The translations under genes were made by a program, and so were the position numbers. From the NCBI GenBank assembly GCA_027483645.1, contig JAIXUD010000001.1, positions 1 through 64,000 on the forward strand: a stretch of DNA of 64,000 nucleotides. Direction: 5' to 3'. Of this stretch, positions 1 through 64,000 are shown piece by piece (position 1 is the first letter of the stretch; each line of letters starts with the position of its first letter). The stretch comes from Sphingobacteriales bacterium (lineage in GTDB: Bacteria; Bacteroidota; Bacteroidia; Chitinophagales; CAIOSU01). The notes under the pieces were generated by a model. It was given only the letters and a program-made list of their open reading frames with translations. It did not search any database and was not told the DNA's origin.

Positions 1-410
1 ACACGCCTTCGTTTACCAAGGCTTTCAAAGCTGTTGTCTATACGCCCGCTGTATAATATTTGCTTATCGCTATTGCGCACCACATATACTTGGGGGGTAA
101 TGGTGGCCCCAAGTGACTGGGCTATTTCTTGGTCGGCATCCAATCGCAATTCAAACGGAAGTTTGTACTTGGCGTTAAATTGTTCAATGGTGCCTTCATT
201 CGACATTTTACCGTTAGGAAAAAGCCCGACGAACGCCACTCCCTGCTTACTATAATCTTGGTATAATTTTATAAGCTCTGGTGTGGCGCTTTGGCATATA
301 GGGCAGGTTTCAAGTAAGAATACGTATACGGTATAGGGGGCGCTACCGGTTGGGCCTGCTTTGGCTACTTGCATACTTAGCAATATCAGTATGGCCATTG
401 CCCATTTCAT
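1..410 (-). CDS. Redoxin / thioredoxin-fold secreted protein, 3' end cut by window edge
   Basis: Reading the minus strand from an ATG at 410 gives at least 136 residues without a stop, running off base 1. A hydrophobic N-terminus (residues 4-18) is a likely signal peptide. It is followed by a C-P-I-C redox motif at residues 36-39 and a T-P pair before a strand, as at the cis-proline of thioredoxin folds. The end (YSGRIDN, then a G-K-R-R stretch) is like the tail of redoxin proteins of the AhpC/TSA and TlpA type. An in-frame ATG at 443 is possible, but the 410 start puts the signal peptide at the N-terminus. Inferred role: periplasmic thiol-disulfide or peroxide chemistry. The partner is unknown because the downstream neighbour lies outside the window. 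Confidence 0.75.
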   Translation of the reverse strand, partial: MKWAMAILILLSMQVAKAGPTGSAPYTVYVFLLETCPICQSATPELIKLYQDYSKQGVAFVGLFPNGKMSNEGTIEQFNAKYKLPFELRLDADQEIAQSLGATITPQVYVVRNSDKQILYSGRIDNSFESLGKRRR

Positions 411-661
411 TGACGCATTAAGGGATACCAGCCTCGCTTTCATGCCGAATTGATTTTCAAAGATTCAAGTATAAGCATTTTATTTTAAAATTCCTACCGT
501 TTCAGCATAAGCGACTTAAACAATAGATAAACAACGGTTTGTAAAGGTTAGGGTGTCGTTTTAACCTAAAAGGATTCCATTCAAATCCATCCATTTGCCC
601 CAAACTCGCTATCTTCGAAAAAATAAACCACACGCGCAAAGCGTGACAAGCTAATAAAAGT

Positions 662-1927
662 ATGGCTAGAATACGTCCGTTTCCAGGCATTAGGCCGAAG
701 CCCGAGTTGGCTGGGCAAGTAGCCTCGTTGCCTTATGATGTAATGAATACCGAAGAGGCCCGCGAAGAGGCTAAGGATAAACCGCTTTCTTTCCTGCATA
801 TCGTAAAGTCGGAGATTGCTTACCCGCCGGGCTATGATGCCTATGCGCCAGAGGTGTATGAAAAGGCCGGGGAGAAATTCCGCGCCTTGGTGGAGCAAGA
901 GGTGATTGAGCAAGACCCGCACCCATACCTATATATTTATCAGCAAGAAATGAACGGCCATGTGCAAACTGGCCTAGTTGCCGCCAGCAGCGTAAACGAT
1001 TACTGGGCCGATGTGGTAAAGAAACACGAGTTTACCCGCCCCGTAAAGGAACAAGACCGCATGAACCACATGAAGGCTACGGGCATACATGCCGGCCCAG
1101 TGTTTTTGACCTACCCTGATGTGGCGGAGATTGACAATATAGTAACTGTAATTACTGGCGAAGAAGAACCCGAAACCAACTTTACCACACCCGATGGTGT
1201 TCGCCACACGGTTTGGGTAATACAAGATAGGCAGTTGATTGAGCGCTTAGTATACCTTTTTCATGAAGAGGTGCCAGCTACCTATATTGCCGATGGCCAC
1301 CACCGTGCCGCCAGCAGCAGCAAAGTAGGCCGTGAGTTGCAAGAGAAGACCCCAGGCTTTACCGGCGAGGAGCCATTTAATTATTTTTTGAGCGTGTTGT
1401 TCCCGGCCAGCCAGTTGCAGATTATTGATTACAACCGCGTGGTAACTGACCTGAACGGATTAAGTGAGCAGGAGTTTTTTAACAAGATTGAGGAGAAATT
1501 CGATTTGCAGTTGCAAGGCACTACGCCTTTCAAACCAACGCAAATGCGTGAGTTTGGTATGTACTTCCAGGGGCAGTGGTTTCAGTTGACAGCCAAGCCA
1601 GGCAGTTACCCTGATAATGATCCCGTAAACGGCTTGGATGTTTCCATCATGCAGAACAACTTGCTGGACCCTATCCTCGGCATTAAAGACCCGCGTACTG
1701 ACAACCGTGTGGACTTTGTAGGTGGTATCCGTGGCTTGGGCGAATTGGCCAAGCGTGTGGATAGCGGCGAGATGGCCGTGGCATTTGCATTGTATCCGGT
1801 TACTATCGATCAGTTGATTCGCATTGCAGATAGCGGCAACGTTATGCCACCCAAGAGCACCTGGTTTGAGCCGAAGCTACGCAGTGGATTGATAGTACAC
1901 CAGTTTAGCGCGAAAAGTTACGAGTAA
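662..1927 (+). CDS. DUF1015 family protein (ParB/sulfiredoxin-like, possible serine kinase relative)
   Basis: A 421-residue protein beginning with the R-P-F-x-G-x-R-P pattern typical of DUF1015, followed by L-P-Y-D-V near residue 24. The conserved D-G-H-H-R motif is at residues 211-215. Families in the ParB/Srx fold related to DUF1015 include free serine kinases (SerK, SbnI), so a nucleotide-dependent small-molecule kinase role is plausible. That is inference, and nothing here shows the substrate. In other Bacteroidota this family can sit beside serC/serA, but neither is in view. The full length matches the family. An imperfect -7 box (TATCTTCG) lies at 610-617, 45 nt upstream of the start. 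Confidence 0.85.
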   Translation: MARIRPFPGIRPKPELAGQVASLPYDVMNTEEAREEAKDKPLSFLHIVKSEIAYPPGYDAYAPEVYEKAGEKFRALVEQEVIEQDPHPYLYIYQQEMNGHVQTGLVAASSVNDYWADVVKKHEFTRPVKEQDRMNHMKATGIHAGPVFLTYPDVAEIDNIVTVITGEEEPETNFTTPDGVRHTVWVIQDRQLIERLVYLFHEEVPATYIADGHHRAASSSKVGRELQEKTPGFTGEEPFNYFLSVLFPASQLQIIDYNRVVTDLNGLSEQEFFNKIEEKFDLQLQGTTPFKPTQMREFGMYFQGQWFQLTAKPGSYPDNDPVNGLDVSIMQNNLLDPILGIKDPRTDNRVDFVGGIRGLGELAKRVDSGEMAVAFALYPVTIDQLIRIADSGNVMPPKSTWFEPKLRSGLIVHQFSAKSYE

Positions 1928-1972
1928 AAAATACAAGACTAATAATAAACGTCAGTGCGAGAATCGAAAATA

Positions 1973-2081
1973 CTCGTCCTCGCTGGAAGCGAGGACGAGG
2001 TAACTTTGAGTCTTCGGCTCATTTCGCATTACGTATTGAGCTGGAAGCTCAAGGTTAAGTTATCCTCGCTAGAAGCGAGGA
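1973..2081. repeat. Cluster of three short palindromes with TGGAA/TAGAA loops (REP-like)
   Basis: Three perfect hairpins lie in the 200-nt gap between the DUF1015 and flavoprotein genes. First: 11-bp arms at 1973-1983 and 1989-1999 (CTCGTCCTCGC) with loop TGGAA. Second: 6-bp arms 2036-2041 and 2047-2052 (TTGAGC) with loop TGGAA. Third: 7-bp arms 2063-2069 and 2075-2081 (TCCTCGC) with loop TAGAA. All three share GC-loop-GC around the same five-base loop. This is the build of REP-type intergenic palindromes. No transposase gene is nearby. Confidence 0.7.
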
Positions 2082-2127
2082 CAAGCAAGAGGCGTTCGTT
2101 TTGTTATTGTGAGGTGAAACAATATTA

Positions 2128-3363
2128 ATGTCAGACATACAGCCCCATGTGGTAATAATCGGAGGTGGTGCGGCAGGCTTTTTTGCCGCCGCCCGCTTGG
2201 CCGATGAGGCACCCGATGTGCCAGTTACCCTGCTGGAGCAGTCGCCCAAGCTATTGAGCAAGGTGCGTATTAGTGGTGGCGGGCGTTGCAATGTGTGCCA
2301 TGCGGTGTTCAACATTAAGGCATTGAGTCAACGCTATCCACGCGGCGGCAAGGCCCTATACACGGCCTTCCACCAGTTCAATACCCGCGATACTATTGAG
2401 TGGTTCAGTAAAAAGGGTGTAAAACTGAAAACGGAAGAAGACGGCCGGATGTTCCCCGTAACGGATAGCTCCGATACCATCGTGCGCTGCTTACTAGAAA
2501 CGGCCGATAGAGGCAAAGTGACCATCCGCACCAAGACATGGGCGGAGCGAATCGAGCCAACCAATCCCGGTTTTAACATACCACTCAATACAGGCGAAGT
2601 GCTGGTGGCCAGCCACGTACTGGTGGCTTCGGGTGGCGCTACCAAAGCCGAGCATTATGATTGGTTGGTGAACATTGGCCATAGCATTGAACTGCCTGTG
2701 CCCTCGCTGTTTACTTTCAATCTGCCCGAGCACCCGATTACCGAGCTGATGGGCGTGGCTACCGAGGCAGAGGTAAGCATACACCAAACCAAACTGAAAG
2801 AAACCGGCCCACTGCTCATCACCCATTGGGGACTGAGCGGCCCTGCAGTGCTGAAACTCTCCGCTTGGGGGGCGCGGCAACTGCACGACATGGACTACCG
2901 CTATACTGTGCTCATCAATTGGATGCCCGGCCAGCACCAAGATGCGGTGCGCGAAGATTTGCAGAAACAACGCCAACTGCACGCCGCCAAAAAGGTGGTG
3001 GGCCATTGCCCATATGAGTTGCCCCGGCGCTTGTGGGAGTTTTTATGTGCCAAAGTAGGCATTAGTCCCGAGGTTCGCTGGGCCGATTTGCCCCGCAAGG
3101 AGCAGAACCTATTGGCTGCCACCCTCACCCGCGATGAGTACCCCGCACATGGCAAAACCACCTTTAAAGAAGAGTTTGTAACATGCGGCGGCATCAAGCT
3201 TGATGAGGTAGATTTTAGCACCATGCAGAGCCGCCTAGTGCCAGGCCTCTACTTCGCCGGCGAGGTGCTGGATATTGACGGCGTGACTGGTGGCTTCAAC
3301 TTCCAAGCCGCTTGGACGGGCGGCTGGATTGCGGCAGGGGATATGATGAAAAACCATCCATAG
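2128..3363 (+). CDS. BaiN/HI0933-family FAD-dependent oxidoreductase
   Basis: A 411-residue flavoprotein. The N-terminal Rossmann dinucleotide-binding motif G-G-G-A-A-G (residues 12-17) is followed by the family signature S-G-G-G-R-C-N-V (about residues 48-55). The C-terminus carries the second FAD contact, V-T-G-G-F-N-F-Q followed by A-W-x-G-G. Length and motif order match the HI0933/YhiN/BaiN family (often labelled aminoacetone oxidase-like). The physiological substrate is not known for most members. It converges on the Mpo1-like gene with an 8-nt gap, so the two 3' ends are back to back. Confidence 0.9.
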   Translation: MSDIQPHVVIIGGGAAGFFAAARLADEAPDVPVTLLEQSPKLLSKVRISGGGRCNVCHAVFNIKALSQRYPRGGKALYTAFHQFNTRDTIEWFSKKGVKLKTEEDGRMFPVTDSSDTIVRCLLETADRGKVTIRTKTWAERIEPTNPGFNIPLNTGEVLVASHVLVASGGATKAEHYDWLVNIGHSIELPVPSLFTFNLPEHPITELMGVATEAEVSIHQTKLKETGPLLITHWGLSGPAVLKLSAWGARQLHDMDYRYTVLINWMPGQHQDAVREDLQKQRQLHAAKKVVGHCPYELPRRLWEFLCAKVGISPEVRWADLPRKEQNLLAATLTRDEYPAHGKTTFKEEFVTCGGIKLDEVDFSTMQSRLVPGLYFAGEVLDIDGVTGGFNFQAAWTGGWIAAGDMMKNHP

Positions 3364-3371
3364 GACAGCAC

Positions 3372-3716
3372 TCACTCTGGAAACAACCGATTGGCTTCTT
3401 TAATCTTCTTCCCAAAGCGGCCGGTTATCACATCCCAAAACATTATAAAATCGCAAGCTAGGCTCCATAGAGGTTTCTTAAAGGCCGCAGGTTTATTCTT
3501 TTCAAAGAAAAAGTGGCCTGTCCACGAAAAGCCATAGCCCACAATGGGCAGCAAAAAGAATAGCCACCATAGTTGCGTGGCCAGCATGGTGGCGAACAAC
3601 CCAATAACCAAGCCCGTGCCCACTGCGTGCAGTGCCCTGCTCACCGTGTCGCGGTGCTGGGTAAGGTAATACGGGTAAAACTCTTTGATGTTGTTGAATA
3701 CCAGCGGGTGCGCCAT
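3372..3716 (-). CDS. Mpo1-like (DUF962) membrane protein, putative 2-hydroxy fatty acid dioxygenase
   Basis: A 114-residue protein of the DUF962/Mpo1 family. It has the F-Y-P-x-Y-L-x-Q-H-R pattern near the N-terminus (H21), H30, and G-H-F-F-F-E-K-N-K-P (H68). Hydrophobic stretches at about residues 31-48, 50-63 and 88-98 suggest a small integral membrane protein. In yeast, Mpo1 is an Fe(II)-dependent dioxygenase that shortens 2-hydroxy fatty acids. The conserved histidines seen here support the same fold, while the activity in this organism is inferred. The family length is normal. Confidence 0.85.
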   Translation of the reverse strand: MAHPLVFNNIKEFYPYYLTQHRDTVSRALHAVGTGLVIGLFATMLATQLWWLFFLLPIVGYGFSWTGHFFFEKNKPAAFKKPLWSLACDFIMFWDVITGRFGKKIKEANRLFPE

Positions 3717-3795
3717 AAATTTTGTTTCTGCAAATAAAAATAATAAAGTACGGCTTGATTTCCATAGATATATCTATTCGATTTACCAATATTGC

Positions 3796-3803
3796 TATAT
3801 TTG
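3796..3803 (+). promoter_or_regulatory. Bacteroidota -7 promoter element (TATATTTG)
   Basis: TATATTTG matches the TAnnTTTG -7 consensus and lies 23 nt before the lipoprotein start at 3827. No good TTTG -33 box is seen at 19-21 nt upstream, so the promoter is only partly supported. Confidence 0.5.
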
Positions 3804-3826
3804 TTGCAACCGCTAAACCCGCTAAC

Positions 3827-5065
3827 ATGAAAACCACACTCACTTCCCTACTGGCAATACTATTGCTATTTGCTGCCTGCAACAACGCCCCGCAAGGCGA
3901 TGGCCGCGCTTGGATATTGCCAGGGGCCGATGATACCAAAACCGTTCAAACAGCCTTGCTTAGCGCCAAGCCCGGCGATACCTTGTACTTCGGTACTGGC
4001 ACCTTCAACTTTTTGAACACCATCAGCTTAGATGGTATTGATAATGTAACCCTGAAAGGCAAGGGCATGGACAGCACGCTTTTCAACTTTAAAGGGCAAA
4101 CAGAGGGTGCCGAAGGGGTAAGGGTTACCGCCAACAACTTCACCATTGAGGATATAGCCATTTTGGATGCCAAGGGCGATGGTATAAAGGTACAAAACGC
4201 CGATGGGGTGGTTTTTCGCCGCCTGCGCGTGGAGTGGACCACCCGAAACGATAGCACCAACGGGGCATATGGCCTATACCCAGTGAGTAGTAGAAATATT
4301 TTAATGGAGGAATGCATAGCCATTGGTGCAAGCGATGCGGGCATTTATGTAGGGCAAAGCTTTAACGCCATAGTGCGAAACAACCTGGTATACGAAAACG
4401 TGGCGGGTATCGAGATAGAAAACACTATAGGCGCCGAGTGCTATGGCAACAAGGTAACCAACAACACGGCAGGCATCCTCATTTTCGACCTGCCAAACCT
4501 TCCTAAGAAAAATGGCAAGTACATCAGGGTTTATGACAATGAAGTGATTGGCAACAACCACCCCAATTTCTCATCCATGGGCATTAGTGTGAGCATGGTA
4601 CCTGCGGGGGTAGGCCTGCTGTTTATGGCGAGCCAGCACATTGAGGCATTTGGCAACAAGGTAATCGACAACAACTCCGTAGGTACCGCCATTTTCAATC
4701 TTGACCAAATGGGCCGCAAAACCACCGACTCCCTTTACGATAAGTATCCTGCTGCCATCTACTTGCACGACAATATTTATGAGCGCAAGCAATCGGTGCC
4801 CGATACTACCCGCCAGTTTGGCAAGTTGCTATATGAGGCATTTGGAGCCGAGCTACCCATAATATTTTATGATGGGTTCCAAAACCCTGCCTTAATGGTG
4901 GATGGCAAGATACCAGCCGAGTTGCTTATCTGCATTCAAAACAACCAAGGGGCCACCTTTTTCAACATGGCTACCCATAGTACCGAGCCTGCCGGCCACG
5001 ATTGCAAGCTTGCCCCAATACCAGCAGTAAAGTTTGATAACGAAAAGCTTGCGGGGATGCTGTAA
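3827..5065 (+). CDS. Surface/periplasmic lipoprotein with parallel beta-helix repeats
   Basis: The start was set at the ATG at 3827 because it opens a clean lipoprotein signal peptide with lipobox L-F-A-A-C (C18). The longer frame upstream has no signal. The mature protein (about 395 residues) has repeated strand-turn units of the type N-N-x-(V/I)-x-x-N and G-I-x-(V/I), as in right-handed beta-helix (NosD/PbH1) proteins. It matches the pattern of the lipoprotein family TIGR03805 as I remember it. That family usually occurs with a TIGR03806 partner, which is not present on either side here. Function is unknown; a carbohydrate- or metal-related role is only a guess. Confidence 0.8.
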   Translation: MKTTLTSLLAILLLFAACNNAPQGDGRAWILPGADDTKTVQTALLSAKPGDTLYFGTGTFNFLNTISLDGIDNVTLKGKGMDSTLFNFKGQTEGAEGVRVTANNFTIEDIAILDAKGDGIKVQNADGVVFRRLRVEWTTRNDSTNGAYGLYPVSSRNILMEECIAIGASDAGIYVGQSFNAIVRNNLVYENVAGIEIENTIGAECYGNKVTNNTAGILIFDLPNLPKKNGKYIRVYDNEVIGNNHPNFSSMGISVSMVPAGVGLLFMASQHIEAFGNKVIDNNSVGTAIFNLDQMGRKTTDSLYDKYPAAIYLHDNIYERKQSVPDTTRQFGKLLYEAFGAELPIIFYDGFQNPALMVDGKIPAELLICIQNNQGATFFNMATHSTEPAGHDCKLAPIPAVKFDNEKLAGML

Positions 5066-5171
5066 GTTGGATGGGCTTGATAGATTGCAATTCCATGTAC
5101 TAGGTCATAGATGTGAACATCCGAAATTGCAGATACCTTTCTAGTTAAGATTACACATTTTTGCAGCAACC

Positions 5172-5199
5172 ATGGTCTATCGTCCATCGTCCATGGTCC
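5172..5199. repeat. Heptamer tandem array, 4 copies (consensus ATSGTCC)
   Basis: Four 7-nt units in register: ATGGTCT at 5172, ATCGTCC at 5179 and 5186, ATGGTCC at 5193. It lies just upstream of the rimP promoter. The same word family is found at 10049-10076 and 44685-44712. Confidence 0.75.
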
Positions 5200-5209
5200 T
5201 CAAACTAAA

Positions 5210-5241
5210 TTTGCAATCTCCAAAAAACCTTGCTATATTTG
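5210..5241 (+). promoter_or_regulatory. Promoter of the rimP-nusA-infB operon
   Basis: TTTG at 5210-5213 and TATATTTG at 5234-5241 with a 20-nt spacer fit the Bacteroidota primary sigma factor consensus (TTTG, about 19-20, TAnnTTTG). The predicted transcript would start near 5247 and carry a leader of about 60 nt before rimP. Confidence 0.8.
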
Positions 5242-5256
5242 CATTCGCTTTGGATA

Positions 5257-5284
5257 GAGGGGACACGAAAATGTCCCCTCTTTT
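5257..5284 (+). terminator. Leader hairpin with T-run upstream of rimP (possible attenuator)
   Basis: A perfect 9-bp stem (GAGGGGACA at 5257-5265, complement at 5272-5280) with a 6-nt loop is followed directly by TTTT. It lies after the promoter and before the rimP start, so it has the form of an intrinsic terminator inside the leader. It could attenuate the operon or act as a protein-binding leader structure. Confidence 0.65.
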
Positions 5285-5306
5285 CATTCTACAATCCCCC
5301 GAAACT

Positions 5307-5771
5307 ATGGAAGCGGTAATTGAAAAACTAGAAGGCTTATTGGCTGAGTGGCTCGCGCCCCATCCCGATCACTTTCTGGTGGACATCAAATGGTTGCCGG
5401 GGAACAAAATGCAAGTGTTTCTAGATGCCGAACACGGCATTAAAATTGAGACTTGCGTGGAAGTGAGCCGCTACCTGGAGAAACACATTGACGAAGGGGG
5501 CTGGCTGGGCGAAAAGTACATACTTGAGGTTTCTAGCCCAGGCATGGACTCGCCGCTGAAGGTGTTGCGCCAATACCAGCGCCGCCTAGGTAGGGAACTA
5601 TCGGTAGTGAAAACCGACGGCGTGAAGATTGAAGGTACCCTAAAACAGTTCGACGAGCAAGGCTTAGAGCTGGAAAGCGTGAAGATGGTGAAAGGAAAGG
5701 TAGTGGAAACTAATTTGCATCAAATACCCTTTACTGATATAAAAACTGCTAAATTGAAATTCAATTTTTAA
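5307..5771 (+). CDS. rimP: Ribosome maturation factor RimP
   Basis: A 154-residue RimP, needed for 30S subunit maturation. The start at 5307 gives the family length. The longer upstream frame would run through the promoter and leader hairpin. Recognisable parts are the N-terminal alpha/beta domain with V-D-I-K-W-L-P-G-N-K-(M)-x-V-F-L-D, the conserved G-x-x-Y-x-L-E-V-S-S-P-G-(M)-D-x-P-L motif (about residues 71-87) and the C-terminal Sm-like barrel. It is the first gene of rimP-nusA-infB, the usual bacterial arrangement. Confidence 0.95.
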   Translation: MEAVIEKLEGLLAEWLAPHPDHFLVDIKWLPGNKMQVFLDAEHGIKIETCVEVSRYLEKHIDEGGWLGEKYILEVSSPGMDSPLKVLRQYQRRLGRELSVVKTDGVKIEGTLKQFDEQGLELESVKMVKGKVVETNLHQIPFTDIKTAKLKFNF

Positions 5772-5791
5772 CCTATGAACAGAGCTAAGCC

Positions 5792-7042
5792 ATGAACAGT
5801 ATCGAACTAGTTGAATCGTTTTCGGAGTTTAAGGACTTCAAAAACATCGACCGCCCTACCGTTATGCGCGTGCTGGAAGACGTTTTCCGCACCTTGCTGC
5901 GCAAAAAATACGGTTCGGACGAGAACTTCGACGTGATTGTAAATACCGATAAAGGTGACTTGGAAATTTGGCATCGCCGCAGCATTGTTGAAGATGGCGA
6001 GGTAGAAGACCCAGTTGCGGAAATTTCGATTACGGATGCACAAAAGATAGAGCCTGACTACCAGGTAGGGGAAGAAGCATACCAACAGATTGTGATTGAT
6101 GAGTTTGGTCGCCGTAGCGTACTAGCTGCCCGCCAAACCCTCATTAGCCGCATTATGGAGCTAGAGAAGGACGAGGTTTACAAGAAATATAAAGACCGCG
6201 TAGGTGACATTATCACTGCTGAGGTTTACCAAGTTTGGAAGAAGGAAGTATTGCTTTTGGATGATGATGGCAATGAGTTGTTGCTGCCAAAAACCGAGCA
6301 GATAAAGAGCGATTTCTACAAGAAAGGCGATACTGTGCGTGCCGTGGTAAAGCGTGTGGAAATGAAGAACAACAACCCAGTGGTTATCCTTTCTCGTACC
6401 GATACTGCCTTCTTGGCCAAGTTGTTGGAGCTGGAAGTGCCAGAAATTTTTGATGGCCTTATCGTTATCAAGAAAATCGTTCGTGAACCGGGTGAGAAAG
6501 CTAAAGTTGCCGTGGAAAGCTACGATGATCGTATTGACCCGGTTGGCGCATGCGTAGGTATGAAAGGTAGCCGTATACATGGCATTGTACGTGAGTTGAA
6601 GAATGAAAACATCGACATCATCAACTTTACCAACAACCTTAACCTGCTTATACAGCGCTCTTTGGCACCTGCTAAGATAACCTCTGTAGAAATTAACGAA
6701 ACAACTAAAAGGGTTTCCGTATTTTTGAAGGCAGATCAGGTATCGTTGGCCATTGGCCGTGGTGGCATGAACATTAAGTTGGCTAGCCGTTTGGTGGACT
6801 ATGATATTGATGTGTACCGTGATAGTGAAGAAGAAGGCGGTGGCGGAGACTACGATATTGACTTGGAAGAATTCTCCGATGAAATCGACAGCTGGATCAT
6901 TGATCAGTTGAAGGCCATCGGTTGCGATACAGCCCGCAGTGTGCTGGAGCTCGATAAAGACGAGCTTATACGCCGTGCCGACTTGGAAGAAGAGACCATT
7001 AACGAGGTGCTCCGAATCCTACGCTCGGAATTTGAAGATTAA
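5792..7042 (+). CDS. nusA: Transcription termination/antitermination factor NusA
   Basis: A 416-residue NusA. Order of parts: N-terminal RNA polymerase-binding domain (1-130), S1 domain (about 137-205, starting R-V-G-D-I-I-T-A-E-V), KH1 with V-G-A-C-V-G-M-K-G-S-R, KH2 with I-G-R-G-G-M-N-I-K-L-A-S, an acidic linker, and a helical C-terminal region (about 365-416). It lacks the doubled acidic repeats of the E. coli protein, which is normal outside Proteobacteria. The gap from rimP is 20 nt. A six-codon frame (5775-5795) ends across the nusA ATG. Confidence 0.96.
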   Translation: MNSIELVESFSEFKDFKNIDRPTVMRVLEDVFRTLLRKKYGSDENFDVIVNTDKGDLEIWHRRSIVEDGEVEDPVAEISITDAQKIEPDYQVGEEAYQQIVIDEFGRRSVLAARQTLISRIMELEKDEVYKKYKDRVGDIITAEVYQVWKKEVLLLDDDGNELLLPKTEQIKSDFYKKGDTVRAVVKRVEMKNNNPVVILSRTDTAFLAKLLELEVPEIFDGLIVIKKIVREPGEKAKVAVESYDDRIDPVGACVGMKGSRIHGIVRELKNENIDIINFTNNLNLLIQRSLAPAKITSVEINETTKRVSVFLKADQVSLAIGRGGMNIKLASRLVDYDIDVYRDSEEEGGGGDYDIDLEEFSDEIDSWIIDQLKAIGCDTARSVLELDKDELIRRADLEEETINEVLRILRSEFED

Positions 7043-7066
7043 TGCAAAAAATGACTATCCGCTTAG

Positions 7067-10045
7067 ATGGCTGAAGAAACAAAGTTGAAAAGGTTGCCTG
7101 CTGTTGCCAATGAATTTAACGTTGGGGTGAACACGATTATTGATCACCTCAAGGGCAAAGGCTTTAGTGTGAACCCCGCTACCAAGGTATCGGAGGAGAT
7201 GTATGCCTCATTGCAACAGGCATTTAGTAAAGATGCTGCCCTGCGTAGTAAGGCGGAGCAGATAAACCTTGGTAAGGGCAACCGAGAAGATGTAGTTATT
7301 GATAACCCGATTCGCCAAGTGGGGCAACAGCGCCGCGATGAGGAGCAGGAGGACATCATAATTAAAGGTTTTCAAAGCAAGCCAACGCCCGAAAAGCCGA
7401 AAGCACCTGCAGCGGAGACACCTAAGCCTGCTGAGAAAGCCCCTGAGCCGGTAGCCAAAGCCCCTGAACCGCCTAAGGCGGCAGAAGAGGCCACCAAGAC
7501 TACCGCCAAGCTGGAAGGACCGAAAATAATGGGTAAGATTGACCTAGAGAACGTAGGCAAGAAGACCTCTGAAAAAACGCCTGAGAAAGCTCCTGAAAAG
7601 GCTGCTGAAAAACCTGCTGAGAAGGCACCTGCCCAACCCGAGGCCAAAGCACCTGCCGAGCCTGCAAAAGTTGCCGAGAAGCCTGCCGCAGTTGAAAAAC
7701 CAACTGAGCCAGTTGCAAAAGCAGCAGAACCAGTCGCGCCAGAGAAGCCAGTAGCCCCATCGGTAGACGACAACTTCCGCACTACTCAAAAGATTACCCT
7801 TACAGGCCCGAAAATATTAGGGAAGATAGAGCTACCGGTTAAGCAAGATCGCCCTTCTTCGCCTTCTTCTGACCCTAACAGTGAAGAGAATCGCAAGAAA
7901 CGCAAACGTAAACGCTTGGTTAAACCCGAGCAGAGTGGCGGTGGCGGCACCGGGCGCCCAAGTGGCACAGGTACCGGTACACCCGTGCCAGCCGGCCCTC
8001 GCCGTGATGGCGGTGGTGGCGTAGGTAGGCCATTGCCACAAAATCGCCCAGGCGGTGGCGGTGGTGGTACAGGCAGGCCAGGTGGGCCAGGTGGACGTAG
8101 GGATGATAGAAGAAGTACACCATCAGACCCAGGCGGCCCTAAAGAGGTTTCAGAAAAAGAGATACAAGAAAAAATCAAGTCTACCCTAGCCAAACTTGGC
8201 GGTGCAGGCGGCTCTAAAGGTAAGGCCCGTGCCAAGCTGAAACGTGCCAAGCGCGAAGCCAACGAGGTAGAGGATGATGGCTCATTGGACAATGTACTGG
8301 AAGTAACAGAGTTTATCTCAGTAAGTGAGCTGGCCAGCCTAATGGATGCAACGCCTACCGAAGTGATAAGCAAGTGTATGCAACTGGGGGTTATCGTTTC
8401 CATCAACCAACGTTTGGATGCGGAAGTAATTGAGCTAGTAGCCAGCGAGTTTGGCTTCGAAGTGAAGTTTACCGACCTTACCGATGAGGATGAGGATGGC
8501 GAAGAGGAAGATTTTGACGATGAGGACCAAGCAGTAGAACGTGCACCGATTGTAACCGTAATGGGTCACGTCGATCACGGTAAAACATCGTTGCTCGACT
8601 TTATACGTAGCGCTAAACAGGTTGACCGTGAGGCAGGTGGTATCACCCAGCACATTGGTGCTTATAACGTAACTACAGAAAGCGGCAAGCAAGTAGTATT
8701 CTTGGATACTCCAGGTCACGAAGCGTTTACCGCGATGCGTGCCCGTGGTGCCAAAGTAACCGACGTAGCTGTTATCGTAATTGCGGCTGACGACCAAGTG
8801 ATGCCACAAACCAAGGAAGCCATCAGCCACGCTATCGCGGCCGGTGTACCTATGGTTTTCGCCATCAACAAGATGGATAAGGAGGGCGCGTTACCTGAAA
8901 AAATCAAAGAACAATTGGCCAATATGAACCTATTGGTTGAGGACTGGGGTGGTAAATACCAAAGCCAGGAAATCTCAGCCAAGAAGGGGATGAATATTGA
9001 CAAGCTATTGGAGAAAATCCTATTGGAAAGCGACTTGTTGGAACTGAAAGCCAACCCTGACCGCCCTGCCGTAGGAACCGTGATAGAAGCATCGCTTGAT
9101 AAAGGCCGTGGCTATGTAACTACCGTGCTGGTAAGTAATGGTACCCTTAAAATTGGCGATATGCTAGTAGCGGGTAACTTTTATGGCAAAGTAAAAGCGA
9201 TGTTCGACAACGCCGGTGGCCGTGTTAAGGCTTCTGGTCCATCAACTGCTGTGCAGATATTGGGCTTGAACGGTGCACCAACCGCTGGTGATAAAATCAA
9301 GGTTTACGAGGAAGAGGCTGATGCCAAAGCTGTAACCACCAAGCGCCAGCAAATCATCCGTGAACAAGGCTTGCGTACCAAGAAACACATTACCCTTGAT
9401 GAAATCGGCCGTCGTTTGGCGCTGGGTACCTTTAAGGAGCTTAACATCATCATCCGTGGCGACGTGGATGGTTCGGTAGAGGCTTTGAAAGATAGCTTGC
9501 TGAAATTGAGCACCGAGGAAATACAGGTGAACGTGATATTCAGCGGTGTAGGTGCCATTACCGAGACCGACATTATGTTGGCTTCTGCATCTGATGCCAT
9601 TATCATCGGCTTCCAGGTTCGCCCATCGTTGAGCGCCCGTAAGTTGGTAGATAGGGAGAACATCGATTTACGCTTGTACTCTGTAATCTACGATGCCATT
9701 GATGAAGTGAAAACCGCCATGGAAGGTATGTTGTCGCCTAAAATCGAGGAAACCATCACTGGTATGGCCGAGGTTAAAGAGGTGTTCAAAATTACCAAAG
9801 TGGGTACCGTTGCGGGTAGCACCGTTATCGAAGGTAAAGTATACCGTACCAGCAAAATCCGTATCATCCGTGATGGTATCGTGGTTTATGCCGGCGAGCT
9901 ATCCTCTTTGAAACGCTTTAAGGACGATGCGAAAGAGGTATACAGTGGCCAAGAGTGCGGTATCAGTATCAAAAACTATAGCGACATACACAGTGGCGAC
10001 TTGATTGAAGCCTACACTGAAACCGAAGTGAAGCGTAAGCTTTAA
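7067..10045 (+). CDS. infB: Translation initiation factor IF-2
   Basis: A 992-residue IF-2. It starts with an IF2_N module (about 5-55), followed by a long low-complexity linker. The linker is first Lys/Pro/Ala/Glu-rich (about 105-240), then Gly/Arg-rich (about 285-350), then has a second IF2_N-type segment (about 400-470). The G domain begins near residue 499 with G-H-V-D-H-G-K-T (G1), then D-T-P-G-H-E (G3) and N-K-M-D (G4). Domains II-IV follow to the end. It is the last gene of the operon and is followed by an intrinsic terminator at 10091. Confidence 0.97.
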
Positions 10046-10048
10046 TTA

Positions 10049-10076
10049 GTCCACAGACGACAGTCGACGGACCACG
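10049..10076. repeat. Heptamer tandem array, 4 copies, 3 nt after the infB stop
   Basis: Units GTCCACA, GACGACA, GTCGACG and GACCACG are in exact 7-nt register, beginning 3 nt after the infB TAA. Read on the other strand it is the same word family (YGTSGTC) as the arrays at 5172 and 44685. Confidence 0.75.
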
Positions 10077-10090
10077 GTTCAATAATATCA

Positions 10091-10123
10091 ACGCAGCACT
10101 TGGAAACGGGTGCTGCGTTTTTT
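10091..10123 (+). terminator. Intrinsic terminator after infB
   Basis: A 9-bp stem, ACGCAGCAC (10091-10099) with its complement at 10110-10118, has a 10-nt loop and is followed by a T-run to 10123. It ends the rimP-nusA-infB transcript. Confidence 0.85.
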
Positions 10124-10280
10124 GTTTTGGGTTAATGGTGTTATTGTTTGGTTGTTGTCTGAATCTAAACTTCATTAGACTTTAAAACCATTGTCATTTA
10201 TGCATATCCCCAACGGTGTCATCAACGTGAATACACCGATTCCCGCAGGAATTACCCTTTGCCATTAATAGGTGTTATAC

Positions 10281-10438
10281 GTCCCTCACCTAACCTTTCC
10301 TAATGGGAGAGGGACTTTTACGCCTCGCCTTCGGCTCGTTCAAAGCAAATTTATTTTAAAAATTTTGAGCACAAACTTCTTGCCGGAGGCAAGGAGGCAT
10401 GAGTCCCTCTCCCCTTGGGAGAGGCTAGGTGAGGGAAC
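10281..10438. repeat. Palindromic MITE-like element with 35-bp imperfect inverted arms
   Basis: The arms 10281-10315 and 10403-10437 match in about 30 of 35 positions as inverted repeats (GTCCCTCACCTA type, ending GGGAGAGGGAC). They enclose about 87 bp with no gene. The right arm can also fold on itself (CCTCTCCC against GGGAGAGG). A second hairpin (CTTGCC, GGCAAG) lies near 10379-10393. The remainder of the 590-nt gap between infB and the T9SS gene holds the two terminators and nothing else I can name. Confidence 0.7.
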
Positions 10439-10546
10439 ACATAACACTTGTCGCAGAACCACGGTAGTAGAATTATATCGCTGGCAGCTTTCGCCGTGAT
10501 CTTTGCGATTCGTTGCACAAGGGCATTGAGCTACCAGTAAAACATC

Positions 10547-10578
10547 GAGACCCTGCAACGTTGCCGTTACAGGGTCTC
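10547..10578 (-). terminator. Likely terminator of the T9SS cargo gene
   Basis: A perfect 9-bp stem, GAGACCCTG (10547-10555) and its complement (10570-10578), has a 14-nt loop. It lies 58 nt past the stop of the minus-strand gene. On the minus strand it is followed by GATGTTTTA, a weak T-run, so confidence is moderate. Confidence 0.55.
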
Positions 10579-10635
10579 CTCATTAAAAACGCTCAGGGAA
10601 AATCACCACATAAACCCCGAAACTATGAAAGCACT

Positions 10636-12111
10636 TTATTCCATTATAAACTTGCCCATGTAGGTTTTGCCTTCGCCTTGCAACATGTATATGTAAGGGC
10701 CGGCTGCCAAAGTGTTGCCCATTATGGTTATGTTGTCGGCCTCTATACCTTCTTCCGCTATTACCAGCATACCATTCATAGTGTATACCTGTATGGTGTA
10801 AACTTGGCGGTTTGGGTTGTGAAAGTCAATGTGCACTTCGCCAGATGATGGGTTAGGGTAAAGCTTTACCGATGGGTAGCGCTCTTCTAGCTCATAATCA
10901 TTCACGCCAGTATGGATGGTATTGGTATCTTCTTCTTCAATAATGGTTGAATCCTCAATGGTGGTGGTATCCGGCTGCTGAATGATACTAGTATCAATAG
11001 GGCTAGCAATGCGGGTGCTATCAAACAACACTACCAAGGCATTGGGCATAAAAGAGGCATAACCAGTCAATACAAACCTACCGTCGGCCAACTCACGAAA
11101 CTCACGTAGGCGTGCATTCCAGTTCTTCTTGTAGAGCATGTTGCCGTCCATATCCGTTTTCATAAACACGGCATTGCACTGTCCGTTGATGTCTTCAGTA
11201 CCCAAAAAGGCCAAGCCATTGTCGGCAGTGTGGCTCACTTTAAAGTAACTGCTGCCACAAGCCAAGCCATAGTTACGGACCCACTGTATGTTGCCATCCG
11301 CATCTAAGCGGTACACGTCCATGGTATTAGCGTAGCCAGTAAGTACATAGCCATCAGCCAATATCTCCATACCATAGCCATAGTTGTTCAGTTCGTTGCC
11401 GTAGCGCTTGCGCCATTCCTCTTTACCGTTAGCATTCAGCTTCACCAGCATGTAGTCGTTGTGGTTGGGGCCAGTCTCGGTATTGGTATAGCCAAAGGCC
11501 GCAAATCCGCCATCAGGGGTAGCTTTCAACTGGTGTAGCTGCTCATTGTTTACCCCTTCAATTAGCGTGTTCCAAAGTACGTTGCCGTTCAGGTCCAGTT
11601 TCAATACAAATGCATCGTACACTGGGGTAGCACATGAGCCGGTAGCGTAGTAGCCAGTAGCAAGGTAACCATCGGCCACCTCAATCATATCGCTAATGGT
11701 ATTTTTGCAAATCGGCATAAAGATGTCGCGGCTCCAGGTGATGTTGCCTTGTGCATCGGCCTTATTGATGCGGATAGTATCGTATGCTAGGCCAGCAATG
11801 GTACCCCCGTAGAAAAGATAATCGCCAGTTGTGGTAGCCAATACCTTGCCGTGAACGGGCAGGTTGCGCTGGCTCCAGATGGTGTCTCCATTAGCATCAA
11901 TGTGCAGCAGGTAGCTCTTCCAGTTTTGCGCGCCACCACCGCAGTTGTACGCTGCCGATAGCAGGTAGCCGCCGTTGGTCATCGGCACTACCGAACTGCC
12001 TTCCTCATAGCATGAGGCAGTGCCGTATTCCTTTTCGAATCCGGTGAAGCTGCTCAAAGCAATAATGGTAAGCAAGGTAAGCATTGTAACCGCGGTGATG
12101 GATTTACGCAT
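10636..12111 (-). CDS. Secreted T9SS type A sorting domain protein with repeated beta units
   Basis: A 491-residue protein with an N-terminal signal peptide (hydrophobic about residues 8-22). The body is built of repeated units of about 40-50 residues with the pattern D-x-(N/D)-G-(N/D)-x-x-W, followed by G-G-(Y/F), like the beta-propeller-type repeats of large secreted Bacteroidota proteins. A Thr/Ile/Asp/Glu-rich linker (about 375-405) leads to a C-terminal sorting domain of the Por/type IX secretion family, which starts with V-K-L-Y-P-N-P and ends with a short strand of the form G-x-x-Y-M-G-K-F-I. It is probably exported by T9SS and retained at or released from the surface. The ligand is unknown. 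It stands alone on the minus strand. Confidence 0.85.
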   Translation of the reverse strand: MRKSITAVTMLTLLTIIALSSFTGFEKEYGTASCYEEGSSVVPMTNGGYLLSAAYNCGGGAQNWKSYLLHIDANGDTIWSQRNLPVHGKVLATTTGDYLFYGGTIAGLAYDTIRINKADAQGNITWSRDIFMPICKNTISDMIEVADGYLATGYYATGSCATPVYDAFVLKLDLNGNVLWNTLIEGVNNEQLHQLKATPDGGFAAFGYTNTETGPNHNDYMLVKLNANGKEEWRKRYGNELNNYGYGMEILADGYVLTGYANTMDVYRLDADGNIQWVRNYGLACGSSYFKVSHTADNGLAFLGTEDINGQCNAVFMKTDMDGNMLYKKNWNARLREFRELADGRFVLTGYASFMPNALVVLFDSTRIASPIDTSIIQQPDTTTIEDSTIIEEEDTNTIHTGVNDYELEERYPSVKLYPNPSSGEVHIDFHNPNRQVYTIQVYTMNGMLVIAEEGIEADNITIMGNTLAAGPYIYMLQGEGKTYMGKFIME

Positions 12112-12196
12112 AACTTTTATAATTATGTTGAGTAAAGCCTTTTACTGCGCAACCTAAAACTCTCGGTGCCGTAAAAGATGAGAGAGAAAGCGTGAC

Positions 12197-12284
12197 ACCG
12201 TAAGCGTATTGATGCAAGTAATGTAGTGTTGGAAACTTGAACTGTCAAGTTATTTTTGAGGAGAGTCATCATTACGCTTACGGT
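12197..12284. repeat. Nested inverted repeats in the intergenic region before the TPR gene
   Basis: The outer arms 12197-12214 and 12267-12284 are complementary at 17 of 18 positions. Inside them a perfect 7-bp hairpin (AACTTGA 12234-12240, TCAAGTT 12245-12251, loop ACTG) is followed by ATTTTTG, like a small terminator. The rest of this 284-nt gap between divergent genes shows nothing I can name. Confidence 0.65.
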
Positions 12285-12395
12285 TAACCATTTAACTCTT
12301 TGATTATCAGTACAGTAAATTTTGTCTCCGTTGTATTGATTTATTTATCGCCCGCATATAAACAGTGTAAGAGCGGTTTTTAGTATTTTCAAGGT

Positions 12396-13247
12396 ATGAA
12401 TCGCTTTAATATCATACCATCTTGCATCTTCGGCCTGCTATTTCTATTGGCTAGCATACCAGCCCTATCCCAACCCAACAACGATATACAGGGCACCATC
12501 GATTCGCTAAACTTGGCCATACACAAGCGCCCTGCCGATCCTTTTCCGGTTTATCAAAAGGCCATGCTGTTTTTGGTAAGCGGTAGTAAAGATGAGGCTT
12601 TTAGGTTCTTTAGGCAAGTTGGATTACTACACGATCAAAACCCTGATAGCAGTTTCCACGAGATAGCAGCTGAATCTTATTACCACATGGCCGACCTAAC
12701 GTATAATAGCGCCCGCTCAAAGAAAGAGGCTTATAACTACATATTGCAGGCTTTGAGACTGTTCCCTACTATTAAAACGTATCGCCTAATGTCGGCAAGG
12801 ATACTGGTAACCATTCCTGAAACCCTAAAAGAAGGGGAAGACCAGTTTGAAGCTTTGGTAAAAGAATACCCAAAGGATACCGAAGTGCTACTGGAATATG
12901 CCATTTACTTGGAAAATAAATCACCAGCACGCGCCAAGGGGATTTATGAAAAGGTACTTCGACAAAACCCAGCCGACTCTCGCTCACTATATGCATTGGG
13001 CAATTATGAAGTAAATAGGGGCTTAACCCAAAAAGACCCTGACAAAGCAGTGGCATACTACCATAAAGCTGAAGGGTACTTAGAGGCGGCCCTGCAAAAA
13101 GACCCCACCAACGACCTATATCGAAAAAAACTAGGTGACTTGTATAGTAACTTTATGTGGTATTACAAACTGAAGAAAGACAAAGCCTCAGCAGGTAAGA
13201 AAGATTATTACCAGAAGAAGTTTGACGAATTGGGGGTGAAGAAGTAG
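12396..13247 (+). CDS. Secreted tetratricopeptide-repeat protein
   Basis: A 283-residue protein with a signal peptide (cleavage probably after A-L-S, about residue 25). Helical repeats follow through the length, with TPR-like positions such as the A-x-x-x-Y-x-x-A and A-L-x-x-x-P pattern at about 115-125, 165-200 and 225-245. TPR proteins are scaffolds; no partner can be named. The gene is transcribed alone, and its stop codon TAG is followed at once by a heptamer array. The lysine-rich C-terminus is ordinary. Confidence 0.75.
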   Translation: MNRFNIIPSCIFGLLFLLASIPALSQPNNDIQGTIDSLNLAIHKRPADPFPVYQKAMLFLVSGSKDEAFRFFRQVGLLHDQNPDSSFHEIAAESYYHMADLTYNSARSKKEAYNYILQALRLFPTIKTYRLMSARILVTIPETLKEGEDQFEALVKEYPKDTEVLLEYAIYLENKSPARAKGIYEKVLRQNPADSRSLYALGNYEVNRGLTQKDPDKAVAYYHKAEGYLEAALQKDPTNDLYRKKLGDLYSNFMWYYKLKKDKASAGKKDYYQKKFDELGVKK

Positions 13248-13267
13248 GTTATTGGTTATTGGAAAGT
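13247..13267. repeat. Heptamer array directly after the TPR gene stop codon
   Basis: Two perfect GGTTATT units (13247-13260) and a diverged third (GGAAAGT, 13261-13267). The first G is the last base of the TAG stop. The same word, inverted, occurs at 42332-42359. Confidence 0.6.
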
Positions 13268-13350
13268 CCAACTATTCTAATTCGTTGTATTCTTACCTAG
13301 CTTATGCGGAATTATCTAAACGGTAATCTAGAGTTCAGAGTATTATTAAA

Positions 13351-13905
13351 CTAATGCCCACTTGCACATGCGGGGCAAGCTTTGCCAGTAGGGCTTTGGT
13401 CGCGCAACAGCCCCATAGCTTGCTGTAGTCGCTCATTATCCAAATCTGAAAGCCTGAGCAAACTGATGAAAGCCGATGTGTACTTATCAGTAAGGTTCTT
13501 TATGGCAATCTGCCGCTTCAGTGGGTCGGTGGAAACTAGGCCGGGGTAGGGGTTTTTATTGGCATTGTTGCTTTCGCCAAATTGGGCATAGTGGTTAAAG
13601 GCTTGTTTGGTTGCCTCGCAAATGCGGCACCCGGGAATAAAGTTATCACCTTGTTGCTCGCTCACCACACTATTGGCTATGCTTACAGGCATATTATCTT
13701 TGGCCAAACCTTGCATTATGGCGAAGTAAATAAGGCGATCAGCATACACATGCGTGTCATCGAATATCATCAACTTCAATTGCGCCATATCTGCTGATAC
13801 TACAAGCTTTTGCAGTTCATCGGCACTCTTTATCGGGTAGGTTTGGGCTGGCAAGGCCGTACTGCCAAACCATATAATAGCTAATGCAAGAAGGATGGTT
13901 TTCAT
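13351..13905 (-). CDS. Secreted protein of unknown function with two CxxC motifs
   Basis: A 184-residue protein with a signal peptide (cleavage after A-L-P-A, about residue 20). I do not recognise the family. It has C-R-I-C at residues 93-96 and C-P-A-C-A-S-G-H at 177-184, the last residues. The four cysteines and terminal histidine could bind metal or form disulfides. The rest is mostly helical. It stands alone on the minus strand between the TPR and CBS genes, and no operon partner is evident. Confidence 0.6.
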   Translation of the reverse strand: MKTILLALAIIWFGSTALPAQTYPIKSADELQKLVVSADMAQLKLMIFDDTHVYADRLIYFAIMQGLAKDNMPVSIANSVVSEQQGDNFIPGCRICEATKQAFNHYAQFGESNNANKNPYPGLVSTDPLKRQIAIKNLTDKYTSAFISLLRLSDLDNERLQQAMGLLRDQSPTGKACPACASGH

Positions 13906-13975
13906 GTTGATTTTTTTGATAGTAGTGCAAAAATGATGCTACAATCAAAAAGCCCTCTTTAAGGCAGCAACGAAA

Positions 13976-14638
13976 TCAGATATTGAGGTAATTCATCAGC
14001 GAGTCGAACCTGTCTTGAATCTGGTCTCGGTACTCGTCTTCTTGGAAGAAGCCGCCTATGGTATATTCAAAGCGCTCGAAAGTGGTAACGATAGTGCGGA
14101 TGTCGCTCACGTTCAACTTCAACACCACTTCCAAGTGGTTATCTTCTTTGTTGTTGAACACGTGCGAGCTCAATATCATCGCTCCGTTCGATTCCACGAT
14201 GCGGGCTATTTCCGATAGGCTATATTCGTTCTTGTTCAGGTTTAGCACTATCACCGCGCCGGTTTCGTTCACTGAGCTTAGCTCGGCAAAGTGTTTCAAG
14301 ATGTTCTCTAAAGTTACAACACCCTCGTAAACGTTGTTTTCGCCAACTACAGGTACTAAAGTTAAGCGGTTTTCTACTATGGTTTTTATTACTTCGTATA
14401 GGTGAGCGTTTTCGGTAACGTAGGCTTTCTGCAGGCTCAACTCGTAACCGCCAATAGAGGCCATTGGCTCGCTCAGGTCCATGATATCGTCTTCGGTAAT
14501 CAGGCCAAGGTATTGGTCTCCACTTACTATGGGCAAATGGTTTACCCCAAATTCGTGCATCCAGATGAGCGCTTTATCGCCACTATCCGACGTTTTTAGT
14601 GGCGGTACCAAATTACTTATCATCTCTTTAGCTATCAT
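13976..14638 (-). CDS. CBS domain protein
   Basis: A 220-residue cytoplasmic protein. Two CBS motifs span about 8-60 (H-L-P-I-V followed by G-L-I-T-E-D-D-I) and 70-125 (L-V-P-V-V followed by G-V-V-T-L-E-N-I). The C-terminal part (about 126-205) looks like an ACT-type alpha/beta domain, with I-V-L-N-L-N-K-N-E-Y-S-L-S-E-I-A-R. CBS pairs bind adenine nucleotides, so it is probably an energy or metabolite sensor. In this phylum such proteins often sit by NAD kinase or pdxJ genes; neither is here. The hydrolase gene ends 15 nt upstream, so the two are probably co-transcribed. Confidence 0.85.
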   Translation of the reverse strand: MIAKEMISNLVPPLKTSDSGDKALIWMHEFGVNHLPIVSGDQYLGLITEDDIMDLSEPMASIGGYELSLQKAYVTENAHLYEVIKTIVENRLTLVPVVGENNVYEGVVTLENILKHFAELSSVNETGAVIVLNLNKNEYSLSEIARIVESNGAMILSSHVFNNKEDNHLEVVLKLNVSDIRTIVTTFERFEYTIGGFFQEDEYRDQIQDRFDSLMNYLNI

Positions 14639-14653
14639 ACCCCAATCCTTATA

Positions 14654-15418
14654 TTATAATCCGTTCCGTTGCAGGAACTGTGCCAGTATCTTATTGAACA
14701 CTTCAGGCTCCTCCATCATGGGGGCATGTCCGCAGTGCTCTAAGATATGCAATTCCGCATGAGGGATGAGCGATTTATACTCCTCGCCTACAAAAGGCGG
14801 GGTTATATGGTCGGTTCCTCCCCATATTAACAATACAGGTGCTTTTATGTTTCCCACGCTTTCGCGCAAGTTGTGCCTCATAGCCGATTTGGCTATGCGC
14901 AACACACAAAGCACCTTTTCGCGGTCGTTTACTATGTCAAATACCTCATCTACCAGTTCTTTGGTAGCCATCTCTGGGTTATAGAACGTTTTGGCGGTGC
15001 GTTCTCGTATAAACTCGTAATCACCCTTGCGCGGATAGGTACTACCCAAGGCCTCTTCAAATAAGCCAGAGCTTGCGGTAAGTACCATAGCGGCGGTTTT
15101 ATCAGGGTGTGCCAAGGCATATAATTGGGCGATGTGCCCACCTAGGGAGTTGCCTATTAATATTACCCGCTTATACTCCTTGTATGCTGTAAACTCCTCT
15201 ACATGTTTCAATAGCCCGGTAACACTGGTTTCTTCTTCTGGTAAGCCGAAAAGGGGCAAAATAGGTATTACTACCTTGTGCGTAGCCGAAAAGTGGTCAA
15301 TAAGGTGTTCAAAGTTGCTCAAGGCACCAAAAAGCCCATGTAACAATAATAGTACTTCGCCCTCGCCCGACTCGTGGTAGATATACCCCGCCTCTTCCTT
15401 CATATTGTATTTCTTCAT
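14654..15418 (-). CDS. Alpha/beta hydrolase
   Basis: A 254-residue alpha/beta hydrolase. The oxyanion-hole motif is L-L-H-G-L-F-G. The nucleophile elbow is G-N-S-L-G-G. The acid lies in W-G-G-T-D-H, and the catalytic histidine is in H-C-G-H-A-P. I chose the ATG at 15418 because relatives begin M-K-K-(Y/F)-N; in-frame ATGs at 15433 and 15451 are possible. The substrate is unknown: esterase, lipase and C-C hydrolase are all open. It leads a two-gene unit with the CBS protein. Confidence 0.85.
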   Translation of the reverse strand: MKKYNMKEEAGYIYHESGEGEVLLLLHGLFGALSNFEHLIDHFSATHKVVIPILPLFGLPEEETSVTGLLKHVEEFTAYKEYKRVILIGNSLGGHIAQLYALAHPDKTAAMVLTASSGLFEEALGSTYPRKGDYEFIRERTAKTFYNPEMATKELVDEVFDIVNDREKVLCVLRIAKSAMRHNLRESVGNIKAPVLLIWGGTDHITPPFVGEEYKSLIPHAELHILEHCGHAPMMEEPEVFNKILAQFLQRNGL

Positions 15419-15522
15419 GTCTGCTGTAATCATACTGTCTCTTTTCGCCATCCGCTTGGCAGCAAAACTAACCTTTTAGACTTATTCGGGCAAAAAGCGT
15501 GCCCTTGTGCAGGTACGGAAAA

Positions 15523-15550
15523 AGTTGCTAGTAGGTAGCTTTTAGTTGTA
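15523..15550. repeat. Degenerate heptamer array (AGTTGCT-like)
   Basis: Units AGTTGCT, AGTAGGT, AGCTTTT and AGTTGTA are in 7-nt register in the gap between the AraC gene and the hydrolase. It is more diverged than the other arrays. Confidence 0.4.
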
Positions 15551-15604
15551 ATAGTCTGTAAGGTAAAGGCTTATAGAATACGAACCTGCACACTAGAATA
15601 ATTT

Positions 15605-16492
15605 CTATTGGCTCCTAAATTCGGCGGGAGAAACGCCGGTTTGCGCCTTGAAAAACTTGCTGAAATGCGCAGGGTCTTCGTAATTGAGGAAAAAGGCTAT
15701 CTCCTTAACCGAAAGGGTGCTATGCCGCAGCAAACGCTTGGCTTCCAACGTTAACCTATTGAAAATGTGGCCACTGGCCGTGGTGCCAGTATACTTGGTG
15801 AGCGCTTGGTTGAGCGATTTGGGAGTAGTATTAAGCAGCGATGCATAATCTTGCACTTGGTGCTGGGTGCGGAAGTGCTTTTCGAGCAGTAGCTTGAAGT
15901 CGCGGCTTAGCTGCGCTTCGGGGTCTGTACTGGCTGTTATACTAAGCGCAGCCGAATTGAGTGTCGAAGTCGGAGTCGGGGCACGTTTGCATTCCAGTAA
16001 CAGTATGCCCAGATAGTTTCTCACCACATCTTCATAAAAAGCCCCTTTGCTTTTGCTTTCTGCTTCCAACGCTTTTAATATGGGCGCTAGCCGTTCCAAA
16101 TCATCGGTTGATAGTTTTAATACTGGCTGGCCACCATTTGGGTGTATAAAGGGTAGGTTGGTTAACAATGCTTCCTGTTGCGGGGCTACCATAAAGAAAT
16201 CGCGCGAGAAGAAAATAACCCACCCGAACGAGCTGCTAGTCCGCTGCACCTTATGCACTTGGCCAGGGGAAACGAAATGGAGGCTGTTGGATTCTATGGC
16301 GTACTTCTCAAAATCGATTTCGTGAGTACCACCACCTTGTACAAATATAAATATCTCATAGTAATTGTGCCGGTGTGGTACCGATACATCATGGTCGTCC
16401 TTTAGCTCCAGTGGCAAATACCTGAACGGGATGCTGGTGGCATCATCCACGGTAAAGTTGTGCTGGGGTATGCTTTGGTGGTGCATGTGCAT
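15605..16492 (-). CDS. AraC-family transcriptional regulator with cupin sensor domain
   Basis: A 295-residue regulator. The N-terminal cupin-like domain (about 20-115) has the P-H-R-H-N-Y-Y-E-I pattern and H-x-V-x-P-G-Q-V-H typical of AraC sensor barrels. The C-terminal 100 residues hold two helix-turn-helix units, ending with the family pattern V-K-E-I-A-F-x-L-N-Y-x-D-P-A-H-F-S-K-F-F-K and G-x-S-P-A-E-F-R. No target operon is obvious; the upstream region carries two palindromic sites (16545-16556, 16611-16621). It is divergent from the small membrane protein at 16723. Confidence 0.9.
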   Translation of the reverse strand: MHMHHQSIPQHNFTVDDATSIPFRYLPLELKDDHDVSVPHRHNYYEIFIFVQGGGTHEIDFEKYAIESNSLHFVSPGQVHKVQRTSSSFGWVIFFSRDFFMVAPQQEALLTNLPFIHPNGGQPVLKLSTDDLERLAPILKALEAESKSKGAFYEDVVRNYLGILLLECKRAPTPTSTLNSAALSITASTDPEAQLSRDFKLLLEKHFRTQHQVQDYASLLNTTPKSLNQALTKYTGTTASGHIFNRLTLEAKRLLRHSTLSVKEIAFFLNYEDPAHFSKFFKAQTGVSPAEFRSQ

Positions 16493-16544
16493 GTTGGTTG
16501 AAAGATAGGGAAAATTGGATATTGGTTGCTTTTCTGGAAATAGG

Positions 16545-16621
16545 TTGTCGGACCAATACTTTGGGTATAGCGATGAGTTTGCTTCTATGGTAAAATCTTA
16601 AGGTGTGCGTTGGTCTGACCA
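16545..16621. promoter_or_regulatory. Two palindromic sites resembling GntR/FadR-type operators
   Basis: TGGTCTGACCA at 16611-16621 is an 11-bp perfect palindrome around a central T, matching the TGGTnnGACCA-like core of FCD-type GntR operators. TTGTCGGACCAA at 16545-16556 is a near match with one base missing in the left half. Both lie between the AraC gene and the gene at 16723. They could also be remnants of a repeat related to 44559-44640. Confidence 0.35.
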
Positions 16622-16722
16622 CTAAAAGTAATGAGGAAAATTTAATTAGGATGTCGACCTTCTGAACAACAAATGTCCACCTGTATAGTCCTAAATGATT
16701 AATTTTAGCAGTAGATATACGA

Positions 16723-17091
16723 ATGAAAATAGTGAATGAGCAACAAGTGGAAATCTTTATCTTTTTATTGATACTGGCTTTTATAGCCTATGTTTTTCAT
16801 CGAATTTCCATTAAAGTATCGACAAAATTCGATTCCGAACTCAGGACTTATTATCAAACGCTTGGCTACCAAGTACTTGAAATAGAAGATCCAGGATTTA
16901 GCGTAAAGAATCCTTATTTAGCAGATATTAAACGCTCGCGTACCAACGAAAAAACAATAGTAAAGCAGGTCGCGCTTTATAAGGACGATACAACAGTCAT
17001 AGTTTGGCTAAAAATGACCATAAAAAATAAAACCATAGAATTTGAAAGCAAACCCAATTTAGAGGGGAAATTACCTCCCCAAACAAAATAA
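16723..17091 (+). CDS. Small membrane-anchored protein of unknown function
   Basis: A 122-residue protein with one N-terminal transmembrane segment (about 10-26) and a soluble domain of about 95 residues rich in charged residues and beta-type patterns. I do not recognise the family. It is more AT-rich than its neighbours, which may mean recent gain. It is divergent from the AraC gene and precedes the response regulator, which has its own promoter. Confidence 0.55.
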   Translation: MKIVNEQQVEIFIFLLILAFIAYVFHRISIKVSTKFDSELRTYYQTLGYQVLEIEDPGFSVKNPYLADIKRSRTNEKTIVKQVALYKDDTTVIVWLKMTIKNKTIEFESKPNLEGKLPPQTK

Positions 17092-17171
17092 TCCCCCACT
17101 ACGCATTTCTACCTAACCTTATCGCCAATAGTGCTTAACTTTATTTGATTGCTAAAAAAGGACTGGCTAAT

Positions 17172-17202
17172 TTTGCAACGGCAAAGGAATGGTGTATATT
17201 TA
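17172..17202 (+). promoter_or_regulatory. Promoter of the response regulator gene
   Basis: TTTG at 17172-17175 and TATATTTA at 17195-17202 with a 19-nt spacer fit the Bacteroidota consensus except for the last base of the -7 box. The start codon is 21 nt further on. Confidence 0.6.
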
Positions 17203-17223
17203 TTTTCTCAATTAATCCACAAT

Positions 17224-17667
17224 ATGATTCAGAAGGAGCGGCCGGTAGAGATTTTACTGATTGAAGATAACTCGGGTGATGTTTTGCTCACCAAAGAAGC
17301 CTTCGAGGAAATCGACTTTAGGGATAATATTAGTGTAGCTCGCGATGGGGAAGAGGCGCTGGACTATCTTTACAAAAGGGGCATTTATAGCAACGCCGTG
17401 AGGCCCGATTTGATTATGCTCGACCTAAACCTGCCCCGTAAAGACGGCCGCGAGGTGTTGGAAGTAATCAAAAATGACCCACAACTGAAAACCATACCGG
17501 TAATAGTGCTTACCACCAGTAAGAGCGACCGCGATATACGCATCAGCTACGAAAACTATGCGAACTGCTACATAGTAAAACCAGTGAAATTCGAAGAGTT
17601 CTTGGAAATCATCAAGTTCGTGGTCGATTTCTGGATTAATCTGGTGAAGTTACCCGGCCTTAAGTAA
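17224..17667 (+). CDS. Receiver-only response regulator (CheY/Rcp1-like)
   Basis: A 147-residue single receiver domain. The start at 17224 follows the promoter and gives the compact family length. Acidic pocket E14/D15, phosphoacceptor D67 (in M-L-D-L-N-L-P), T97/T98 and K119 (in V-K-P-V) are all present, so it should be phosphorylatable. There is no output domain. Relatives of this Rcp1 type work with hybrid or phytochrome-like sensor kinases, but no kinase is encoded nearby, so the partner is unlinked. It converges on the Wzt gene. Confidence 0.9.
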   Translation: MIQKERPVEILLIEDNSGDVLLTKEAFEEIDFRDNISVARDGEEALDYLYKRGIYSNAVRPDLIMLDLNLPRKDGREVLEVIKNDPQLKTIPVIVLTTSKSDRDIRISYENYANCYIVKPVKFEEFLEIIKFVVDFWINLVKLPGLK

Positions 17668-17684
17668 CCGATAGTTTATTTTAT

Positions 17685-18968
17685 CTATTGTGCCCTATCC
17701 TTTTTCCATGGCAGCTCCATGTACAAAGGGGCACCGGTGCGGCCGTCGGTCTTTAAATTACTTATATTAACGTAGCGCAAGTGCATTTTGAAGGGTAAGT
17801 GTTGCGGGTATTCAAATATGAGGCGCTCATTATCTTTTAGGAAATGAAGGCGCAAGAAGAACAATCCTTTATTGAAAAAGTGTTCTGGGAAGGTAACGCT
17901 AACGCTGTATTCTCCTATCGCATCGGGCACATCGGTGGGTTGGTAAGGCATATTGTTGCTGGAGATAATGGGCCGGTGATTAGCGTCGAATATCCAGATG
18001 CTGGCGTTTATAGCCGCTTCGGGCGTAAGCTTCTCGTATCGGCAGCGTATTTGCAGCGGCTTATCGGTATACAACTTTTCGCCTTCGCCTTCTTGTTCAA
18101 AGGCAAAGTATTTTAGCCTCACCCAATCATTTGCAGGCAGTTGGTTCATTTCTGCCTCAGGGTATACAAGTTGTAACGGCCCTTTTTCCAGCTCGTAGCT
18201 TTTGCTCCACACGTTTTCTAGATAGTCGCTCACCATTTCTTGAGGGTCGCCGTGGGCTATTATCTCTCCTTGCTCCATTACTAGGCACTCCGTACATAGT
18301 TCGGCTACTGAGCGCATGTTGTGCGTGCAGATGACAACGGTATGGCCCAGGCCAGTAAGTTGTTTCAGCTTGTTGTAACTCTTTATTTTAAATGCCTCAT
18401 CACCCACCTCAATCACTTCGTCAATCAGCAGCACATCCATATCCAAATGCACAGCCAGTGAAAAAGCCAATCGCAGATACATGCCGCTGGAGTAGTACTT
18501 TACGGGCACATCAATATACTCTCCAATTTCGCTAAAGGCTACAATCTCGGTCATACGCTGGCGTATGCTAGTATCGGCCATACCCATCAGGCTGCCTGCC
18601 ATCATTACGTTTTCGCGGCCGGTAAGGTCGGCTATAAAGCCTGAACCAATATCGAGGATGCTGGTAACTTTTCCTCTTATTTCAATATGTCCGGAAGTGG
18701 GTTCCGAAATACCCGCTAACAGTCGCAAAAGTGTGCTTTTGCCCGAACCATTGCGGCCAATAATGCCTACAGTACTGCCTTTAGCAATGGTAAACGATAC
18801 GTTGTTTAACGCCGCTTTATCTCCTATTTTTTGTTTGTTTTTTTTGCCCAAAGCAAGCGCCACCCCATCTTTTATAGTTTCGGAAAGGCTGGTGCGGTAA
18901 TTGGCATCCATACGGAAAACCTTGCTTACGCGGTCAACAATAATTACGTTTTCCTTTTCGGCTGTCAT
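17685..18968 (-). CDS. ABC exporter ATPase, Wzt-like with C-terminal substrate domain
   Basis: A 427-residue ATPase of the polysaccharide export class. Walker A is G-R-N-G-S-G-K-S at residues 71-78. The signature S-S-G-M is at 160-163. Walker B V-L-L-I-D-E is at 179-184, and the switch histidine is in T-H-N-M. A C-terminal beta-rich domain (about 265-427) resembles Wzt-C modules that recognise the end of the exported chain. It is the last gene of the minus-strand block 25098-17685, 15 nt after the PhyH gene. The cognate permease is the first gene of the block. It should export a glycan or glycan-like molecule to the periplasm; the substrate is unknown. Confidence 0.88.
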   Translation of the reverse strand: MTAEKENVIIVDRVSKVFRMDANYRTSLSETIKDGVALALGKKNKQKIGDKAALNNVSFTIAKGSTVGIIGRNGSGKSTLLRLLAGISEPTSGHIEIRGKVTSILDIGSGFIADLTGRENVMMAGSLMGMADTSIRQRMTEIVAFSEIGEYIDVPVKYYSSGMYLRLAFSLAVHLDMDVLLIDEVIEVGDEAFKIKSYNKLKQLTGLGHTVVICTHNMRSVAELCTECLVMEQGEIIAHGDPQEMVSDYLENVWSKSYELEKGPLQLVYPEAEMNQLPANDWVRLKYFAFEQEGEGEKLYTDKPLQIRCRYEKLTPEAAINASIWIFDANHRPIISSNNMPYQPTDVPDAIGEYSVSVTFPEHFFNKGLFFLRLHFLKDNERLIFEYPQHLPFKMHLRYVNISNLKTDGRTGAPLYMELPWKKDRAQ

Positions 18969-18983
18969 AGTTTACCGATGCCT

Positions 18984-19793
18984 TTATGGGTATCGCTGCT
19001 TAAAGGTATCCAAACTCACGGAGTCGGCATACTCTATCTCCCCAATTTTCGGATATTGGGTTGGTCGCTTGCCATTTTGATAAGTAAGAAAGAACGACTC
19101 ATCGATGGCATATACCTCTGCTTTTTGCGCGGGCATATCTTGTTCTCGATGATAGAAAACCGATTCGCTCTTTTGATGAAACAAAGCTAAAATGATAGCG
19201 GGCCTTGGCTTATCAGAAAAATTAGGGTAAGAGCTATGTATGAGCCTACCATGGAAAAACACGCTATGGCCAGCATTTAGGGGTACTTGTAGCAGATACT
19301 TTTCTTCCAGGTGCGAATAAAGGGTTTGGTAATGCTCCACCACACCAGGGCCGCGCACTTTGTTGGTTATTTTGTGACTGCCCTCTACTACGCAAATGGC
19401 GCCATTATGGGCATCGGTATCAATTAATGGGGTCCAAACGATAATTGGCTCTACCTCGCCCTCCTTCATTATGCTCCAGTCCACATGTAGGCATATGCCG
19501 CTATCAATGTGCGGGTTTTTCACTATGAAGTTGCCATAAAAAGGATGGTAGCCATTGAGTAATTGCGCCAAGCGTTCGGGCGAGAATATCTGTTTTATCT
19601 CCTGGTTTACCCGGCTGCGGTATTCGCTATCTGGGCTATCAATGGATGCGTAAAATGGTGTTTCTACCTTGGGGTTGAGCTGGTGGAACAGTTCGCGCAG
19701 GTAAACTACTTCCTCATTGGTCATCAATTGATGTACCACGTAGCCCTTTTCTTCAAACTGTGCCTGCTGCTGCGGGTTTATAAACTGTTCCAT
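18984..19793 (-). CDS. PhyH-family Fe(II)/2-oxoglutarate dioxygenase (gene D of the block)
   Basis: A 269-residue phytanoyl-CoA dioxygenase-like protein. The iron ligands H103-x-D105 and H186 and the 2-oxoglutarate-binding arginine R197 are present. The core phrase W-T-P-L-I-D-T-D-A-H-N-G-A is shared with the other PhyH genes of the block, as is a C-terminal F-F/Y-x-x-Y segment. The ATG at 19793 is preferred: the longer frame starts with TTG at 19820 and overlaps the upstream gene. It should hydroxylate or otherwise oxidise a small molecule or sugar/lipid group in the cytoplasm before export. It is the fifth PhyH domain of the block in gene order. Confidence 0.87.
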   Translation of the reverse strand: MEQFINPQQQAQFEEKGYVVHQLMTNEEVVYLRELFHQLNPKVETPFYASIDSPDSEYRSRVNQEIKQIFSPERLAQLLNGYHPFYGNFIVKNPHIDSGICLHVDWSIMKEGEVEPIIVWTPLIDTDAHNGAICVVEGSHKITNKVRGPGVVEHYQTLYSHLEEKYLLQVPLNAGHSVFFHGRLIHSSYPNFSDKPRPAIILALFHQKSESVFYHREQDMPAQKAEVYAIDESFFLTYQNGKRPTQYPKIGEIEYADSVSLDTFKQRYP

Positions 19794-19812
19794 CGGTTTT
19801 ATCAAAGTGGTG

Positions 19813-20661
19813 TTATCCAAATATCCTTTCCAGCCATCGCTTTTTCACGGTGTAGGCTTGGTTAATGTTTTCAATAGTCTGCTCACGAAGGTCGTCGTTC
19901 CATACCCCTTTCAAGTGTTCTTGGGGTGGTTTAGTGCCATCGTAGTTGTGCATATAAAAGGATGGCTCCATTTTGTACACCTCCACTTCTCGGTGCTCTC
20001 GTGCTTCTTTGCTGGCCCAAAAGTGAAGTATATCGGCCCCTTGGGGTATGGCTACCATGCCTATTGCAATACGGGTTTGGGGCAAGGTATTAGGCCAAGC
20101 GCCGTGCAGCAACCGCAAATCGAATATCAATGCTTCGCCTGCTTTCAGTGGCAGGGTAACCATTTGTTTTTCATCGATTGGGCGTGTGGTAAATGTAACT
20201 GGGTTGGGTGTATTGTAACCCCTCAATACCTTTATTAGCTTGTGGCTGCCCGGTATGGCAAACAAGGCACCGTTATCTTTCGCTACATCCACCAGCGGGC
20301 ACCAAATATTGAAACCCACATGCTGCCGCTCATCAGTAAACTGCCAATCGAGGTGTAGATGGAGTGTTTCGGAACCTTGTGCTTTAACGAGGTAAAACCC
20401 GAACACGGGTTTGTAATCAATAAAAATATCATTGAATTTTGGACCGAGAATGGCCTGTATAGCCTCGTCTACCTTAGTTTTGTATTCCACATCGCTACTG
20501 GTATGGCTAGTATAAAACTTACTGCCCTCTAGTCCTGAGTTAAGCTGGTTGTAAACCGCAAGCAACCCATCTATCTCGGTTGGGGTAAGCAATGCATGCC
20601 TAACGAAGCCGTCGCGGTCGTAATCGTGCTGCTGAACAATATTTTTAAACAGTTGTCTCAT
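19813..20661 (-). CDS. PhyH-family Fe(II)/2-oxoglutarate dioxygenase (gene C of the block)
   Basis: A 282-residue PhyH protein with an intact active site: H-L-D (H103/D105 counting from the ATG at 20661), the distal histidine in L-L-H-G-A-W, and an arginine in Q-T-R-I-A-I. The ATG overlaps the TGA of the methyltransferase-PhyH-PhyH gene (ATGA), which points to coupled translation; a TTG at 20667 is in frame but less likely. The phrases R-G-Y-N-T-P-N and E-V-E-V-Y are near-copies of segments in the fusion protein, so the domains arose by duplication. The substrate is unknown. Confidence 0.88.
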   Translation of the reverse strand: MRQLFKNIVQQHDYDRDGFVRHALLTPTEIDGLLAVYNQLNSGLEGSKFYTSHTSSDVEYKTKVDEAIQAILGPKFNDIFIDYKPVFGFYLVKAQGSETLHLHLDWQFTDERQHVGFNIWCPLVDVAKDNGALFAIPGSHKLIKVLRGYNTPNPVTFTTRPIDEKQMVTLPLKAGEALIFDLRLLHGAWPNTLPQTRIAIGMVAIPQGADILHFWASKEAREHREVEVYKMEPSFYMHNYDGTKPPQEHLKGVWNDDLREQTIENINQAYTVKKRWLERIFG

Positions 20662-23213
20662 CCCCAAACCTTTCTTTTTATCTTATCTAGTATGGAGTAT
20701 TCATCATGCGTTTCCGCAAGCCCAGGTGTTTCTACTGGGGGTGTTGCGCTAGGCTGTTTTTCAAGATATACCTCCTCTAGCTTTTGGAACATTGCCTCGC
20801 GCTGTGTATCCATTACCTTGCCTAGGTATGGATAGCCTAGGGGGCGTATTTTTATATCGTGGCTGCTATAGTAGGCTTCGTCAACAGCATATACTTCCAC
20901 TTCTTTGTCGTACATTTTTTCCTCGGGAGTATATATATGTATGGGTGTAGCCTCCTTCGGTATCATTACTAAGCCTGCGGCTAACCGCGGGCTATCGCTT
21001 AAGTTTGGTGGAGTACCGTGTATTAGGCGAATGTCATAAAGCAACGCCTCGCCAGCCATCATGGGTAACGTTTTTTGTACACCTGCTTTAACTTTACGCC
21101 CGCCAAAAAAAACTGAATCGGGGGTGTTTTGGCCGCGCCAAGCGTTTACCATTTTATGGCTTTGCGGCAGTATCATATAGGCACCGTTCTGCTCATTCAC
21201 ATCCACCAGTGGTACCCATACATGGATGGCGGTGTAGCGGCGTTCGTCAACGAAATTCCAATCAAAATGAGTATGCAGGGCACTATTTGGGCTAGGATTT
21301 TTGATGATAAACGCCCCGCTGATTGGCACATAGTCTTGTAGAAGCTCATTAAGTTTCGGTAAAAAAATGCGCTTTATTTCGTTGTATATTTTATCGCGGT
21401 ATTCCTCGTTTTTGCTCCAAGTGGTGGGTGCCATGGGTAAGTGCAGCCCAGCAGTGTCGGCATTAAATAGGTTGCATAGGCTTTCTTTCTCTTCTTCCGT
21501 AAGAAATTCACGAATCAGATAGCCTTCTTCCTCCATGGTTTTTTGGTCGGTATCGGCTATCATCATGCGCCGTCGTGCGATGGGTCTTTGCCGGATTTGC
21601 TCTTCAAATAATGGCTCAGTGCCCTTGCCGTACTCGGCTTTTAAATTGGCAATTACACTATCGAAATGTTCATCGATAATCTCGCCGGCTTTGTATTTTT
21701 CGTGAGGCGGTTGGGTAAGGTCATAGTTAAGGTAGAACGATTCAGGCACCACATACTTCGTCATGCAGTGGGGCGCTTGGGTGGTGGGGTCTCGGTATAA
21801 GTGTATTAGGTCCGCATTTTCAGGTGCCATGGTTATGGCAATAGCCAAGCGGGGCTGTATGGTAAAGTTCTCGCCAGAGCCGTGAATGGTACGGTGGTCA
21901 AAAATAGCCGCTTCACCCGCAGGTTGTGGCACCGTAACTACCCTGTCGGCTTTCAACAGGGGCTCTATAATGCTGTAAACGTTCTGCGTATTTTGGCCGC
22001 GCAAAAGGGTAGCGTGGTGGTGGCTGCCGGGCACAAACAATAGGGCGCCGTTCTCCTCATTTACATCCATTAGCGGCACCCAAATGCCAAAGCTGGGCTG
22101 CTTGGTCTCGTCGGTATACTGCCAGTCGCTGTGCATTTGTTTGATGCCGCCAGCACCCATGGGCTTCACTACAAACGAGCCGAAAATAGCTCGGTAGCCT
22201 GGTAAAATTGCCTTCACTTTGGGCGCTACTACTTGCTTCAAAAGGGTATCTACTTCCTTTCTGTAAGCTTCATCCTTTACCTCCAGCGTAACCTGAAACT
22301 GTCCGTTGCTTTCGGGTTCATGGGCCTTATACCAATCGCCTAATAGCTTTACTTCATCAGCATTTAGCAACGGTGTGGTTACGAAACCTTGTTTGTTATA
22401 AGTACTTTGCAGCGCGGCATCGGCAAATTGCTGTTGTTTTTTAAACTGGTAGCTGGGTTTCCAACACTTTATTTCCAACCAATCGGCATAGGGGAAATCC
22501 AAACCTCCTTCAAACAAATCGATGCCGAACTTTGATTCGAAATCGGTGCGAACCTGCACATCGTGCTCAATGGGTACGGGGCGTATGTATTCCACCTCAA
22601 AGCCTGCCCTGCGCATAGCCTTCAATACCACGTTTAGGTCAAGGGTATTGTAACTGTATGCTACATTTATGTTGTTCACCAAGCGGTCGATGTAGGCTTG
22701 GTACTCGGGGTCGTCGCTTTCCTTGGCGTAGAAGTCTTTAATGTAGACATGGCCACCTGGTTTTAATACCTCAAAAGCACCTTTGAGCACCTCTTCGGGA
22801 TTTTTGGAATGGCCTAGCGACTCTAAGAAGAGTACTTTATCGAACCGCTCTCGATGGAAATGCCCGGTAAGCAGGTGGAAATCCCCTTTACGGATGTTGA
22901 TTTTGTCATCTAATCCGGCAGCTATATTCTTTTCCTTGGCCGTATCCACCTGTACTTGCGACAAGGTGAGCCCTTCGAGGGTAACGTTGTGCTGCTTTGC
23001 AAAAAACCTTGCAGGACCGCCTACGCCACAACCAGCATCCAGTACATGCTCGCCAGGCTTAAAACCGATACTATTGGCTATGCGGCTAAGGGTATCTTTG
23101 TCATCCGCACTGCGGAAAGCTTGAATCATGTCGCCATAAACCTCCAGATAACGGCCGGTCCACTCGTCGTAATAGCGCTCTACCGCATCAATATCGTTCA
23201 CCACCTTTGCCAT
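20658..23213 (-). CDS. SAM methyltransferase fused to two PhyH dioxygenase domains
   Basis: An 851-residue three-domain enzyme. Residues 1-255: class I SAM methyltransferase with V-L-D-A-G-C-G-V-G-G-P-A (57-68), close to the sterol/tocopherol C-methyltransferase type, and L-K-P-G-G at 150-154. Residues about 268-510: first PhyH domain with H361-S-D363, H444 and R455. Residues about 556-800: second PhyH domain with H649-F-D651, H732 and R743. Both oxygenase sites look intact. The tail (815-851) is charged and probably flexible. There is no sign of a frameshift or sequencing join, and the domains read through in one frame. It would couple methylation and two oxidations on one substrate or assembly line. 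It starts 6 nt after the preceding PhyH gene. Confidence 0.9.
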   Translation of the reverse strand: MAKVVNDIDAVERYYDEWTGRYLEVYGDMIQAFRSADDKDTLSRIANSIGFKPGEHVLDAGCGVGGPARFFAKQHNVTLEGLTLSQVQVDTAKEKNIAAGLDDKINIRKGDFHLLTGHFHRERFDKVLFLESLGHSKNPEEVLKGAFEVLKPGGHVYIKDFYAKESDDPEYQAYIDRLVNNINVAYSYNTLDLNVVLKAMRRAGFEVEYIRPVPIEHDVQVRTDFESKFGIDLFEGGLDFPYADWLEIKCWKPSYQFKKQQQFADAALQSTYNKQGFVTTPLLNADEVKLLGDWYKAHEPESNGQFQVTLEVKDEAYRKEVDTLLKQVVAPKVKAILPGYRAIFGSFVVKPMGAGGIKQMHSDWQYTDETKQPSFGIWVPLMDVNEENGALLFVPGSHHHATLLRGQNTQNVYSIIEPLLKADRVVTVPQPAGEAAIFDHRTIHGSGENFTIQPRLAIAITMAPENADLIHLYRDPTTQAPHCMTKYVVPESFYLNYDLTQPPHEKYKAGEIIDEHFDSVIANLKAEYGKGTEPLFEEQIRQRPIARRRMMIADTDQKTMEEEGYLIREFLTEEEKESLCNLFNADTAGLHLPMAPTTWSKNEEYRDKIYNEIKRIFLPKLNELLQDYVPISGAFIIKNPSPNSALHTHFDWNFVDERRYTAIHVWVPLVDVNEQNGAYMILPQSHKMVNAWRGQNTPDSVFFGGRKVKAGVQKTLPMMAGEALLYDIRLIHGTPPNLSDSPRLAAGLVMIPKEATPIHIYTPEEKMYDKEVEVYAVDEAYYSSHDIKIRPLGYPYLGKVMDTQREAMFQKLEEVYLEKQPSATPPVETPGLAETHDEYSILDKIKRKVWG

Positions 23214-23219
23214 TACTTA

Positions 23220-24197
23220 CTACAATATTTTTTTGTCGATACCTTTTGCCTTAATCATACCAACAAACGTATCCTTATCTACTGTACGATCAACATACGG
23301 TTCTTCGGTTACCGATTGATAGCCTTTGGGGGTTGCGCGCATGTCGTAATCCAAATAGAACTCCTTATCCACCACCATGGTTTGCAACACTTCGGGGCGG
23401 GCCGGGTCTACATAATAGTGGACCGCTTCGGTTTCGGAAGGGATGATAATGTTCTGGATAACAATGCGCTGTTGGTCGCTGTTGTTAGGGCTTGAATAGT
23501 GGATGAGGCTATCGTCGAAAATAACGGCGTAGCCTGCCTTTACCTCTAGCGGGCGGTGATACTCCTTAATTACAAAATCTGAGAAATCTTTGAAATACCA
23601 AGGAATCCAAGGGCTGCGTAAAGCATAGTGAAAGTTTTGTGAGTGCGTGCCGGGGATGATTTGCAGCGTACCATTATGTGCATTGGTATCCATCAATGGT
23701 ACCCAAACGCTGAACGAGCGGAATTTCTCCTCATCAACAAAGTTCCAGTTTTGGTGCACCGGTACTTCGCCATAGCCGGCATCTTTCAATACAAAATTTA
23801 CAATCAAGGGTTTGTAATCAATCATCCACTTATCAATGGCAGGTTGGAAGAATTGCATCACCGTATTGAACACCTCTTTTTTGTAAGGGATATTGGTATC
23901 GAGGAACGTGAAGTGGTATGTGGCATCCTCCGCATTGGTATTGAAGCGGTTGTCTGGGCGGGTGCCGTTTTTGAAGTCCAGTAATGCCTGTATCGCTTCT
24001 GGCTCCAAGAATGGCACAATTACGTACCCATCTTGCTCAAACTGCTTTTGGTGCTCCGGGTCGCGGAATATCTGGCGGAACTTGGTTGGGTCCTGTCCCA
24101 ACTTAGGCAATGGCTTGGGAGCAGGTGCCGCTGCTTTGGCTGGTTCTTTCTCGGCGGTAGCTGTACCGCCTCCGAATAGCTTACTTAGAAAGCCCAT
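23220..24197 (-). CDS. PhyH-family protein with H-x-N in place of the iron-binding H-x-D
   Basis: A 325-residue PhyH-like protein. An N-terminal segment (1-35) rich in Ala/Pro/Lys precedes the domain. The metal site reads H148-Q-N150, where its paralogs have H-x-D; the codon at 23748-23750 (minus strand) is AAC. H233 and R244 are kept. With the carboxylate lost, iron binding may be weak, or the protein may act as a regulator or scaffold; an unusual ligand set is also possible. The start at 24197 was chosen because the residues upstream of it look unlike a protein domain. It is the second gene of the block, after the permease. Confidence 0.85.
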   Translation of the reverse strand: MGFLSKLFGGGTATAEKEPAKAAAPAPKPLPKLGQDPTKFRQIFRDPEHQKQFEQDGYVIVPFLEPEAIQALLDFKNGTRPDNRFNTNAEDATYHFTFLDTNIPYKKEVFNTVMQFFQPAIDKWMIDYKPLIVNFVLKDAGYGEVPVHQNWNFVDEEKFRSFSVWVPLMDTNAHNGTLQIIPGTHSQNFHYALRSPWIPWYFKDFSDFVIKEYHRPLEVKAGYAVIFDDSLIHYSSPNNSDQQRIVIQNIIIPSETEAVHYYVDPARPEVLQTMVVDKEFYLDYDMRATPKGYQSVTEEPYVDRTVDKDTFVGMIKAKGIDKKIL

Positions 24198-24282
24198 ATA
24201 TCGGTTGTTGTTTTTGCTGATGAAAATGATACAGTGTAATGATAGCCAACAAAATGCTCGCAATCAATGACATTAGTCAGTA

Positions 24283-25098
24283 CTACAGGTAATCTGAAAC
24301 AATGGTTTCCGTTCTCCTAAAATACAAAAGACCGCCCACAAATGCAATCATTATAAATGGCCATGGGTATAGGTAGGCTATATCCCACGCCGGCACACCA
24401 AGCAAACAATACCGAAACCCTTCGATAATGCCCGCCATCGGGTTCCAGTACAAGAAGGGCTGTATTTGTTGCGGCACAACGGCTGCAGGATAAAAAACAG
24501 GAGTAGCCCAAATGCCAAGGTTGAGCAGGTAGGGCACCACATTTTGCAAGTCGCGGAAGCGTATGGTAAGCGCTGCTAACCAAATACCCACCGTAAGCCC
24601 CAAAACAACCAGCATACCTAGAAAAACGGGGAATAAAAAGATGCTTAAACCTGGTGCATGCCCGTAATATACCGCCAATAGGGTATACAGCACCATGCCG
24701 ATGCCCACATCCACCAGTGCGGTGATGGACTTGGAAAGGGGCAATATCAACCTAGGGAAATATAGCCGCTTGATGAGGTCTTGATTATCCACCAACGAAT
24801 TGCCCGCTGCTGAGGCTACGTGCAGAAAGTAAAACCATGGCAAGATGCCCGCCAGTGCGATTAAAGGATAGGGCACACCACCAGTATCAATTTTAAAAAC
24901 GTATACGAAGAAAAAGGTGAACACTATCAACCCCAAAGCAGGCTGTATGGCCGACCATAAAATACCGAGGAAAGTTTGGGCGTATTGTTTCTTAAGGTCT
25001 CTACGGGCCAGGGTACGCACCATTTGGCGGTACTGATACACCTTGCCCAAATAGGCTGCGAAGCTCGCTTTCTTGTTTGTAGGGTAGGGTGGTGCCAT
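24283..25098 (-). CDS. ABC-2 type exporter permease, Wzm-like
   Basis: A 271-residue permease with six predicted membrane helices. The cytoplasmic amphipathic start Y-R-Q-M-V-R-T-L-A-R-R-D-L-K-K-Q-Y and the phrase T-x-L-G-I-L-W-S-x-I-Q-P are typical of polysaccharide/teichoic-acid export permeases (Wzm, TagG). The ATG at 25098 is preferred over the upstream TTG. It is the first gene of the block and pairs with the Wzt-like ATPase at its other end, which is unusual because the two normally sit side by side. A -7-like box lies immediately upstream. Confidence 0.9.
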   Translation of the reverse strand: MAPPYPTNKKASFAAYLGKVYQYRQMVRTLARRDLKKQYAQTFLGILWSAIQPALGLIVFTFFFVYVFKIDTGGVPYPLIALAGILPWFYFLHVASAAGNSLVDNQDLIKRLYFPRLILPLSKSITALVDVGIGMVLYTLLAVYYGHAPGLSIFLFPVFLGMLVVLGLTVGIWLAALTIRFRDLQNVVPYLLNLGIWATPVFYPAAVVPQQIQPFLYWNPMAGIIEGFRYCLLGVPAWDIAYLYPWPFIMIAFVGGLLYFRRTETIVSDYL

Positions 25099-25105
25099 GC
25101 TGGGG

Positions 25106-25113
25106 TAAATATA
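25106..25113 (-). promoter_or_regulatory. -7-like box (TATATTTA) upstream of the export block
   Basis: TATATTTA on the minus strand ends 7 nt before the Wzm ATG, so a transcript from it would have almost no leader. No TTTG is found at the expected -33 position, so this is tentative. A small hairpin (CCTCCA at 25123-25128, TGGAGG at 25133-25138) lies just upstream and may end the preceding gene. Confidence 0.35.
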
Positions 25114-25156
25114 CAATTTATACCTCCACTTATGGAGGAGTTAGGCTAAGCGATAT

Positions 25157-25471
25157 TTACCACCCAAAAGCCCAACCTAGCCAGTTATACACCACCCTAA
25201 AAACCATAATGCCATTGAGCGCGAAGCCCATAAACGGAAACATAGGGTTGTGCCCAGGCTGGTAGAGCGCTTGTAAACCCATGAGCGCACCAATACCAAA
25301 GGGTATTACGCTAAGGTTGACGATCCACTTATAGGACGCTTCGAATGCTGCTGGGGTAGCTGTTTGGGTTGCAGCTAGCCATACTGCCAATATCCAAATG
25401 CCAAAGCTTGCGAAGAAGATAAGGTTGCTGTAGATGCCGAGCTTGTTATGAGGTTTTGGCCCGTTCCTCAT
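25157..25471 (-). CDS. Small integral membrane protein of unknown function
   Basis: A 104-residue protein with three likely membrane segments (about 15-34, 49-67 and 79-100). I do not recognise the family. Its ATG overlaps the TGA of the exonuclease/GIY-YIG gene (ATGA), so it is translated from the same message. The link to nuclease function is unclear and may be only positional. Confidence 0.65.
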   Translation of the reverse strand: MRNGPKPHNKLGIYSNLIFFASFGIWILAVWLAATQTATPAAFEASYKWIVNLSVIPFGIGALMGLQALYQPGHNPMFPFMGFALNGIMVFRVVYNWLGWAFGW

Positions 25472-26835
25472 AGCGGTATCAGTTTTTCCACGGGGTTGCG
25501 CTCGAGGTAGCCCTTGATGATGGTTTGCACGTTACGATTGTCGTTCTGTGGGCTGATGCAGCTTTTTAGGTGCTCTACCCCATCTCGAATCTTTATTTGT
25601 GGCACAAAGCCAAAGCCCACGTAGCGGCCCCCTTCAATAAATACCACCGAGCGCTCGTCGGTATAGCGGCCATGGTCAATTACTATAAAGTTGTCGTGCT
25701 CGTAGCGCACTAGGCGCAGGGCGGTGTTGATGCGTTGGTTGTAATTTTCGGGGGCTTCTAGGTTTAAGCAAGCCCCGTGGCACTGGTGTATGCCATGGTT
25801 AAAGCAAGGCCCACTGCCAGTTTGCAGGGCGGTCAGCTTCGGGCAAAGCTGAAACTCCTCCACCAATCGCTCCATAAAGGTCTTGCCCTCTTCACGAGTA
25901 GTGAAGGTGGTAAGCGGAGTGTGCTTGCCGTTTTTCTCTACCCGCAGGCGGATGTAACCATCCAGCTCTAGCGAGGCATATAGGCCAAACTCATAGTTGG
26001 CGCGCCGTTGCGCGGCATTGAAAACGGGTTGGTGCTTTTTTATTTGGGCGCTTTCAAGCAGCAGGGCTACCAGCTCGCTGCCGGTAAGCTCGTATTTAAT
26101 AGTGGCCACGGCATCGCGCATCACTACCGATTTCTGGGTAGTGAAGTTGGCCAAATGTGTAAGCACCCGGCTGCGGATGTTGTTGCTTTTGCCCACATAT
26201 ACCAAGTCGCCCTCTTTGTTGTAGAAGTAGTACACGCCACATTTCTCTGGCAGTTCATCCACCACACTGCGTAGCGGGTGTTGCTCCCATTCGCGCTTGA
26301 TGGGTGCGGCCTTGCTGCCCCGCAGCTTGCGGAATCCGTTGCCATCTTTTTCCAATAGCATTTCGAATAGCTTCACTGTTGCTGCGGCATCGCCGCCGGC
26401 GCGGTGGCGCATATTGAGCTCTATGCCCAGCTCTTTGGTAAGCTTGCCAAGGCTATAAGAGGCATGGCCGGGCAACAATTTGCGGCTAAGCTGTACGGTG
26501 CATAGGGTAGTTCTATCGTACTCAAAACCTAGGCTCTTAAACTCGTTGCGGATGAAGTGGTAGTCGAACTTGGCATTGTGCGCCACAAAGGTGCAGCCTT
26601 CTGTAAGCTCCACTATCTTCTTCGCCACTTGGTAAAACTTGGGCGCATTGGCCACCATATGGTCGTAGATGCCGGTAAGCTCAGAGATGTAATAGGGTAT
26701 TTTACACTCGGGATTGATGAGGGTATCATACTCTGCCACCACCTTTTCGCCATTGTGCACAAATATGGCTATCTCGGTTATCCGATCGTTGCGGCTATTG
26801 CCGCCCGTGGTTTCTATGTCGATGATGGCGAACAT
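25468..26835 (-). CDS. DnaQ-type exonuclease fused to a GIY-YIG nuclease (UvrC/Cho-like)
   Basis: A 455-residue two-nuclease protein. The N-terminal DEDDh exonuclease (1-165) has D6-x-E8 in I-D-I-E-T-T-G, an aspartate in H-N-A-K-F-D-Y-H-F, and H-R-A-G-G-D. A linker leads to a GIY-YIG domain from about residue 200, with C-G-V-Y-Y-F followed by V-Y-V-G-K-S-N-N and an arginine in R-S-R-V. This matches the Cho-like proteins that incise at DNA lesions; the exonuclease part could trim the product. The start at 26835 was chosen because the motif begins right after it. Confidence 0.88.
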   Translation of the reverse strand: MFAIIDIETTGGNSRNDRITEIAIFVHNGEKVVAEYDTLINPECKIPYYISELTGIYDHMVANAPKFYQVAKKIVELTEGCTFVAHNAKFDYHFIRNEFKSLGFEYDRTTLCTVQLSRKLLPGHASYSLGKLTKELGIELNMRHRAGGDAAATVKLFEMLLEKDGNGFRKLRGSKAAPIKREWEQHPLRSVVDELPEKCGVYYFYNKEGDLVYVGKSNNIRSRVLTHLANFTTQKSVVMRDAVATIKYELTGSELVALLLESAQIKKHQPVFNAAQRRANYEFGLYASLELDGYIRLRVEKNGKHTPLTTFTTREEGKTFMERLVEEFQLCPKLTALQTGSGPCFNHGIHQCHGACLNLEAPENYNQRINTALRLVRYEHDNFIVIDHGRYTDERSVVFIEGGRYVGFGFVPQIKIRDGVEHLKSCISPQNDNRNVQTIIKGYLERNPVEKLIPL

Positions 26836-26842
26836 TTCTTCT

Positions 26843-26870
26843 AGACACAAGATTTAAGACACAAGACTTG
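26843..26870. repeat. Heptamer tandem array, 4 copies (AGACACA-like)
   Basis: Units AGACACA, AGATTTA, AGACACA and AGACTTG are in register, just upstream of the exonuclease start (minus strand). Its word differs from those of the other arrays. Confidence 0.7.
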
Positions 26871-27022
26871 CTTCAAATTGTAATGTGCAAAATACGGATT
26901 TTGGGAGAGGAAGGAGAAATGCGGGGAGGAATAAAGTTATTTGCTATTCAAATTTGCTTTTCGGTATTGACTAGCACTAAGGTTCCTTTACAAGTGCATC
27001 GGCTGGAGGCTTTGTTCAAGGT

Positions 27023-27053
27023 TTTGTAGCAACATAACAGATGTGTATATTTG
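27023..27053 (+). promoter_or_regulatory. Promoter of the DUF433/PIN-like toxin-antitoxin pair
   Basis: TTTG at 27023-27026 and TATATTTG at 27046-27053 with a 19-nt spacer: a full consensus promoter. The antitoxin ATG is only 5 nt past the -7 box, so the transcript is expected to be leaderless or nearly so. Confidence 0.8.
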
Positions 27054-27058
27054 TAATT

Positions 27059-27283
27059 ATGCTGAAAGATATTGTAAATATTGACCCTGAGGTTTTGAGT
27101 GGTAGGCCCGTGTTCAAAGGCACTAGAGTGCCTATCAAAGCCTTATTCGACTATATGGAAAGCGGAAAAACACTTGATGCTTTCTTTAGTGATTTCCCAG
27201 CCGTAAAGCATTCGCAGGTTGTTAGCCTTTTAAATCTTGCACAGCAACTACTGATATCGTCCAATGATAAAGCTGCTGCTTGA
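27059..27283 (+). CDS. DUF433 antitoxin (VapB45-like)
   Basis: A 74-residue DUF433 protein with the family pattern I-x-x-x-P-E-V-x-x-G-R-P-V-F-K-G-T-R-V-P at the N-terminus and a helix-turn-helix-like C-terminal half. The ATG at 27059 is used because an upstream in-frame ATG at 27041 lies inside the promoter. It overlaps the toxin gene by 20 nt. DUF433 proteins act as antitoxins of PIN-like toxins (VapB45/VapC45 of M. tuberculosis is the named case) and probably repress their own promoter. Confidence 0.85.
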   Translation: MLKDIVNIDPEVLSGRPVFKGTRVPIKALFDYMESGKTLDAFFSDFPAVKHSQVVSLLNLAQQLLISSNDKAAA

Positions 27284-27587
27284 CGAATGTGTTCCTCAAG
27301 GAATTCGGGCTAGTTTAACCGAGTTTGATACCTATACTGTTACGTTTATGGGATGGAGTGGACTTAAGAATGGCAAATTGCTTGAAACCGCTATTCTCTA
27401 CGATTTCGAGGTTTTTCTTACTATTGACAAAAACCTACAGCATCAACAAAATATGCATAAACACAACATAACTATAGTGGTGTTTGATGTAGTAAGGTTA
27501 GAGCTAGAAAATATTTTAATACTGCTACCCAAGTTTAAACGAGTGGCTTCTACCTTGGAAAAACATCGTATTTACATCATAGATTAA
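27264..27587 (+). CDS. DUF5615 PIN-like toxin
   Basis: A 107-residue PIN-like protein of the DUF5615 family. It starts L-L-L-D-E, with the first acidic pair of the nuclease site, and has T-I-D-K-N-L near residue 53 for the second acidic position. It is predicted to cleave RNA and to be held in check by the DUF433 partner. The 20-nt overlap with the antitoxin gene is typical of toxin-antitoxin pairs. It is AT-rich compared with the flanking genes and was probably gained by transfer. Confidence 0.82.
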   Translation: MIKLLLDECVPQGIRASLTEFDTYTVTFMGWSGLKNGKLLETAILYDFEVFLTIDKNLQHQQNMHKHNITIVVFDVVRLELENILILLPKFKRVASTLEKHRIYIID

Positions 27588-27590
27588 ATA

Positions 27591-28076
27591 CTATTCCATC
27601 CGCCCCACAGTCCCCGTAGTGCTATGCCCATCTAATAATGGCACTATCTCCACCTTGCCGCCGTGCTGGGTTACCCAATCATAGCCTACGATGGTTTCGG
27701 GTACATAGTCGCCGCCCTTTACGAGTACATCGGGGGTGAGGGTTTTTATCAATTCCAGGGGAGTGTCTTCATCAAACAATACTACGGCATCTACCAACAA
27801 CAGCGCGGCCAGTACTTCGGCGCGGGTGGTTTCGTCTTGTATCGGTCGGGTTGGGCCTTTTAGGCGCTGTACGCTGGCATCGTTATTTAGGCCAATTACC
27901 AGTACATCGCCCAACTCTCGGGCAGCGCTTAGGGTGTGCAGGTGCCCGCGATGCAGCAAATCGAAACATCCGTTGGTAAATACAATGCGCTTACCCTTAA
28001 ACCGCCATATGGCCGCTTTGTGCTGCAATGCTTCGAGAGAAACAATTTTAGCTTTTAGTACTGTTGGGTTGAACAT
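27591..28076 (-). CDS. rfaE2: D-glycero-beta-D-manno-heptose 1-phosphate adenylyltransferase
   Basis: A 161-residue nucleotidyltransferase with T-N-G-C-F-D-L-L-H-R-G-H near residue 34, the family HxGH signature, and V-K-G-G-D-Y towards the end. It matches the stand-alone second domain of HldE/RfaE, which makes ADP-heptose for the LPS core. The kinase domain is not nearby. The ATG at 28076 overlaps the 3' end of the flippase-like gene by 29 nt. Confidence 0.9.
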   Translation of the reverse strand: MFNPTVLKAKIVSLEALQHKAAIWRFKGKRIVFTNGCFDLLHRGHLHTLSAARELGDVLVIGLNNDASVQRLKGPTRPIQDETTRAEVLAALLLVDAVVLFDEDTPLELIKTLTPDVLVKGGDYVPETIVGYDWVTQHGGKVEIVPLLDGHSTTGTVGRME

Positions 28077-29097
28077 CGCTTTTGCCGGTAGTGCGGTTAA
28101 GTATAGGCAGCAAGATAAATGAAAGTGACCCAAATACCACTATCGAAATGGTTTGTGTGCCCCATACCAACATACCGAAAGAGGAGCCAAACGCTTTGTC
28201 AACGCCATATAGCATAAGGGCTCCCGCTACAAAAACAGGGTATAAACCAATGCCTCCCGGAGAAATAATCATGGCTACCGAGCCGATTACAAAGGCTGTG
28301 ATGACTGCGCCGAAAGACAACTCTGAGGTCTCTGGAATGCTGTAGATGCATACATACATCATCATGTAGTAGCAAATCCAGATAAAAATGGAGTGAAACA
28401 CCATCCAGCCAATCTTATCGACATGCCTCACCGATTTTACCCCATCGAGCATACCTTTAGCCGCATCGCGCACTTTGTGATAAAAACGCAGCTTCATAAT
28501 AGCTTTACGGAAAGCCAAAAAAGTAAGGGTTAAGGTAGCAGCACCAATGCCTAGGGTAATAAGTATGAAGTTGCGGGCAAAAAAGCTTTTCTGTTCTACT
28601 ACCGCAGTAGCATTAACTTCTTGAAACCCATTATTGAAGTATTCGAGGATTTTATCGAACTCCATAACAAAACCGAGTAGTAGTATAAGCGCTAGCGCTA
28701 TCAAGTCCAATATCCTTTCAGTAATCACCGTACCTATAAGGTGTTGCATGGGTACTTTTTCGTACCGGGTGAGCACTGCACAGCGTGTCACTTCCCCCAA
28801 CCTAGGAAACAACAGGTTGGCGAAATACGAAATCATTACGGCAAAAAGGGTATTTAAAAAACCTGGGCGAAAGCCCAGCGGCTTAATAAGCATTTGCCAG
28901 CGAATGGCACGGCTTACCTGAGCAAAACTGCCGATAACCAGCGAAAGGCCCAACCAAAAATAGTTGGCATTTTTCATGGAGTTGATAGCATTTTCCCTAT
29001 CCTTCGGCTCCATATTTACGTAAAAGTAGTATACGGCACCTATCCCTATGGCTAAAAATACACTAAACTTTAAGCCTTGGATGATTTTGTCTTTCAA
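28048..29097 (-). CDS. Lysylphosphatidylglycerol synthase-type membrane protein (flippase-like, UPF0104)
   Basis: A 349-residue membrane protein with about eight hydrophobic segments. Family phrases include R-A-I-R-W near residue 65 and the F-P-R-L-G-E motif near 95, and S-P-G-G-I-G-L-Y-P near 280. It belongs to the LPG_synthase_TM/YbhN group, whose members flip or handle lipids. It lacks the soluble aminoacyl-transferase domain of MprF. It lies between panD and rfaE2 in one minus-strand run (panC, panD, this gene, rfaE2). Confidence 0.85.
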   Translation of the reverse strand: MKDKIIQGLKFSVFLAIGIGAVYYFYVNMEPKDRENAINSMKNANYFWLGLSLVIGSFAQVSRAIRWQMLIKPLGFRPGFLNTLFAVMISYFANLLFPRLGEVTRCAVLTRYEKVPMQHLIGTVITERILDLIALALILLLGFVMEFDKILEYFNNGFQEVNATAVVEQKSFFARNFILITLGIGAATLTLTFLAFRKAIMKLRFYHKVRDAAKGMLDGVKSVRHVDKIGWMVFHSIFIWICYYMMMYVCIYSIPETSELSFGAVITAFVIGSVAMIISPGGIGLYPVFVAGALMLYGVDKAFGSSFGMLVWGTQTISIVVFGSLSFILLPILNRTTGKSDVQPNSTKS

Positions 29098-29113
29098 AAC
29101 AAAAAGAAGGGGG

Positions 29114-29455
29114 TTAGATGCGGTTATCTACGGGGAAAATAGTGATAGGCTTGTGCTTTTTAGCCTCTTCAAATGGAAGTGTGCAGTAGGTAATAATGAT
29201 AATCAAATCATTCACTTGTACCCTGCGGGCTGCGGGGCCATTGAGGCAGATAACGCCACTGGCGCGCTCACCTTTAATGATGTAGGTCTCGAAACGCTCA
29301 CCATTGTTCACGTTTACAATCTGCACCTTCTCAAACTCGATCATATTGGCAGCATCCATCAAATCTTCATCGATGGTAATGCTGCCTACGTAATCCAACT
29401 CGGCTTGGGTAACGCGTACCCGGTGTATTTTCGATTTCAGTACCTGAATCTGCAT
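29114..29455 (-). CDS. panD: Aspartate 1-decarboxylase
   Basis: A 113-residue PanD proenzyme. The self-cleavage site G24-S25 (in Y-V-G-S-I-T-I-D) produces the pyruvoyl group. R-V-T-x-A-E-L-x-Y precedes it, and G-E-R-x-x-T/Y and the N-G-x-A-A-R segment follow, as in the family. It makes beta-alanine for pantothenate. It follows panC by 12 nt in the same direction, forming a panC-panD unit. Confidence 0.95.
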
Positions 29456-29467
29456 GGCGCTGCAAAA

Positions 29468-30319
29468 TTAGGGTTTTAGTATGATATTGTCCAACAAATG
29501 CACCCCGCCAACACGCGCAGCCAATAATGCGGCCACTTCGGGGGCTTCTGCTAGGTCGGTTACGGGCACCAAAGTGTGCCCGTTCACGGTTTCGAGATAC
29601 ACAACATCAATGAGCGGATGCGAGTTCAGATGCGCCAGTGCAACGGCCTTGGCCTCGGCGAGCGGTTTGCTGCCCACATCTTCCTTCAATTGATAGAGGG
29701 CTTTGCTCAATTCGGTAGCTACTTCGCGGTGCTCCCCATGCAGGCGCACGTTGCGGCTACTCATGGCCAACCCATCAGCCTCGCGCACTATGGGGCACGA
29801 AACCAGTTCAGTAGGTATGTTATGGTCCTTAATCAACTTGCGCACCACCTGCAATTGTTGGAAGTCCTTTTGACCCATAAATAGCTGGTTCGGCTGCACG
29901 GCATCTAGCAATTTACCCACTATCAGCGCTACACCTTTAAAGTGGCCAGGCCTTGCGGCGGCTTCCAAAACCGTGTCTAAGTAGCCAAGGTCGTAGTCGG
30001 TATGTTTGCTAGCCTCGTTTGGGTACATCTCCACTACCGATGGTAGGAAGAGTACATCCACGCCCGAGGCCTCAAGTTTTTCCATATCCGCTTCAAGGGT
30101 TACTGGGTATTTGGCCAAGTCGCTGGCATCTGTAAACTGGGTAGGGTTAACAAAAATACTTACCACCACTACATCGCAGCTCTGCTTAGCGCGGGCAACT
30201 AGGGCTAGGTGACCTGCGTGCAAAGCACCCATGGTAGGCACAAACCCAATGGATTTACCAGCCGCCTTCTCGTGGGCGATGTATTGCTGTGTTTCGGCAA
30301 TGGTTTTAATTACAATCAA
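29468..30319 (-). CDS. panC: Pantothenate synthetase
   Basis: A 283-residue PanC, joining pantoate and beta-alanine with ATP. The P-T-M-G-A-L-H-A-G-H-L motif (about 28-38) is the HIGH-like ATP site, F-M-G-Q-K-D-F-Q-Q lies near 145, and A-M-S-S-R-N near 185 is the KMSKS-like loop. It is the first gene of the run panC-panD-flippase-like-rfaE2 and is divergent from the starch-synthase-like gene at 30509. Confidence 0.96.
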   Translation of the reverse strand: MIVIKTIAETQQYIAHEKAAGKSIGFVPTMGALHAGHLALVARAKQSCDVVVVSIFVNPTQFTDASDLAKYPVTLEADMEKLEASGVDVLFLPSVVEMYPNEASKHTDYDLGYLDTVLEAAARPGHFKGVALIVGKLLDAVQPNQLFMGQKDFQQLQVVRKLIKDHNIPTELVSCPIVREADGLAMSSRNVRLHGEHREVATELSKALYQLKEDVGSKPLAEAKAVALAHLNSHPLIDVVYLETVNGHTLVPVTDLAEAPEVAALLAARVGGVHLLDNIILKP

Positions 30320-30440
30320 GAGGATAACGCTTTATGTTACAGGGGTTAATATGCCATTTGAAAGTACAAATAATACTTCAAGCCAGCTTCAAATGCCCCT
30401 TATCATGGTTTTGAATATCAATAATTTGGGTAAATTTTTG

Positions 30441-30448
30441 TATCTTTG
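30441..30448 (+). promoter_or_regulatory. -7 promoter element (TATCTTTG) for the 30509-34446 genes
   Basis: TATCTTTG matches TAnnTTTG and lies 60 nt before the first start codon. TTTG-like sequences upstream are at 12 or 27 nt spacing, so the -33 part is not clear. Confidence 0.5.
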
Positions 30449-30508
30449 CGGTTCAAAAGTAGGCATCTTGCCTGAAATTAATTTCGTCTCACTAAGTTTT
30501 TAGGGATC

Positions 30509-31306
30509 ATGGAAAAAAAGAGAGTGCTTATTGTTACACAGGAAATGGAGCCTTACCTGATCCAAACTGAGGTTGCTAAAGTGGTGGGTAGCTACCCACA
30601 ATATGTGCAGGAGCATGGCTTGGAGATAAGGGTCCTTATGCCTAGGTTTGGTAGCATCAATGAGCGTAGGCATCGCCTGCACGAGGTTGTGCGCCTTTCT
30701 GGTATCAATATAAGCGTGGCTGATGAGGATTACCCATTATTGATAAAAGTAGCTTCTTTGCCTGGTGCCCGCATGCAGGTGTATTTTTTGGATAACGAGG
30801 ATTTCTTTAAACGCAAATCAGTATTCAGCGACGAAACCGAAGGGTTTTACCAAGACAATACCGAACGAATGATTTTCTTCTGCAAAGGAGTGATAGAAAC
30901 GGTTCGCAAGTTTGGCTGGCCGCCGCATATCATCCATTGCCACGGTTGGATGACCAGTTTGATACCGTACTACCTGAAAAATAATTACAAGAACGACCCC
31001 GTGTTCCAAAATACGAAGGTGGTTTATTCCGTTTACGAGAACAGTTTTGAGGAAACCTTGCCAGAAGCCTTTTCAAAAAAAGCATCGGGCGGCGTAAACT
31101 TCGAGCTGTTTGAGAAAGGTGACAACACTAGCTTGAGCCTTGGTGGCGTATCGTTTGCCGATGCTGTTATTAAAGCAAGTGCCGTAGTGCCGGCTGCTGT
31201 ACAAGACCTGATTAACCAAAATGGCAAGCCCGTGCTGGACTACCAAGAGGAGGAACAGATACCTGCCGCCTACGATTCTTTCTATAAAATGCTATTGAAC
31301 GAATAA
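30509..31306 (+). CDS. Short starch/glycogen synthase-like protein (N-terminal GT5 half only)
   Basis: A 265-residue protein with the N-terminal half of GT5 glycogen synthases (V-x-I-V-T-Q-E-M-E-P, then P-H-I-I-H-C-H-G-W-M-T-S near 150). It lacks the C-terminal nucleotide-sugar-binding Rossmann domain, and the usual K-x-G-G-L substrate loop reads I-Q-T-E-V-A. It ends cleanly, so this looks like a stable short family rather than a truncated gene. Similar short proteins occur next to panC, DUF4270 and glmS in this phylum as I recall. It may not be a transferase at all. Confidence 0.75.
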   Translation: MEKKRVLIVTQEMEPYLIQTEVAKVVGSYPQYVQEHGLEIRVLMPRFGSINERRHRLHEVVRLSGINISVADEDYPLLIKVASLPGARMQVYFLDNEDFFKRKSVFSDETEGFYQDNTERMIFFCKGVIETVRKFGWPPHIIHCHGWMTSLIPYYLKNNYKNDPVFQNTKVVYSVYENSFEETLPEAFSKKASGGVNFELFEKGDNTSLSLGGVSFADAVIKASAVVPAAVQDLINQNGKPVLDYQEEEQIPAAYDSFYKMLLNE

Positions 31307-31326
31307 TTTACTCCTATTTGCGACGG

Positions 31327-32604
31327 ATGACTGCCTACGTTAAAACCCTTGCCCTTTTTTCATTAGGGCTTATTCTTTTTTGTGCTTGTGAAAAACCGAC
31401 TTTGGGAGATGAGGGCCTATTGCCTGACGACCAACTTGGCTTAAGCTTTACCGATACACTTACCGTGTATGCGGAAGTGGTGAGAGACGATTCCGTAAGG
31501 GCTGATGAGCTGGCTACCAATATATGGGGCGCTATGGATGACCCTATTTTTGGCAAAAGCTATGGTGGCATATTCTTCCAGTTTTCAACCGATAGGAGCA
31601 ATATCGATTTTGGTGATAACCTCACCCTCGACTCGGTAGTGCTTACCTTATTGTACAACGATTCTATCGGTTATGGCAACCTAGCTACCCCGCAAAAGCT
31701 GGAGATATACCGTGTAACCGAGCAGTTTTTTAAAGACACCTCTTACTACCAGTTCAACAGGTTTCAGACTGCGGCTACCCCTTTGGCTACTATCAACAAC
31801 TTTGTGCCCAGCACCGATAGCTTGGTGATAAACGACAGCGTAAAGTATAAGGCGGGCCTACGCGTGAGGTTGGATGATGCCTTGGGTAATGACATTTTAG
31901 CCAACTCTGGCCTGAACAACCTTGCCAGCGATGCTGCTTTTAAAGCATTCTTCAATGGCCTATACTTGGCACCCGATACTACCGTGCCAGGTACAAGCTT
32001 GGTGTATTTCAACCTATTTAATGCTAATAGCAAGCTTACCGTTTACTACAACAACGGATTGAGCTTCGACTTTTTGATTAATACCAACTCGGGCTCGGTT
32101 AACTATTTCCGCCAAAAGCATGATGGTACTGCCGTGCAAACTGCTATTGACGAAGCAGGTAACAATAACCAAACTTTGTATATACAGCCTATGGGCGGCA
32201 CCAGTGTAAGGATTTTGGTGCCACATATAGATAGCTTGAAGGGCATCTCCATCAATAAAGCGGAACTGGTTTTTACAGCTATTAACAGCGATACCGCTAC
32301 CTTCAGTGCCCCTCGACAGCTAATCTTCACCCAGCTACTAGAAAGCGGCATAGAAGATTTTATCCCAGAGCTAGACTTCGGTATTGATTTTGCCGGTGGC
32401 GCTTGGAAGCAAGAAAACGGGCTTAATGTGTATAAACTGAATATACCGAACTACCTGCAACAAGTAATGAATACCGGAGAGCAGTTTGGGTTGAATTTAT
32501 TACCTTTCCCGACGGCTACACAAGCTAACCGTGTAGTATTGGGTGGGGGCAACAATACCCAACACCCATTGAAACTTAGATTAACCTACACGAAAATAGA
32601 TTAA
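31327..32604 (+). CDS. DUF4270 outer-surface lipoprotein
   Basis: A 425-residue lipoprotein. A signal peptide ends in the lipobox L-F-C-A-C (cysteine about residue 22), starting from the ATG at 31327; a TTG 9 nt upstream was not used. The family pattern D-D-P-I-F-G-K-(S/T) lies near residue 75. The rest is beta-rich. DUF4270 proteins are specific to Bacteroidota and their function is unknown. The gene lies 20 nt after the GT5-like gene and 3 nt before glmS, so the three are probably one operon. Confidence 0.88.
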   Translation: MTAYVKTLALFSLGLILFCACEKPTLGDEGLLPDDQLGLSFTDTLTVYAEVVRDDSVRADELATNIWGAMDDPIFGKSYGGIFFQFSTDRSNIDFGDNLTLDSVVLTLLYNDSIGYGNLATPQKLEIYRVTEQFFKDTSYYQFNRFQTAATPLATINNFVPSTDSLVINDSVKYKAGLRVRLDDALGNDILANSGLNNLASDAAFKAFFNGLYLAPDTTVPGTSLVYFNLFNANSKLTVYYNNGLSFDFLINTNSGSVNYFRQKHDGTAVQTAIDEAGNNNQTLYIQPMGGTSVRILVPHIDSLKGISINKAELVFTAINSDTATFSAPRQLIFTQLLESGIEDFIPELDFGIDFAGGAWKQENGLNVYKLNIPNYLQQVMNTGEQFGLNLLPFPTATQANRVVLGGGNNTQHPLKLRLTYTKID

Positions 32605-32607
32605 GCT

Positions 32608-34446
32608 ATGTGTGGAATAGTAGGATACATTGGCCATAGGCAAGCACACACCATACTTATAAACGGCCTTAAGCGCTTGGAATACCGCGGTTACGATAGT
32701 GCCGGTATTGCATTGCTTAACGGCACCATGAATATATTTAAGCGTGCCGGTAAGGTAAGCGACCTAGAACATTTTATTGAAGGGAAAGATACCAGCGGTA
32801 CCATAGGCATCGGCCATACCCGCTGGGCTACCCACGGCGAGCCGAATGATATCAATGCCCACCCGCACTTATCAGAGTCAGGGAATATTACGCTCATACA
32901 CAACGGTATCATCGAGAATTACGCACCTTTGAAAGAAGGATTGATACAACGTGGCTATCATTTCCACTCCGAGACGGATACTGAGGTTTTGGTGAACTTG
33001 ATAGACTACATCCAAAAACAAGATGGCTTGGATCTGCTCGAATCGGTGCGATTGGCGCTAAACCAAGTGGTAGGTGCTTATGCCATTGTGCTGATGGAAA
33101 AGAACAATCCTGATCAGTTGATAGCCGCACGCAAAGGTAGCCCCCTGGTTATAGGCATCGGAAACAACGAGTTCTTTATCGCTTCGGATGCTACGCCTAT
33201 TGTTGAGCATACCAAAAACGTGGTATACCTGAACGATGAGGAGATTGCCATAGTTACCCGCACTGGGGAGCTGCACATCAAGACCATACAGAACGTAGAA
33301 AAACCTTACAGCATTCAAGAACTGGAGATACAGATTGAGATGCTGGAGAAAGGCGGCTACGACCACTTTATGCTCAAGGAGATTTATGAGCAGCCCAACA
33401 GCGTGCGCGATAGCATGCGCGGCAGGTTGAACGTAAAGCAGGGCCAAGTGGTACTGGGTGGCATTAAGGATTACTTCCAAAAACTAGTAAATGCCGACCG
33501 CATCATTATTGTGGCCTGCGGCACTAGCTGGCATGCCGGTTTGGTGGGCGAATACTTGCTTGAAGATTTGGCGAGGATAAACGTGGAGGTGCAGTACGCA
33601 TCAGAGTTCCGTTACCGTAACCCGATTATTACCGAGAAGGATGTGGTAATTGCCATATCGCAAAGCGGCGAAACTGCCGATACCCTTGCAGCCTTGGAGC
33701 TTGCTAAAGCCAAAGGCGCTACCATCTTGGCCATTTGCAACGTGGTGGGTTCATCCATCCCGCGTCTAACGCATGCTGGGGTGTATACTCATGCCGGCCC
33801 TGAAATAGGTGTGGCATCTACCAAAGCCTTTACCGCACAGGTTACGGTGTTGACGTTGATTTCTATGGCATTGGCGCACCAAAAAGGCACCATACCTGAG
33901 ACCCGCTACCGCGAATTGGTGCAGGAGCTAAGCTTGATACCAGATAAGATAGCGCAAGTACTGAAATCGGACACCCAAATTAGGGAGATTGCCGAAACGT
34001 TTAAAGACGTTCGCCACTTCCTTTACTTAGGCCGAGGCTACAACTTCCCCGTTGCGCTGGAAGGTGCTTTGAAATTGAAAGAGATAAGCTACATTCACGC
34101 CGAAGGCTACCCAGCCGCCGAAATGAAGCACGGCCCAATTGCCCTGATTGATGAAGAGATGCCAGTGGTGGTATTGGCTACCAACATGAGCGCCTACGAC
34201 AAAATCATCAGCAACATACAGGAGGTAAAAGCCCGCAAAGGCCGCGTGATAGCTATAGTAACCGAAGGCGACGAAGTGATTAAGAACATCGCCGAGTTCA
34301 CCATTGAGATACCGGCTACCGAAGAGGCGCTTACCCCGCTGCTTTCATCCATCCCGTTGCAGTTATTAGCATACCATATTGCGGTTCTTCGCAATTGCAA
34401 TGTGGATCAGCCAAGGAACTTGGCGAAGTCGGTTACGGTGGAGTAG
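32608..34446 (+). CDS. glmS: Glutamine--fructose-6-phosphate aminotransferase
   Basis: A 612-residue GlmS. C2 (M-C-G-I-V-G-Y-I-G) is the glutaminase nucleophile after removal of Met1. The GATase domain (1-240) is followed by two SIS sugar-isomerase domains (about 285-420 and 455-590), with S-Q-S-G-E-T-A-D-T and the C-terminal L-A-K-S-V-T-V-E. It makes glucosamine 6-phosphate for peptidoglycan and LPS. No glmS ribozyme-like leader is present; the start is 3 nt after DUF4270. Confidence 0.97.
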   Translation: MCGIVGYIGHRQAHTILINGLKRLEYRGYDSAGIALLNGTMNIFKRAGKVSDLEHFIEGKDTSGTIGIGHTRWATHGEPNDINAHPHLSESGNITLIHNGIIENYAPLKEGLIQRGYHFHSETDTEVLVNLIDYIQKQDGLDLLESVRLALNQVVGAYAIVLMEKNNPDQLIAARKGSPLVIGIGNNEFFIASDATPIVEHTKNVVYLNDEEIAIVTRTGELHIKTIQNVEKPYSIQELEIQIEMLEKGGYDHFMLKEIYEQPNSVRDSMRGRLNVKQGQVVLGGIKDYFQKLVNADRIIIVACGTSWHAGLVGEYLLEDLARINVEVQYASEFRYRNPIITEKDVVIAISQSGETADTLAALELAKAKGATILAICNVVGSSIPRLTHAGVYTHAGPEIGVASTKAFTAQVTVLTLISMALAHQKGTIPETRYRELVQELSLIPDKIAQVLKSDTQIREIAETFKDVRHFLYLGRGYNFPVALEGALKLKEISYIHAEGYPAAEMKHGPIALIDEEMPVVVLATNMSAYDKIISNIQEVKARKGRVIAIVTEGDEVIKNIAEFTIEIPATEEALTPLLSSIPLQLLAYHIAVLRNCNVDQPRNLAKSVTVE

Positions 34447-34471
34447 GGTATATCTAAGACCTAAAAACGTA

Positions 34472-34686
34472 CGTCATTGCGAGGAGCGACTTTCGAGCTT
34501 TTCGCGAGAATGGAGTGACGCGGCAATCCCCCTGCTACAGAGATTAGTTTGTGATCACCATTGAACCCAATACATAATACTTTTAGATTAGCGGTTGATT
34601 GCAATTCACTTCCCATCGTTAGGGGATTGCCGCAGGCCATTGAAAGGTAGCGGTATTTGGAAAATTATCTAGGCCTTCGCAATGAC
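34472..34686. repeat. Palindromic dispersed-type element (GTCATTGCGAGG family)
   Basis: The outer arms CGTCATTGCGAGG (34472-34484) and CCTTCGCAATGACG (34673-34686) are inverted. Inner arms GCGGCAATCCCC (34520-34531) and its complement (34622-34633) are nested inside. The element of about 215 bp fills most of the gap between glmS and the comF gene. It carries no transposase. Similar GTCATTGCGAG repeats are known from many bacterial genomes. Confidence 0.65.
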
Positions 34687-34690
34687 GGCC

Positions 34691-34718
34691 GTTGTGTAGG
34701 CAACGACCCCTACACAAC
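34691..34718. repeat. Perfect 10-bp hairpin next to the palindromic element
   Basis: GTTGTGTAGG (34691-34700) pairs with CCTACACAAC (34709-34718) across an 8-nt loop. It lacks a T-run, so it is not an obvious terminator. It may be part of the neighbouring repeat. Confidence 0.5.
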
Positions 34719-34746
34719 ACCAGCAAATTCCCCGTATATTTAACTC

Positions 34747-35472
34747 ATGAACACCCAATCACTGCACACTTTTGGGAAAGGCGTAAAAGAATATCTGCAC
34801 GATTTTGTGGGTTTGTTCTTTCCGGCGCTGTGCTGTGCTTGCGGCGAGCATCTGGTAAAGGGTGAGCGCCTTATCTGCCTCACCTGCCATCACGATATGC
34901 CTTTTACTGACTTCCATACCATACCCGACAACATGGTAGCCAAGCGCTTTTGGGGCCGGGTGGATGTGCATGCAGCCACCTCGCTACTGCACTTCCAAAA
35001 AGGCAATAAAGTGCAACAACTAGTGCATGAGCTTAAGTACCGTGGGCGGGAGGATGTAGGCATCTACTTAGGCGAAATGATGGGCAAACAATTATTAAAG
35101 AGCGAGGAGTTTAAAGATGTTGATGTAGTGGCATCGGTGCCATTGCATTGGCGCAAACAGCTATCGCGGGGCTTCAACCAGAGCGCCTGCTTTGGTGAAG
35201 GCATTGCGAACAGTATGGGCATCGAAAACAACGCCAACTTATTACGCCGCGCTACCCATACGCAAACCCAAACCAAGAAAACCCGCGAAGAACGCTGGCT
35301 GAACGTGAAGGATGTTTTCGAGGTTCACAAGCCCGAACATTACCAAGGCAAGCACATTTTGCTAGTAGATGATGTGATAACCACAGGTGCTACGCTGGAA
35401 GCCTGCGCACAAAAGCTGCTTACTATTCCGGGTGTAAAGGTGAGTATTGCAACGATTGCGGTGGCGGAGTAA
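34747..35472 (+). CDS. ComF-family phosphoribosyltransferase-like protein
   Basis: A 241-residue ComF family protein. An N-terminal zinc ribbon (C-C-A-C-G-E-H-L, then C-L-T-C-H-H-D-M-P) is followed by a phosphoribosyltransferase domain with the signature L-L-V-D-D-V-I-T-T-G-A-T near residue 205. ComF proteins support DNA uptake in competent bacteria, but many members are outside competence operons. No other com gene is nearby, so competence cannot be claimed. Confidence 0.9.
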   Translation: MNTQSLHTFGKGVKEYLHDFVGLFFPALCCACGEHLVKGERLICLTCHHDMPFTDFHTIPDNMVAKRFWGRVDVHAATSLLHFQKGNKVQQLVHELKYRGREDVGIYLGEMMGKQLLKSEEFKDVDVVASVPLHWRKQLSRGFNQSACFGEGIANSMGIENNANLLRRATHTQTQTKKTREERWLNVKDVFEVHKPEHYQGKHILLVDDVITTGATLEACAQKLLTIPGVKVSIATIAVAE

Positions 35473-35506
35473 GGGCGTTTGTCGAATTGATTTTGGTTGA
35501 ATTGTG

Positions 35507-35514
35507 TATATTTA
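35507..35514 (+). promoter_or_regulatory. -7-like box (TATATTTA) of the MntA/HepT pair
   Basis: TATATTTA ends 6 nt before the antitoxin ATG, close to the arrangement at 27046. The -33 element is weak (ATTG at 35486-35489, 17-nt spacer). Confidence 0.45.
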
Positions 35515-35520
35515 CTTTGT

Positions 35521-35811
35521 ATGAAAACCCTTTCCGAAATAAAATCAGTTTTATCTCAACACCGGGCAGCGCTCTTTCAGAAATACCATTTGAAGGAAAT
35601 GGGCATTTTTGGTTCTGCATCAAGAGGAGAGGCCACCATCACTAGCGACATCGACATTATGATTGACTATGAAGGGCAAATGGGCCTAGAGTTTATTGAC
35701 TTGGCCGATGAGTTGGAAGATATTTTACAAAGTAAGGTAGATTTAGTGTCACGGCAGGCAATTAAGCCAAAGCTGTTTTCAAGGATTCAAGGGGATTTAG
35801 TATATGTCTAG
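35521..35811 (+). CDS. mntA: MntA-type nucleotidyltransferase antitoxin
   Basis: A 96-residue minimal nucleotidyltransferase with the GSx10DxD signature (G-S-A-S-R-G-E, ending S-D-I-D). The ATG at 35521 follows the -7 box; the longer frame starts inside the promoter. In known HepT/MntA pairs this enzyme adds AMP to a tyrosine of the toxin and so neutralises it. The stop overlaps the toxin start by 8 nt. Confidence 0.88.
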   Translation: MKTLSEIKSVLSQHRAALFQKYHLKEMGIFGSASRGEATITSDIDIMIDYEGQMGLEFIDLADELEDILQSKVDLVSRQAIKPKLFSRIQGDLVYV

Positions 35812-36160
35812 GCGCGATGATGATATCTTGTTAGAAGATATTTTGGAGGCGATTAGAAAAGTCAATCGTTATACAGCGGGGTATGAATTCAAGCATTTCA
35901 TCGCTGATGAAAAGACTATAGACGCTGTAGTAAGAAACATTGAAATTGTTGGAGAGGCAGTAACTAAATTATCTGATCCATTAAAAAGCAGCTATACAAA
36001 TGTTGATTGGAAAAGGATTAAGGGTATGCGCAACCGCATCGTTCATGAATACTTTGGAGTTGACGTTAGCATCGTATGGGCTATAGTAACTTCCCACTTA
36101 CCAATTTTAGAGAAGCAGATTGAAAACATTTTAGCCAACCTTTCTCAAGGAAAAGAATAG
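35804..36160 (+). CDS. hepT: HepT-like toxin (DUF86 HEPN RNase)
   Basis: A 118-residue HEPN protein. The catalytic motif R-N-R-I-V-H-E-Y fits Rx4HxY, and the tyrosine is the one AMPylated by MntA in characterised pairs. It is probably an RNase acting on tRNA or mRNA. It is AT-rich and lysine-rich compared with the neighbours, which suggests gain by transfer. It converges on the SpoIIE phosphatase gene with a 9-nt gap. Confidence 0.88.
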   Translation: MSRRDDDILLEDILEAIRKVNRYTAGYEFKHFIADEKTIDAVVRNIEIVGEAVTKLSDPLKSSYTNVDWKRIKGMRNRIVHEYFGVDVSIVWAIVTSHLPILEKQIENILANLSQGKE

Positions 36161-36169
36161 GGTAGTGGT

Positions 36170-37423
36170 TTAAAAAAACCTTATACTCAATATCGTAATA
36201 TCATCAATAAACAAGCCTTCGCCTTTAAAGTCGCTTACGTATTTAAGGAGCTTTTTGTTGAAGTCGTCCATTTGGAGGTTGCCGTTATTAATCAAGAAGC
36301 TCTCTAATCGCTCCTGTGAGAAGTATTCACCGGTGCCATTTTCGAAGTCGATTAGGCCATCAGTATAATTGATGAGTACCGCGCCTTCTGGTATTTTCTC
36401 TTTGCCGACCCTTATTACTGGCAATTCTTCAAACATACCTAGGAGCGTACAGCCTTTGTCCAGTTCGCTTATGGTGCCATCTTTCAACAGCAATGGTGGG
36501 TTGTGGCCAGCATTTACATAGCGCAGCACGCGGGTTTCGCTATTATATACCCCAAGGAATAGTGTGATGAATTTCTCACCCTTGGTTATCTGGTTCACCT
36601 TTACGTTCAAGTATTGGGTAAACTCCGCCAAGTCTTCCAGCTTGTTCATCTCTGCGCGCAAGTTCGCTTGGAAGTTGGCCATCAGCAATGCTGCGGCTAT
36701 ACCCTTACCCGATATATCGCCAATACAGAACAGCATTTCAGTTTCCGATAACTCCAAGCAATCGTAATAATCACCGCCGATATCGTGGTGGGGTAGGTAT
36801 ACCGAAGCCATTTCCACCTTTTCGTTATTAGGTAGGTCGCTAGGTATCAGCATGCTTTGCATTTTTGCTGCAAACTCCAGCTCCTTGCGCATCACTTCCT
36901 GCTGTATCTGGTTGTTAAAGAGCTTCTTGTTCTCTACCGCCACTATTACAATGTTGGTAATGGTTTGTATAAACTTCAGCTTCTCTTCTATCGAGTCATT
37001 GTCGTCCGTTTTCAAATCGCCAATAAGCACATATGCCAAGGCGGTATCCTTATGGTGCACGGGGATGATAACGTCAAACTCCTTCAATTTTTCGTTGCGG
37101 GCAACATTGATGGTAGCAATATTACGGAACGATTGTAAATCAACATCTACATTAATCTCTCGGTACAGGTCGCTGATGCCCGAGTTGCAAACGCAATCCC
37201 ACTTATCGTTTTTGATAAATACCAGCAAGCGCTGTATGCCCATTTGAGCACGAAGGATGAACTCATAAATGCGGAAAAGCGCAGAGGTAGAGAAGTTGTT
37301 GTTGATTGCTTGAGATACCTCCAATAGCGAGTTGATCTGTAATTGCTTAACAGTTAGCAGCCGCTCTAGGTGCGCTACTTTATCATCTACTATATTATCT
37401 GGGGTCTCTCTCATCAACTCCAT
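36170..37423 (-). CDS. PP2C-type phosphatase with GAF-like sensor (SpoIIE/RsbU family)
   Basis: A 417-residue protein. A coiled N-terminus (about 8-45) leads to a GAF-like domain (about 45-185), then a SpoIIE/RsbU serine phosphatase domain (about 195-417). The metal-site motifs are G-G-D-Y-Y-D, G-D-I-S-G-K-G and N-Y-T-D-G-L-I-D. Such proteins dephosphorylate anti-sigma antagonists or other STAS/kinase partners; none is encoded here. The two-domain order fits a stress or signal input. Confidence 0.9.
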   Translation of the reverse strand: MELMRETPDNIVDDKVAHLERLLTVKQLQINSLLEVSQAINNNFSTSALFRIYEFILRAQMGIQRLLVFIKNDKWDCVCNSGISDLYREINVDVDLQSFRNIATINVARNEKLKEFDVIIPVHHKDTALAYVLIGDLKTDDNDSIEEKLKFIQTITNIVIVAVENKKLFNNQIQQEVMRKELEFAAKMQSMLIPSDLPNNEKVEMASVYLPHHDIGGDYYDCLELSETEMLFCIGDISGKGIAAALLMANFQANLRAEMNKLEDLAEFTQYLNVKVNQITKGEKFITLFLGVYNSETRVLRYVNAGHNPPLLLKDGTISELDKGCTLLGMFEELPVIRVGKEKIPEGAVLINYTDGLIDFENGTGEYFSQERLESFLINNGNLQMDDFNKKLLKYVSDFKGEGLFIDDITILSIRFF

Positions 37424-37457
37424 ATGGTTCGTGCAACCTCCTTAAATATACTACTAT

Positions 37458-38684
37458 TTACCGATTTCCTTGCAAGCTAGTTTTTACGTCAAACGCGTCA
37501 CGTAAGCCATTACCTAACAAGTTGAATGCCAATACTAAAAGCATAATAGCTATGCCAGGCGATAGAGCAAGGAACGAATTGTTGCCACTAATAATATAGC
37601 CATAATTATCGCTCAACATACGGCCCCAAGTAGGCACTTCCGTTTTTGCACCTAACCCAAGATAGCTTAAACCCGCCTCAATAAGTATAGCAGTGGCAAA
37701 GTTTGCTGCTGCTTGTACGATTATGGGGCCAGTAATGTTCGGCAGGATATGCTTAAATATGGTACGGGCTTGCGAAAATCCCAAACTACGGGCGGCCTCT
37801 ACGTACTGCATCTCCCTTACGCTTATCACTTGGCCGCGCACAATACGGGCGACTTCCACCCACATGGTTACGCCAATGGCGAAGAACACCTGCCACAAGC
37901 CCCTGTCTTCAAAGGCAATAGCGATGGCAAATACCAAGAGCACGGTGGGGATGGCCCAAATTACGTTTACTAAGTACATTATTATATCGTTCACCCAGCC
38001 ACCGAAGTAGCCGGCCATAGCTCCCAGTACTACCCCTAGCAATACGGATATAACCATGGCCATCAACCCTACCATCAGCGATACACGGGTGCCTATCATC
38101 AACTGGCTCAATATGTCACGGCCGTATTTATCGGTACCTAGGTGATAGGTGTGCGCCTCGAAGTTGTTTTCCTTTACTTGCTGCTGTAAATCGGCCAGGG
38201 CGATAGTTTGCTGCTGGCCTGCTAAGTTGTTATAGTAAATCGTTTCGCCATCGCGCTTTATGTCGGGGTTGGTTTCATCGATGGCGAAAGCCACATCGGC
38301 CAAGTGGTACTTTTCCGGTTTGGAGCGGTCGGTAGCACCAGCAAAGGTTTCAACGTAGATAGTGTCACCTTCAATGCGAGAGCTGTTAACTGGCAGCAGT
38401 TGGTATGCATTGGGTTCGCCATAAAGCATTTGGGTAAAGAACCCAGTTTCTGGCACTTCGCGGTTTTTGCGAAGCTTCAGCATTTCAATGGTAAAGCCAG
38501 GAGCCTTATAGTTGATAGGTAAAATCTGTTCGTTGGCGAAGGGGGTAGAATCGGGTGTGATAAGATAACCCAACAGGGCGACGATAACCGACACCATAGC
38601 TATGGCCATGCCTATCATGGCTGACCGGTTGCGAATGAATCTCTTAAACGCCCGTGCGCTTGGCGACTGTCCCTGTTGCTCCAT
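37458..38684 (-). CDS. Peptide-type ABC transporter permease (DppC/OppC-like)
   Basis: A 408-residue inner-membrane permease. The start at 38684 gives M-E-Q-Q-G-Q-S and an OppC-type N-terminal helix after the F-K-R-F-I-R-N-R-S-A motif. A periplasmic loop of about 110 residues follows, then the transporter core with the EAA-type loop E-A-A-R-S-L-G-F-S near 290. The genes for OppB, the binding protein and the ATPases are not here, so this is an orphan of a split system. The large loop between helix 1 and 2 is longer than in E. coli DppC. Confidence 0.88.
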   Translation of the reverse strand: MEQQGQSPSARAFKRFIRNRSAMIGMAIAMVSVIVALLGYLITPDSTPFANEQILPINYKAPGFTIEMLKLRKNREVPETGFFTQMLYGEPNAYQLLPVNSSRIEGDTIYVETFAGATDRSKPEKYHLADVAFAIDETNPDIKRDGETIYYNNLAGQQQTIALADLQQQVKENNFEAHTYHLGTDKYGRDILSQLMIGTRVSLMVGLMAMVISVLLGVVLGAMAGYFGGWVNDIIMYLVNVIWAIPTVLLVFAIAIAFEDRGLWQVFFAIGVTMWVEVARIVRGQVISVREMQYVEAARSLGFSQARTIFKHILPNITGPIIVQAAANFATAILIEAGLSYLGLGAKTEVPTWGRMLSDNYGYIISGNNSFLALSPGIAIMLLVLAFNLLGNGLRDAFDVKTSLQGNR

Positions 38685-38848
38685 TAGTATCCTGTGGCAA
38701 GTATGGTGAAAGTAAATAAAATCCGTTACTCGTGGATACGTTAGGGGCAAAATTACGGAAAAGTGAGGGGATTGGTGGATTATATGAACGTTTGGTTTTT
38801 CTGTAGCAGATAAACATTTTATTCATTTTCCCTTACCTTTACCTTAAC

Positions 38849-39796
38849 ATGCTACCTACATTAAGATATAAAGCCGACCAGCGCACGCTGGCATTTGTGT
38901 TTATCTACTTTGCCGCAACCATTTTGGCGTGGATTTATTTGCCTGAGGCTTGGTACTGGCGAGTGCCGATTGTAATGTTTTTGAGCGTATGGTCGTTCTT
39001 TTGCGCGGTTACTGTGCACAATACCATCCACCACCCCATTTTCCGCAGCCGCGGTTGGAATAAGGTTTTTCAAGTAGTTATGAGCTTTACCTACGGCCAT
39101 AGCGTGAGTGCTTATGTGCCGGGGCACAACTTTAGCCACCATAACCATACCCAAACCGATAAAGACCGCATCCGCACGCAGAAAGCACGCTTCAAGTGGA
39201 ACCTGCTTAACCAGTTGTTCTTCTTTTTTATCATGATGCCGGGCATTATGAAGGATGAGCAAGTGTTTGCCAGCATGATGCGCAAGGAGCGGCCCAACTG
39301 GTATCGCCAATATTTGCTGGAAATGGGCGTAGTTATGGGCGTGAAATTTGGGTTGCTATTGGTTAATTGGCAAAGTGCATTGTTGCTGCTATTTATCCCG
39401 CACTTTTACGCTGCTTGGGGTATAGTGGGCACCAACTATTGGCAGCACGACGGCTGCGACGAAACCCACGAGTACAATCACTCTCGCAATTTCGTGTCGC
39501 CGTTCCTTAACTTCTTTGCGTTCAACAATGGTTTCCATGGTATTCACCACGAGAAACCGGGTCTGCACTGGAGCCTATTGCCTGCAGCTCACGAAAAGGA
39601 AATAGCCCCATTCATACATCCTAACCTTTGTCGCGACTCCTTATTTCTCTACTTGTGGGAGATGCACATTTACCCAGGGAAGCGCGTAGATTACCTTGGC
39701 AACCCTATCGTATTGGCCCCCAAGCAAGAAGACGCCAACTGGATGGAGGATGTTGACCTGGAGAAGAAGAAGCTACAATTAGGCGTAGAAGGGTAG
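38849..39796 (+). CDS. Fatty acid desaturase family protein
   Basis: A 315-residue membrane protein with the three histidine boxes of membrane desaturases: H-N-T-I-H-H (about 57-62), H-N-F-S-H-H-N-H-T near 90-98, and H-G-I-H-H-E-K-P near 230. Hydrophobic segments lie between them. It probably introduces a double bond or hydroxyl group into acyl chains in the inner membrane. A TAccTTTA box at 38834-38841 lies 7 nt before the ATG. It is convergent with the acyltransferase gene. Confidence 0.88.
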   Translation: MLPTLRYKADQRTLAFVFIYFAATILAWIYLPEAWYWRVPIVMFLSVWSFFCAVTVHNTIHHPIFRSRGWNKVFQVVMSFTYGHSVSAYVPGHNFSHHNHTQTDKDRIRTQKARFKWNLLNQLFFFFIMMPGIMKDEQVFASMMRKERPNWYRQYLLEMGVVMGVKFGLLLVNWQSALLLLFIPHFYAAWGIVGTNYWQHDGCDETHEYNHSRNFVSPFLNFFAFNNGFHGIHHEKPGLHWSLLPAAHEKEIAPFIHPNLCRDSLFLYLWEMHIYPGKRVDYLGNPIVLAPKQEDANWMEDVDLEKKKLQLGVEG

Positions 39797-39797
39797 G

Positions 39798-39826
39798 AGC
39801 TGGCTAGTATTTTCAGCCAAGCTGAA
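39798..39826. terminator. Weak hairpins between convergent desaturase and acyltransferase genes
   Basis: TTCAGC (39812-39817) pairs with GCTGAA (39821-39826) across a 3-nt loop; an overlapping longer imperfect stem starts at 39798. No clear T-run is seen on either strand, so terminator function is uncertain. Confidence 0.3.
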
Positions 39827-39831
39827 TTAAT

Positions 39832-40707
39832 CTATACCTCGCTTCTACGGTGTTTCCACCGGCGGTGACTCCATAGCCAGCTTTCCGGTTGTTGGCGGAT
39901 ATTGGCCTCTAGCAGGCGCGTGTGCCGCTCCGTTATTTCGTTCGGTGCGCATAGGCTCGGGTCGTCGGTTACCGGCTTTAGCTCTAGCGTGTAGAAGCCC
40001 CTTTTCTCCCTTAATATATGGCAATAGAATACGGGCAGGTTGGTCATTTTAGCCACGCGCTCGGTACCGAGGTAGATGGGCGCCTCTTGGTTCATAAAAG
40101 TCATCCAGTGGCTAGGGGCTTTACCGCCGGGGGTTTGGTCGGTGATGAAATGGAACAAGCAGGCTTCCCGCTCCAGCGTACCTAGTAGGTGCCGCATACG
40201 GTTTTGAGCTACCAGTTCCATACCGAAACGGGCGCGCATGGTCCGTGCCAATTCGTCGAAGTGTTTATTCTTAAGCGGCTTGTAAATGGCCAGCGAATGG
40301 TGCCCCACCGTGTGGCTGGCATTAAGGCCAGCCATCTCCCAATTGCCCATGTGGCCAAGGGTGGTAATGGCGCTGCGGCGCTCATCATACAGCGCGTCTA
40401 CCAACTCGTGATTGGTAATTTTGAATCGCAGCTCCAACTCATATTCGCTAATGGTCAGGAACTTTACATTCTCCACTATAATATCACAAAAGCTTCGGTA
40501 GAATTTCTTGGCAATCGCTTTTGTCTCCTCATCATCTTTCTCGGGGAAGGCACGGCTGAGGTTATTGTACACCACCTTGCGCCGGTAGCGCGCTAAGTAA
40601 TACACTACATAATATAGGAAATCGGATAACAAGTACAGCATGCCGAAAGGCAGCCGCGATAAGGGGTACAAAATGCCAAGAACGAGCCAATAAGATAATC
40701 GGTCCAT
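39832..40707 (-). CDS. Lipid A-type lysophospholipid acyltransferase (LpxL/HtrB family)
   Basis: A 291-residue acyltransferase. One N-terminal membrane segment (about 5-35) is followed by the catalytic H-x4-E motif H-M-G-N-W-E near residue 118, and by T-D-Q-T-P-G-G near 190, as in LpxL/LpxM. It would add acyl chains to lipid A in the inner membrane. It begins 5 nt after the GWxTD gene and is probably co-transcribed with it. Confidence 0.9.
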   Translation of the reverse strand: MDRLSYWLVLGILYPLSRLPFGMLYLLSDFLYYVVYYLARYRRKVVYNNLSRAFPEKDDEETKAIAKKFYRSFCDIIVENVKFLTISEYELELRFKITNHELVDALYDERRSAITTLGHMGNWEMAGLNASHTVGHHSLAIYKPLKNKHFDELARTMRARFGMELVAQNRMRHLLGTLEREACLFHFITDQTPGGKAPSHWMTFMNQEAPIYLGTERVAKMTNLPVFYCHILREKRGFYTLELKPVTDDPSLCAPNEITERHTRLLEANIRQQPESWLWSHRRWKHRRSEV

Positions 40708-40712
40708 ATTAG

Positions 40713-42179
40713 TTATTCGTCGAAACGCTCTTTGCTACGGCCGCCATAATGGTCTTGGGTGCCGCTAGGGTCCATCGGGCCTTGGCCGCCGCTGAAACTG
40801 GTTTGCAACACCTGCTGCCATTGCTCGTTGCGTATTTCGTTCACGGCCGTGGAATGTAGTAGCAAGTAGTGGTTGGTTACAAAATCTTGCGAATAAAAAA
40901 TGAATTTCACGTTGCCCTGGCGTACGCCCGAAGCTTCAACTTTATCATAATAGTGCCAAATTTCATAAGGCAGCGTGCCGGGCTCCCTATCAGCCTCTTG
41001 GCGCTGGTTGGGCGGGCCATACTGCAAATACACGCGGCCCCTATCGGTATTGAAACCATATAGGCTATTGGTACCAAAAGTGCTGTTCACAGATTTAATC
41101 AAATCGGCATGAAGGGTCCAAGCGCTTACAGGGTCCACATCGTTTCGGGCCAACCAAAAGTTAAGGAAAACGCGGCGCATCAATTCCATATCACCGCTTT
41201 TTATCACATTTCTCATAGCTGGTACCTCTGCCGCAGTGGCTATAGGGATCATAGATTGTAGTTGGTACTCCAGCTCTTCCTTGCTGAAAAGCTCCGCAAA
41301 AGTACCCGCAGTTTCTAGTTTGCTCACCGAATCGAGAGGCAAAGAGGCGAAGAACTTCATGCGCTGGAAGAAGGCCGTTCGCGAGGCTACCACCTCATTG
41401 CTCCGGTTGCGCACCTCTATCAATAGCTCATAATTGCCGGAAGTAAGGCTGGTGATGTCAAACTCGGCAAACACTGGGGTAACCGCTGCTGCTTTAATCT
41501 TTTTTATAAAATGGAGCTTATCCTCGGGGTTGGTTTTGCCCTGTTTGTAGATGGCATAGGTTACCAGCAAACCCTCATCGGTAGGCAATACGCCAGGGTT
41601 GTAAACCTCAGCATAAAATGGCAGGCGGTTCACATCATTGTGGTAAAAGTTCACCACATAGGGCGACATAAAAATGCCGCTCTTTGTATAGACATTCTCT
41701 TCAGTGCTCGGCCTATATTCATCCACCAAGCTGATGTCGCTCAATTGGAGCTTTTGGTAATCAAAAGCAACCACCACATCTTCTGCGTGCATTTGCTCTT
41801 GGCCACTGTTTAGGTCTTTAAAGGTAGCCTCCAGCACATAGTTGCCATTAGGAAGCAAAAAGCGCTTTTTATCCACTATACCAATTAGTATATTGGCAGT
41901 ATCGGTAATATCCACGCTATTTAGCACGTACTTGTCAAAGGCCTTTATCTCGCCCACCTGTTTATAGATAAGGGTAACCTCTACAGAGCCACGGTACTTG
42001 CCATCGCCTACGGGGGCATACTTTATGCTATTGCCCAGTACCAACAAATCGGTTTCTATGTAAGGGCCAATCTCGGGTGCATAAAAGCGGCAATGGCGAA
42101 CTTGCACCTCCAAGGCATTAGCCTGCAAGGCGAAAAAGCCCAGTAAGATTGCAGTTACAGTAAGGCGTAAGGTATTCAT
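40713..42179 (-). CDS. GWxTD domain protein (variant GFNTD)
   Basis: A 488-residue secreted protein with signal peptide (1-22). The N-terminal two thirds are beta-rich. The C-terminal third carries the GWxTD module; here the motif reads Y-G-F-N-T-D-R-G-R-V-Y, with Phe in place of Trp, and is followed by Y-G-P-P-N. The family function is unknown. It forms a short operon with the acyltransferase, which suggests an envelope role. Confidence 0.85.
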   Translation of the reverse strand: MNTLRLTVTAILLGFFALQANALEVQVRHCRFYAPEIGPYIETDLLVLGNSIKYAPVGDGKYRGSVEVTLIYKQVGEIKAFDKYVLNSVDITDTANILIGIVDKKRFLLPNGNYVLEATFKDLNSGQEQMHAEDVVVAFDYQKLQLSDISLVDEYRPSTEENVYTKSGIFMSPYVVNFYHNDVNRLPFYAEVYNPGVLPTDEGLLVTYAIYKQGKTNPEDKLHFIKKIKAAAVTPVFAEFDITSLTSGNYELLIEVRNRSNEVVASRTAFFQRMKFFASLPLDSVSKLETAGTFAELFSKEELEYQLQSMIPIATAAEVPAMRNVIKSGDMELMRRVFLNFWLARNDVDPVSAWTLHADLIKSVNSTFGTNSLYGFNTDRGRVYLQYGPPNQRQEADREPGTLPYEIWHYYDKVEASGVRQGNVKFIFYSQDFVTNHYLLLHSTAVNEIRNEQWQQVLQTSFSGGQGPMDPSGTQDHYGGRSKERFDE

Positions 42180-42268
42180 AGGCTATTTTGGTAGTATAAA
42201 AGTAAGGTTTCCGTGGCAGAATCCTTCGTATTTTAAGAACGCATTAGCTAATAGAAAGTTCCGAGGTG

Positions 42269-42359
42269 GTTATTGGTGGATTGGTTATTAGTTACTGGTG
42301 AGAATTGTGGGTTTGGTAGATTAGAAGTACCAACAACCAATAACTAATAACCCGTAACC
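42269..42359. repeat. Inverted pair of heptamer arrays after the sulfatase stop codon
   Basis: The right array (42332-42359) has four units on the plus strand: AACAACC, AATAACT, AATAACC and CGTAACC. It abuts the TAG stop of the minus-strand sulfatase gene. The left array (42269-42303) is in the opposite orientation (GGTTATT, TGGTTAT, TAGTTAC type) with a one-base phase slip. Together they can fold into a long imperfect stem. Confidence 0.7.
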
Positions 42360-43735
42360 TATTTAGCACCTTTACCCAGCTTATCCGAAAACACCCTAAA
42401 CTCGCTGAAACATTTGCGCAGGTAAGCTTTGCGTTCAGCATCGGCAACAGATGCTTCTATAGGGTCGAAGCCGGTTTCCACCACTTCTTGAAACACGGCC
42501 TCTTCCGGGCCAGCTTCTGTTACCGGGGCATGCATCCATCGGAAGCGCTTTGCGATATCGTCGCGGTACACGTAGCGGTCTTTACCTTCAATAAAACAAA
42601 GTTGGTTGTACTTATATTGGTCAAGCGTTTTGTTGTCATTATTATACCAAAAGCTTTGCAGCAGCGGCAGCGTGTCGGCGCGCTCTTCAAATATTGATGG
42701 CTCTTCGCTAGCAATACCTGCCGCCCGCAATATATCGTTGTGCAAAAAACGGGAGCTGAGCCTGTGGTGCTTTTTGTCGGCGGTGGGGTGGTCGTGCCCA
42801 AACCAGGTAAGCGGCACGCGGTTGCCACCATCGGTTACGTTGCTAAAGTGGTAACTCCAGCCTTGGTCGCCAAAGTTGTCGCCGTGGTCGCTGGTAAAGG
42901 CAATCAGGTTATCTTGGTCTTGGTGCATTTCCTGCACAAAATCGTTGATGGGCTGCGCCAGCATGGCCCAGCCCTTGCGTTGGCGCTCTCTAAGTAGGGC
43001 TTCAATATCTGGCTTTACGGGGTTTTTACCCGTCTTTAGCAAGGTTTGGTTCAGGGTATGGTATAGCCCTACACATTCGCGCACCTTGCCCCAAAGGCCC
43101 GGTGCGGTAAGGGCAAATTTCTCACTCACATGGTACGGGAAGTGAGCCTCCATCAGGTTTATAAAGAAAAACGAGCTTTCGCCTTTGGCTTCGTTCTCTT
43201 TTATCTTTTGCCTTACGTAAGCAAAACTATCATTGTAAGTAGTCTGACTCCACGCAATACCCATGCTGAGGTCTTCTGCAATACGCTGAAACATAAAATC
43301 TTTGCTCAGCACTGTTTTGCGCACCCTTGGCTTGCCCAACTGCAGCGCAATGTGCAACAGTTTAGGGTACCTGGGCACGGCATGCTTCCATACGCGGTAA
43401 ACCTCATCGAAGCCCCTATCCAAGCCAAAAATATCGGTGGTTACTATGTTTGATGTGGCTTGGTACGTGTTGTATCCTTCTGCCTTCAACCTTTCGGCTA
43501 AGGTAGGCAGGTGTTTGTGGAACCCCCGGGTTTGGGCGGTAGCACCATGCTCGTGCGGCATTAGTCCCGTAAATAAGCTGGTGGTAGCAGGCAAAGTCCA
43601 GCAGGCGGCTGAACGTGCTTCATGGAACTGGATGCCCTGCTGCTCGAAGTATGGCAAGGTGACATTTTGGCCGTTAACCGAGTCGTGGCGCAGGCTATCA
43701 ACTACCAAAAGAATAATATTACGGGGTTTTCCCAA
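42359..43735 (-). CDS. Sulfatase-like hydrolase, alkaline phosphatase superfamily
   Basis: A 458-residue soluble protein. D13 (in V-V-D-S-L-R) and T47 (in C-W-T-L-P-A-T-T-S-L-F-T-G) form the metal and nucleophile site, with threonine rather than the Cys/Ser of true sulfatases. S-D-H-G-D-N near residue 285 and H-D-H-P near 320 complete it. It may be a phosphodiesterase, phosphotransferase or phosphatase. No signal peptide is seen, so it is probably cytoplasmic, unlike most sulfatases of this phylum. Confidence 0.82.
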   Translation of the reverse strand: MGKPRNIILLVVDSLRHDSVNGQNVTLPYFEQQGIQFHEARSAACWTLPATTSLFTGLMPHEHGATAQTRGFHKHLPTLAERLKAEGYNTYQATSNIVTTDIFGLDRGFDEVYRVWKHAVPRYPKLLHIALQLGKPRVRKTVLSKDFMFQRIAEDLSMGIAWSQTTYNDSFAYVRQKIKENEAKGESSFFFINLMEAHFPYHVSEKFALTAPGLWGKVRECVGLYHTLNQTLLKTGKNPVKPDIEALLRERQRKGWAMLAQPINDFVQEMHQDQDNLIAFTSDHGDNFGDQGWSYHFSNVTDGGNRVPLTWFGHDHPTADKKHHRLSSRFLHNDILRAAGIASEEPSIFEERADTLPLLQSFWYNNDNKTLDQYKYNQLCFIEGKDRYVYRDDIAKRFRWMHAPVTEAGPEEAVFQEVVETGFDPIEASVADAERKAYLRKCFSEFRVFSDKLGKGAK

Positions 43736-43986
43736 CGGGGCATTTTTGATTTAGAAGTGCAAAGGTAATATATCTGCGGGGTATTGGGAACTGCGGGGTG
43801 GTAGCGTTTTTAGGGTATTTGGGTGGATGGAATGTATAGGGAATTTAGCAGTTATGGCTAGGGGATGTTTGGTATAAAGATAAGAGAGGCTGTTTTTACA
43901 ATTAAACCAATTCAAAATACTGTCATCCCGAGTTTTTCACGAGGGACCTTCGGGCCGCTGGGGTTAGGCTCTTGAATTTCGGCCAC

Positions 43987-44007
43987 AATCCATAATCCAT
44001 AATCCAT
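43987..44007. repeat. Perfect AATCCAT x3 array beside the stop of the 44014 gene
   Basis: Three identical 7-nt units (43987-44007) with a diverged one next to them reach the TAA of the minus-strand gene. At 43920-43955, in the same 278-nt gap, a TGTCATCCCGAG fragment resembles the start of a dispersed repeat; no gene is seen in the gap. Confidence 0.75.
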
Positions 44008-44013
44008 ATTTCA

Positions 44014-44484
44014 TTAATGGATAGATCTCCTCGGGCGGTAAAGTACTTTTTCAACAATCCAATCTCTACCATCCAGGCTTTTTCTTAAGAGCATGGAATA
44101 TGTTGAACCTTGATAGAGCACATCGAATTTTTTATAGTTCCTATAATTTACTCCAAAAACCATTACCCTAACTATCATTTTATCCTCGCCAATAGTAGAG
44201 TCAAGATTTACTGATATAAACCATTTCTGGCTCTTTACTTTTTTTAACTTTTTCAAGAAATCTTTCTTATCCAAACATTCAACAAATATTGCGCATTGAG
44301 GTTTATTAGAAGTTGATATGGAAAGCTGAGATGACCTTATCATATAGTAGTTATCATCTACAGAAAAGGGATTCCTACAACATAAGCTATCAATAATTAA
44401 ATCCATCCTAATTGATTGCCCTATACAATCAATGGAGATTAGTTGGCACAACAGAAGCGTCGTTACAAGGATAATCTTTGCCAT
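44014..44484 (-). CDS. Secreted protein of unknown function, AT-rich
   Basis: A 156-residue protein with an N-terminal signal peptide (about 1-22). I do not recognise the family. It contains a C-C pair at residues 35-36 and a basic C-terminus (R-P-R-R). It is clearly more AT-rich than neighbouring genes. No operon partner is evident. Confidence 0.55.
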   Translation of the reverse strand: MAKIILVTTLLLCQLISIDCIGQSIRMDLIIDSLCCRNPFSVDDNYYMIRSSQLSISTSNKPQCAIFVECLDKKDFLKKLKKVKSQKWFISVNLDSTIGEDKMIVRVMVFGVNYRNYKKFDVLYQGSTYSMLLRKSLDGRDWIVEKVLYRPRRSIH

Positions 44485-44558
44485 TAGCTGAGCGCTTTAA
44501 GTATAATTGACATTATAACAGAATGACGTAACATCGGACGTATCCTATGTTTCGTTTT

Positions 44559-44640
44559 AGTGGTGCAGACGACTGCTTGGGGCAAGTATTAAGCAAGAAT
44601 GCAGCTTCGCAACCCTTTGGTAAGTAGTCGTCCGACCACT
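44559..44640. repeat. MITE-like stem with 17-bp imperfect inverted arms
   Basis: Left arm 44559-44578 and right arm 44622-44640 pair in two blocks (AGTGGT/ACCACT and GACGACT/AGTCGTC) with a 3/2-nt internal loop and further pairs inside. The loop is about 43 nt. It has no coding content. Confidence 0.55.
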
Positions 44641-44655
44641 CAATGCGAGCAAAAA

Positions 44656-44712
44656 CATAACTCGTAACCCGTAACTTACTTTCCTGTGGTCAATGGTCCG
44701 TCGTCCGTGGTC
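44656..44712. repeat. Two heptamer arrays flanking and entering the transporter gene end
   Basis: 44656-44676 has CATAACT, CGTAACC and CGTAACT units reaching the TAA stop of the minus-strand transporter gene. 44685-44712 has TGTGGTC, AATGGTC, CGTCGTC and CGTGGTC units and lies inside the gene, encoding its last residues. Confidence 0.7.
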
Positions 44713-45725
44713 TTCAAAGCCAGCCGCTGCGCCATCACACTACACACCAACAACTGCAGTGCGTGGTACATCATCAATGGCAACAGAATAATGCCCGTTA
44801 TATTCCCATCAGGGAAAAGCACCTTGCTCATTACCGTACCATGCACCAGGCTTTTCTTGCTGCCGCAAAACTGTGCGGTGATGCGGTCTTCCCTAATAAA
44901 GCCCAACACTTTGCTCACCAGCCCCACTATAATATATACAGTAAAGAATAGCCCCAACATGCCCGCCGCCAGTAGGAACAAATCGGTAGCGCTAAAACCT
45001 GCAAATAGATTATCTGCAAAGGAGTGGCAAAAGGAAGTGTATATAATAAGGAGGATGATGATTTGGTCGAAGTAGCGCAGTTTCATCCGGTATTTTTCAG
45101 CAAAGCCCCCGAGGCGTTTGTGTAAGATGATGCCGAGGGTTACCGGCACCACTACTTGCAGGGTGAGTTTGAGTATTATATCGCCCAGTTCATAATTGCC
45201 GTTGGTGGTCGTTAATACCAGTCCCATCCATAGCGGGGTAATGAAAACGCCTATCAAGCTACTGATGCTGGCATTGAATATGGCCGCGGGAATGTTGCCG
45301 CCAGCAATGGATACCATTACTACCGACGATGACACGGTACTGGGTAGTGTAGCCACAAAGAAGATACCCAGCCATATCATATTGTTATCCGCATCGGGGA
45401 AGAAAAACCGAGTACTGTATAAAAGGATAGGGAAGAGGATAAAGGTAGTGGTATGGATGGTAACGTGCAGCCGCCAGTTCATCAACCCGGCGCGTAGCTT
45501 TTCAGGGCTCAACTTAAGGCCATAAAAGAAGAAGATGAGCGACACACCATAGGTAGTAACCGTGCCCAGCGATATGGCTCCTTCGTACTTGCCTGGAGTA
45601 GGGAAAAGATACGCCAGCCCTATCATGCCTATCAGGGCCAATAAAAACCAGTCGAGGCCGGCTTTAGCGGCTGTAGCGCGCAAAGTATTAAAAGATAGGG
45701 TGGGGGCTTTGGCTTTATCCGTCAT
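44676..45725 (-). CDS. Bile acid:sodium symporter family transporter (SBF-like)
   Basis: A 349-residue membrane protein with about ten hydrophobic segments, of the SBF-like/YfeH group. Family phrases include G-L-K-L-S-P-E-K-L-R near residue 65, A-T-L-P-S-T-V-S-S near 125, and C-G-S-K-K-S-L near 290. The substrate is unknown; members carry sodium with organic anions. The last residues (T-T-D-D-G-P-L-T-T-G-K) are encoded by a heptamer array, so the original C-terminus was probably different. Confidence 0.88.
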   Translation of the reverse strand: MTDKAKAPTLSFNTLRATAAKAGLDWFLLALIGMIGLAYLFPTPGKYEGAISLGTVTTYGVSLIFFFYGLKLSPEKLRAGLMNWRLHVTIHTTTFILFPILLYSTRFFFPDADNNMIWLGIFFVATLPSTVSSSVVMVSIAGGNIPAAIFNASISSLIGVFITPLWMGLVLTTTNGNYELGDIILKLTLQVVVPVTLGIILHKRLGGFAEKYRMKLRYFDQIIILLIIYTSFCHSFADNLFAGFSATDLFLLAAGMLGLFFTVYIIVGLVSKVLGFIREDRITAQFCGSKKSLVHGTVMSKVLFPDGNITGIILLPLMMYHALQLLVCSVMAQRLALKTTDDGPLTTGK

Positions 45726-45930
45726 TTCAGGCTCAAAATACCCAAACTTTTTTCAGAAAACGCGGAAAATATGGCTACTGTTTCAAACGCATACTATGTG
45801 GGTTTGTGGATAAACATGGGTGTGCCGAATATTTTTTGAAATTTCTTTGTTTGATAAAAGTATATTTATAGTGAAAAAACGATTTTAAAATCAATTGATT
45901 TACAGTAGTATTATCGCACAAAAGTTTAAA

Positions 45931-45958
45931 TCTTGATACTTCATACACGATACTTGCG
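45931..45958. repeat. Heptamer array upstream of the rpsL promoter
   Basis: Units TCTTGAT, ACTTCAT, ACACGAT and ACTTGCG are in register. The 331-nt gap before rpsL also holds a 14-bp palindrome (AAATCAATTGATTT, 45888-45901) and a possible second promoter box (TATATTTA, 45861-45868). Confidence 0.5.
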
Positions 45959-45997
45959 TCTAACTGTTGAAAGGCTGCAAAAAAAATGAAAAAAGGA

Positions 45998-46029
45998 TTT
46001 GTATTTCACAAACAGGTAGGCTATCTTTG
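45998..46029 (+). promoter_or_regulatory. Promoter of the ribosomal protein superoperon
   Basis: TTTG at 45998-46001 and TATCTTTG at 46022-46029 with a 20-nt spacer are a full Bacteroidota consensus promoter. The rpsL ATG is 27 nt past the -7 box. Confidence 0.85.
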
Positions 46030-46056
46030 CCCTTCCAAAAATAGAACGAGTAAAGT

Positions 46057-46470
46057 ATGCCTACTATTCAACAATTGGTAAGAAACGGAAGGAAGGTAAT
46101 TGATTACCCTAGCAAGTCAAGAGCATTGGATTCTTGCCCACAAAAACGTGGTGTATGCACCAGGGTTTACACTACTACCCCTAAGAAACCTAACTCTGCG
46201 CTTCGTAAAGTAGCCAAAGTGCGTTTGACCAACCAAACCGAAGTTATCGCTTACATCGGCGGCGAAGGCCACAACCTTCAAGAGCACTCAATTGTGCTTA
46301 TCCGCGGTGGCAGGGTGAAAGATTTGCCAGGTGTACGTTACCACATCGTTCGTGGCGCTTTGGATACTTCCGGTGTAAACAACCGTAAGCAGAGCCGTTC
46401 TAAGTACGGTACCAAACGTCCGAAGCCAGGCCAAGTTGCAGCTCCTACTAAAGGTGGCAAGAAGAAATAA
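46057..46470 (+). CDS. rpsL: 30S ribosomal protein S12
   Basis: 137 residues, decoding-centre protein. T[14 protein letters not shown] and [11 protein letters not shown] are the conserved loops around the streptomycin site. Both lysines of the K-K-P pair are wild type, so no streptomycin-resistance change is seen there. First gene of the superoperon, with its own promoter at 45998. Confidence 0.98.
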
Positions 46471-46498
46471 TTAAGAAACAGGATAGTATCAATATAAC

Positions 46499-46966
46499 AT
46501 GAGAAAGACCGCAGCCAAAAAACGCTTCCTGGAACCGGATCCAAAGTTTAACGACACCTTGGTAACCCGTTTCGTGAACGACTTGATGCTACAAGGCAAA
46601 AAGAGTATTGCCTTCAAAATTTTCTACGACGCTATTGAGCAAGTAGAGAAAAGCACCGGCGACAACGGTGTTGACCTTTGGAAAAAAGCCTTGAACAACG
46701 TAATGCCAGGTGTAGAAGTGAAGAGCCGCCGTATCGGTGGTGCCAACTTCCAAATACCGACCGAAGTTCGCCCTGAGCGCAAGGTTTCTGTAGGTATCAA
46801 GTGGTTGATTAAATACTCACGTTTGCGCAAAGGCAAATCAATGGCCGACAAACTGGCTTCTGAGATTGTTGCCGCCGCCAAAGGTGAAGGTGCAGCAGTG
46901 AAGAAGAAAGAGGACACGCACCGTATGGCCGAGGCCAACAAAGCATTCTCACATTTCAGGGCTTAA
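46499..46966 (+). CDS. rpsG: 30S ribosomal protein S7
   Basis: 155 residues, the primary assembly protein of the 30S head. It begins M-R-K-x-x-A-x-K-R and contains G-G-A-N-F-Q-I-P-x-E-V-R. The gap from rpsL is 28 nt and to fusA 24 nt, so it is one transcript. Length is usual for the family. Confidence 0.98.
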   Translation: MRKTAAKKRFLEPDPKFNDTLVTRFVNDLMLQGKKSIAFKIFYDAIEQVEKSTGDNGVDLWKKALNNVMPGVEVKSRRIGGANFQIPTEVRPERKVSVGIKWLIKYSRLRKGKSMADKLASEIVAAAKGEGAAVKKKEDTHRMAEANKAFSHFRA

Positions 46967-46990
46967 TTAAATAGCAGAGGAGACCAGACA

Positions 46991-49144
46991 ATGGCACGTG
47001 ATTTAAGATATACAAGGAACATAGGTATTGCCGCTCACATTGATGCGGGTAAAACCACTACATCCGAGCGTATCCTGTACTACACAGGTCTTACGCACAA
47101 GATTGGTGAGGTGCACGAAGGTGCTGCCACCATGGACTGGATGATTCAGGAGCAAGAGCGTGGTATCACCATTACTTCTGCTGCTACTACCACTTTCTGG
47201 AAATTCCCTACCGAGCAAGGTAAGGCCCTTCCACATACTAAAGAGTACAAAATCAATTTGATCGATACTCCAGGACACGTTGACTTTACCGTAGAGGTAG
47301 AGCGCTCATTGCGTGTATTGGATGGCATGGTAGGTCTATTCTGCGCAGTTGGTGGTGTTGAGCCGCAATCTGAAACAGTTTGGCGCCAAGCTAACCGTTA
47401 CAAAGTACCCCGTATCGGTTTCGTAAATAAAATGGACCGTGCAGGTGCCGACTTCCTAGAAGTAGTTCGCCAAGTACGTGTTATGTTGGGTGCAAACCCA
47501 GTTCCACTTCAGTTGCCTATTGGAGCTGAGGATGATTTCAAAGGTATCATTGACTTGGTAAAGCGTAAGGCTTACTATTTCGACGAGGCTACCCAAGGCA
47601 TGACATATAAGGAGGAAGAAGTTCCTGCTGAAATGGCTGACGAGGTTGACGAATGGCGCGAGAAAATGCTCGAGGCTGTTGCTGAATACGACGATACTTT
47701 GATGGAGAAATACTTCGAAGATCCGAATTCAATCAGCGACGAGGAAATTAATGCTGCTATCCGTAAGGCTGTTATAGACATGACCATCATCCCGATGTTG
47801 TGTGGTTCTGCCTTCAAAAACAAAGGCGTACAAGCCATGTTGGATGCGGTTATCAAGTTCCTTCCGTCACCTTTGGATGTTGAGGCCGTAACTGGTATCA
47901 ACCCTAAGACTGACAAAGAAGAACTTCGCAGGCCGGATGCTAAAGAGCCGTTTGCTGCTTTGGCCTTCAAAATTGCAACCGATCCTTTTGTAGGTCGTCT
48001 AGCTTTCTTCCGTGTATATTCAGGTGCTTTGGACGCAGGTTCGTATGTACTGAATAGCCGTAGCGACAAAAAAGAGCGTATCAGCCGTATCCTACAGATG
48101 CACTCTAACAAGCAAAACCCAATTGACCGCATCGAAGCTGGTGACATTGGTGCCGCTGTTGGTTTCAAAGAGATACGTACCGGTGATACCCTTTGCGACG
48201 AGAAGAGTCCTATCGTTCTTGAGAGCATGACCTTCCCTGAGCCGGTTATCGGTCTGGCTATCGAGCCTAAGACCCAAGCTGACTCTGATAGGTTGGGTAT
48301 GTCTTTGGGCAAATTGGCCGAAGAGGATCCTACCTTCCGTGTGAGGTTCGACGAGGAAACTGGTCAAACTATCATCAGCGGTATGGGCGAGCTTCACTTG
48401 GAAATCATTGTTGACCGCTTGAAACGTGAGTTTAAAGTAGAGGTTAACCAAGGTGCTCCACAGGTTGCTTACAAAGAAGCTATTACCAAAACGGTTAAAC
48501 ACCGTGAGACTTATAAGAAACAAACTGGTGGTCGTGGTAAATTCGCCGACATCCAATTCGAAATCGGCCCTGCTGATGAAGAGTGGATCAAAGAGAAAAC
48601 CGCTGGCTTGCAGTTCATCAACGATATCTTTGGTGGTTCTATTCCTCGCGAATTTGTACCAGCAGTAGAGAAAGGTTTCAAAGATGCTATGAACACAGGC
48701 GTGTTGGCCGGGTACCAAATGGATACCATGAAAGTGCGCTTGTTCGATGGTTCTTACCACGATGTGGATTCTGACGCGTTGTCATTCGAGCTTTGCGCTC
48801 GTATCGGCTACCGCGAGAGTGCCCGCAAAGCTGGTGCCCAATTGTTGGAGCCAATCATGAAACTTGAAGTGGTTACCCCTGAGGAAAACACTGGTGACGT
48901 GGTAGGTGACTTGAACCGTCGCCGTGGTATGATGGAAGGCATGGAAATGAAAAACAATGCCCAGTACATCAAGGCTAAAGTGCCTCTAAGCGAAATGTTC
49001 GGTTATGTAACCCAGTTGCGTACCCTTACATCTGGCAGGGCTACCGCTATCATGGAGTTTAGCCACTATGCTCCAGCGCCTAACAACGTTGCCGAGGCGG
49101 TAATATCGAATGCAAAAGGTAAGAAAGTATCAATAGAAGATTAA
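46991..49144 (+). CDS. fusA: Elongation factor G
   Basis: 717-residue translocation GTPase. G1 is [10 protein letters not shown]3 is D-T-P-G-H-V-D-F, and G4 is N-K-M-D. Domains III-V follow. It is the usual str-operon copy; the next gene is rpsJ rather than tuf, as in Bacteroidota. Confidence 0.98.
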
Positions 49145-49152
49145 TATCTATC

Positions 49153-49458
49153 ATGACACAGAGGATTCGAATAAAGCTTAAGTCTTACGACCACAATTTG
49201 GTAGACAAGTCTGCTGAGAAAATTGTGAAGACGGTAAGGATGTCAGGCGCGGTTGTTGCCGGCCCAATTCCACTACCCACCGAAAAGAAAATCTTTACGG
49301 TACTAAAGTCTCCACACGTAAATAAGACAGCGCGTGAGCAATTCCAGATATGCACTTACAAGCGCTTGATGGATATTTACAGCTCTACTTCTAAAACCAT
49401 AGATGCCTTGATGAAACTGGAATTGCCCAGCGGTGTTGAGGTTGAAATTAAAGCATAA
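49153..49458 (+). CDS. rpsJ: 30S ribosomal protein S10
   Basis: 101 residues, with [11 protein letters not shown] at the start and G-P-I-P-L-P-T in the middle. It has the NusE role in transcription antitermination as well as being a 30S protein. It follows fusA by 8 nt, joining the str and S10 operons. Confidence 0.98.
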
Positions 49459-49463
49459 GCGCG

Positions 49464-50084
49464 ATGAAAGGATTGATCGGCAAGAAGGTCGGAATGACCA
49501 GCATATTCGACGAGAAAGGCAATATCGTTCCCGTAACGGTAATTGAAGCCGGCCCTAACGTGGTTACCCAGGTTCGCACCCAGGAGACTGACGGATACAG
49601 CGCGGTACAATTAGGCTACGGTGAGCGCAAGGAGAAGAATACTCCTGCAGCTTTGAAAGGCCACTTTGCTAAGGCGGAAACAACGCCGAAAGTTGAGTTG
49701 GTTGAGTTCCGCAACTACGAGTTCTCTAAAGAACTAGGTGAGAGCGTTACTCTGGAGATGTTTGAGGAAGGAGACAAGGTAAGTGTTGTTGGCACTTCGA
49801 AAGGTAAAGGTTTCCAAGGTGTTGTAAAACGTCACGGCTTTAGCGGTGTAGGTATGCAAACACACGGACAGCACAACCGTCAGCGTCACCCGGGTTCAAT
49901 CGGTTCTTCATCGTTCCCTAGCCGTGTACTTCCGGGTATCCGTATGGCGGGCCGCATGGGCAACGACCGTGTGAAGGTGCAAGGCCTTAAAGTTGTAAAA
50001 ATATTATCAGATAAGAACCTGATATTGATCAAAGGCGCAGTGCCAGGTCACAATGGTTCTTATGTAATCATTGAGAAGAAGTAA
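49464..50084 (+). CDS. rplC: 50S ribosomal protein L3
   Basis: 206 residues. [10 protein letters not shown] at the start and the extended loop [11 protein letters not shown] identify it. It binds near the peptidyl-transferase centre. 5-nt spacing from rpsJ. Confidence 0.98.
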
Positions 50085-50087
50085 GCC

Positions 50088-50717
50088 ATGAAGATCAAGG
50101 TTTTCAATATCGAAGGCAAAGAGACAGGCAAAGAGGTTGAGCTTCCAGAATCAATTTTTGGAATCGAACCTAACGAGCATGCAATCTATCTTGCCGTTAA
50201 GCAACACCAGGCCAACGGTCGCCAAGGTACACATAAGAGTAAGCAGCGTAACGAAATCGCCGGGTCAACCAAGAAGCTGAAGAAGCAGAAGGGTACTGGT
50301 GGTGCACGTGCCGGTAGCATTAAGAGCCCAGTATTCCGTGGTGGTGGTCGTATCTTCGGTCCGCAGCCCCGTGACTACAGCTTCAAGCTGAACAAGAAGG
50401 TGAAGGACCTTGCACGTAACAGTGCTTTGAGCCTGAAAGCCAAAAACAACGGTTTGGTAATTGTTGAAGACATTCAACTTTCTGCCCCTAAAGTGAAAGA
50501 GTTTGCCCGCATTTTGAGCAACTTGGGTGCTAAGGACAAGAAGAGCCTGTTGTTGGTATCGCAAAACGATAACAACCTGTACTTGAGCAGCCGCAACCTG
50601 GAGAAAAGCAAAGTATCGGTAGCTACCGACATCAATACCTACGACATTTTGAATGCTCAGGTTTTGATTTTGGGTGTGAGCTCGTTGAAGAGTTTAGAAG
50701 AAGTATTTACAAAGTAA
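50088..50717 (+). CDS. rplD: 50S ribosomal protein L4
   Basis: 209 residues. The basic loop with K-G-T-G-G-A-R-A-G-S that lines the exit tunnel is present. In E. coli L4 also represses its own operon; no corresponding leader is visible here. Confidence 0.97.
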   Translation: MKIKVFNIEGKETGKEVELPESIFGIEPNEHAIYLAVKQHQANGRQGTHKSKQRNEIAGSTKKLKKQKGTGGARAGSIKSPVFRGGGRIFGPQPRDYSFKLNKKVKDLARNSALSLKAKNNGLVIVEDIQLSAPKVKEFARILSNLGAKDKKSLLLVSQNDNNLYLSSRNLEKSKVSVATDINTYDILNAQVLILGVSSLKSLEEVFTK

Positions 50718-50733
50718 TTTAATACCAATACCA

Positions 50734-51027
50734 ATGGTTGATATACTTATAAAACCTATCATCACTGAGAAGATGACCAACTTGGGCGAGAAGCTCAACA
50801 GGTTCGGCTTTGTGGTGAACAAGGATGCCAACAAGATCGAGATCAAGAAGGCAGTAGAAGCTATGTACGGCGTAAGCGTGAAAGAGGTGAACACTATGGT
50901 AATACCTGGTAAAGCCAAATCTCGCAATACTAAACGTGGCGTAGTTAAGGGCATCAAACGCCCAGTGAAAAAAGCCATTGTAACCTTGGCTGTTGGTGAA
51001 ACGATTGACTTTTATAGCAACATTTAA
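50734..51027 (+). CDS. rplW: 50S ribosomal protein L23
   Basis: 97 residues, starting with [11 protein letters not shown]. It sits at the exit tunnel and is the docking site for trigger factor and SRP. It follows rplD by 16 nt. Confidence 0.96.
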
Positions 51028-51032
51028 GTGAT

Positions 51033-51857
51033 ATGGGACTGAAGAAATTTAAACCGGTTACCCCAGGCACTCGATTCAGGATAGCTAATACCTATGATGA
51101 GTTGACAACTGACGTTCCTGAGAAGAGTCTAATGACTTCGATCAAGAAATCAGGTGGTCGTAACAACCAAGGTCGCCGTAGCATGCGCTACATCGGTGGT
51201 GGCCACAAGCGTCAATATCGCATTATTGACTTTAAACGTAACAAACATGATGTACCGGCTATCGTTGCATCTATTGAATACGATCCGAACCGCACAGCAT
51301 TTATAGCATTGCTACACTATGCTGACGGCGAGAAGCGCTACATTCTAGCTCCAGAAGGCTTGAAAGCTGGCGCTACGGTAATGAGTGGAGACAAAGCGCT
51401 GCCAGAAGTTGGCCACGCAATGTTCCTTCGCGATGTGCCTTTCGGTACTGTAATATGCAATGTTGAGTTGCAGCCTGGTAAAGGTGGTTCATTGGCACGC
51501 AGCGCCGGCACTTATGCCCAGCTAGATGCTAAGGACGGTAAGTATGCTATCATCAAGTTGCCTTCAGGTGAAACTCGCTTGATCCTTCAAACTTGCCTAG
51601 CTACCATCGGCGGAGTATCAAACCCCGACCATAGCTTAACGGTTATGGGTAAGGCAGGTGCTCACAGGTGGGTTGGCCGTACGCCTCGCACCCGTGGTGT
51701 AGCGATGAACCCAGTGGATCACCCTATGGGTGGTGGCGAGGGTCGCTCATCAGGTGGCCAGCCTAGGTCTCGCACAGGTAAGTTCTCTAAAGGAGCTAAA
51801 ACCCGTAGCACTACCAAGGCTTCATCAAAGTTTATAATAAGCAAACGTAAGAAATAA
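51033..51857 (+). CDS. rplB: 50S ribosomal protein L2
   Basis: 274 residues. G-R-N-N-Q-G-R on the N-terminal side and [14 protein letters not shown], which contacts the peptidyl-transferase centre, are intact. Confidence 0.98.
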
Positions 51858-51874
51858 GATAACGGAATAGCATT

Positions 51875-52141
51875 ATGGCAAGATCAATTAAAAAAGGTCC
51901 ATATATAGACCATAAATTGGGCCGCAAAGTTGACGTGATGAATGACGCGGGCAAACGCAACGTGATCAAGACTTGGTCACGCCGCTCTACCATCAGCCCA
52001 GATTTCGTAGGTCATACGTTTGCGGTGCACAACGGGAACAAGTTTATCCCGGTATATGTAACGGAGAACATGGTAGGCCATAAGTTGGGTGAGTTCGCTC
52101 CAACCCGTAACTTCCGTGGTCACCAAGCTAAAAAGAAGTAA
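51875..52141 (+). CDS. rpsS: 30S ribosomal protein S19
   Basis: 88 residues. It starts M-A-R-S-I-K-K-G-P and contains [10 protein letters not shown], the usual S19 end. Located in the 30S head beside S13. Confidence 0.97.
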
Positions 52142-52144
52142 GGC

Positions 52145-52531
52145 ATGGAAGCAATAGCTAAATTGAACAACTACCCAACCTCCCCACGCAAAATGCGTCT
52201 GGTGGTTGACCTCATCCGTGGTTTGGAAGCCGAAAAGGCGTTGAACATATTGAAGTTCAGCAACAAGCACGCATCTCGCCCACTTGAGAAACTGTTGCTT
52301 TCTGCTATCAACAACTGGGAGCAGAAGAACGACGGTGAACGTGCAGAAGACAGCGCGCTATTTGTGAAAACGATTTTTGTAGATGAAGGCCGCTCGCTTA
52401 AGCGTTTCCAGCCAGCTCCACAAGGCCGTGCTTACCGCATACGCAAGCGCTCCAATCACATCACAGTGATAGTTGACAGTAAGAACAATATTGGTGTACA
52501 GGCTGAAAAAGCTGAAACCGCAAACGCATAA
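52145..52531 (+). CDS. rplV: 50S ribosomal protein L22
   Basis: 128 residues. The beta-hairpin region with R-A-Y-R-I-R-K-R that reaches into the exit tunnel is present; the C-terminus has a short extra tail. 3-nt gap from rpsS. Confidence 0.97.
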
Positions 52532-52548
52532 TTAGAGGATAAAACACA

Positions 52549-53355
52549 ATGGGTCAGAAAGTAAATCCAATAGCTGCTCGTTTAGGTATCATCCGTGGTT
52601 GGGATTCCAACTGGTTTGGCGGCAAAGATTTTGCCGAAAAATTGGTAGAAGACGAAAAAATCCGTGAGTACCTAAATGCTCGTATCAACAAAGGCGGTGT
52701 AGCCCGCGTAGTTATCGAGCGTACTTTGAAGCGCGTAACCCTTACCATACACACCAGCCGTCCCGGTATCATTATCGGTAAAGGCGGTGGCGAGGTAGAC
52801 CGTATCAAAGAAGAGTTGAAAAAATTCACCGGCAAAGAAATCCAAATCAACATTTTGGAAATCCGTCGCCCTGAGTTGGATGCCAACATTGTAGCAGAAA
52901 CCATCTGCAAACAAATCGAGGCCCGTATCAGCTACAAGCGTGCAACTAAGATGTCAATCGCATCAACCATGCGTATGGGTGCCGAAGGTATCAAAGTAAG
53001 GTTGGGTGGTCGTTTGGCAGGTGCTGAGATTGCCCGTAGGGAAGAGTACAAAGAAGGCCGTACGCCTTTGCATACCTTCCGTGCCGATATCGATTATGCT
53101 TGGAAAGAAGCACAGACCGTATATGGCAAGATTGGAGTGAAAGTTTGGATTTGCCGTGGTGAGGTTTTCGGTAAGCGTGATTTGACACCAAACTTTGCTG
53201 GTGCCAAAGAAGCAACCGGTACTGGTGGTGGGCAAGGAGCAGGCGGTAACGCCCCTCGCCAACCGCGCCGAGATGATAACCGTGGTGGCGGTGGACGCGA
53301 CCGTGGTGGTGACCGTGGAGGTAATAACCGTGGTGGCGGCGGCGGAAAACGCTAA
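52549..53355 (+). CDS. rpsC: 30S ribosomal protein S3 with Gly/Arg-rich tail
   Basis: 268 residues, longer than the E. coli protein (about 233). The KH motif I-G-K-G-G-G-E-V-D and the core end near residue 225. The last 40-45 residues are mainly Gly, Arg and Asp, a disordered RGG-type tail. It binds mRNA at the entry channel. Confidence 0.97.
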
Positions 53356-53399
53356 GCAACCGAACCCTTATTTAAAAAGAATAGTAAAAGCGTAATAAA

Positions 53400-53819
53400 A
53401 TGTTACAACCGAAACGCACCAAGTACAGGAGGATGCAGAAAGGCAAGATGAAAGGTAATGCCGAACGCGGCAGCACCATCGCCTTTGGCTCTTTTGCCCT
53501 TAAAGCTGTAGAAGGAAGCTGGATTACCAACCGCCAGATTGAGGCAGCCCGTATCGCAGTTACTAGGTTCATGAAAAGGGAAGGCCAAGTTTGGATCCGT
53601 ATATTCCCAGACAAGCCTATAACCAAGAAGCCAGCCGAAGTAAGGATGGGTAAAGGTAAAGGCGCCCCTGAAGGTTGGGTGGCCATTGTGAAACCGGGCC
53701 GCGTAATATTCGAGGCTGATGGCGTAGCTAAAGAAGTAGCACAAGAAGCAATGCGCTTAGCAGCACAGAAACTTCCAATCAAAACGAAATTCATAGTTCG
53801 TGCGGACTATGTTGCATAA
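53400..53819 (+). CDS. rplP: 50S ribosomal protein L16
   Basis: 139 residues. It starts [10 protein letters not shown] and contains [10 protein letters not shown], contacting the A-site tRNA. The 44-nt gap after rpsC is the longest within this part of the operon. Confidence 0.97.
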
Positions 53820-53841
53820 ATAACAGCAGAAAGTTACAGCA

Positions 53842-54069
53842 ATGGCTAAGACTAGTAAGAATAAGACACAAAAAGAGGACATCAAAGACCTTACCGTGCA
53901 AGAGTTGCATGATCGGGTTCAAGAGTCACAATTGAAATATAAAAAAGCACGTTTCAACCACGCGGTATCGCCACTGGATAATCCAGTAGCTTTGCGCGAA
54001 ATGCGCCGCGATGTGGCCAGGGTAAAAACGGAGCTTACAGTAAGAACTAAAGCCGAAAAAACTAAGTGA
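53842..54069 (+). CDS. rpmC: 50S ribosomal protein L29
   Basis: 75 residues, two long helices, with L-x-D-R-V-Q-E-S-Q and [10 protein letters not shown] as family patterns. It has about 10 extra Lys-rich residues at the N-terminus. Confidence 0.95.
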
Positions 54070-54071
54070 CC

Positions 54072-54329
54072 ATGGAAGAAAGGAAACTGCGGAAAACCCG
54101 AGTAGGGGTGGTTACCAGCAACAAGATGACGAAGACCATCGCCGTGAAAGTAGAGCGCCAGGTGAAACACCCGCTGTATGGAAAGGTAATGAAAAAGTCG
54201 AAGAAGTTTTTGGCACACGACGAGGTAAGCAATTGCAACATCGGCGATGTGGTAAAGATTGAAGAGACACGTCCATTGAGCAAGCTGAAGAAATGGCGTT
54301 TAGTGGAAATTATCGAAAGAGCTAAGTAA
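54072..54329 (+). CDS. rpsQ: 30S ribosomal protein S17
   Basis: 85 residues from the ATG at 54072; a GTG at 54066 overlapping the rpmC stop is also in frame. The core [12 protein letters not shown] and S-K-K-F-L-A-H-D are typical. Confidence 0.95.
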
Positions 54330-54330
54330 G

Positions 54331-54699
54331 ATGATACAACAAGAATCAAGGCTCAAAGTAGCTGACAACAGTGGTGCAAAGGAAGTACTTTGTATCCGTG
54401 TACTGGGTGGAACCCGCCAACGTTATGCCTCTGTAGGAGACAAAATCGTTGTAACGGTAAAGGACGCCATGCCTTCCGGTACTGTAAAGAAAGGACAGGT
54501 TTCTAAGGCCGTAGTAGTTCGCACTGCTCGCACCGTGAAACGTAAAGACGGTACTTATATCCGTTTTGACGAGAACGCTGCCGTATTGTTGAACAACAAC
54601 GACGAGCCACGCGGAACCCGTATTTTCGGCCCTGTAGCCCGCGAACTGCGCGACAAGCAGTACATGAAGATTATTTCATTGGCGCCTGAAGTATTATAA
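54331..54699 (+). CDS. rplN: 50S ribosomal protein L14
   Basis: 122 residues. It starts [16 protein letters not shown] and has F-D-E-N-A-A-V-L-L. It follows rpsQ by 1 nt. Confidence 0.98.
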
Positions 54700-54710
54700 C
54701 CTACATTACC

Positions 54711-55058
54711 ATGAAATCAGGTTTAGACACAAAACGATTCAGCCCAAAGCTGAAAATTAAAAAGAACGACAACGTTATCGTTCTAGCTGGAAACGATAAA
54801 GGCAAGAAAGGCCGTATTATCGAAATCCTACTAGAGAAGGGTCGCGTACTTGTTGAGGGTGTGAACATTGTATCGCGCCACACCAAGCCGAACGCCGCAA
54901 ACCCTAACGGTGGCATCGTGAAGAAGGAAGCCCCTATCCACGTGAGCAACGTAGCACTGGTTGACCCGAAGTCGGGAACAGCTACCCGCGTTGGCCGCAA
55001 AGTGGAGAACGGGAAAATTACAAGGATCGCTAAAAAATCAGGGGAGGTAATCAAGTGA
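54711..55058 (+). CDS. rplX: 50S ribosomal protein L24
   Basis: 115 residues. The KOW motif ([13 protein letters not shown]) and [10 protein letters not shown] are present. Assembly initiator protein. Its stop TGA overlaps the rplE start (GTGA). Confidence 0.97.
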
Positions 55059-55606
55059 GCAAGTATACACCCAGATTGAAAAAGTACTACAAAGAAGAAG
55101 TTGTAGGAAAGCTGATGACCGAGTTGCAATATACCAGCATCATGCAAGTGCCACGCTTGGATAAGATTGTAATCAACCAAGGTTTGGGAGATGCTACACA
55201 AGACAAGAAAGTTGTTGACGTAGCTATCGAAGAACTTACATTGATTACTGGCCAACGTGCGGTGCCTACTAAGGCTCGTAAGAGTGAGTCGAACTTCAAA
55301 CTCCGTGAGTTTATGCCTATCGGTGCACGTGTAACATTGCGCGGCGACCAGATGTATGAGTTCTTGGATCGTTTGATCTCTGTAGCCTTGCCTCGTGTAC
55401 GAGATTTCAAAGGTATCAACCCTAAGAGCTTTGATGGCCGTGGTAACTATAGCATGGGTATCACCGAGCAAATCATCTTCCCGGAGTTGAACATTGATAA
55501 GGTAAGCAAGATTAACGGTATGGATGTGACTTTTGTTACGAACGCCCGCACCGATAAAGAATCGTTTGCCCTTTTAAAAGAACTAGGTTTACCTTTCAGA
55601 AAATAA
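55055..55606 (+). CDS. rplE: 50S ribosomal protein L5 (GTG start)
   Basis: 183 residues, binding 5S rRNA. It starts at GTG (55055), 4 nt overlapping the rplX stop, with a good Shine-Dalgarno-like GGGGAGG at 55041-55047. Y-x-E-E-V-V-G-K-L and [10 protein letters not shown] are family motifs. Confidence 0.97.
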
Positions 55607-55622
55607 TAGTAAGCAAAACAAC

Positions 55623-55892
55623 ATGGCAAAAAAATCAATCATAGCCAGGAATAACAAGCGTAAGAAAATGGTAGCAAAATATGCTGCCAAAAGAGCGCAA
55701 CTGAAAGCTGAAGGCAACTACGAAGAGTTGGACAAGCTGCCAAAAAACGCATCTCCTGTACGTGTTCGCAACCGTTGCGCACTTACCGGCAGGGCCCGTG
55801 GCTACAGCAGGACGTTCGGTGTGAGCCGTACCCCATTCCGCGACTTGGCTTCTTATGGCAAAATTCCTGGTTTGACAAAAGCCAGCTGGTAA
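55623..55892 (+). CDS. rpsN: 30S ribosomal protein S14, zinc-free form
   Basis: 89 residues. It starts M-A-K-K-S-I-I-A-R and ends K-A-S-W. The middle R-N-R-C-A-L-T-G-R has a single cysteine, so the zinc-ribbon CxxC pairs of the short zinc-binding form are absent. This is the long, zinc-independent type. Confidence 0.97.
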
Positions 55893-55928
55893 TAATTAAT
55901 TGAATAAGAATCAGTAAGAATAAAGAAC

Positions 55929-56333
55929 ATGGTAACAACTGATCCAATAGCAGATTATCTTACTCGCATCCGTAACGCGCAATTGGCCCGTCACAAGATC
56001 GTTGAGATTCCGGCATCTAACTTGAAAAAGCGGATGACCGAGCTCTTGTATGACCAAGGCTACATCCTTAAATACAAATTTGAGGACGTACCGGGCAAAC
56101 AAGGCCTAATCAAAATAGCGTTGAAGTACGATAAGAAATCGGGCGAACCGGTTATCCGCTCCCTTCGTCGCATTAGCCGTCCAGGTTTGCGTCATTACGC
56201 TGGCTCTACTGAGTTGCCACGTGTATTGAATGGCTTGGGTATTGCCATCGTTTCTACTTCACAAGGTGTAATTACCGTGAAAGAAGCTAAGAAACGTAAC
56301 ATTGGCGGTGAAGTACTGTGTGAAATATATTAA
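55929..56333 (+). CDS. rpsH: 30S ribosomal protein S8
   Basis: 134 residues. [14 protein letters not shown] at the start and V-S-T-S-Q-G-V-I-T near the end are typical. It binds 16S rRNA helix 21. The gap from rpsN is 36 nt. Confidence 0.97.
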
Positions 56334-56355
56334 CAAAGACTAAAGCATTATTGCA

Positions 56356-56910
56356 ATGTCACGTATAGGTAAAGCTCTCATCACCCTGCCGAAAGGCGTT
56401 CAGGTTACTGTAGGTGAGAATAATGTCATCAGAGTAAAAGGCCCCAAAGGCGAATTGTTCGAGCAATTGGACGAGCGCATCACCATTGAGATTGACGGCG
56501 ATACGATTACCGTTAACCGTGCCAATGAAGAGAAACCTGTTCGTGCCCTGCACGGCTTGTACCGTTCTTTGGTTAACAACATGGTGGTTGGTGTTAGCGA
56601 AGGCTACAAGAAACAGCTTGAATTGGTAGGTGTGGGTTACAAAGCCACCGCTACTGGTAGCAACTTGGAATTGGCTCTTGGTTTCTCTCACCCTATTATT
56701 GTTCAATTTCCTAAGGAAGTTGTGGTAACTGCCACAATGGAAAAAGGTAAGAACCCAATGGTGTACTTGGAGTCTATCGACAAGCAATTGCTTGGCCAGG
56801 TAGCTGCGAAAGTACGCTCACTGCGCAAGCCAGAGCCTTACAAAGGCAAAGGTGTACGTTACACTAACGAATTTATCAGAAGGAAAGCAGGTAAGTCTGC
56901 CTCTAAGTAA
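56356..56910 (+). CDS. rplF: 50S ribosomal protein L6
   Basis: 184 residues, two-domain L6: M-S-R-I-G-K at the start, V-G-V-G-Y-K in the second domain and the C-terminal K-P-E-P-Y-K-G-K-G-V-R-Y. Confidence 0.97.
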   Translation: MSRIGKALITLPKGVQVTVGENNVIRVKGPKGELFEQLDERITIEIDGDTITVNRANEEKPVRALHGLYRSLVNNMVVGVSEGYKKQLELVGVGYKATATGSNLELALGFSHPIIVQFPKEVVVTATMEKGKNPMVYLESIDKQLLGQVAAKVRSLRKPEPYKGKGVRYTNEFIRRKAGKSASK

Positions 56911-56932
56911 TATAAGGTAAAAGTATACTGAG

Positions 56933-57292
56933 ATGAGTACCGATAAGAAATTTGTTCGGAGGACTAAAATCCGCTATCGTATCCGCAAGAAAGCATGGGG
57001 TACGGCCGAGCGCCCAAGGTTAGCAGTTTTCCGTAGCAATAAGGAAATATATGCCCAGATCATCGATGACCTAAGCGGCCATACTTTGGCTTCAGCTTCT
57101 AGCCGCGATGCGGCAATAGCTGGTACCAAAGGCCCTAAGGTTGATGTGAGCAAATTGGTAGGTGAGGCATTGGCCGAGAAGGCTAAAGCTGCAGGTATCA
57201 GCGCTGTAATTTTCGATCGTGGCGGATATTTGTACCATGGCCGTGTGAAAGCATTGGCAGAAGGTGCCCGGGAAAAAGGACTCAATTTCTAA
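56933..57292 (+). CDS. rplR: 50S ribosomal protein L18
   Basis: 119 residues. [11 protein letters not shown] and [11 protein letters not shown] are the 5S-binding family motifs. Confidence 0.97.
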
Positions 57293-57316
57293 TAAGAACA
57301 CTGGAAAGTAACAGAT

Positions 57317-57832
57317 ATGTCTGAAAATCTGCATAGAGTAAAGGCCAGCGAGCTGGAGTTGAAAGAGAAAGTGGTAAACATCCGCCGTGTAGCTAAGGTT
57401 ACAAAGGGTGGTCGTACGTTCAGTTTCTCTGCCATCGTGGTAGTTGGTGATGGTAACGGTATTGTTGGCCATGGTTTGGGCAAAGCCCGCGAGGTACAAG
57501 AAGCCATTGCTAAAGGTATTGATGATGCTAAGAAGAACCTGATTAAGGTTCCTATTAACAAGGGTACCATTCCACACGAAGTGTTTGGTAAGTTTGGCGC
57601 CGGTAAGGTGTTGATCAAGCCAGCTTCTGATGGTACAGGTGTTATCGCAGGAGGTGCCATGCGCGCCGTACTGGAGAGCGCCGGCATCCACAACGTACTA
57701 GCCAAGTCATTGGGCACTTCTAACGCGCACAACGTAATCAAGGCTACTATAGCTGGTTTGCAAACCTTGCGTGATCCTGGTACCGTATCGGCTCAGCGCC
57801 ACATTCCGTTAACCAAAGTATTTAAAGGTTAA
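57317..57832 (+). CDS. rpsE: 30S ribosomal protein S5
   Basis: 171 residues. [16 protein letters not shown] and the loop [13 protein letters not shown] are intact. It starts 24 nt after rplR. Confidence 0.97.
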
Positions 57833-57836
57833 GATC

Positions 57837-58019
57837 ATGGCTAAAGTTAAAATTACCTTGGTAAAGAGCGGTATCGACCGCCCGAAAGATCAGAAAGCAA
57901 CTATCATTGCTTTAGGTCTGAAGAAACTGAACAATTCAGTTGAAGTAGAAAACACCCCACAAATTGCTGGGATGATCAATAAAATTAATCACCTCATAAA
58001 AGTGGAGGAGCTTAAGTAA
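57837..58019 (+). CDS. rpmD: 50S ribosomal protein L30
   Basis: 60 residues. K-I-T-L-V-K-S-G-I and I-A-G-M-I-N-K-I-x-H-L define the short bacterial L30. Its TAA shares a base with the rplO ATG (TAATG). Confidence 0.95.
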
Positions 58020-58465
58020 TGGATCTGTCAAATCTAAAACCTGCAGAAGGTTCGATAAAAGCTGGAAAGCGTATTGGTCGTGGCCAAGGCTCTGGCCGTG
58101 GCGGCACGTCAACGCGTGGTCACAAAGGCGCAAAGTCTCGTTCTGGTTACAAGAGTAAGGCTGGTTTCGAAGGCGGTCAAATGCCAATTCAGCGCCGTTT
58201 GCCTAAATTCGGTTTTAAGAATATTAACCGAGTAGAATTCGTACCTTTGAACCTCGATAAATTGGAATACTTCGCGGAACAGTGGGATGTAAAGAAAATC
58301 GACGTTGAGACTTTGTATAACCAAGGTATCATCAAACGTAACGAAAAGGTGAAAATACTAGGACGCGGAGCACTTACAGTGAAACTAGAAATTGAAGTAC
58401 ACGCAGCTAGCGACAAGGCTAAAGAAGCCATCGAGAAGGCTGGAGGAAGCGTTAAACTGGTATAA
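58019..58465 (+). CDS. rplO: 50S ribosomal protein L15
   Basis: 148 residues. G-R-G-Q-G-S-G-R-G-G-T-S-T-R-G-H-K-G in the extended N-terminus and F-E-G-G-Q-M-P-I-Q-R-R identify it. One-base overlap with rpmD. Confidence 0.97.
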   Translation: MDLSNLKPAEGSIKAGKRIGRGQGSGRGGTSTRGHKGAKSRSGYKSKAGFEGGQMPIQRRLPKFGFKNINRVEFVPLNLDKLEYFAEQWDVKKIDVETLYNQGIIKRNEKVKILGRGALTVKLEIEVHAASDKAKEAIEKAGGSVKLV

Positions 58466-58483
58466 GCACTACTAAAGACTGGC

Positions 58484-59833
58484 ATGAAAGGCTTTATAAC
58501 TACATTAAAGAATATTTGGACGATCGAGGACCTGCGTGCCCGTATCCTTACAACGTTGGGCTTTATCCTTATTTACAGGGTGGGCTCGTACATAACTTTG
58601 CCGGGCATTAACCCAGCAGACTTAGAGGCGTTGCAACAACAAGGACAGCAGGGCATGATTGCCATTATTAATATTTTTGCGGGTGGTGCCTTTTCTAGGG
58701 CATCCATCTTCGCATTAGGTATTATGCCTTACATTTCGGCTTCAATCGTAATCCAGTTGCTAACTCTCGCGGTTCCTTATTTCCAGAAACTGCAGAAGGA
58801 AGGGGAGAGCGGCCGTCGCCAAATCAACCAGATTACCAGGTTCTTGACGGTGATTATTACGTTGTTCCAATCTGCTGGATACATTGCTAACCTATACTAT
58901 ACTAGCGGCGGCGCTATCGAAATACCGCAAACGCTCTTTTACATATCGTCAGCGGTTTGTTTGACGGCTGGTACCATCTTCGTAATGTGGATGGGTGAGC
59001 GTATCACCGAGAAAGGTATCGGCAACGGTATCTCTTTACTTATCATGATTGGTATTGTTGCCAATTTACCACTAGCAGTACTTGCCGAATTGGCAAACCG
59101 CACTGAAGCTGGTGGCGGTGGTTTGATACCTTTCGTGTTGGAACTTGCTGGTTTAGTGTTCGTTGTTATGGCAGTTATCTTGCTAGTGCAAGGTACCCGT
59201 CGCATACCAGTACAATATGCTAAGCGTGTTGTTGGAAACCGCCAATATGGTGGTGTACGCCAATACATCCCTCTTAAGATTAATGCTGCAGGTGTAATGC
59301 CAATCATTTTTGCCCAGGCTTTGATGATGATACCGGCTACCCTCGCGCAGTTTGCCAATATTGATGCAGGTTCTTGGTACAACGATCCTACCTCTGCTTG
59401 GTATAGTTTGTTCAACTTCACCTTAGTAGTTGTGTTCACATACTTCTACACGGCCCTTATCGTTAACCCGGTTCAGATGGCTGATGAGATGAAGAAAAAC
59501 GGTGGTTTCATCCCGGGTGTTAAGCCAGGTAAAAAGACCGCCGAGTACATTGATACCATCATGTCTCGCATTACTTTGCCAGGTGCATTGTTCCTTGGTT
59601 TAGTATCAGTATTGCCGGGCATTGTTGCATCATTGTTTAACATGGACTTGCAGTTTGCTTATTTCTACGGTGGTACCTCGCTGTTGATTATGGTCGCCGT
59701 TATTTTGGATACCTTACAACAGATTGAAAGCCACTTGCTGATGCGCCATTACGATGGCTTGATGAAGAGCGGCCGTATTAAAGGTCGTGGAACTGCTGCG
59801 GCAGCTTCTGGGGTTAGTGTTCAGCAAGGATGA
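58484..59833 (+). CDS. secY: Preprotein translocase subunit SecY
   Basis: 449-residue channel protein with ten membrane helices. Y-R-V-G-S-Y-I-T-L-P-G in helix 1, G-I-G-N-G-I-S-L-L-I in helix 4 and R-R-I-P-V-Q-Y-A-K-R in the cytoplasmic loop are conserved. Its TGA overlaps the map ATG (ATGA). Confidence 0.97.
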   Translation: MKGFITTLKNIWTIEDLRARILTTLGFILIYRVGSYITLPGINPADLEALQQQGQQGMIAIINIFAGGAFSRASIFALGIMPYISASIVIQLLTLAVPYFQKLQKEGESGRRQINQITRFLTVIITLFQSAGYIANLYYTSGGAIEIPQTLFYISSAVCLTAGTIFVMWMGERITEKGIGNGISLLIMIGIVANLPLAVLAELANRTEAGGGGLIPFVLELAGLVFVVMAVILLVQGTRRIPVQYAKRVVGNRQYGGVRQYIPLKINAAGVMPIIFAQALMMIPATLAQFANIDAGSWYNDPTSAWYSLFNFTLVVVFTYFYTALIVNPVQMADEMKKNGGFIPGVKPGKKTAEYIDTIMSRITLPGALFLGLVSVLPGIVASLFNMDLQFAYFYGGTSLLIMVAVILDTLQQIESHLLMRHYDGLMKSGRIKGRGTAAAASGVSVQQG

Positions 59834-60654
59834 TATATTACAAAACACAAGAAGAGCTTGAGAAGCTCAGAGAAAGCGCTCAGATAGTTTCCAGGACACT
59901 GGCTGAGGTAGCAAAGTTGATTAAACCTGGAGTAAGTTCTTTGACGCTTGACCGCACCGCGGAGGAATATATAAGGGATAACGGAGGGCGCCCTGCCTTT
60001 AAAAATTACAAGGGCTTTCCTTTCTCTCTGTGCATTTCGCTTAATGAAACAGTGGTACATGGTTTTCCAAGTATCCGTGAGTTGAACGAAACTGATATAA
60101 TCTCTGTTGATTGCGGGGTTGAGAAAAATGGTTATTTCGGCGATAGCGCTTATACTTTTGCTTTGGCGGGTGTAAATAGTGATACTGAAAAATTGTTGCG
60201 CGCTACTAAAACTTGCCTGTATCTTGCGATAGATAAGGCGGTGGCAGGGAACAGGATGGGCGATTTAGGCTTTGCGATACAAGACTACATAGAGCGCAAT
60301 CTGGGATACGGGATAGTAAGGGAGCTGGTGGGCCACGGAGTGGGCCGCAACCTTCACGAAGAACCGGATGTGCCAAACTACGGTAAACGTGGCAGCGGTT
60401 TGAAATTGCAGGAAGGATTGGTGATAGCGATAGAACCAATGGTAAACCAAGGTACGCGGAATGTAGTGCAGCTGAAAGACGGCTGGACCATTAACACTGC
60501 CGACAGGAAGCCATCAGCCCACTTTGAGTTGATGCTGGCCGTGAAGAAAGGAAAAGCGGATGTGCTGAGCACGTTTGCCTTCTTGGAAGAAGAGGAAGCG
60601 AAGAACGATAATTTAAAGAAAATAGAAGTAAACCAGGAATTACTGGTTAGCTAA
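59830..60654 (+). CDS. map: Type I methionine aminopeptidase
   Basis: A 274-residue MetAP. The five metal ligands of the family are visible: D in V-D-C-G-V, D in F-G-D-S-A, H in G-H-G-V-G, and E in A-I-E-P-M with a second E in S-A-H-F-E. Removes N-terminal methionine from new proteins. Overlaps secY by 4 nt and precedes infA by 1 nt. Confidence 0.96.
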
Positions 60655-60655
60655 T

Positions 60656-60874
60656 ATGGCGAAACAAGATTTAATAAAATTGGATGGCATCATCGTGGAA
60701 GCGCTCTCGAACGCAATGTTCAGGGTACGCTTAGAAAACGACCACGAGGTGATAGCCCACATTTCAGGTAAGATGAGGATGAACTACATCAAGATTCTAC
60801 CAGGTGATAAAGTGGCTCTCGAAATGTCGCCATACGACTTGTCGAAAGGAAGAATTACATACAGGTATAAATAA
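60656..60874 (+). CDS. infA: Translation initiation factor IF-1
   Basis: 72 residues, a single OB fold with [19 protein letters not shown] and K-G-R-I-T-Y-R-Y-K at the end. It sits between map and rpmJ, a common place in this phylum. Confidence 0.97.
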
Positions 60875-60889
60875 TAGGAGTACATAGCA

Positions 60890-61006
60890 ATGAAAGTTAG
60901 AGCATCCATCAAAAAGCGTAGCGTCGACTGCAAGATTGTGCGTCGGAACGGCAAGCTGTACATCATCAACAAGAAGAATCCGAAGTTTAAACAACGTCAA
61001 GGTTAA
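60890..61006 (+). CDS. rpmJ: 50S ribosomal protein L36, zinc-free form
   Basis: A 38-residue L36 read from ATG 60890 to TAA 61006. It starts [10 protein letters not shown] and ends K-F-K-Q-R-Q-G. Of the usual C-C-C-H zinc ligands only one cysteine remains (C14); the other positions read Ser, Asn and Phe. It is therefore the zinc-independent type. Confidence 0.95.
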
Positions 61007-61011
61007 TAATT

Positions 61012-61389
61012 ATGGCAAGGATAGCTGGTATTGATCTACCAAGAGAGAAACGTGGCCTCATCGGTCTCACTTACATCTACGGTGTAGGACCTAAAATTGC
61101 ACTGGAAGTGTTACAACGCACCGGTGTTGACCCTAACATCCGTATTAAGGACTGGAGCGATGAACAGGTTGCTGTCATCCGCCAAATGCTTCAAGATGAG
61201 TATAAAGTGGAAGGTGCCCTACGTTCAGAGGTTCAATTGAACATTAAGCGCCTAATGGATATTGGTTCTTACCGTGGCATCCGCCACCGTAAAGGCCTGC
61301 CAGTTCGTGGCCAGCAGACCCGTACCAACGCTCGTACTCGTAAGGGTAAGAAGAAAACGGTTGCTAATAAGAAGAAAGTTACCAAGTAA
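61012..61389 (+). CDS. rpsM: 30S ribosomal protein S13
   Basis: 125 residues. [31 protein letters not shown] and a lysine-rich tail are present. 5 nt after rpmJ. Confidence 0.97.
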
Positions 61390-61411
61390 TAGACCATAAG
61401 ATAGCATAGCA

Positions 61412-61801
61412 ATGGCAAAAAGTAATACTAAGGTTAAGAAGCGCGTAGTAAAGGTTGAACCTGAAGGTCACGTTCACATCCAGGCTTCGTTCAACAACAT
61501 TATCATTTCGATAACCAACAAGCAAGGCCAAGTGATATCTTGGGGTTCTGCAGGTAAGGCTGGTTTCAGGGGTTCTAAAAAGAACACCCCATATGCTGCC
61601 CAAATTGCCGCAGAAACTGCCGCTAAGGTAGCTTACGATGCTGGTATGCGTAAAGCAGAAGTGTTTGTGAAAGGTCCGGGATCTGGCCGCGAGAGCGCCA
61701 TCCGTACTATCGCCAACAACGGTATCGATGTAACCGTTATCAAGGATATTACCCCTATCCCGCACAACGGCTGTCGCCCACCTAAGCGTCGCAGAGTCTA
61801 G
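61412..61801 (+). CDS. rpsK: 30S ribosomal protein S11
   Basis: 129 residues. [18 protein letters not shown] and the C-terminal [12 protein letters not shown] are standard. Confidence 0.98.
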
Positions 61802-61845
61802 TATAATTCTATTTAGAACAAGAGTAGCATAAATAACAAGATACA

Positions 61846-62451
61846 ATGGCAAGATACATAGGCCCATCTACCAAGATTGCCCGTAAATTCGGCGAACCGA
61901 TTTTCGGATTCGATCGTGTGTTGGATAAGAAAAACTACCCACCGGGACAGCACGGTAACAACAAGCGTCGCAAGGCTGCTTCGGAGTACGGTGTGCAATT
62001 GCGCGAGAAGCAAAAGGCCAAATATACATACGGTTTGTTGGAGCGCCAGTTCGCTTCTTTGTTTAAAGAAGCTGCGCGCCGCACAGGCGTAACAGGCGAA
62101 ATCCTGTTGCAGTTGTTGGAGTCAAGGTTGGATAACACGGTGTTCCGTTTGGGCATTGCCCCAACCCGCGCTGCTGCCCGTCAATTGGTTTCGCACAAGC
62201 ACATTTTGGTAAACGGAGATGTAGTAAACATACCTAGCTTTACCCTTCGCCCTGGCGACGTGGTTGCGGTACGTGAGAAATCAAAGACACTTGAGGCCAT
62301 CACCGAGAGCCTTCGCAAAACCAATAAGAAATTCAGTTGGTTGGAGTGGGATTCTACTAATTTGAAAGGCAGCTATGTAAGCGCCCCTAACCGCGACGAT
62401 ATTCCTGAGAATATCCAAGAGCAGTTGATAGTAGAATTGTACTCTAAGTAA
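61846..62451 (+). CDS. rpsD: 30S ribosomal protein S4
   Basis: 201 residues. It starts M-A-R-Y-I-G-P, contains the S4 RNA-binding domain ([21 protein letters not shown]). No zinc cysteines are seen near the N-terminus. Confidence 0.97.
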
Positions 62452-62474
62452 TCACTTTAAAACAACAATTGTCC

Positions 62475-63476
62475 ATGGGAATCCTTACTTTTCAGAAGCC
62501 CGATAAAATTGTAATGCAGAAGTCGACAGAGTTTGAAGGTCTGTTCGAATTCCGTCCTTTAGAGCCTGGCTTCGGTGTAACCATCGGTAATGCCCTTCGC
62601 AGGGTGCTACTGTCATCGTTGGAAGGCTGGGCTATCACCGGTGTTAAGTTTGACGGTGTTACGCATGAGTTTTCAACCATCAAAGGTGTTCTGGAAGATG
62701 TTACTGATATCATCCTTAACCTAAAACAGGTTCGCATCAAGCGCGAATTGCGTGACGATGATAATGCTACTGAAGAGAAAATCTATATTTCCCTTAAAGA
62801 TAAAGAGCAGTTTACTGCTGGCGATATCGAGAAGCACACCAATGTGTTCACTATCATGAACCCTGATTTGGTTATCTGCAACTTGGAGCCTAGCGTAAAA
62901 TTGGAATTGGAACTGAGCATCCGCAAAGGCCGTGGTTATGTACCAGCCGAGGAGAACACCCCAGAGGATTTGCTTATCGGTTTGATTCCTATCGACTCTA
63001 TCCACACCCCGATCAAAAACGTGCGCTACGCCGTTGAAAACACCCGTGTGGAACAAAAGACCGATTACGAGAAACTGGTTATCGAAGTTAACACCGACGG
63101 TACCATCCACCCTGAAGAAGCCATCAAAGAAGCTGCGAAGATTTTGATCCAGCACTTGATGTTGATTTCTGACGAAAACATCACTTTCGATACTTACGAT
63201 AAGCAAGAAGATGATGTAGTGGATGAGCACATTTTGCACATGCGCAAAGTGTTGAAAACACCACTTGAAGATTTGGACCTATCAGTACGTGCATACAACT
63301 GCTTGAAAGCAGCTAAGATTAACAGCTTGGCCGACCTAGTGCAGTATGATACCAACGAATTGTTGAAGTTCCGCAACTTCGGTAAGAAGTCGCTAGTAGA
63401 AATTGAAGCATTGATAAACGAGAAAGGTTTGACCTTTGGCATGGACCTTTCCAAGTACAAGTTAAACGAAGAGTAA
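62475..63476 (+). CDS. rpoA: RNA polymerase alpha subunit
   Basis: 333 residues from the ATG at 62475 (a TTG 6 nt upstream is in frame). N-terminal dimerisation domain with [11 protein letters not shown]-x-T-(I)-G-N-A-L-R-R and C-terminal domain with [12 protein letters not shown][11 protein letters not shown]. It follows rpsD by 23 nt. Confidence 0.98.
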
Positions 63477-63484
63477 TTTAAGTC

Positions 63485-64000
63485 ATGAGACACGGGAAGA
63501 AAGTAAATCATCTGGGTCGTACCAGCTCGCACCGCAAGGCATTGCTAATGAACTTGGCTGTAGCGCTTATCACACACAAGCGCATCAAAACCACATTGGC
63601 TAAAGCTAAATCGCTGCGCGTATATGTGGAGCCCCTACTGAGCCGCGGCAAAGTGGATAGTACCCACAATCGTCGTATTGTATTCAGCTACTTGCAGGAT
63701 AAAGAGACCATTACTGAGCTGTTTGGCACAGTAGCTTCAAAAATAGGTGACCGCCCAGGTGGATACACCCGTATCATTCGCTTAGGCGAGCGTTTCGGCG
63801 ATGCCGCTGAAATGGCCATGATTGAGTTGGTTGACTTTAACGAACTATTGTTGAGCGATAAGAAAGCCGACGGTGGTGCCAAGAAGAAACGTACCCGCCG
63901 CGCCGGTGGTGCTGCTAAAGCTACTGATAAAGTTGCTGCCCCAGCCGCCAAGAAGGAAGCTGCCCCTGCTAAAGTAGAGGAAGCTACCCCAGAGGTAGAA
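63485..64000 (+). CDS. rplQ: 50S ribosomal protein L17, 3' end cut by window edge
   Basis: 172 residues are visible with no stop before the window edge. [13 protein letters not shown] and [12 protein letters not shown]-x-T-T identify it. After the core (about residue 120) a Lys/Ala/Pro/Glu-rich tail goes on, so the protein is much longer than the E. coli one (127 residues). Confidence 0.95.

Follow-up and report, generated by a model that had tools for sequence, protein, structure and literature searches.

A conserved PhyH dioxygenase cassette of Bacteroidota that probably tailors a surface glycan before Wzm/Wzt export

A six-gene operon of a Sphingobacteriales bacterium (GCA_027483645.1, contig JAIXUD010000001.1) places five PhyH dioxygenase domains and a methyltransferase between the permease and the ATPase of an ABC exporter. 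We propose that this operon provides one half, tailoring and export, of a glycan pathway that depends on an ABC transporter, and that its substrate would be a glycan made by a second locus on another contig of the same genome (C10). We put the probability of this reading at roughly two in three. The cassette recurs beside sugar-assembly genes, so that a surface glycan is probably oxidised and methylated before export. Below, the window means the whole stretch of 64,000 nucleotides that was analysed, from the start of the contig.

Results

Operon layout

The six genes lie on the minus strand at 25098-17685 and all run in a single direction. Likely ATG starts were used for the gene coordinates and gap lengths. 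In the order from Wzm to Wzt the intergenic gaps are 85, 6, -4 (an ATGA overlap), 19 and 15 nt. A preliminary description of this DNA had given the same genes, order, strand and gaps, and these are correct to the base. It had also described the operon as lacking a glycosyltransferase; there is indeed none inside it, and the nearest glycosyltransferase-like gene among those scanned in the window is of the starch-synthase type (30509-31306). A scan for promoters and terminators gave nothing above chance level.

The first gene, with its ATG at 25098, encodes a Wzm-type ABC-2 permease (24283-25098; Pfam ABC2_membrane, 2.9e-15) that has weak subfamily matches to KpsM and the galactan Wzm. It is followed by a PhyH dioxygenase with H-x-N replacing H-x-D (23220-24197; Pfam PhyH, 2.4e-19) and by a gene for a fusion protein of 851 aa, which Pfam divides into a SAM methyltransferase and two PhyH domains (20658-23213). 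Full-length orthologs of the fusion, 68-69% identical, are found in three same-genus genomes. Its methyltransferase domain (residues about 1-256, 22446-23213; Methyltransf_11, 2.1e-14) has stand-alone relatives in other cassettes. The PhyH domains of the fusion, identified with Pfam and the PhyH tree, carry the motifs HSDW (21654-22439) and HFDW (20754-21608). Two further PhyH genes follow, one with HLDW (19813-20661; 1.9e-20), which forms the ATGA overlap with the fusion gene, and one with HVDW (18984-19793; 8.6e-19). The last gene encodes a Wzt ATPase (17685-18968; ABC_tran, 1.3e-19), in which a nucleotide-binding domain is joined to a C-terminal domain of the carbohydrate-binding type (residues about 251-427, 17688-18218). 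The pairing of an ABC-2 permease with a Wzt-type ATPase is thus present.

The operon is adjoined in the window by an RNase_T exonuclease fused to a GIY-YIG domain (25468-26850), which is probably unrelated. Further along, an LPG_synthase_TM/TIGR00374 flippase-like protein (28048-29097) lies beside a cytidylyltransferase-like gene (27591-28133).

Conservation and spread of the cassette

The same operon is present in three genomes of the genus (G001-G003), and a fourth (G004) carries its right half at a contig end. A search with the H-x-N alignment found 79 named loci, nearly all from Bacteroidota and mostly from metagenome-assembled genomes, that carry the labels Chitinophagales, Flavobacteriales, Saprospiraceae, Fluviicola or Lutibacter. 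Among these loci, many of which lie on truncated contigs, three or more PhyH domains occur in 68, Wzm in 54, Wzm or a Wzt with the C-domain in 57, and the methyltransferase in 41. The H-x-N PhyH is immediately beside Wzm in 39 of the 79. Cassette loci host three to ten PhyH domains, and a common arrangement is Wzm, the H-x-N PhyH, several further PhyHs, a methyltransferase and Wzt. We therefore find the set kept as a unit in relatives, across families and orders of Bacteroidota.

The H-x-N PhyH has matches in 56 of the 399 genomes sampled from the window's order. A random sample of 396 genomes from the phylum gave no carrier beyond the window's own genome, which indicates that the spread of the system is patchy; its extent is taken here from the order sample and the named loci.

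The PhyH domains form one subfamily

All four PhyH genes match the Pfam PhyH model (8.6e-19 to 9e-38), the fusion gene in two stretches, and all five domains exceed the PhyH gathering score. When the whole 4.27-Mb genome is searched with PF05721, exactly five matches are returned, every one of them in the operon. The iron triad has H-x-D in four of these domains and H-x-N in the fifth, where it is kept across the orthogroup. We compared 122 PhyH domains from related loci. All of them have the proximal iron His, 121 carry the distal His and the 2OG Arg, and the position of the second iron ligand is occupied by Asp in 107 domains and by Asn in 15. These 15 Asn domains, the window's included, form a single orthogroup (support 0.998), in which H148, N150, H233 and R244 are invariant across 13 aligned members. 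Since the metal and 2OG residues are retained, they argue against the H-x-N protein being a decayed enzyme.

The predicted model of the H-x-N PhyH has a mean pLDDT of 80.6, and its best folds include the TlxIJ heterodimer, AviO1, HygX, EvdO2, SyrB2 and EvdMO1. TlxIJ, the best match, is built of paired PhyH subunits, and at least 12 named loci encode the H-x-N PhyH as a fusion with the PhyH that follows it; a heterodimer with the neighbouring PhyH is a possibility. That said, TlxIJ serves a meroterpenoid-type pathway, and the H-x-N PhyH, unlike the TlxIJ pair, retains both His residues and the 2OG Arg. A SyrB2-type halogenase was considered for the H-x-N protein and found no support, as the site is H-x-N and not H-x-A/G and the score is 31 bits against 226 for TIGR01762. 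WelO5-type halogenase-family proteins adjoin cassette PhyHs in two other loci (L105:15779-17579 and L061:15923-16741).

The PhyH domains had been taken for recent paralogs. Their pairwise identity is about 29-35%. In the PhyH tree four of them, namely the H-x-N domain, both domains of the fusion and the PhyH at 19813-20661, which has orthologs in G001-G004, each cluster with same-genus orthologs, so recent local duplication is rejected. For the PhyH at 18984-19793, the three same-genus operons offer no ortholog; its partners in the tree are cassette PhyHs of G006 and G038 (support 0.94). The 122 cassette domains separate (support 0.845) from the 11 filter-passing PhyHs of those genomes in the order that lack the cassette, and no cassette domain in this tree has an outside sequence as its nearest neighbour. 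The PhyH genes thus do not have separate best relatives in unrelated pathways. Judged from this tree, the five domains of the operon belong to one cassette-specific PhyH subfamily.

A dedicated exporter

In characterised systems the C-terminal carbohydrate-binding domain of Wzt reads the chain end before export, and the known chain terminators carry a coiled-coil ruler (PMC11231755). The preliminary description saw a Wzt-C-like domain in the ATPase. The Pfam Wzt_C model has no match to the window Wzt at E<=0.01, but the Wzt family profile aligns at full length to Aquifex Wzt (8dku; positions 8-380 of 412, 1.2e-92), through the C-terminal domain. The domain can be retained on its alignment to the carbohydrate-binding domain of Aquifex Wzt, although not as a match to the Pfam model.

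The same genome has a second, ordinary Wzm/Wzt pair (L174:9403-11513, contig G000:C16), beside genes of sugar-nucleotide type and glycosyltransferase genes. In a Wzt tree, 17 of 18 ordinary Wzts, the C16 copy among them, form one clade (0.999), and all 36 cassette Wzts, including that of the window, lie apart from it. By its place in this tree, the cassette Wzt is a dedicated, separate lineage.

A probable partner locus for glycan assembly

Cassettes of other families adjoin genes for GT2, GT4, UDP-glucose dehydrogenase, a sugar epimerase and a DegT aminotransferase, as well as for an AsnB-like amidotransferase, UbiA, a carbamoyltransferase and radical-SAM proteins. In the window genome the partner families are found together on a separate contig (G000:C10, about 139-151 kb), where the locus encodes an AsnB-like protein, two radical-SAM/SPASM proteins, a GDSL-like protein, a DXD-glycosyltransferase, UbiA and a protein of 301 aa; the same-genus copies of this locus have a GT4 alongside. 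The assembly genes are linked to the transporter in many relatives. They are on another contig in the window genome, so the partnership rests on relatives and on co-occurrence.

This co-occurrence is strongest for UbiA. A UbiA of the partner-locus type is present in 53 of the 56 genomes with the H-x-N PhyH and in 9 of the 343 without it (Fisher p 1e-52, which ignores shared ancestry); three genomes have the PhyH and lack UbiA. In 21 of the 49 genomes with a listed place, UbiA is at most 20 kb away. A test for membership of the DPPR-synthase type, the polyprenyl-phosphate phosphoribosyltransferase subfamily, returned weak, generic prenyltransferase matches only. Two cassette loci host UbiA-GT4 fusions (L180:9452-11767 and L177:7781-10096), the former beside Wzm. 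The 301-aa protein (L168:11395-12300) belongs to a protein family (alignment A4; length about 300 aa) for which no Pfam model scores over the cut-off. Its predicted fold is that of a GT-A glycosyltransferase (pLDDT 90.4), with TarP, TarS and WrtF as best matches, and the family is found in 40 of the 56 genomes with the H-x-N PhyH against 4 of the 343 without it, uncorrected for ancestry.

Because the cassettes sit amid glycan genes, and because of the C10 locus, the UbiA and GT-A co-occurrence and the UbiA-GT4 fusions, we consider it very probable that the exported backbone is a glycan. The substrate may also be prenyl-derived.

Several other gene types were seen around the cassettes. In same-genus genomes, genes for a carbamoyltransferase, a WbuX-like amidotransferase and a nitrilase-type protein lie just beyond Wzt (L051:15426-19181); this trio is also near Wzt in G033, G005 has related genes close to a PhyH of the cassette type, and in the window the trio is not beside the operon. 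Several B12-binding or SPASM radical-SAM genes lie near the cassettes of L059, L060 and L054. In a genome of the same family (G006), arylsulfotransferase-like and sulfotransferase genes are within the cassette locus (L055:15166-17526).

Segments that may dock the enzymes to the membrane

The H-x-N PhyH begins with MGFLSKLFGGG, an amphipathic stretch that resembles the MinD tail. The fusion protein ends in the amphipathic tail SILDKIKRKVWG, and the PhyH at 19813-20661 ends in KKRWLERIFG. A strict rule, by which the protein must end in an amphipathic tail that is basic and contains an aromatic residue, selects 92 of 410 PhyH genes (22%), against 34 of 683 neighbouring genes (5%); at a rate of 22%, docking cannot be claimed for every PhyH enzyme. 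Among the stand-alone methyltransferases, 18 of 38 carry a transmembrane-like segment at the N-terminus, and several of the rest begin with an amphipathic stretch. These segments would suit enzymes whose substrate is lipid-linked and lies at the inner membrane.

Discussion

We suggest the following course for the pathway. The glycosyltransferases of C10, together with the UbiA prenyltransferase, would assemble a polyprenyl-linked glycan at the inner membrane, on its cytoplasmic side. Membrane-docked PhyHs would then oxidise C-H bonds, by hydroxylation or related 2OG chemistry, and a membrane-docked methyltransferase would methylate the glycan chain or its end. The finished glycan would be recognised by the C-terminal domain of the dedicated Wzt and carried across the membrane by Wzm/Wzt. 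Hydroxylation by the PhyHs is an assumption on our part. Sequence cannot discriminate between hydroxylation, epimerisation and bridge formation. An earlier proposal had been a dedicated pathway that oxidises, methylates and exports a surface molecule with a backbone made elsewhere or not a glycan. The conserved cassette and the separate Wzt lineage speak for such a pathway, and the UbiA/glycosyltransferase locus for assembly elsewhere, whereas the non-glycan option is not supported.

Tailoring may be narrower than this, with the PhyHs and the methyltransferase acting only at the non-reducing end and the oxidation itself being the signal that Wzt reads. In E. coli and Klebsiella the non-reducing end is where WbdD or Kdo caps act. 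Chain termination by methyl caps is known, the oxidases and the exporter share one operon, and the Wzt has a C-terminal domain of the chain-end-reading type. However, three to ten PhyH domains per locus are far in excess of what one cap needs, and we regard a restriction to the chain end as somewhat unlikely.

The exported molecule could instead be a modified prenyl or other lipid, with UbiA making a prenyl conjugate that the PhyHs hydroxylate. PhyH enzymes and SAM methyltransferases do act on lipids elsewhere, the co-occurrence with UbiA is the tightest that we found, and cassette methyltransferases have predicted membrane anchors. Yet UbiA occurs in fusions with GT4 and has genes for glycosyltransferases and sugar-nucleotide enzymes around it, and the C-domain of Wzt aligns with a domain that binds glycans, which makes a lipid product unlikely.

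Two further ideas concern the chemistry. It is conceivable, if quite unlikely, that enzymes of a PhyH subfamily specific to Bacteroidota, among them the one with the conserved H-x-N iron site, work as a membrane-docked assembly line which introduces oxidative bridges, or other groups that are not hydroxyls, into the exported surface polysaccharide, and that a dedicated Wzt domain reads them. We are more sceptical still of a chemistry like that of the orthosomycins, in which a methyltransferase and then a PhyH would form methylenedioxy, orthoester or similar bridges in place of plain hydroxyls. The cassette enzymes share with the orthosomycin oxygenases (EvdO2, AviO1, HygX and EvdMO1) the PhyH fold and, if we are right about the substrate, an action on sugars. 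All four are among the best folds matched by the H-x-N model, and EvdO2 is in addition the best PhyH match of the fusion protein by sequence. The window's methyltransferase-PhyH-PhyH protein and the PhyH-methyltransferase fusions of L077, L083, L102, L114, L136, L138 and L146 recall EvdMO1, a fused methyltransferase-oxygenase, but resemble it in architecture only. Moreover, the similarity is at the superfamily level (E 1e-8 or weaker), superfamily folds are undiscriminating, with meroterpenoid and proline enzymes scoring equally, and the two domains of EvdMO1 act independently according to the title of its structure paper (cited in PMC10338323). The orthosomycin oxygenases also act on antibiotic oligosaccharides of actinomycetes and not on a polymer exported by Wzm/Wzt. 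Finally, a chance gathering of unrelated oxidases by an exporter is hardly credible: the PhyH at 18984-19793 is missing from the same-genus operons, but the cassette is conserved across families and orders, with a single PhyH subfamily and a matching Wzt lineage.

Characterised ABC-exported glycans are finished by a capping reaction. Our preferred reading, a tailoring-and-export operon for a glycan, has its closest counterpart in the ABC-dependent export of O-polysaccharides (E. coli O8/O9a, Klebsiella O12/O4 and the Aquifex system of 8dku), with which it shares Wzm, a Wzt with a C-terminal domain, a pathway methyltransferase and, in many cassette relatives, linked glycan genes. It differs in its three to ten PhyH domains per locus, in the separate Wzt lineage, and in an operon without a glycosyltransferase whose assembly genes are here at a second locus. 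Among NCBIfam models, TIGR04324 (SpoChoClust_2, sporadic carbohydrate cluster 2OG-Fe(II) oxygenase), also of the PhyH type, is one of the best relatives; the operon's domains are not members, as they score 17-44 bits (best 43.9) against a cut-off of 150. In the searched literature we found no description of PhyH with Wzm/Wzt, although such loci may be mentioned in the survey by Mann, Kimber and Whitfield (2019) of carbohydrate-binding modules linked to Wzt. As far as that literature shows, the cassette is a real, conserved and undescribed variant of the ABC-exported glycan pathways.

In many uncultured Bacteroidota, then, three to ten iron-oxidase domains are placed beside a permease and an ATPase. 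This suggests a class of surface glycans that contain unusual oxidised sugars. It also ties in a UbiA prenyltransferase and a GT-A family that lacks a Pfam model, and makes a conserved H-x-N dioxygenase available for study. If bridges are indeed formed, this would be orthosomycin-like chemistry on a cell-surface polymer.
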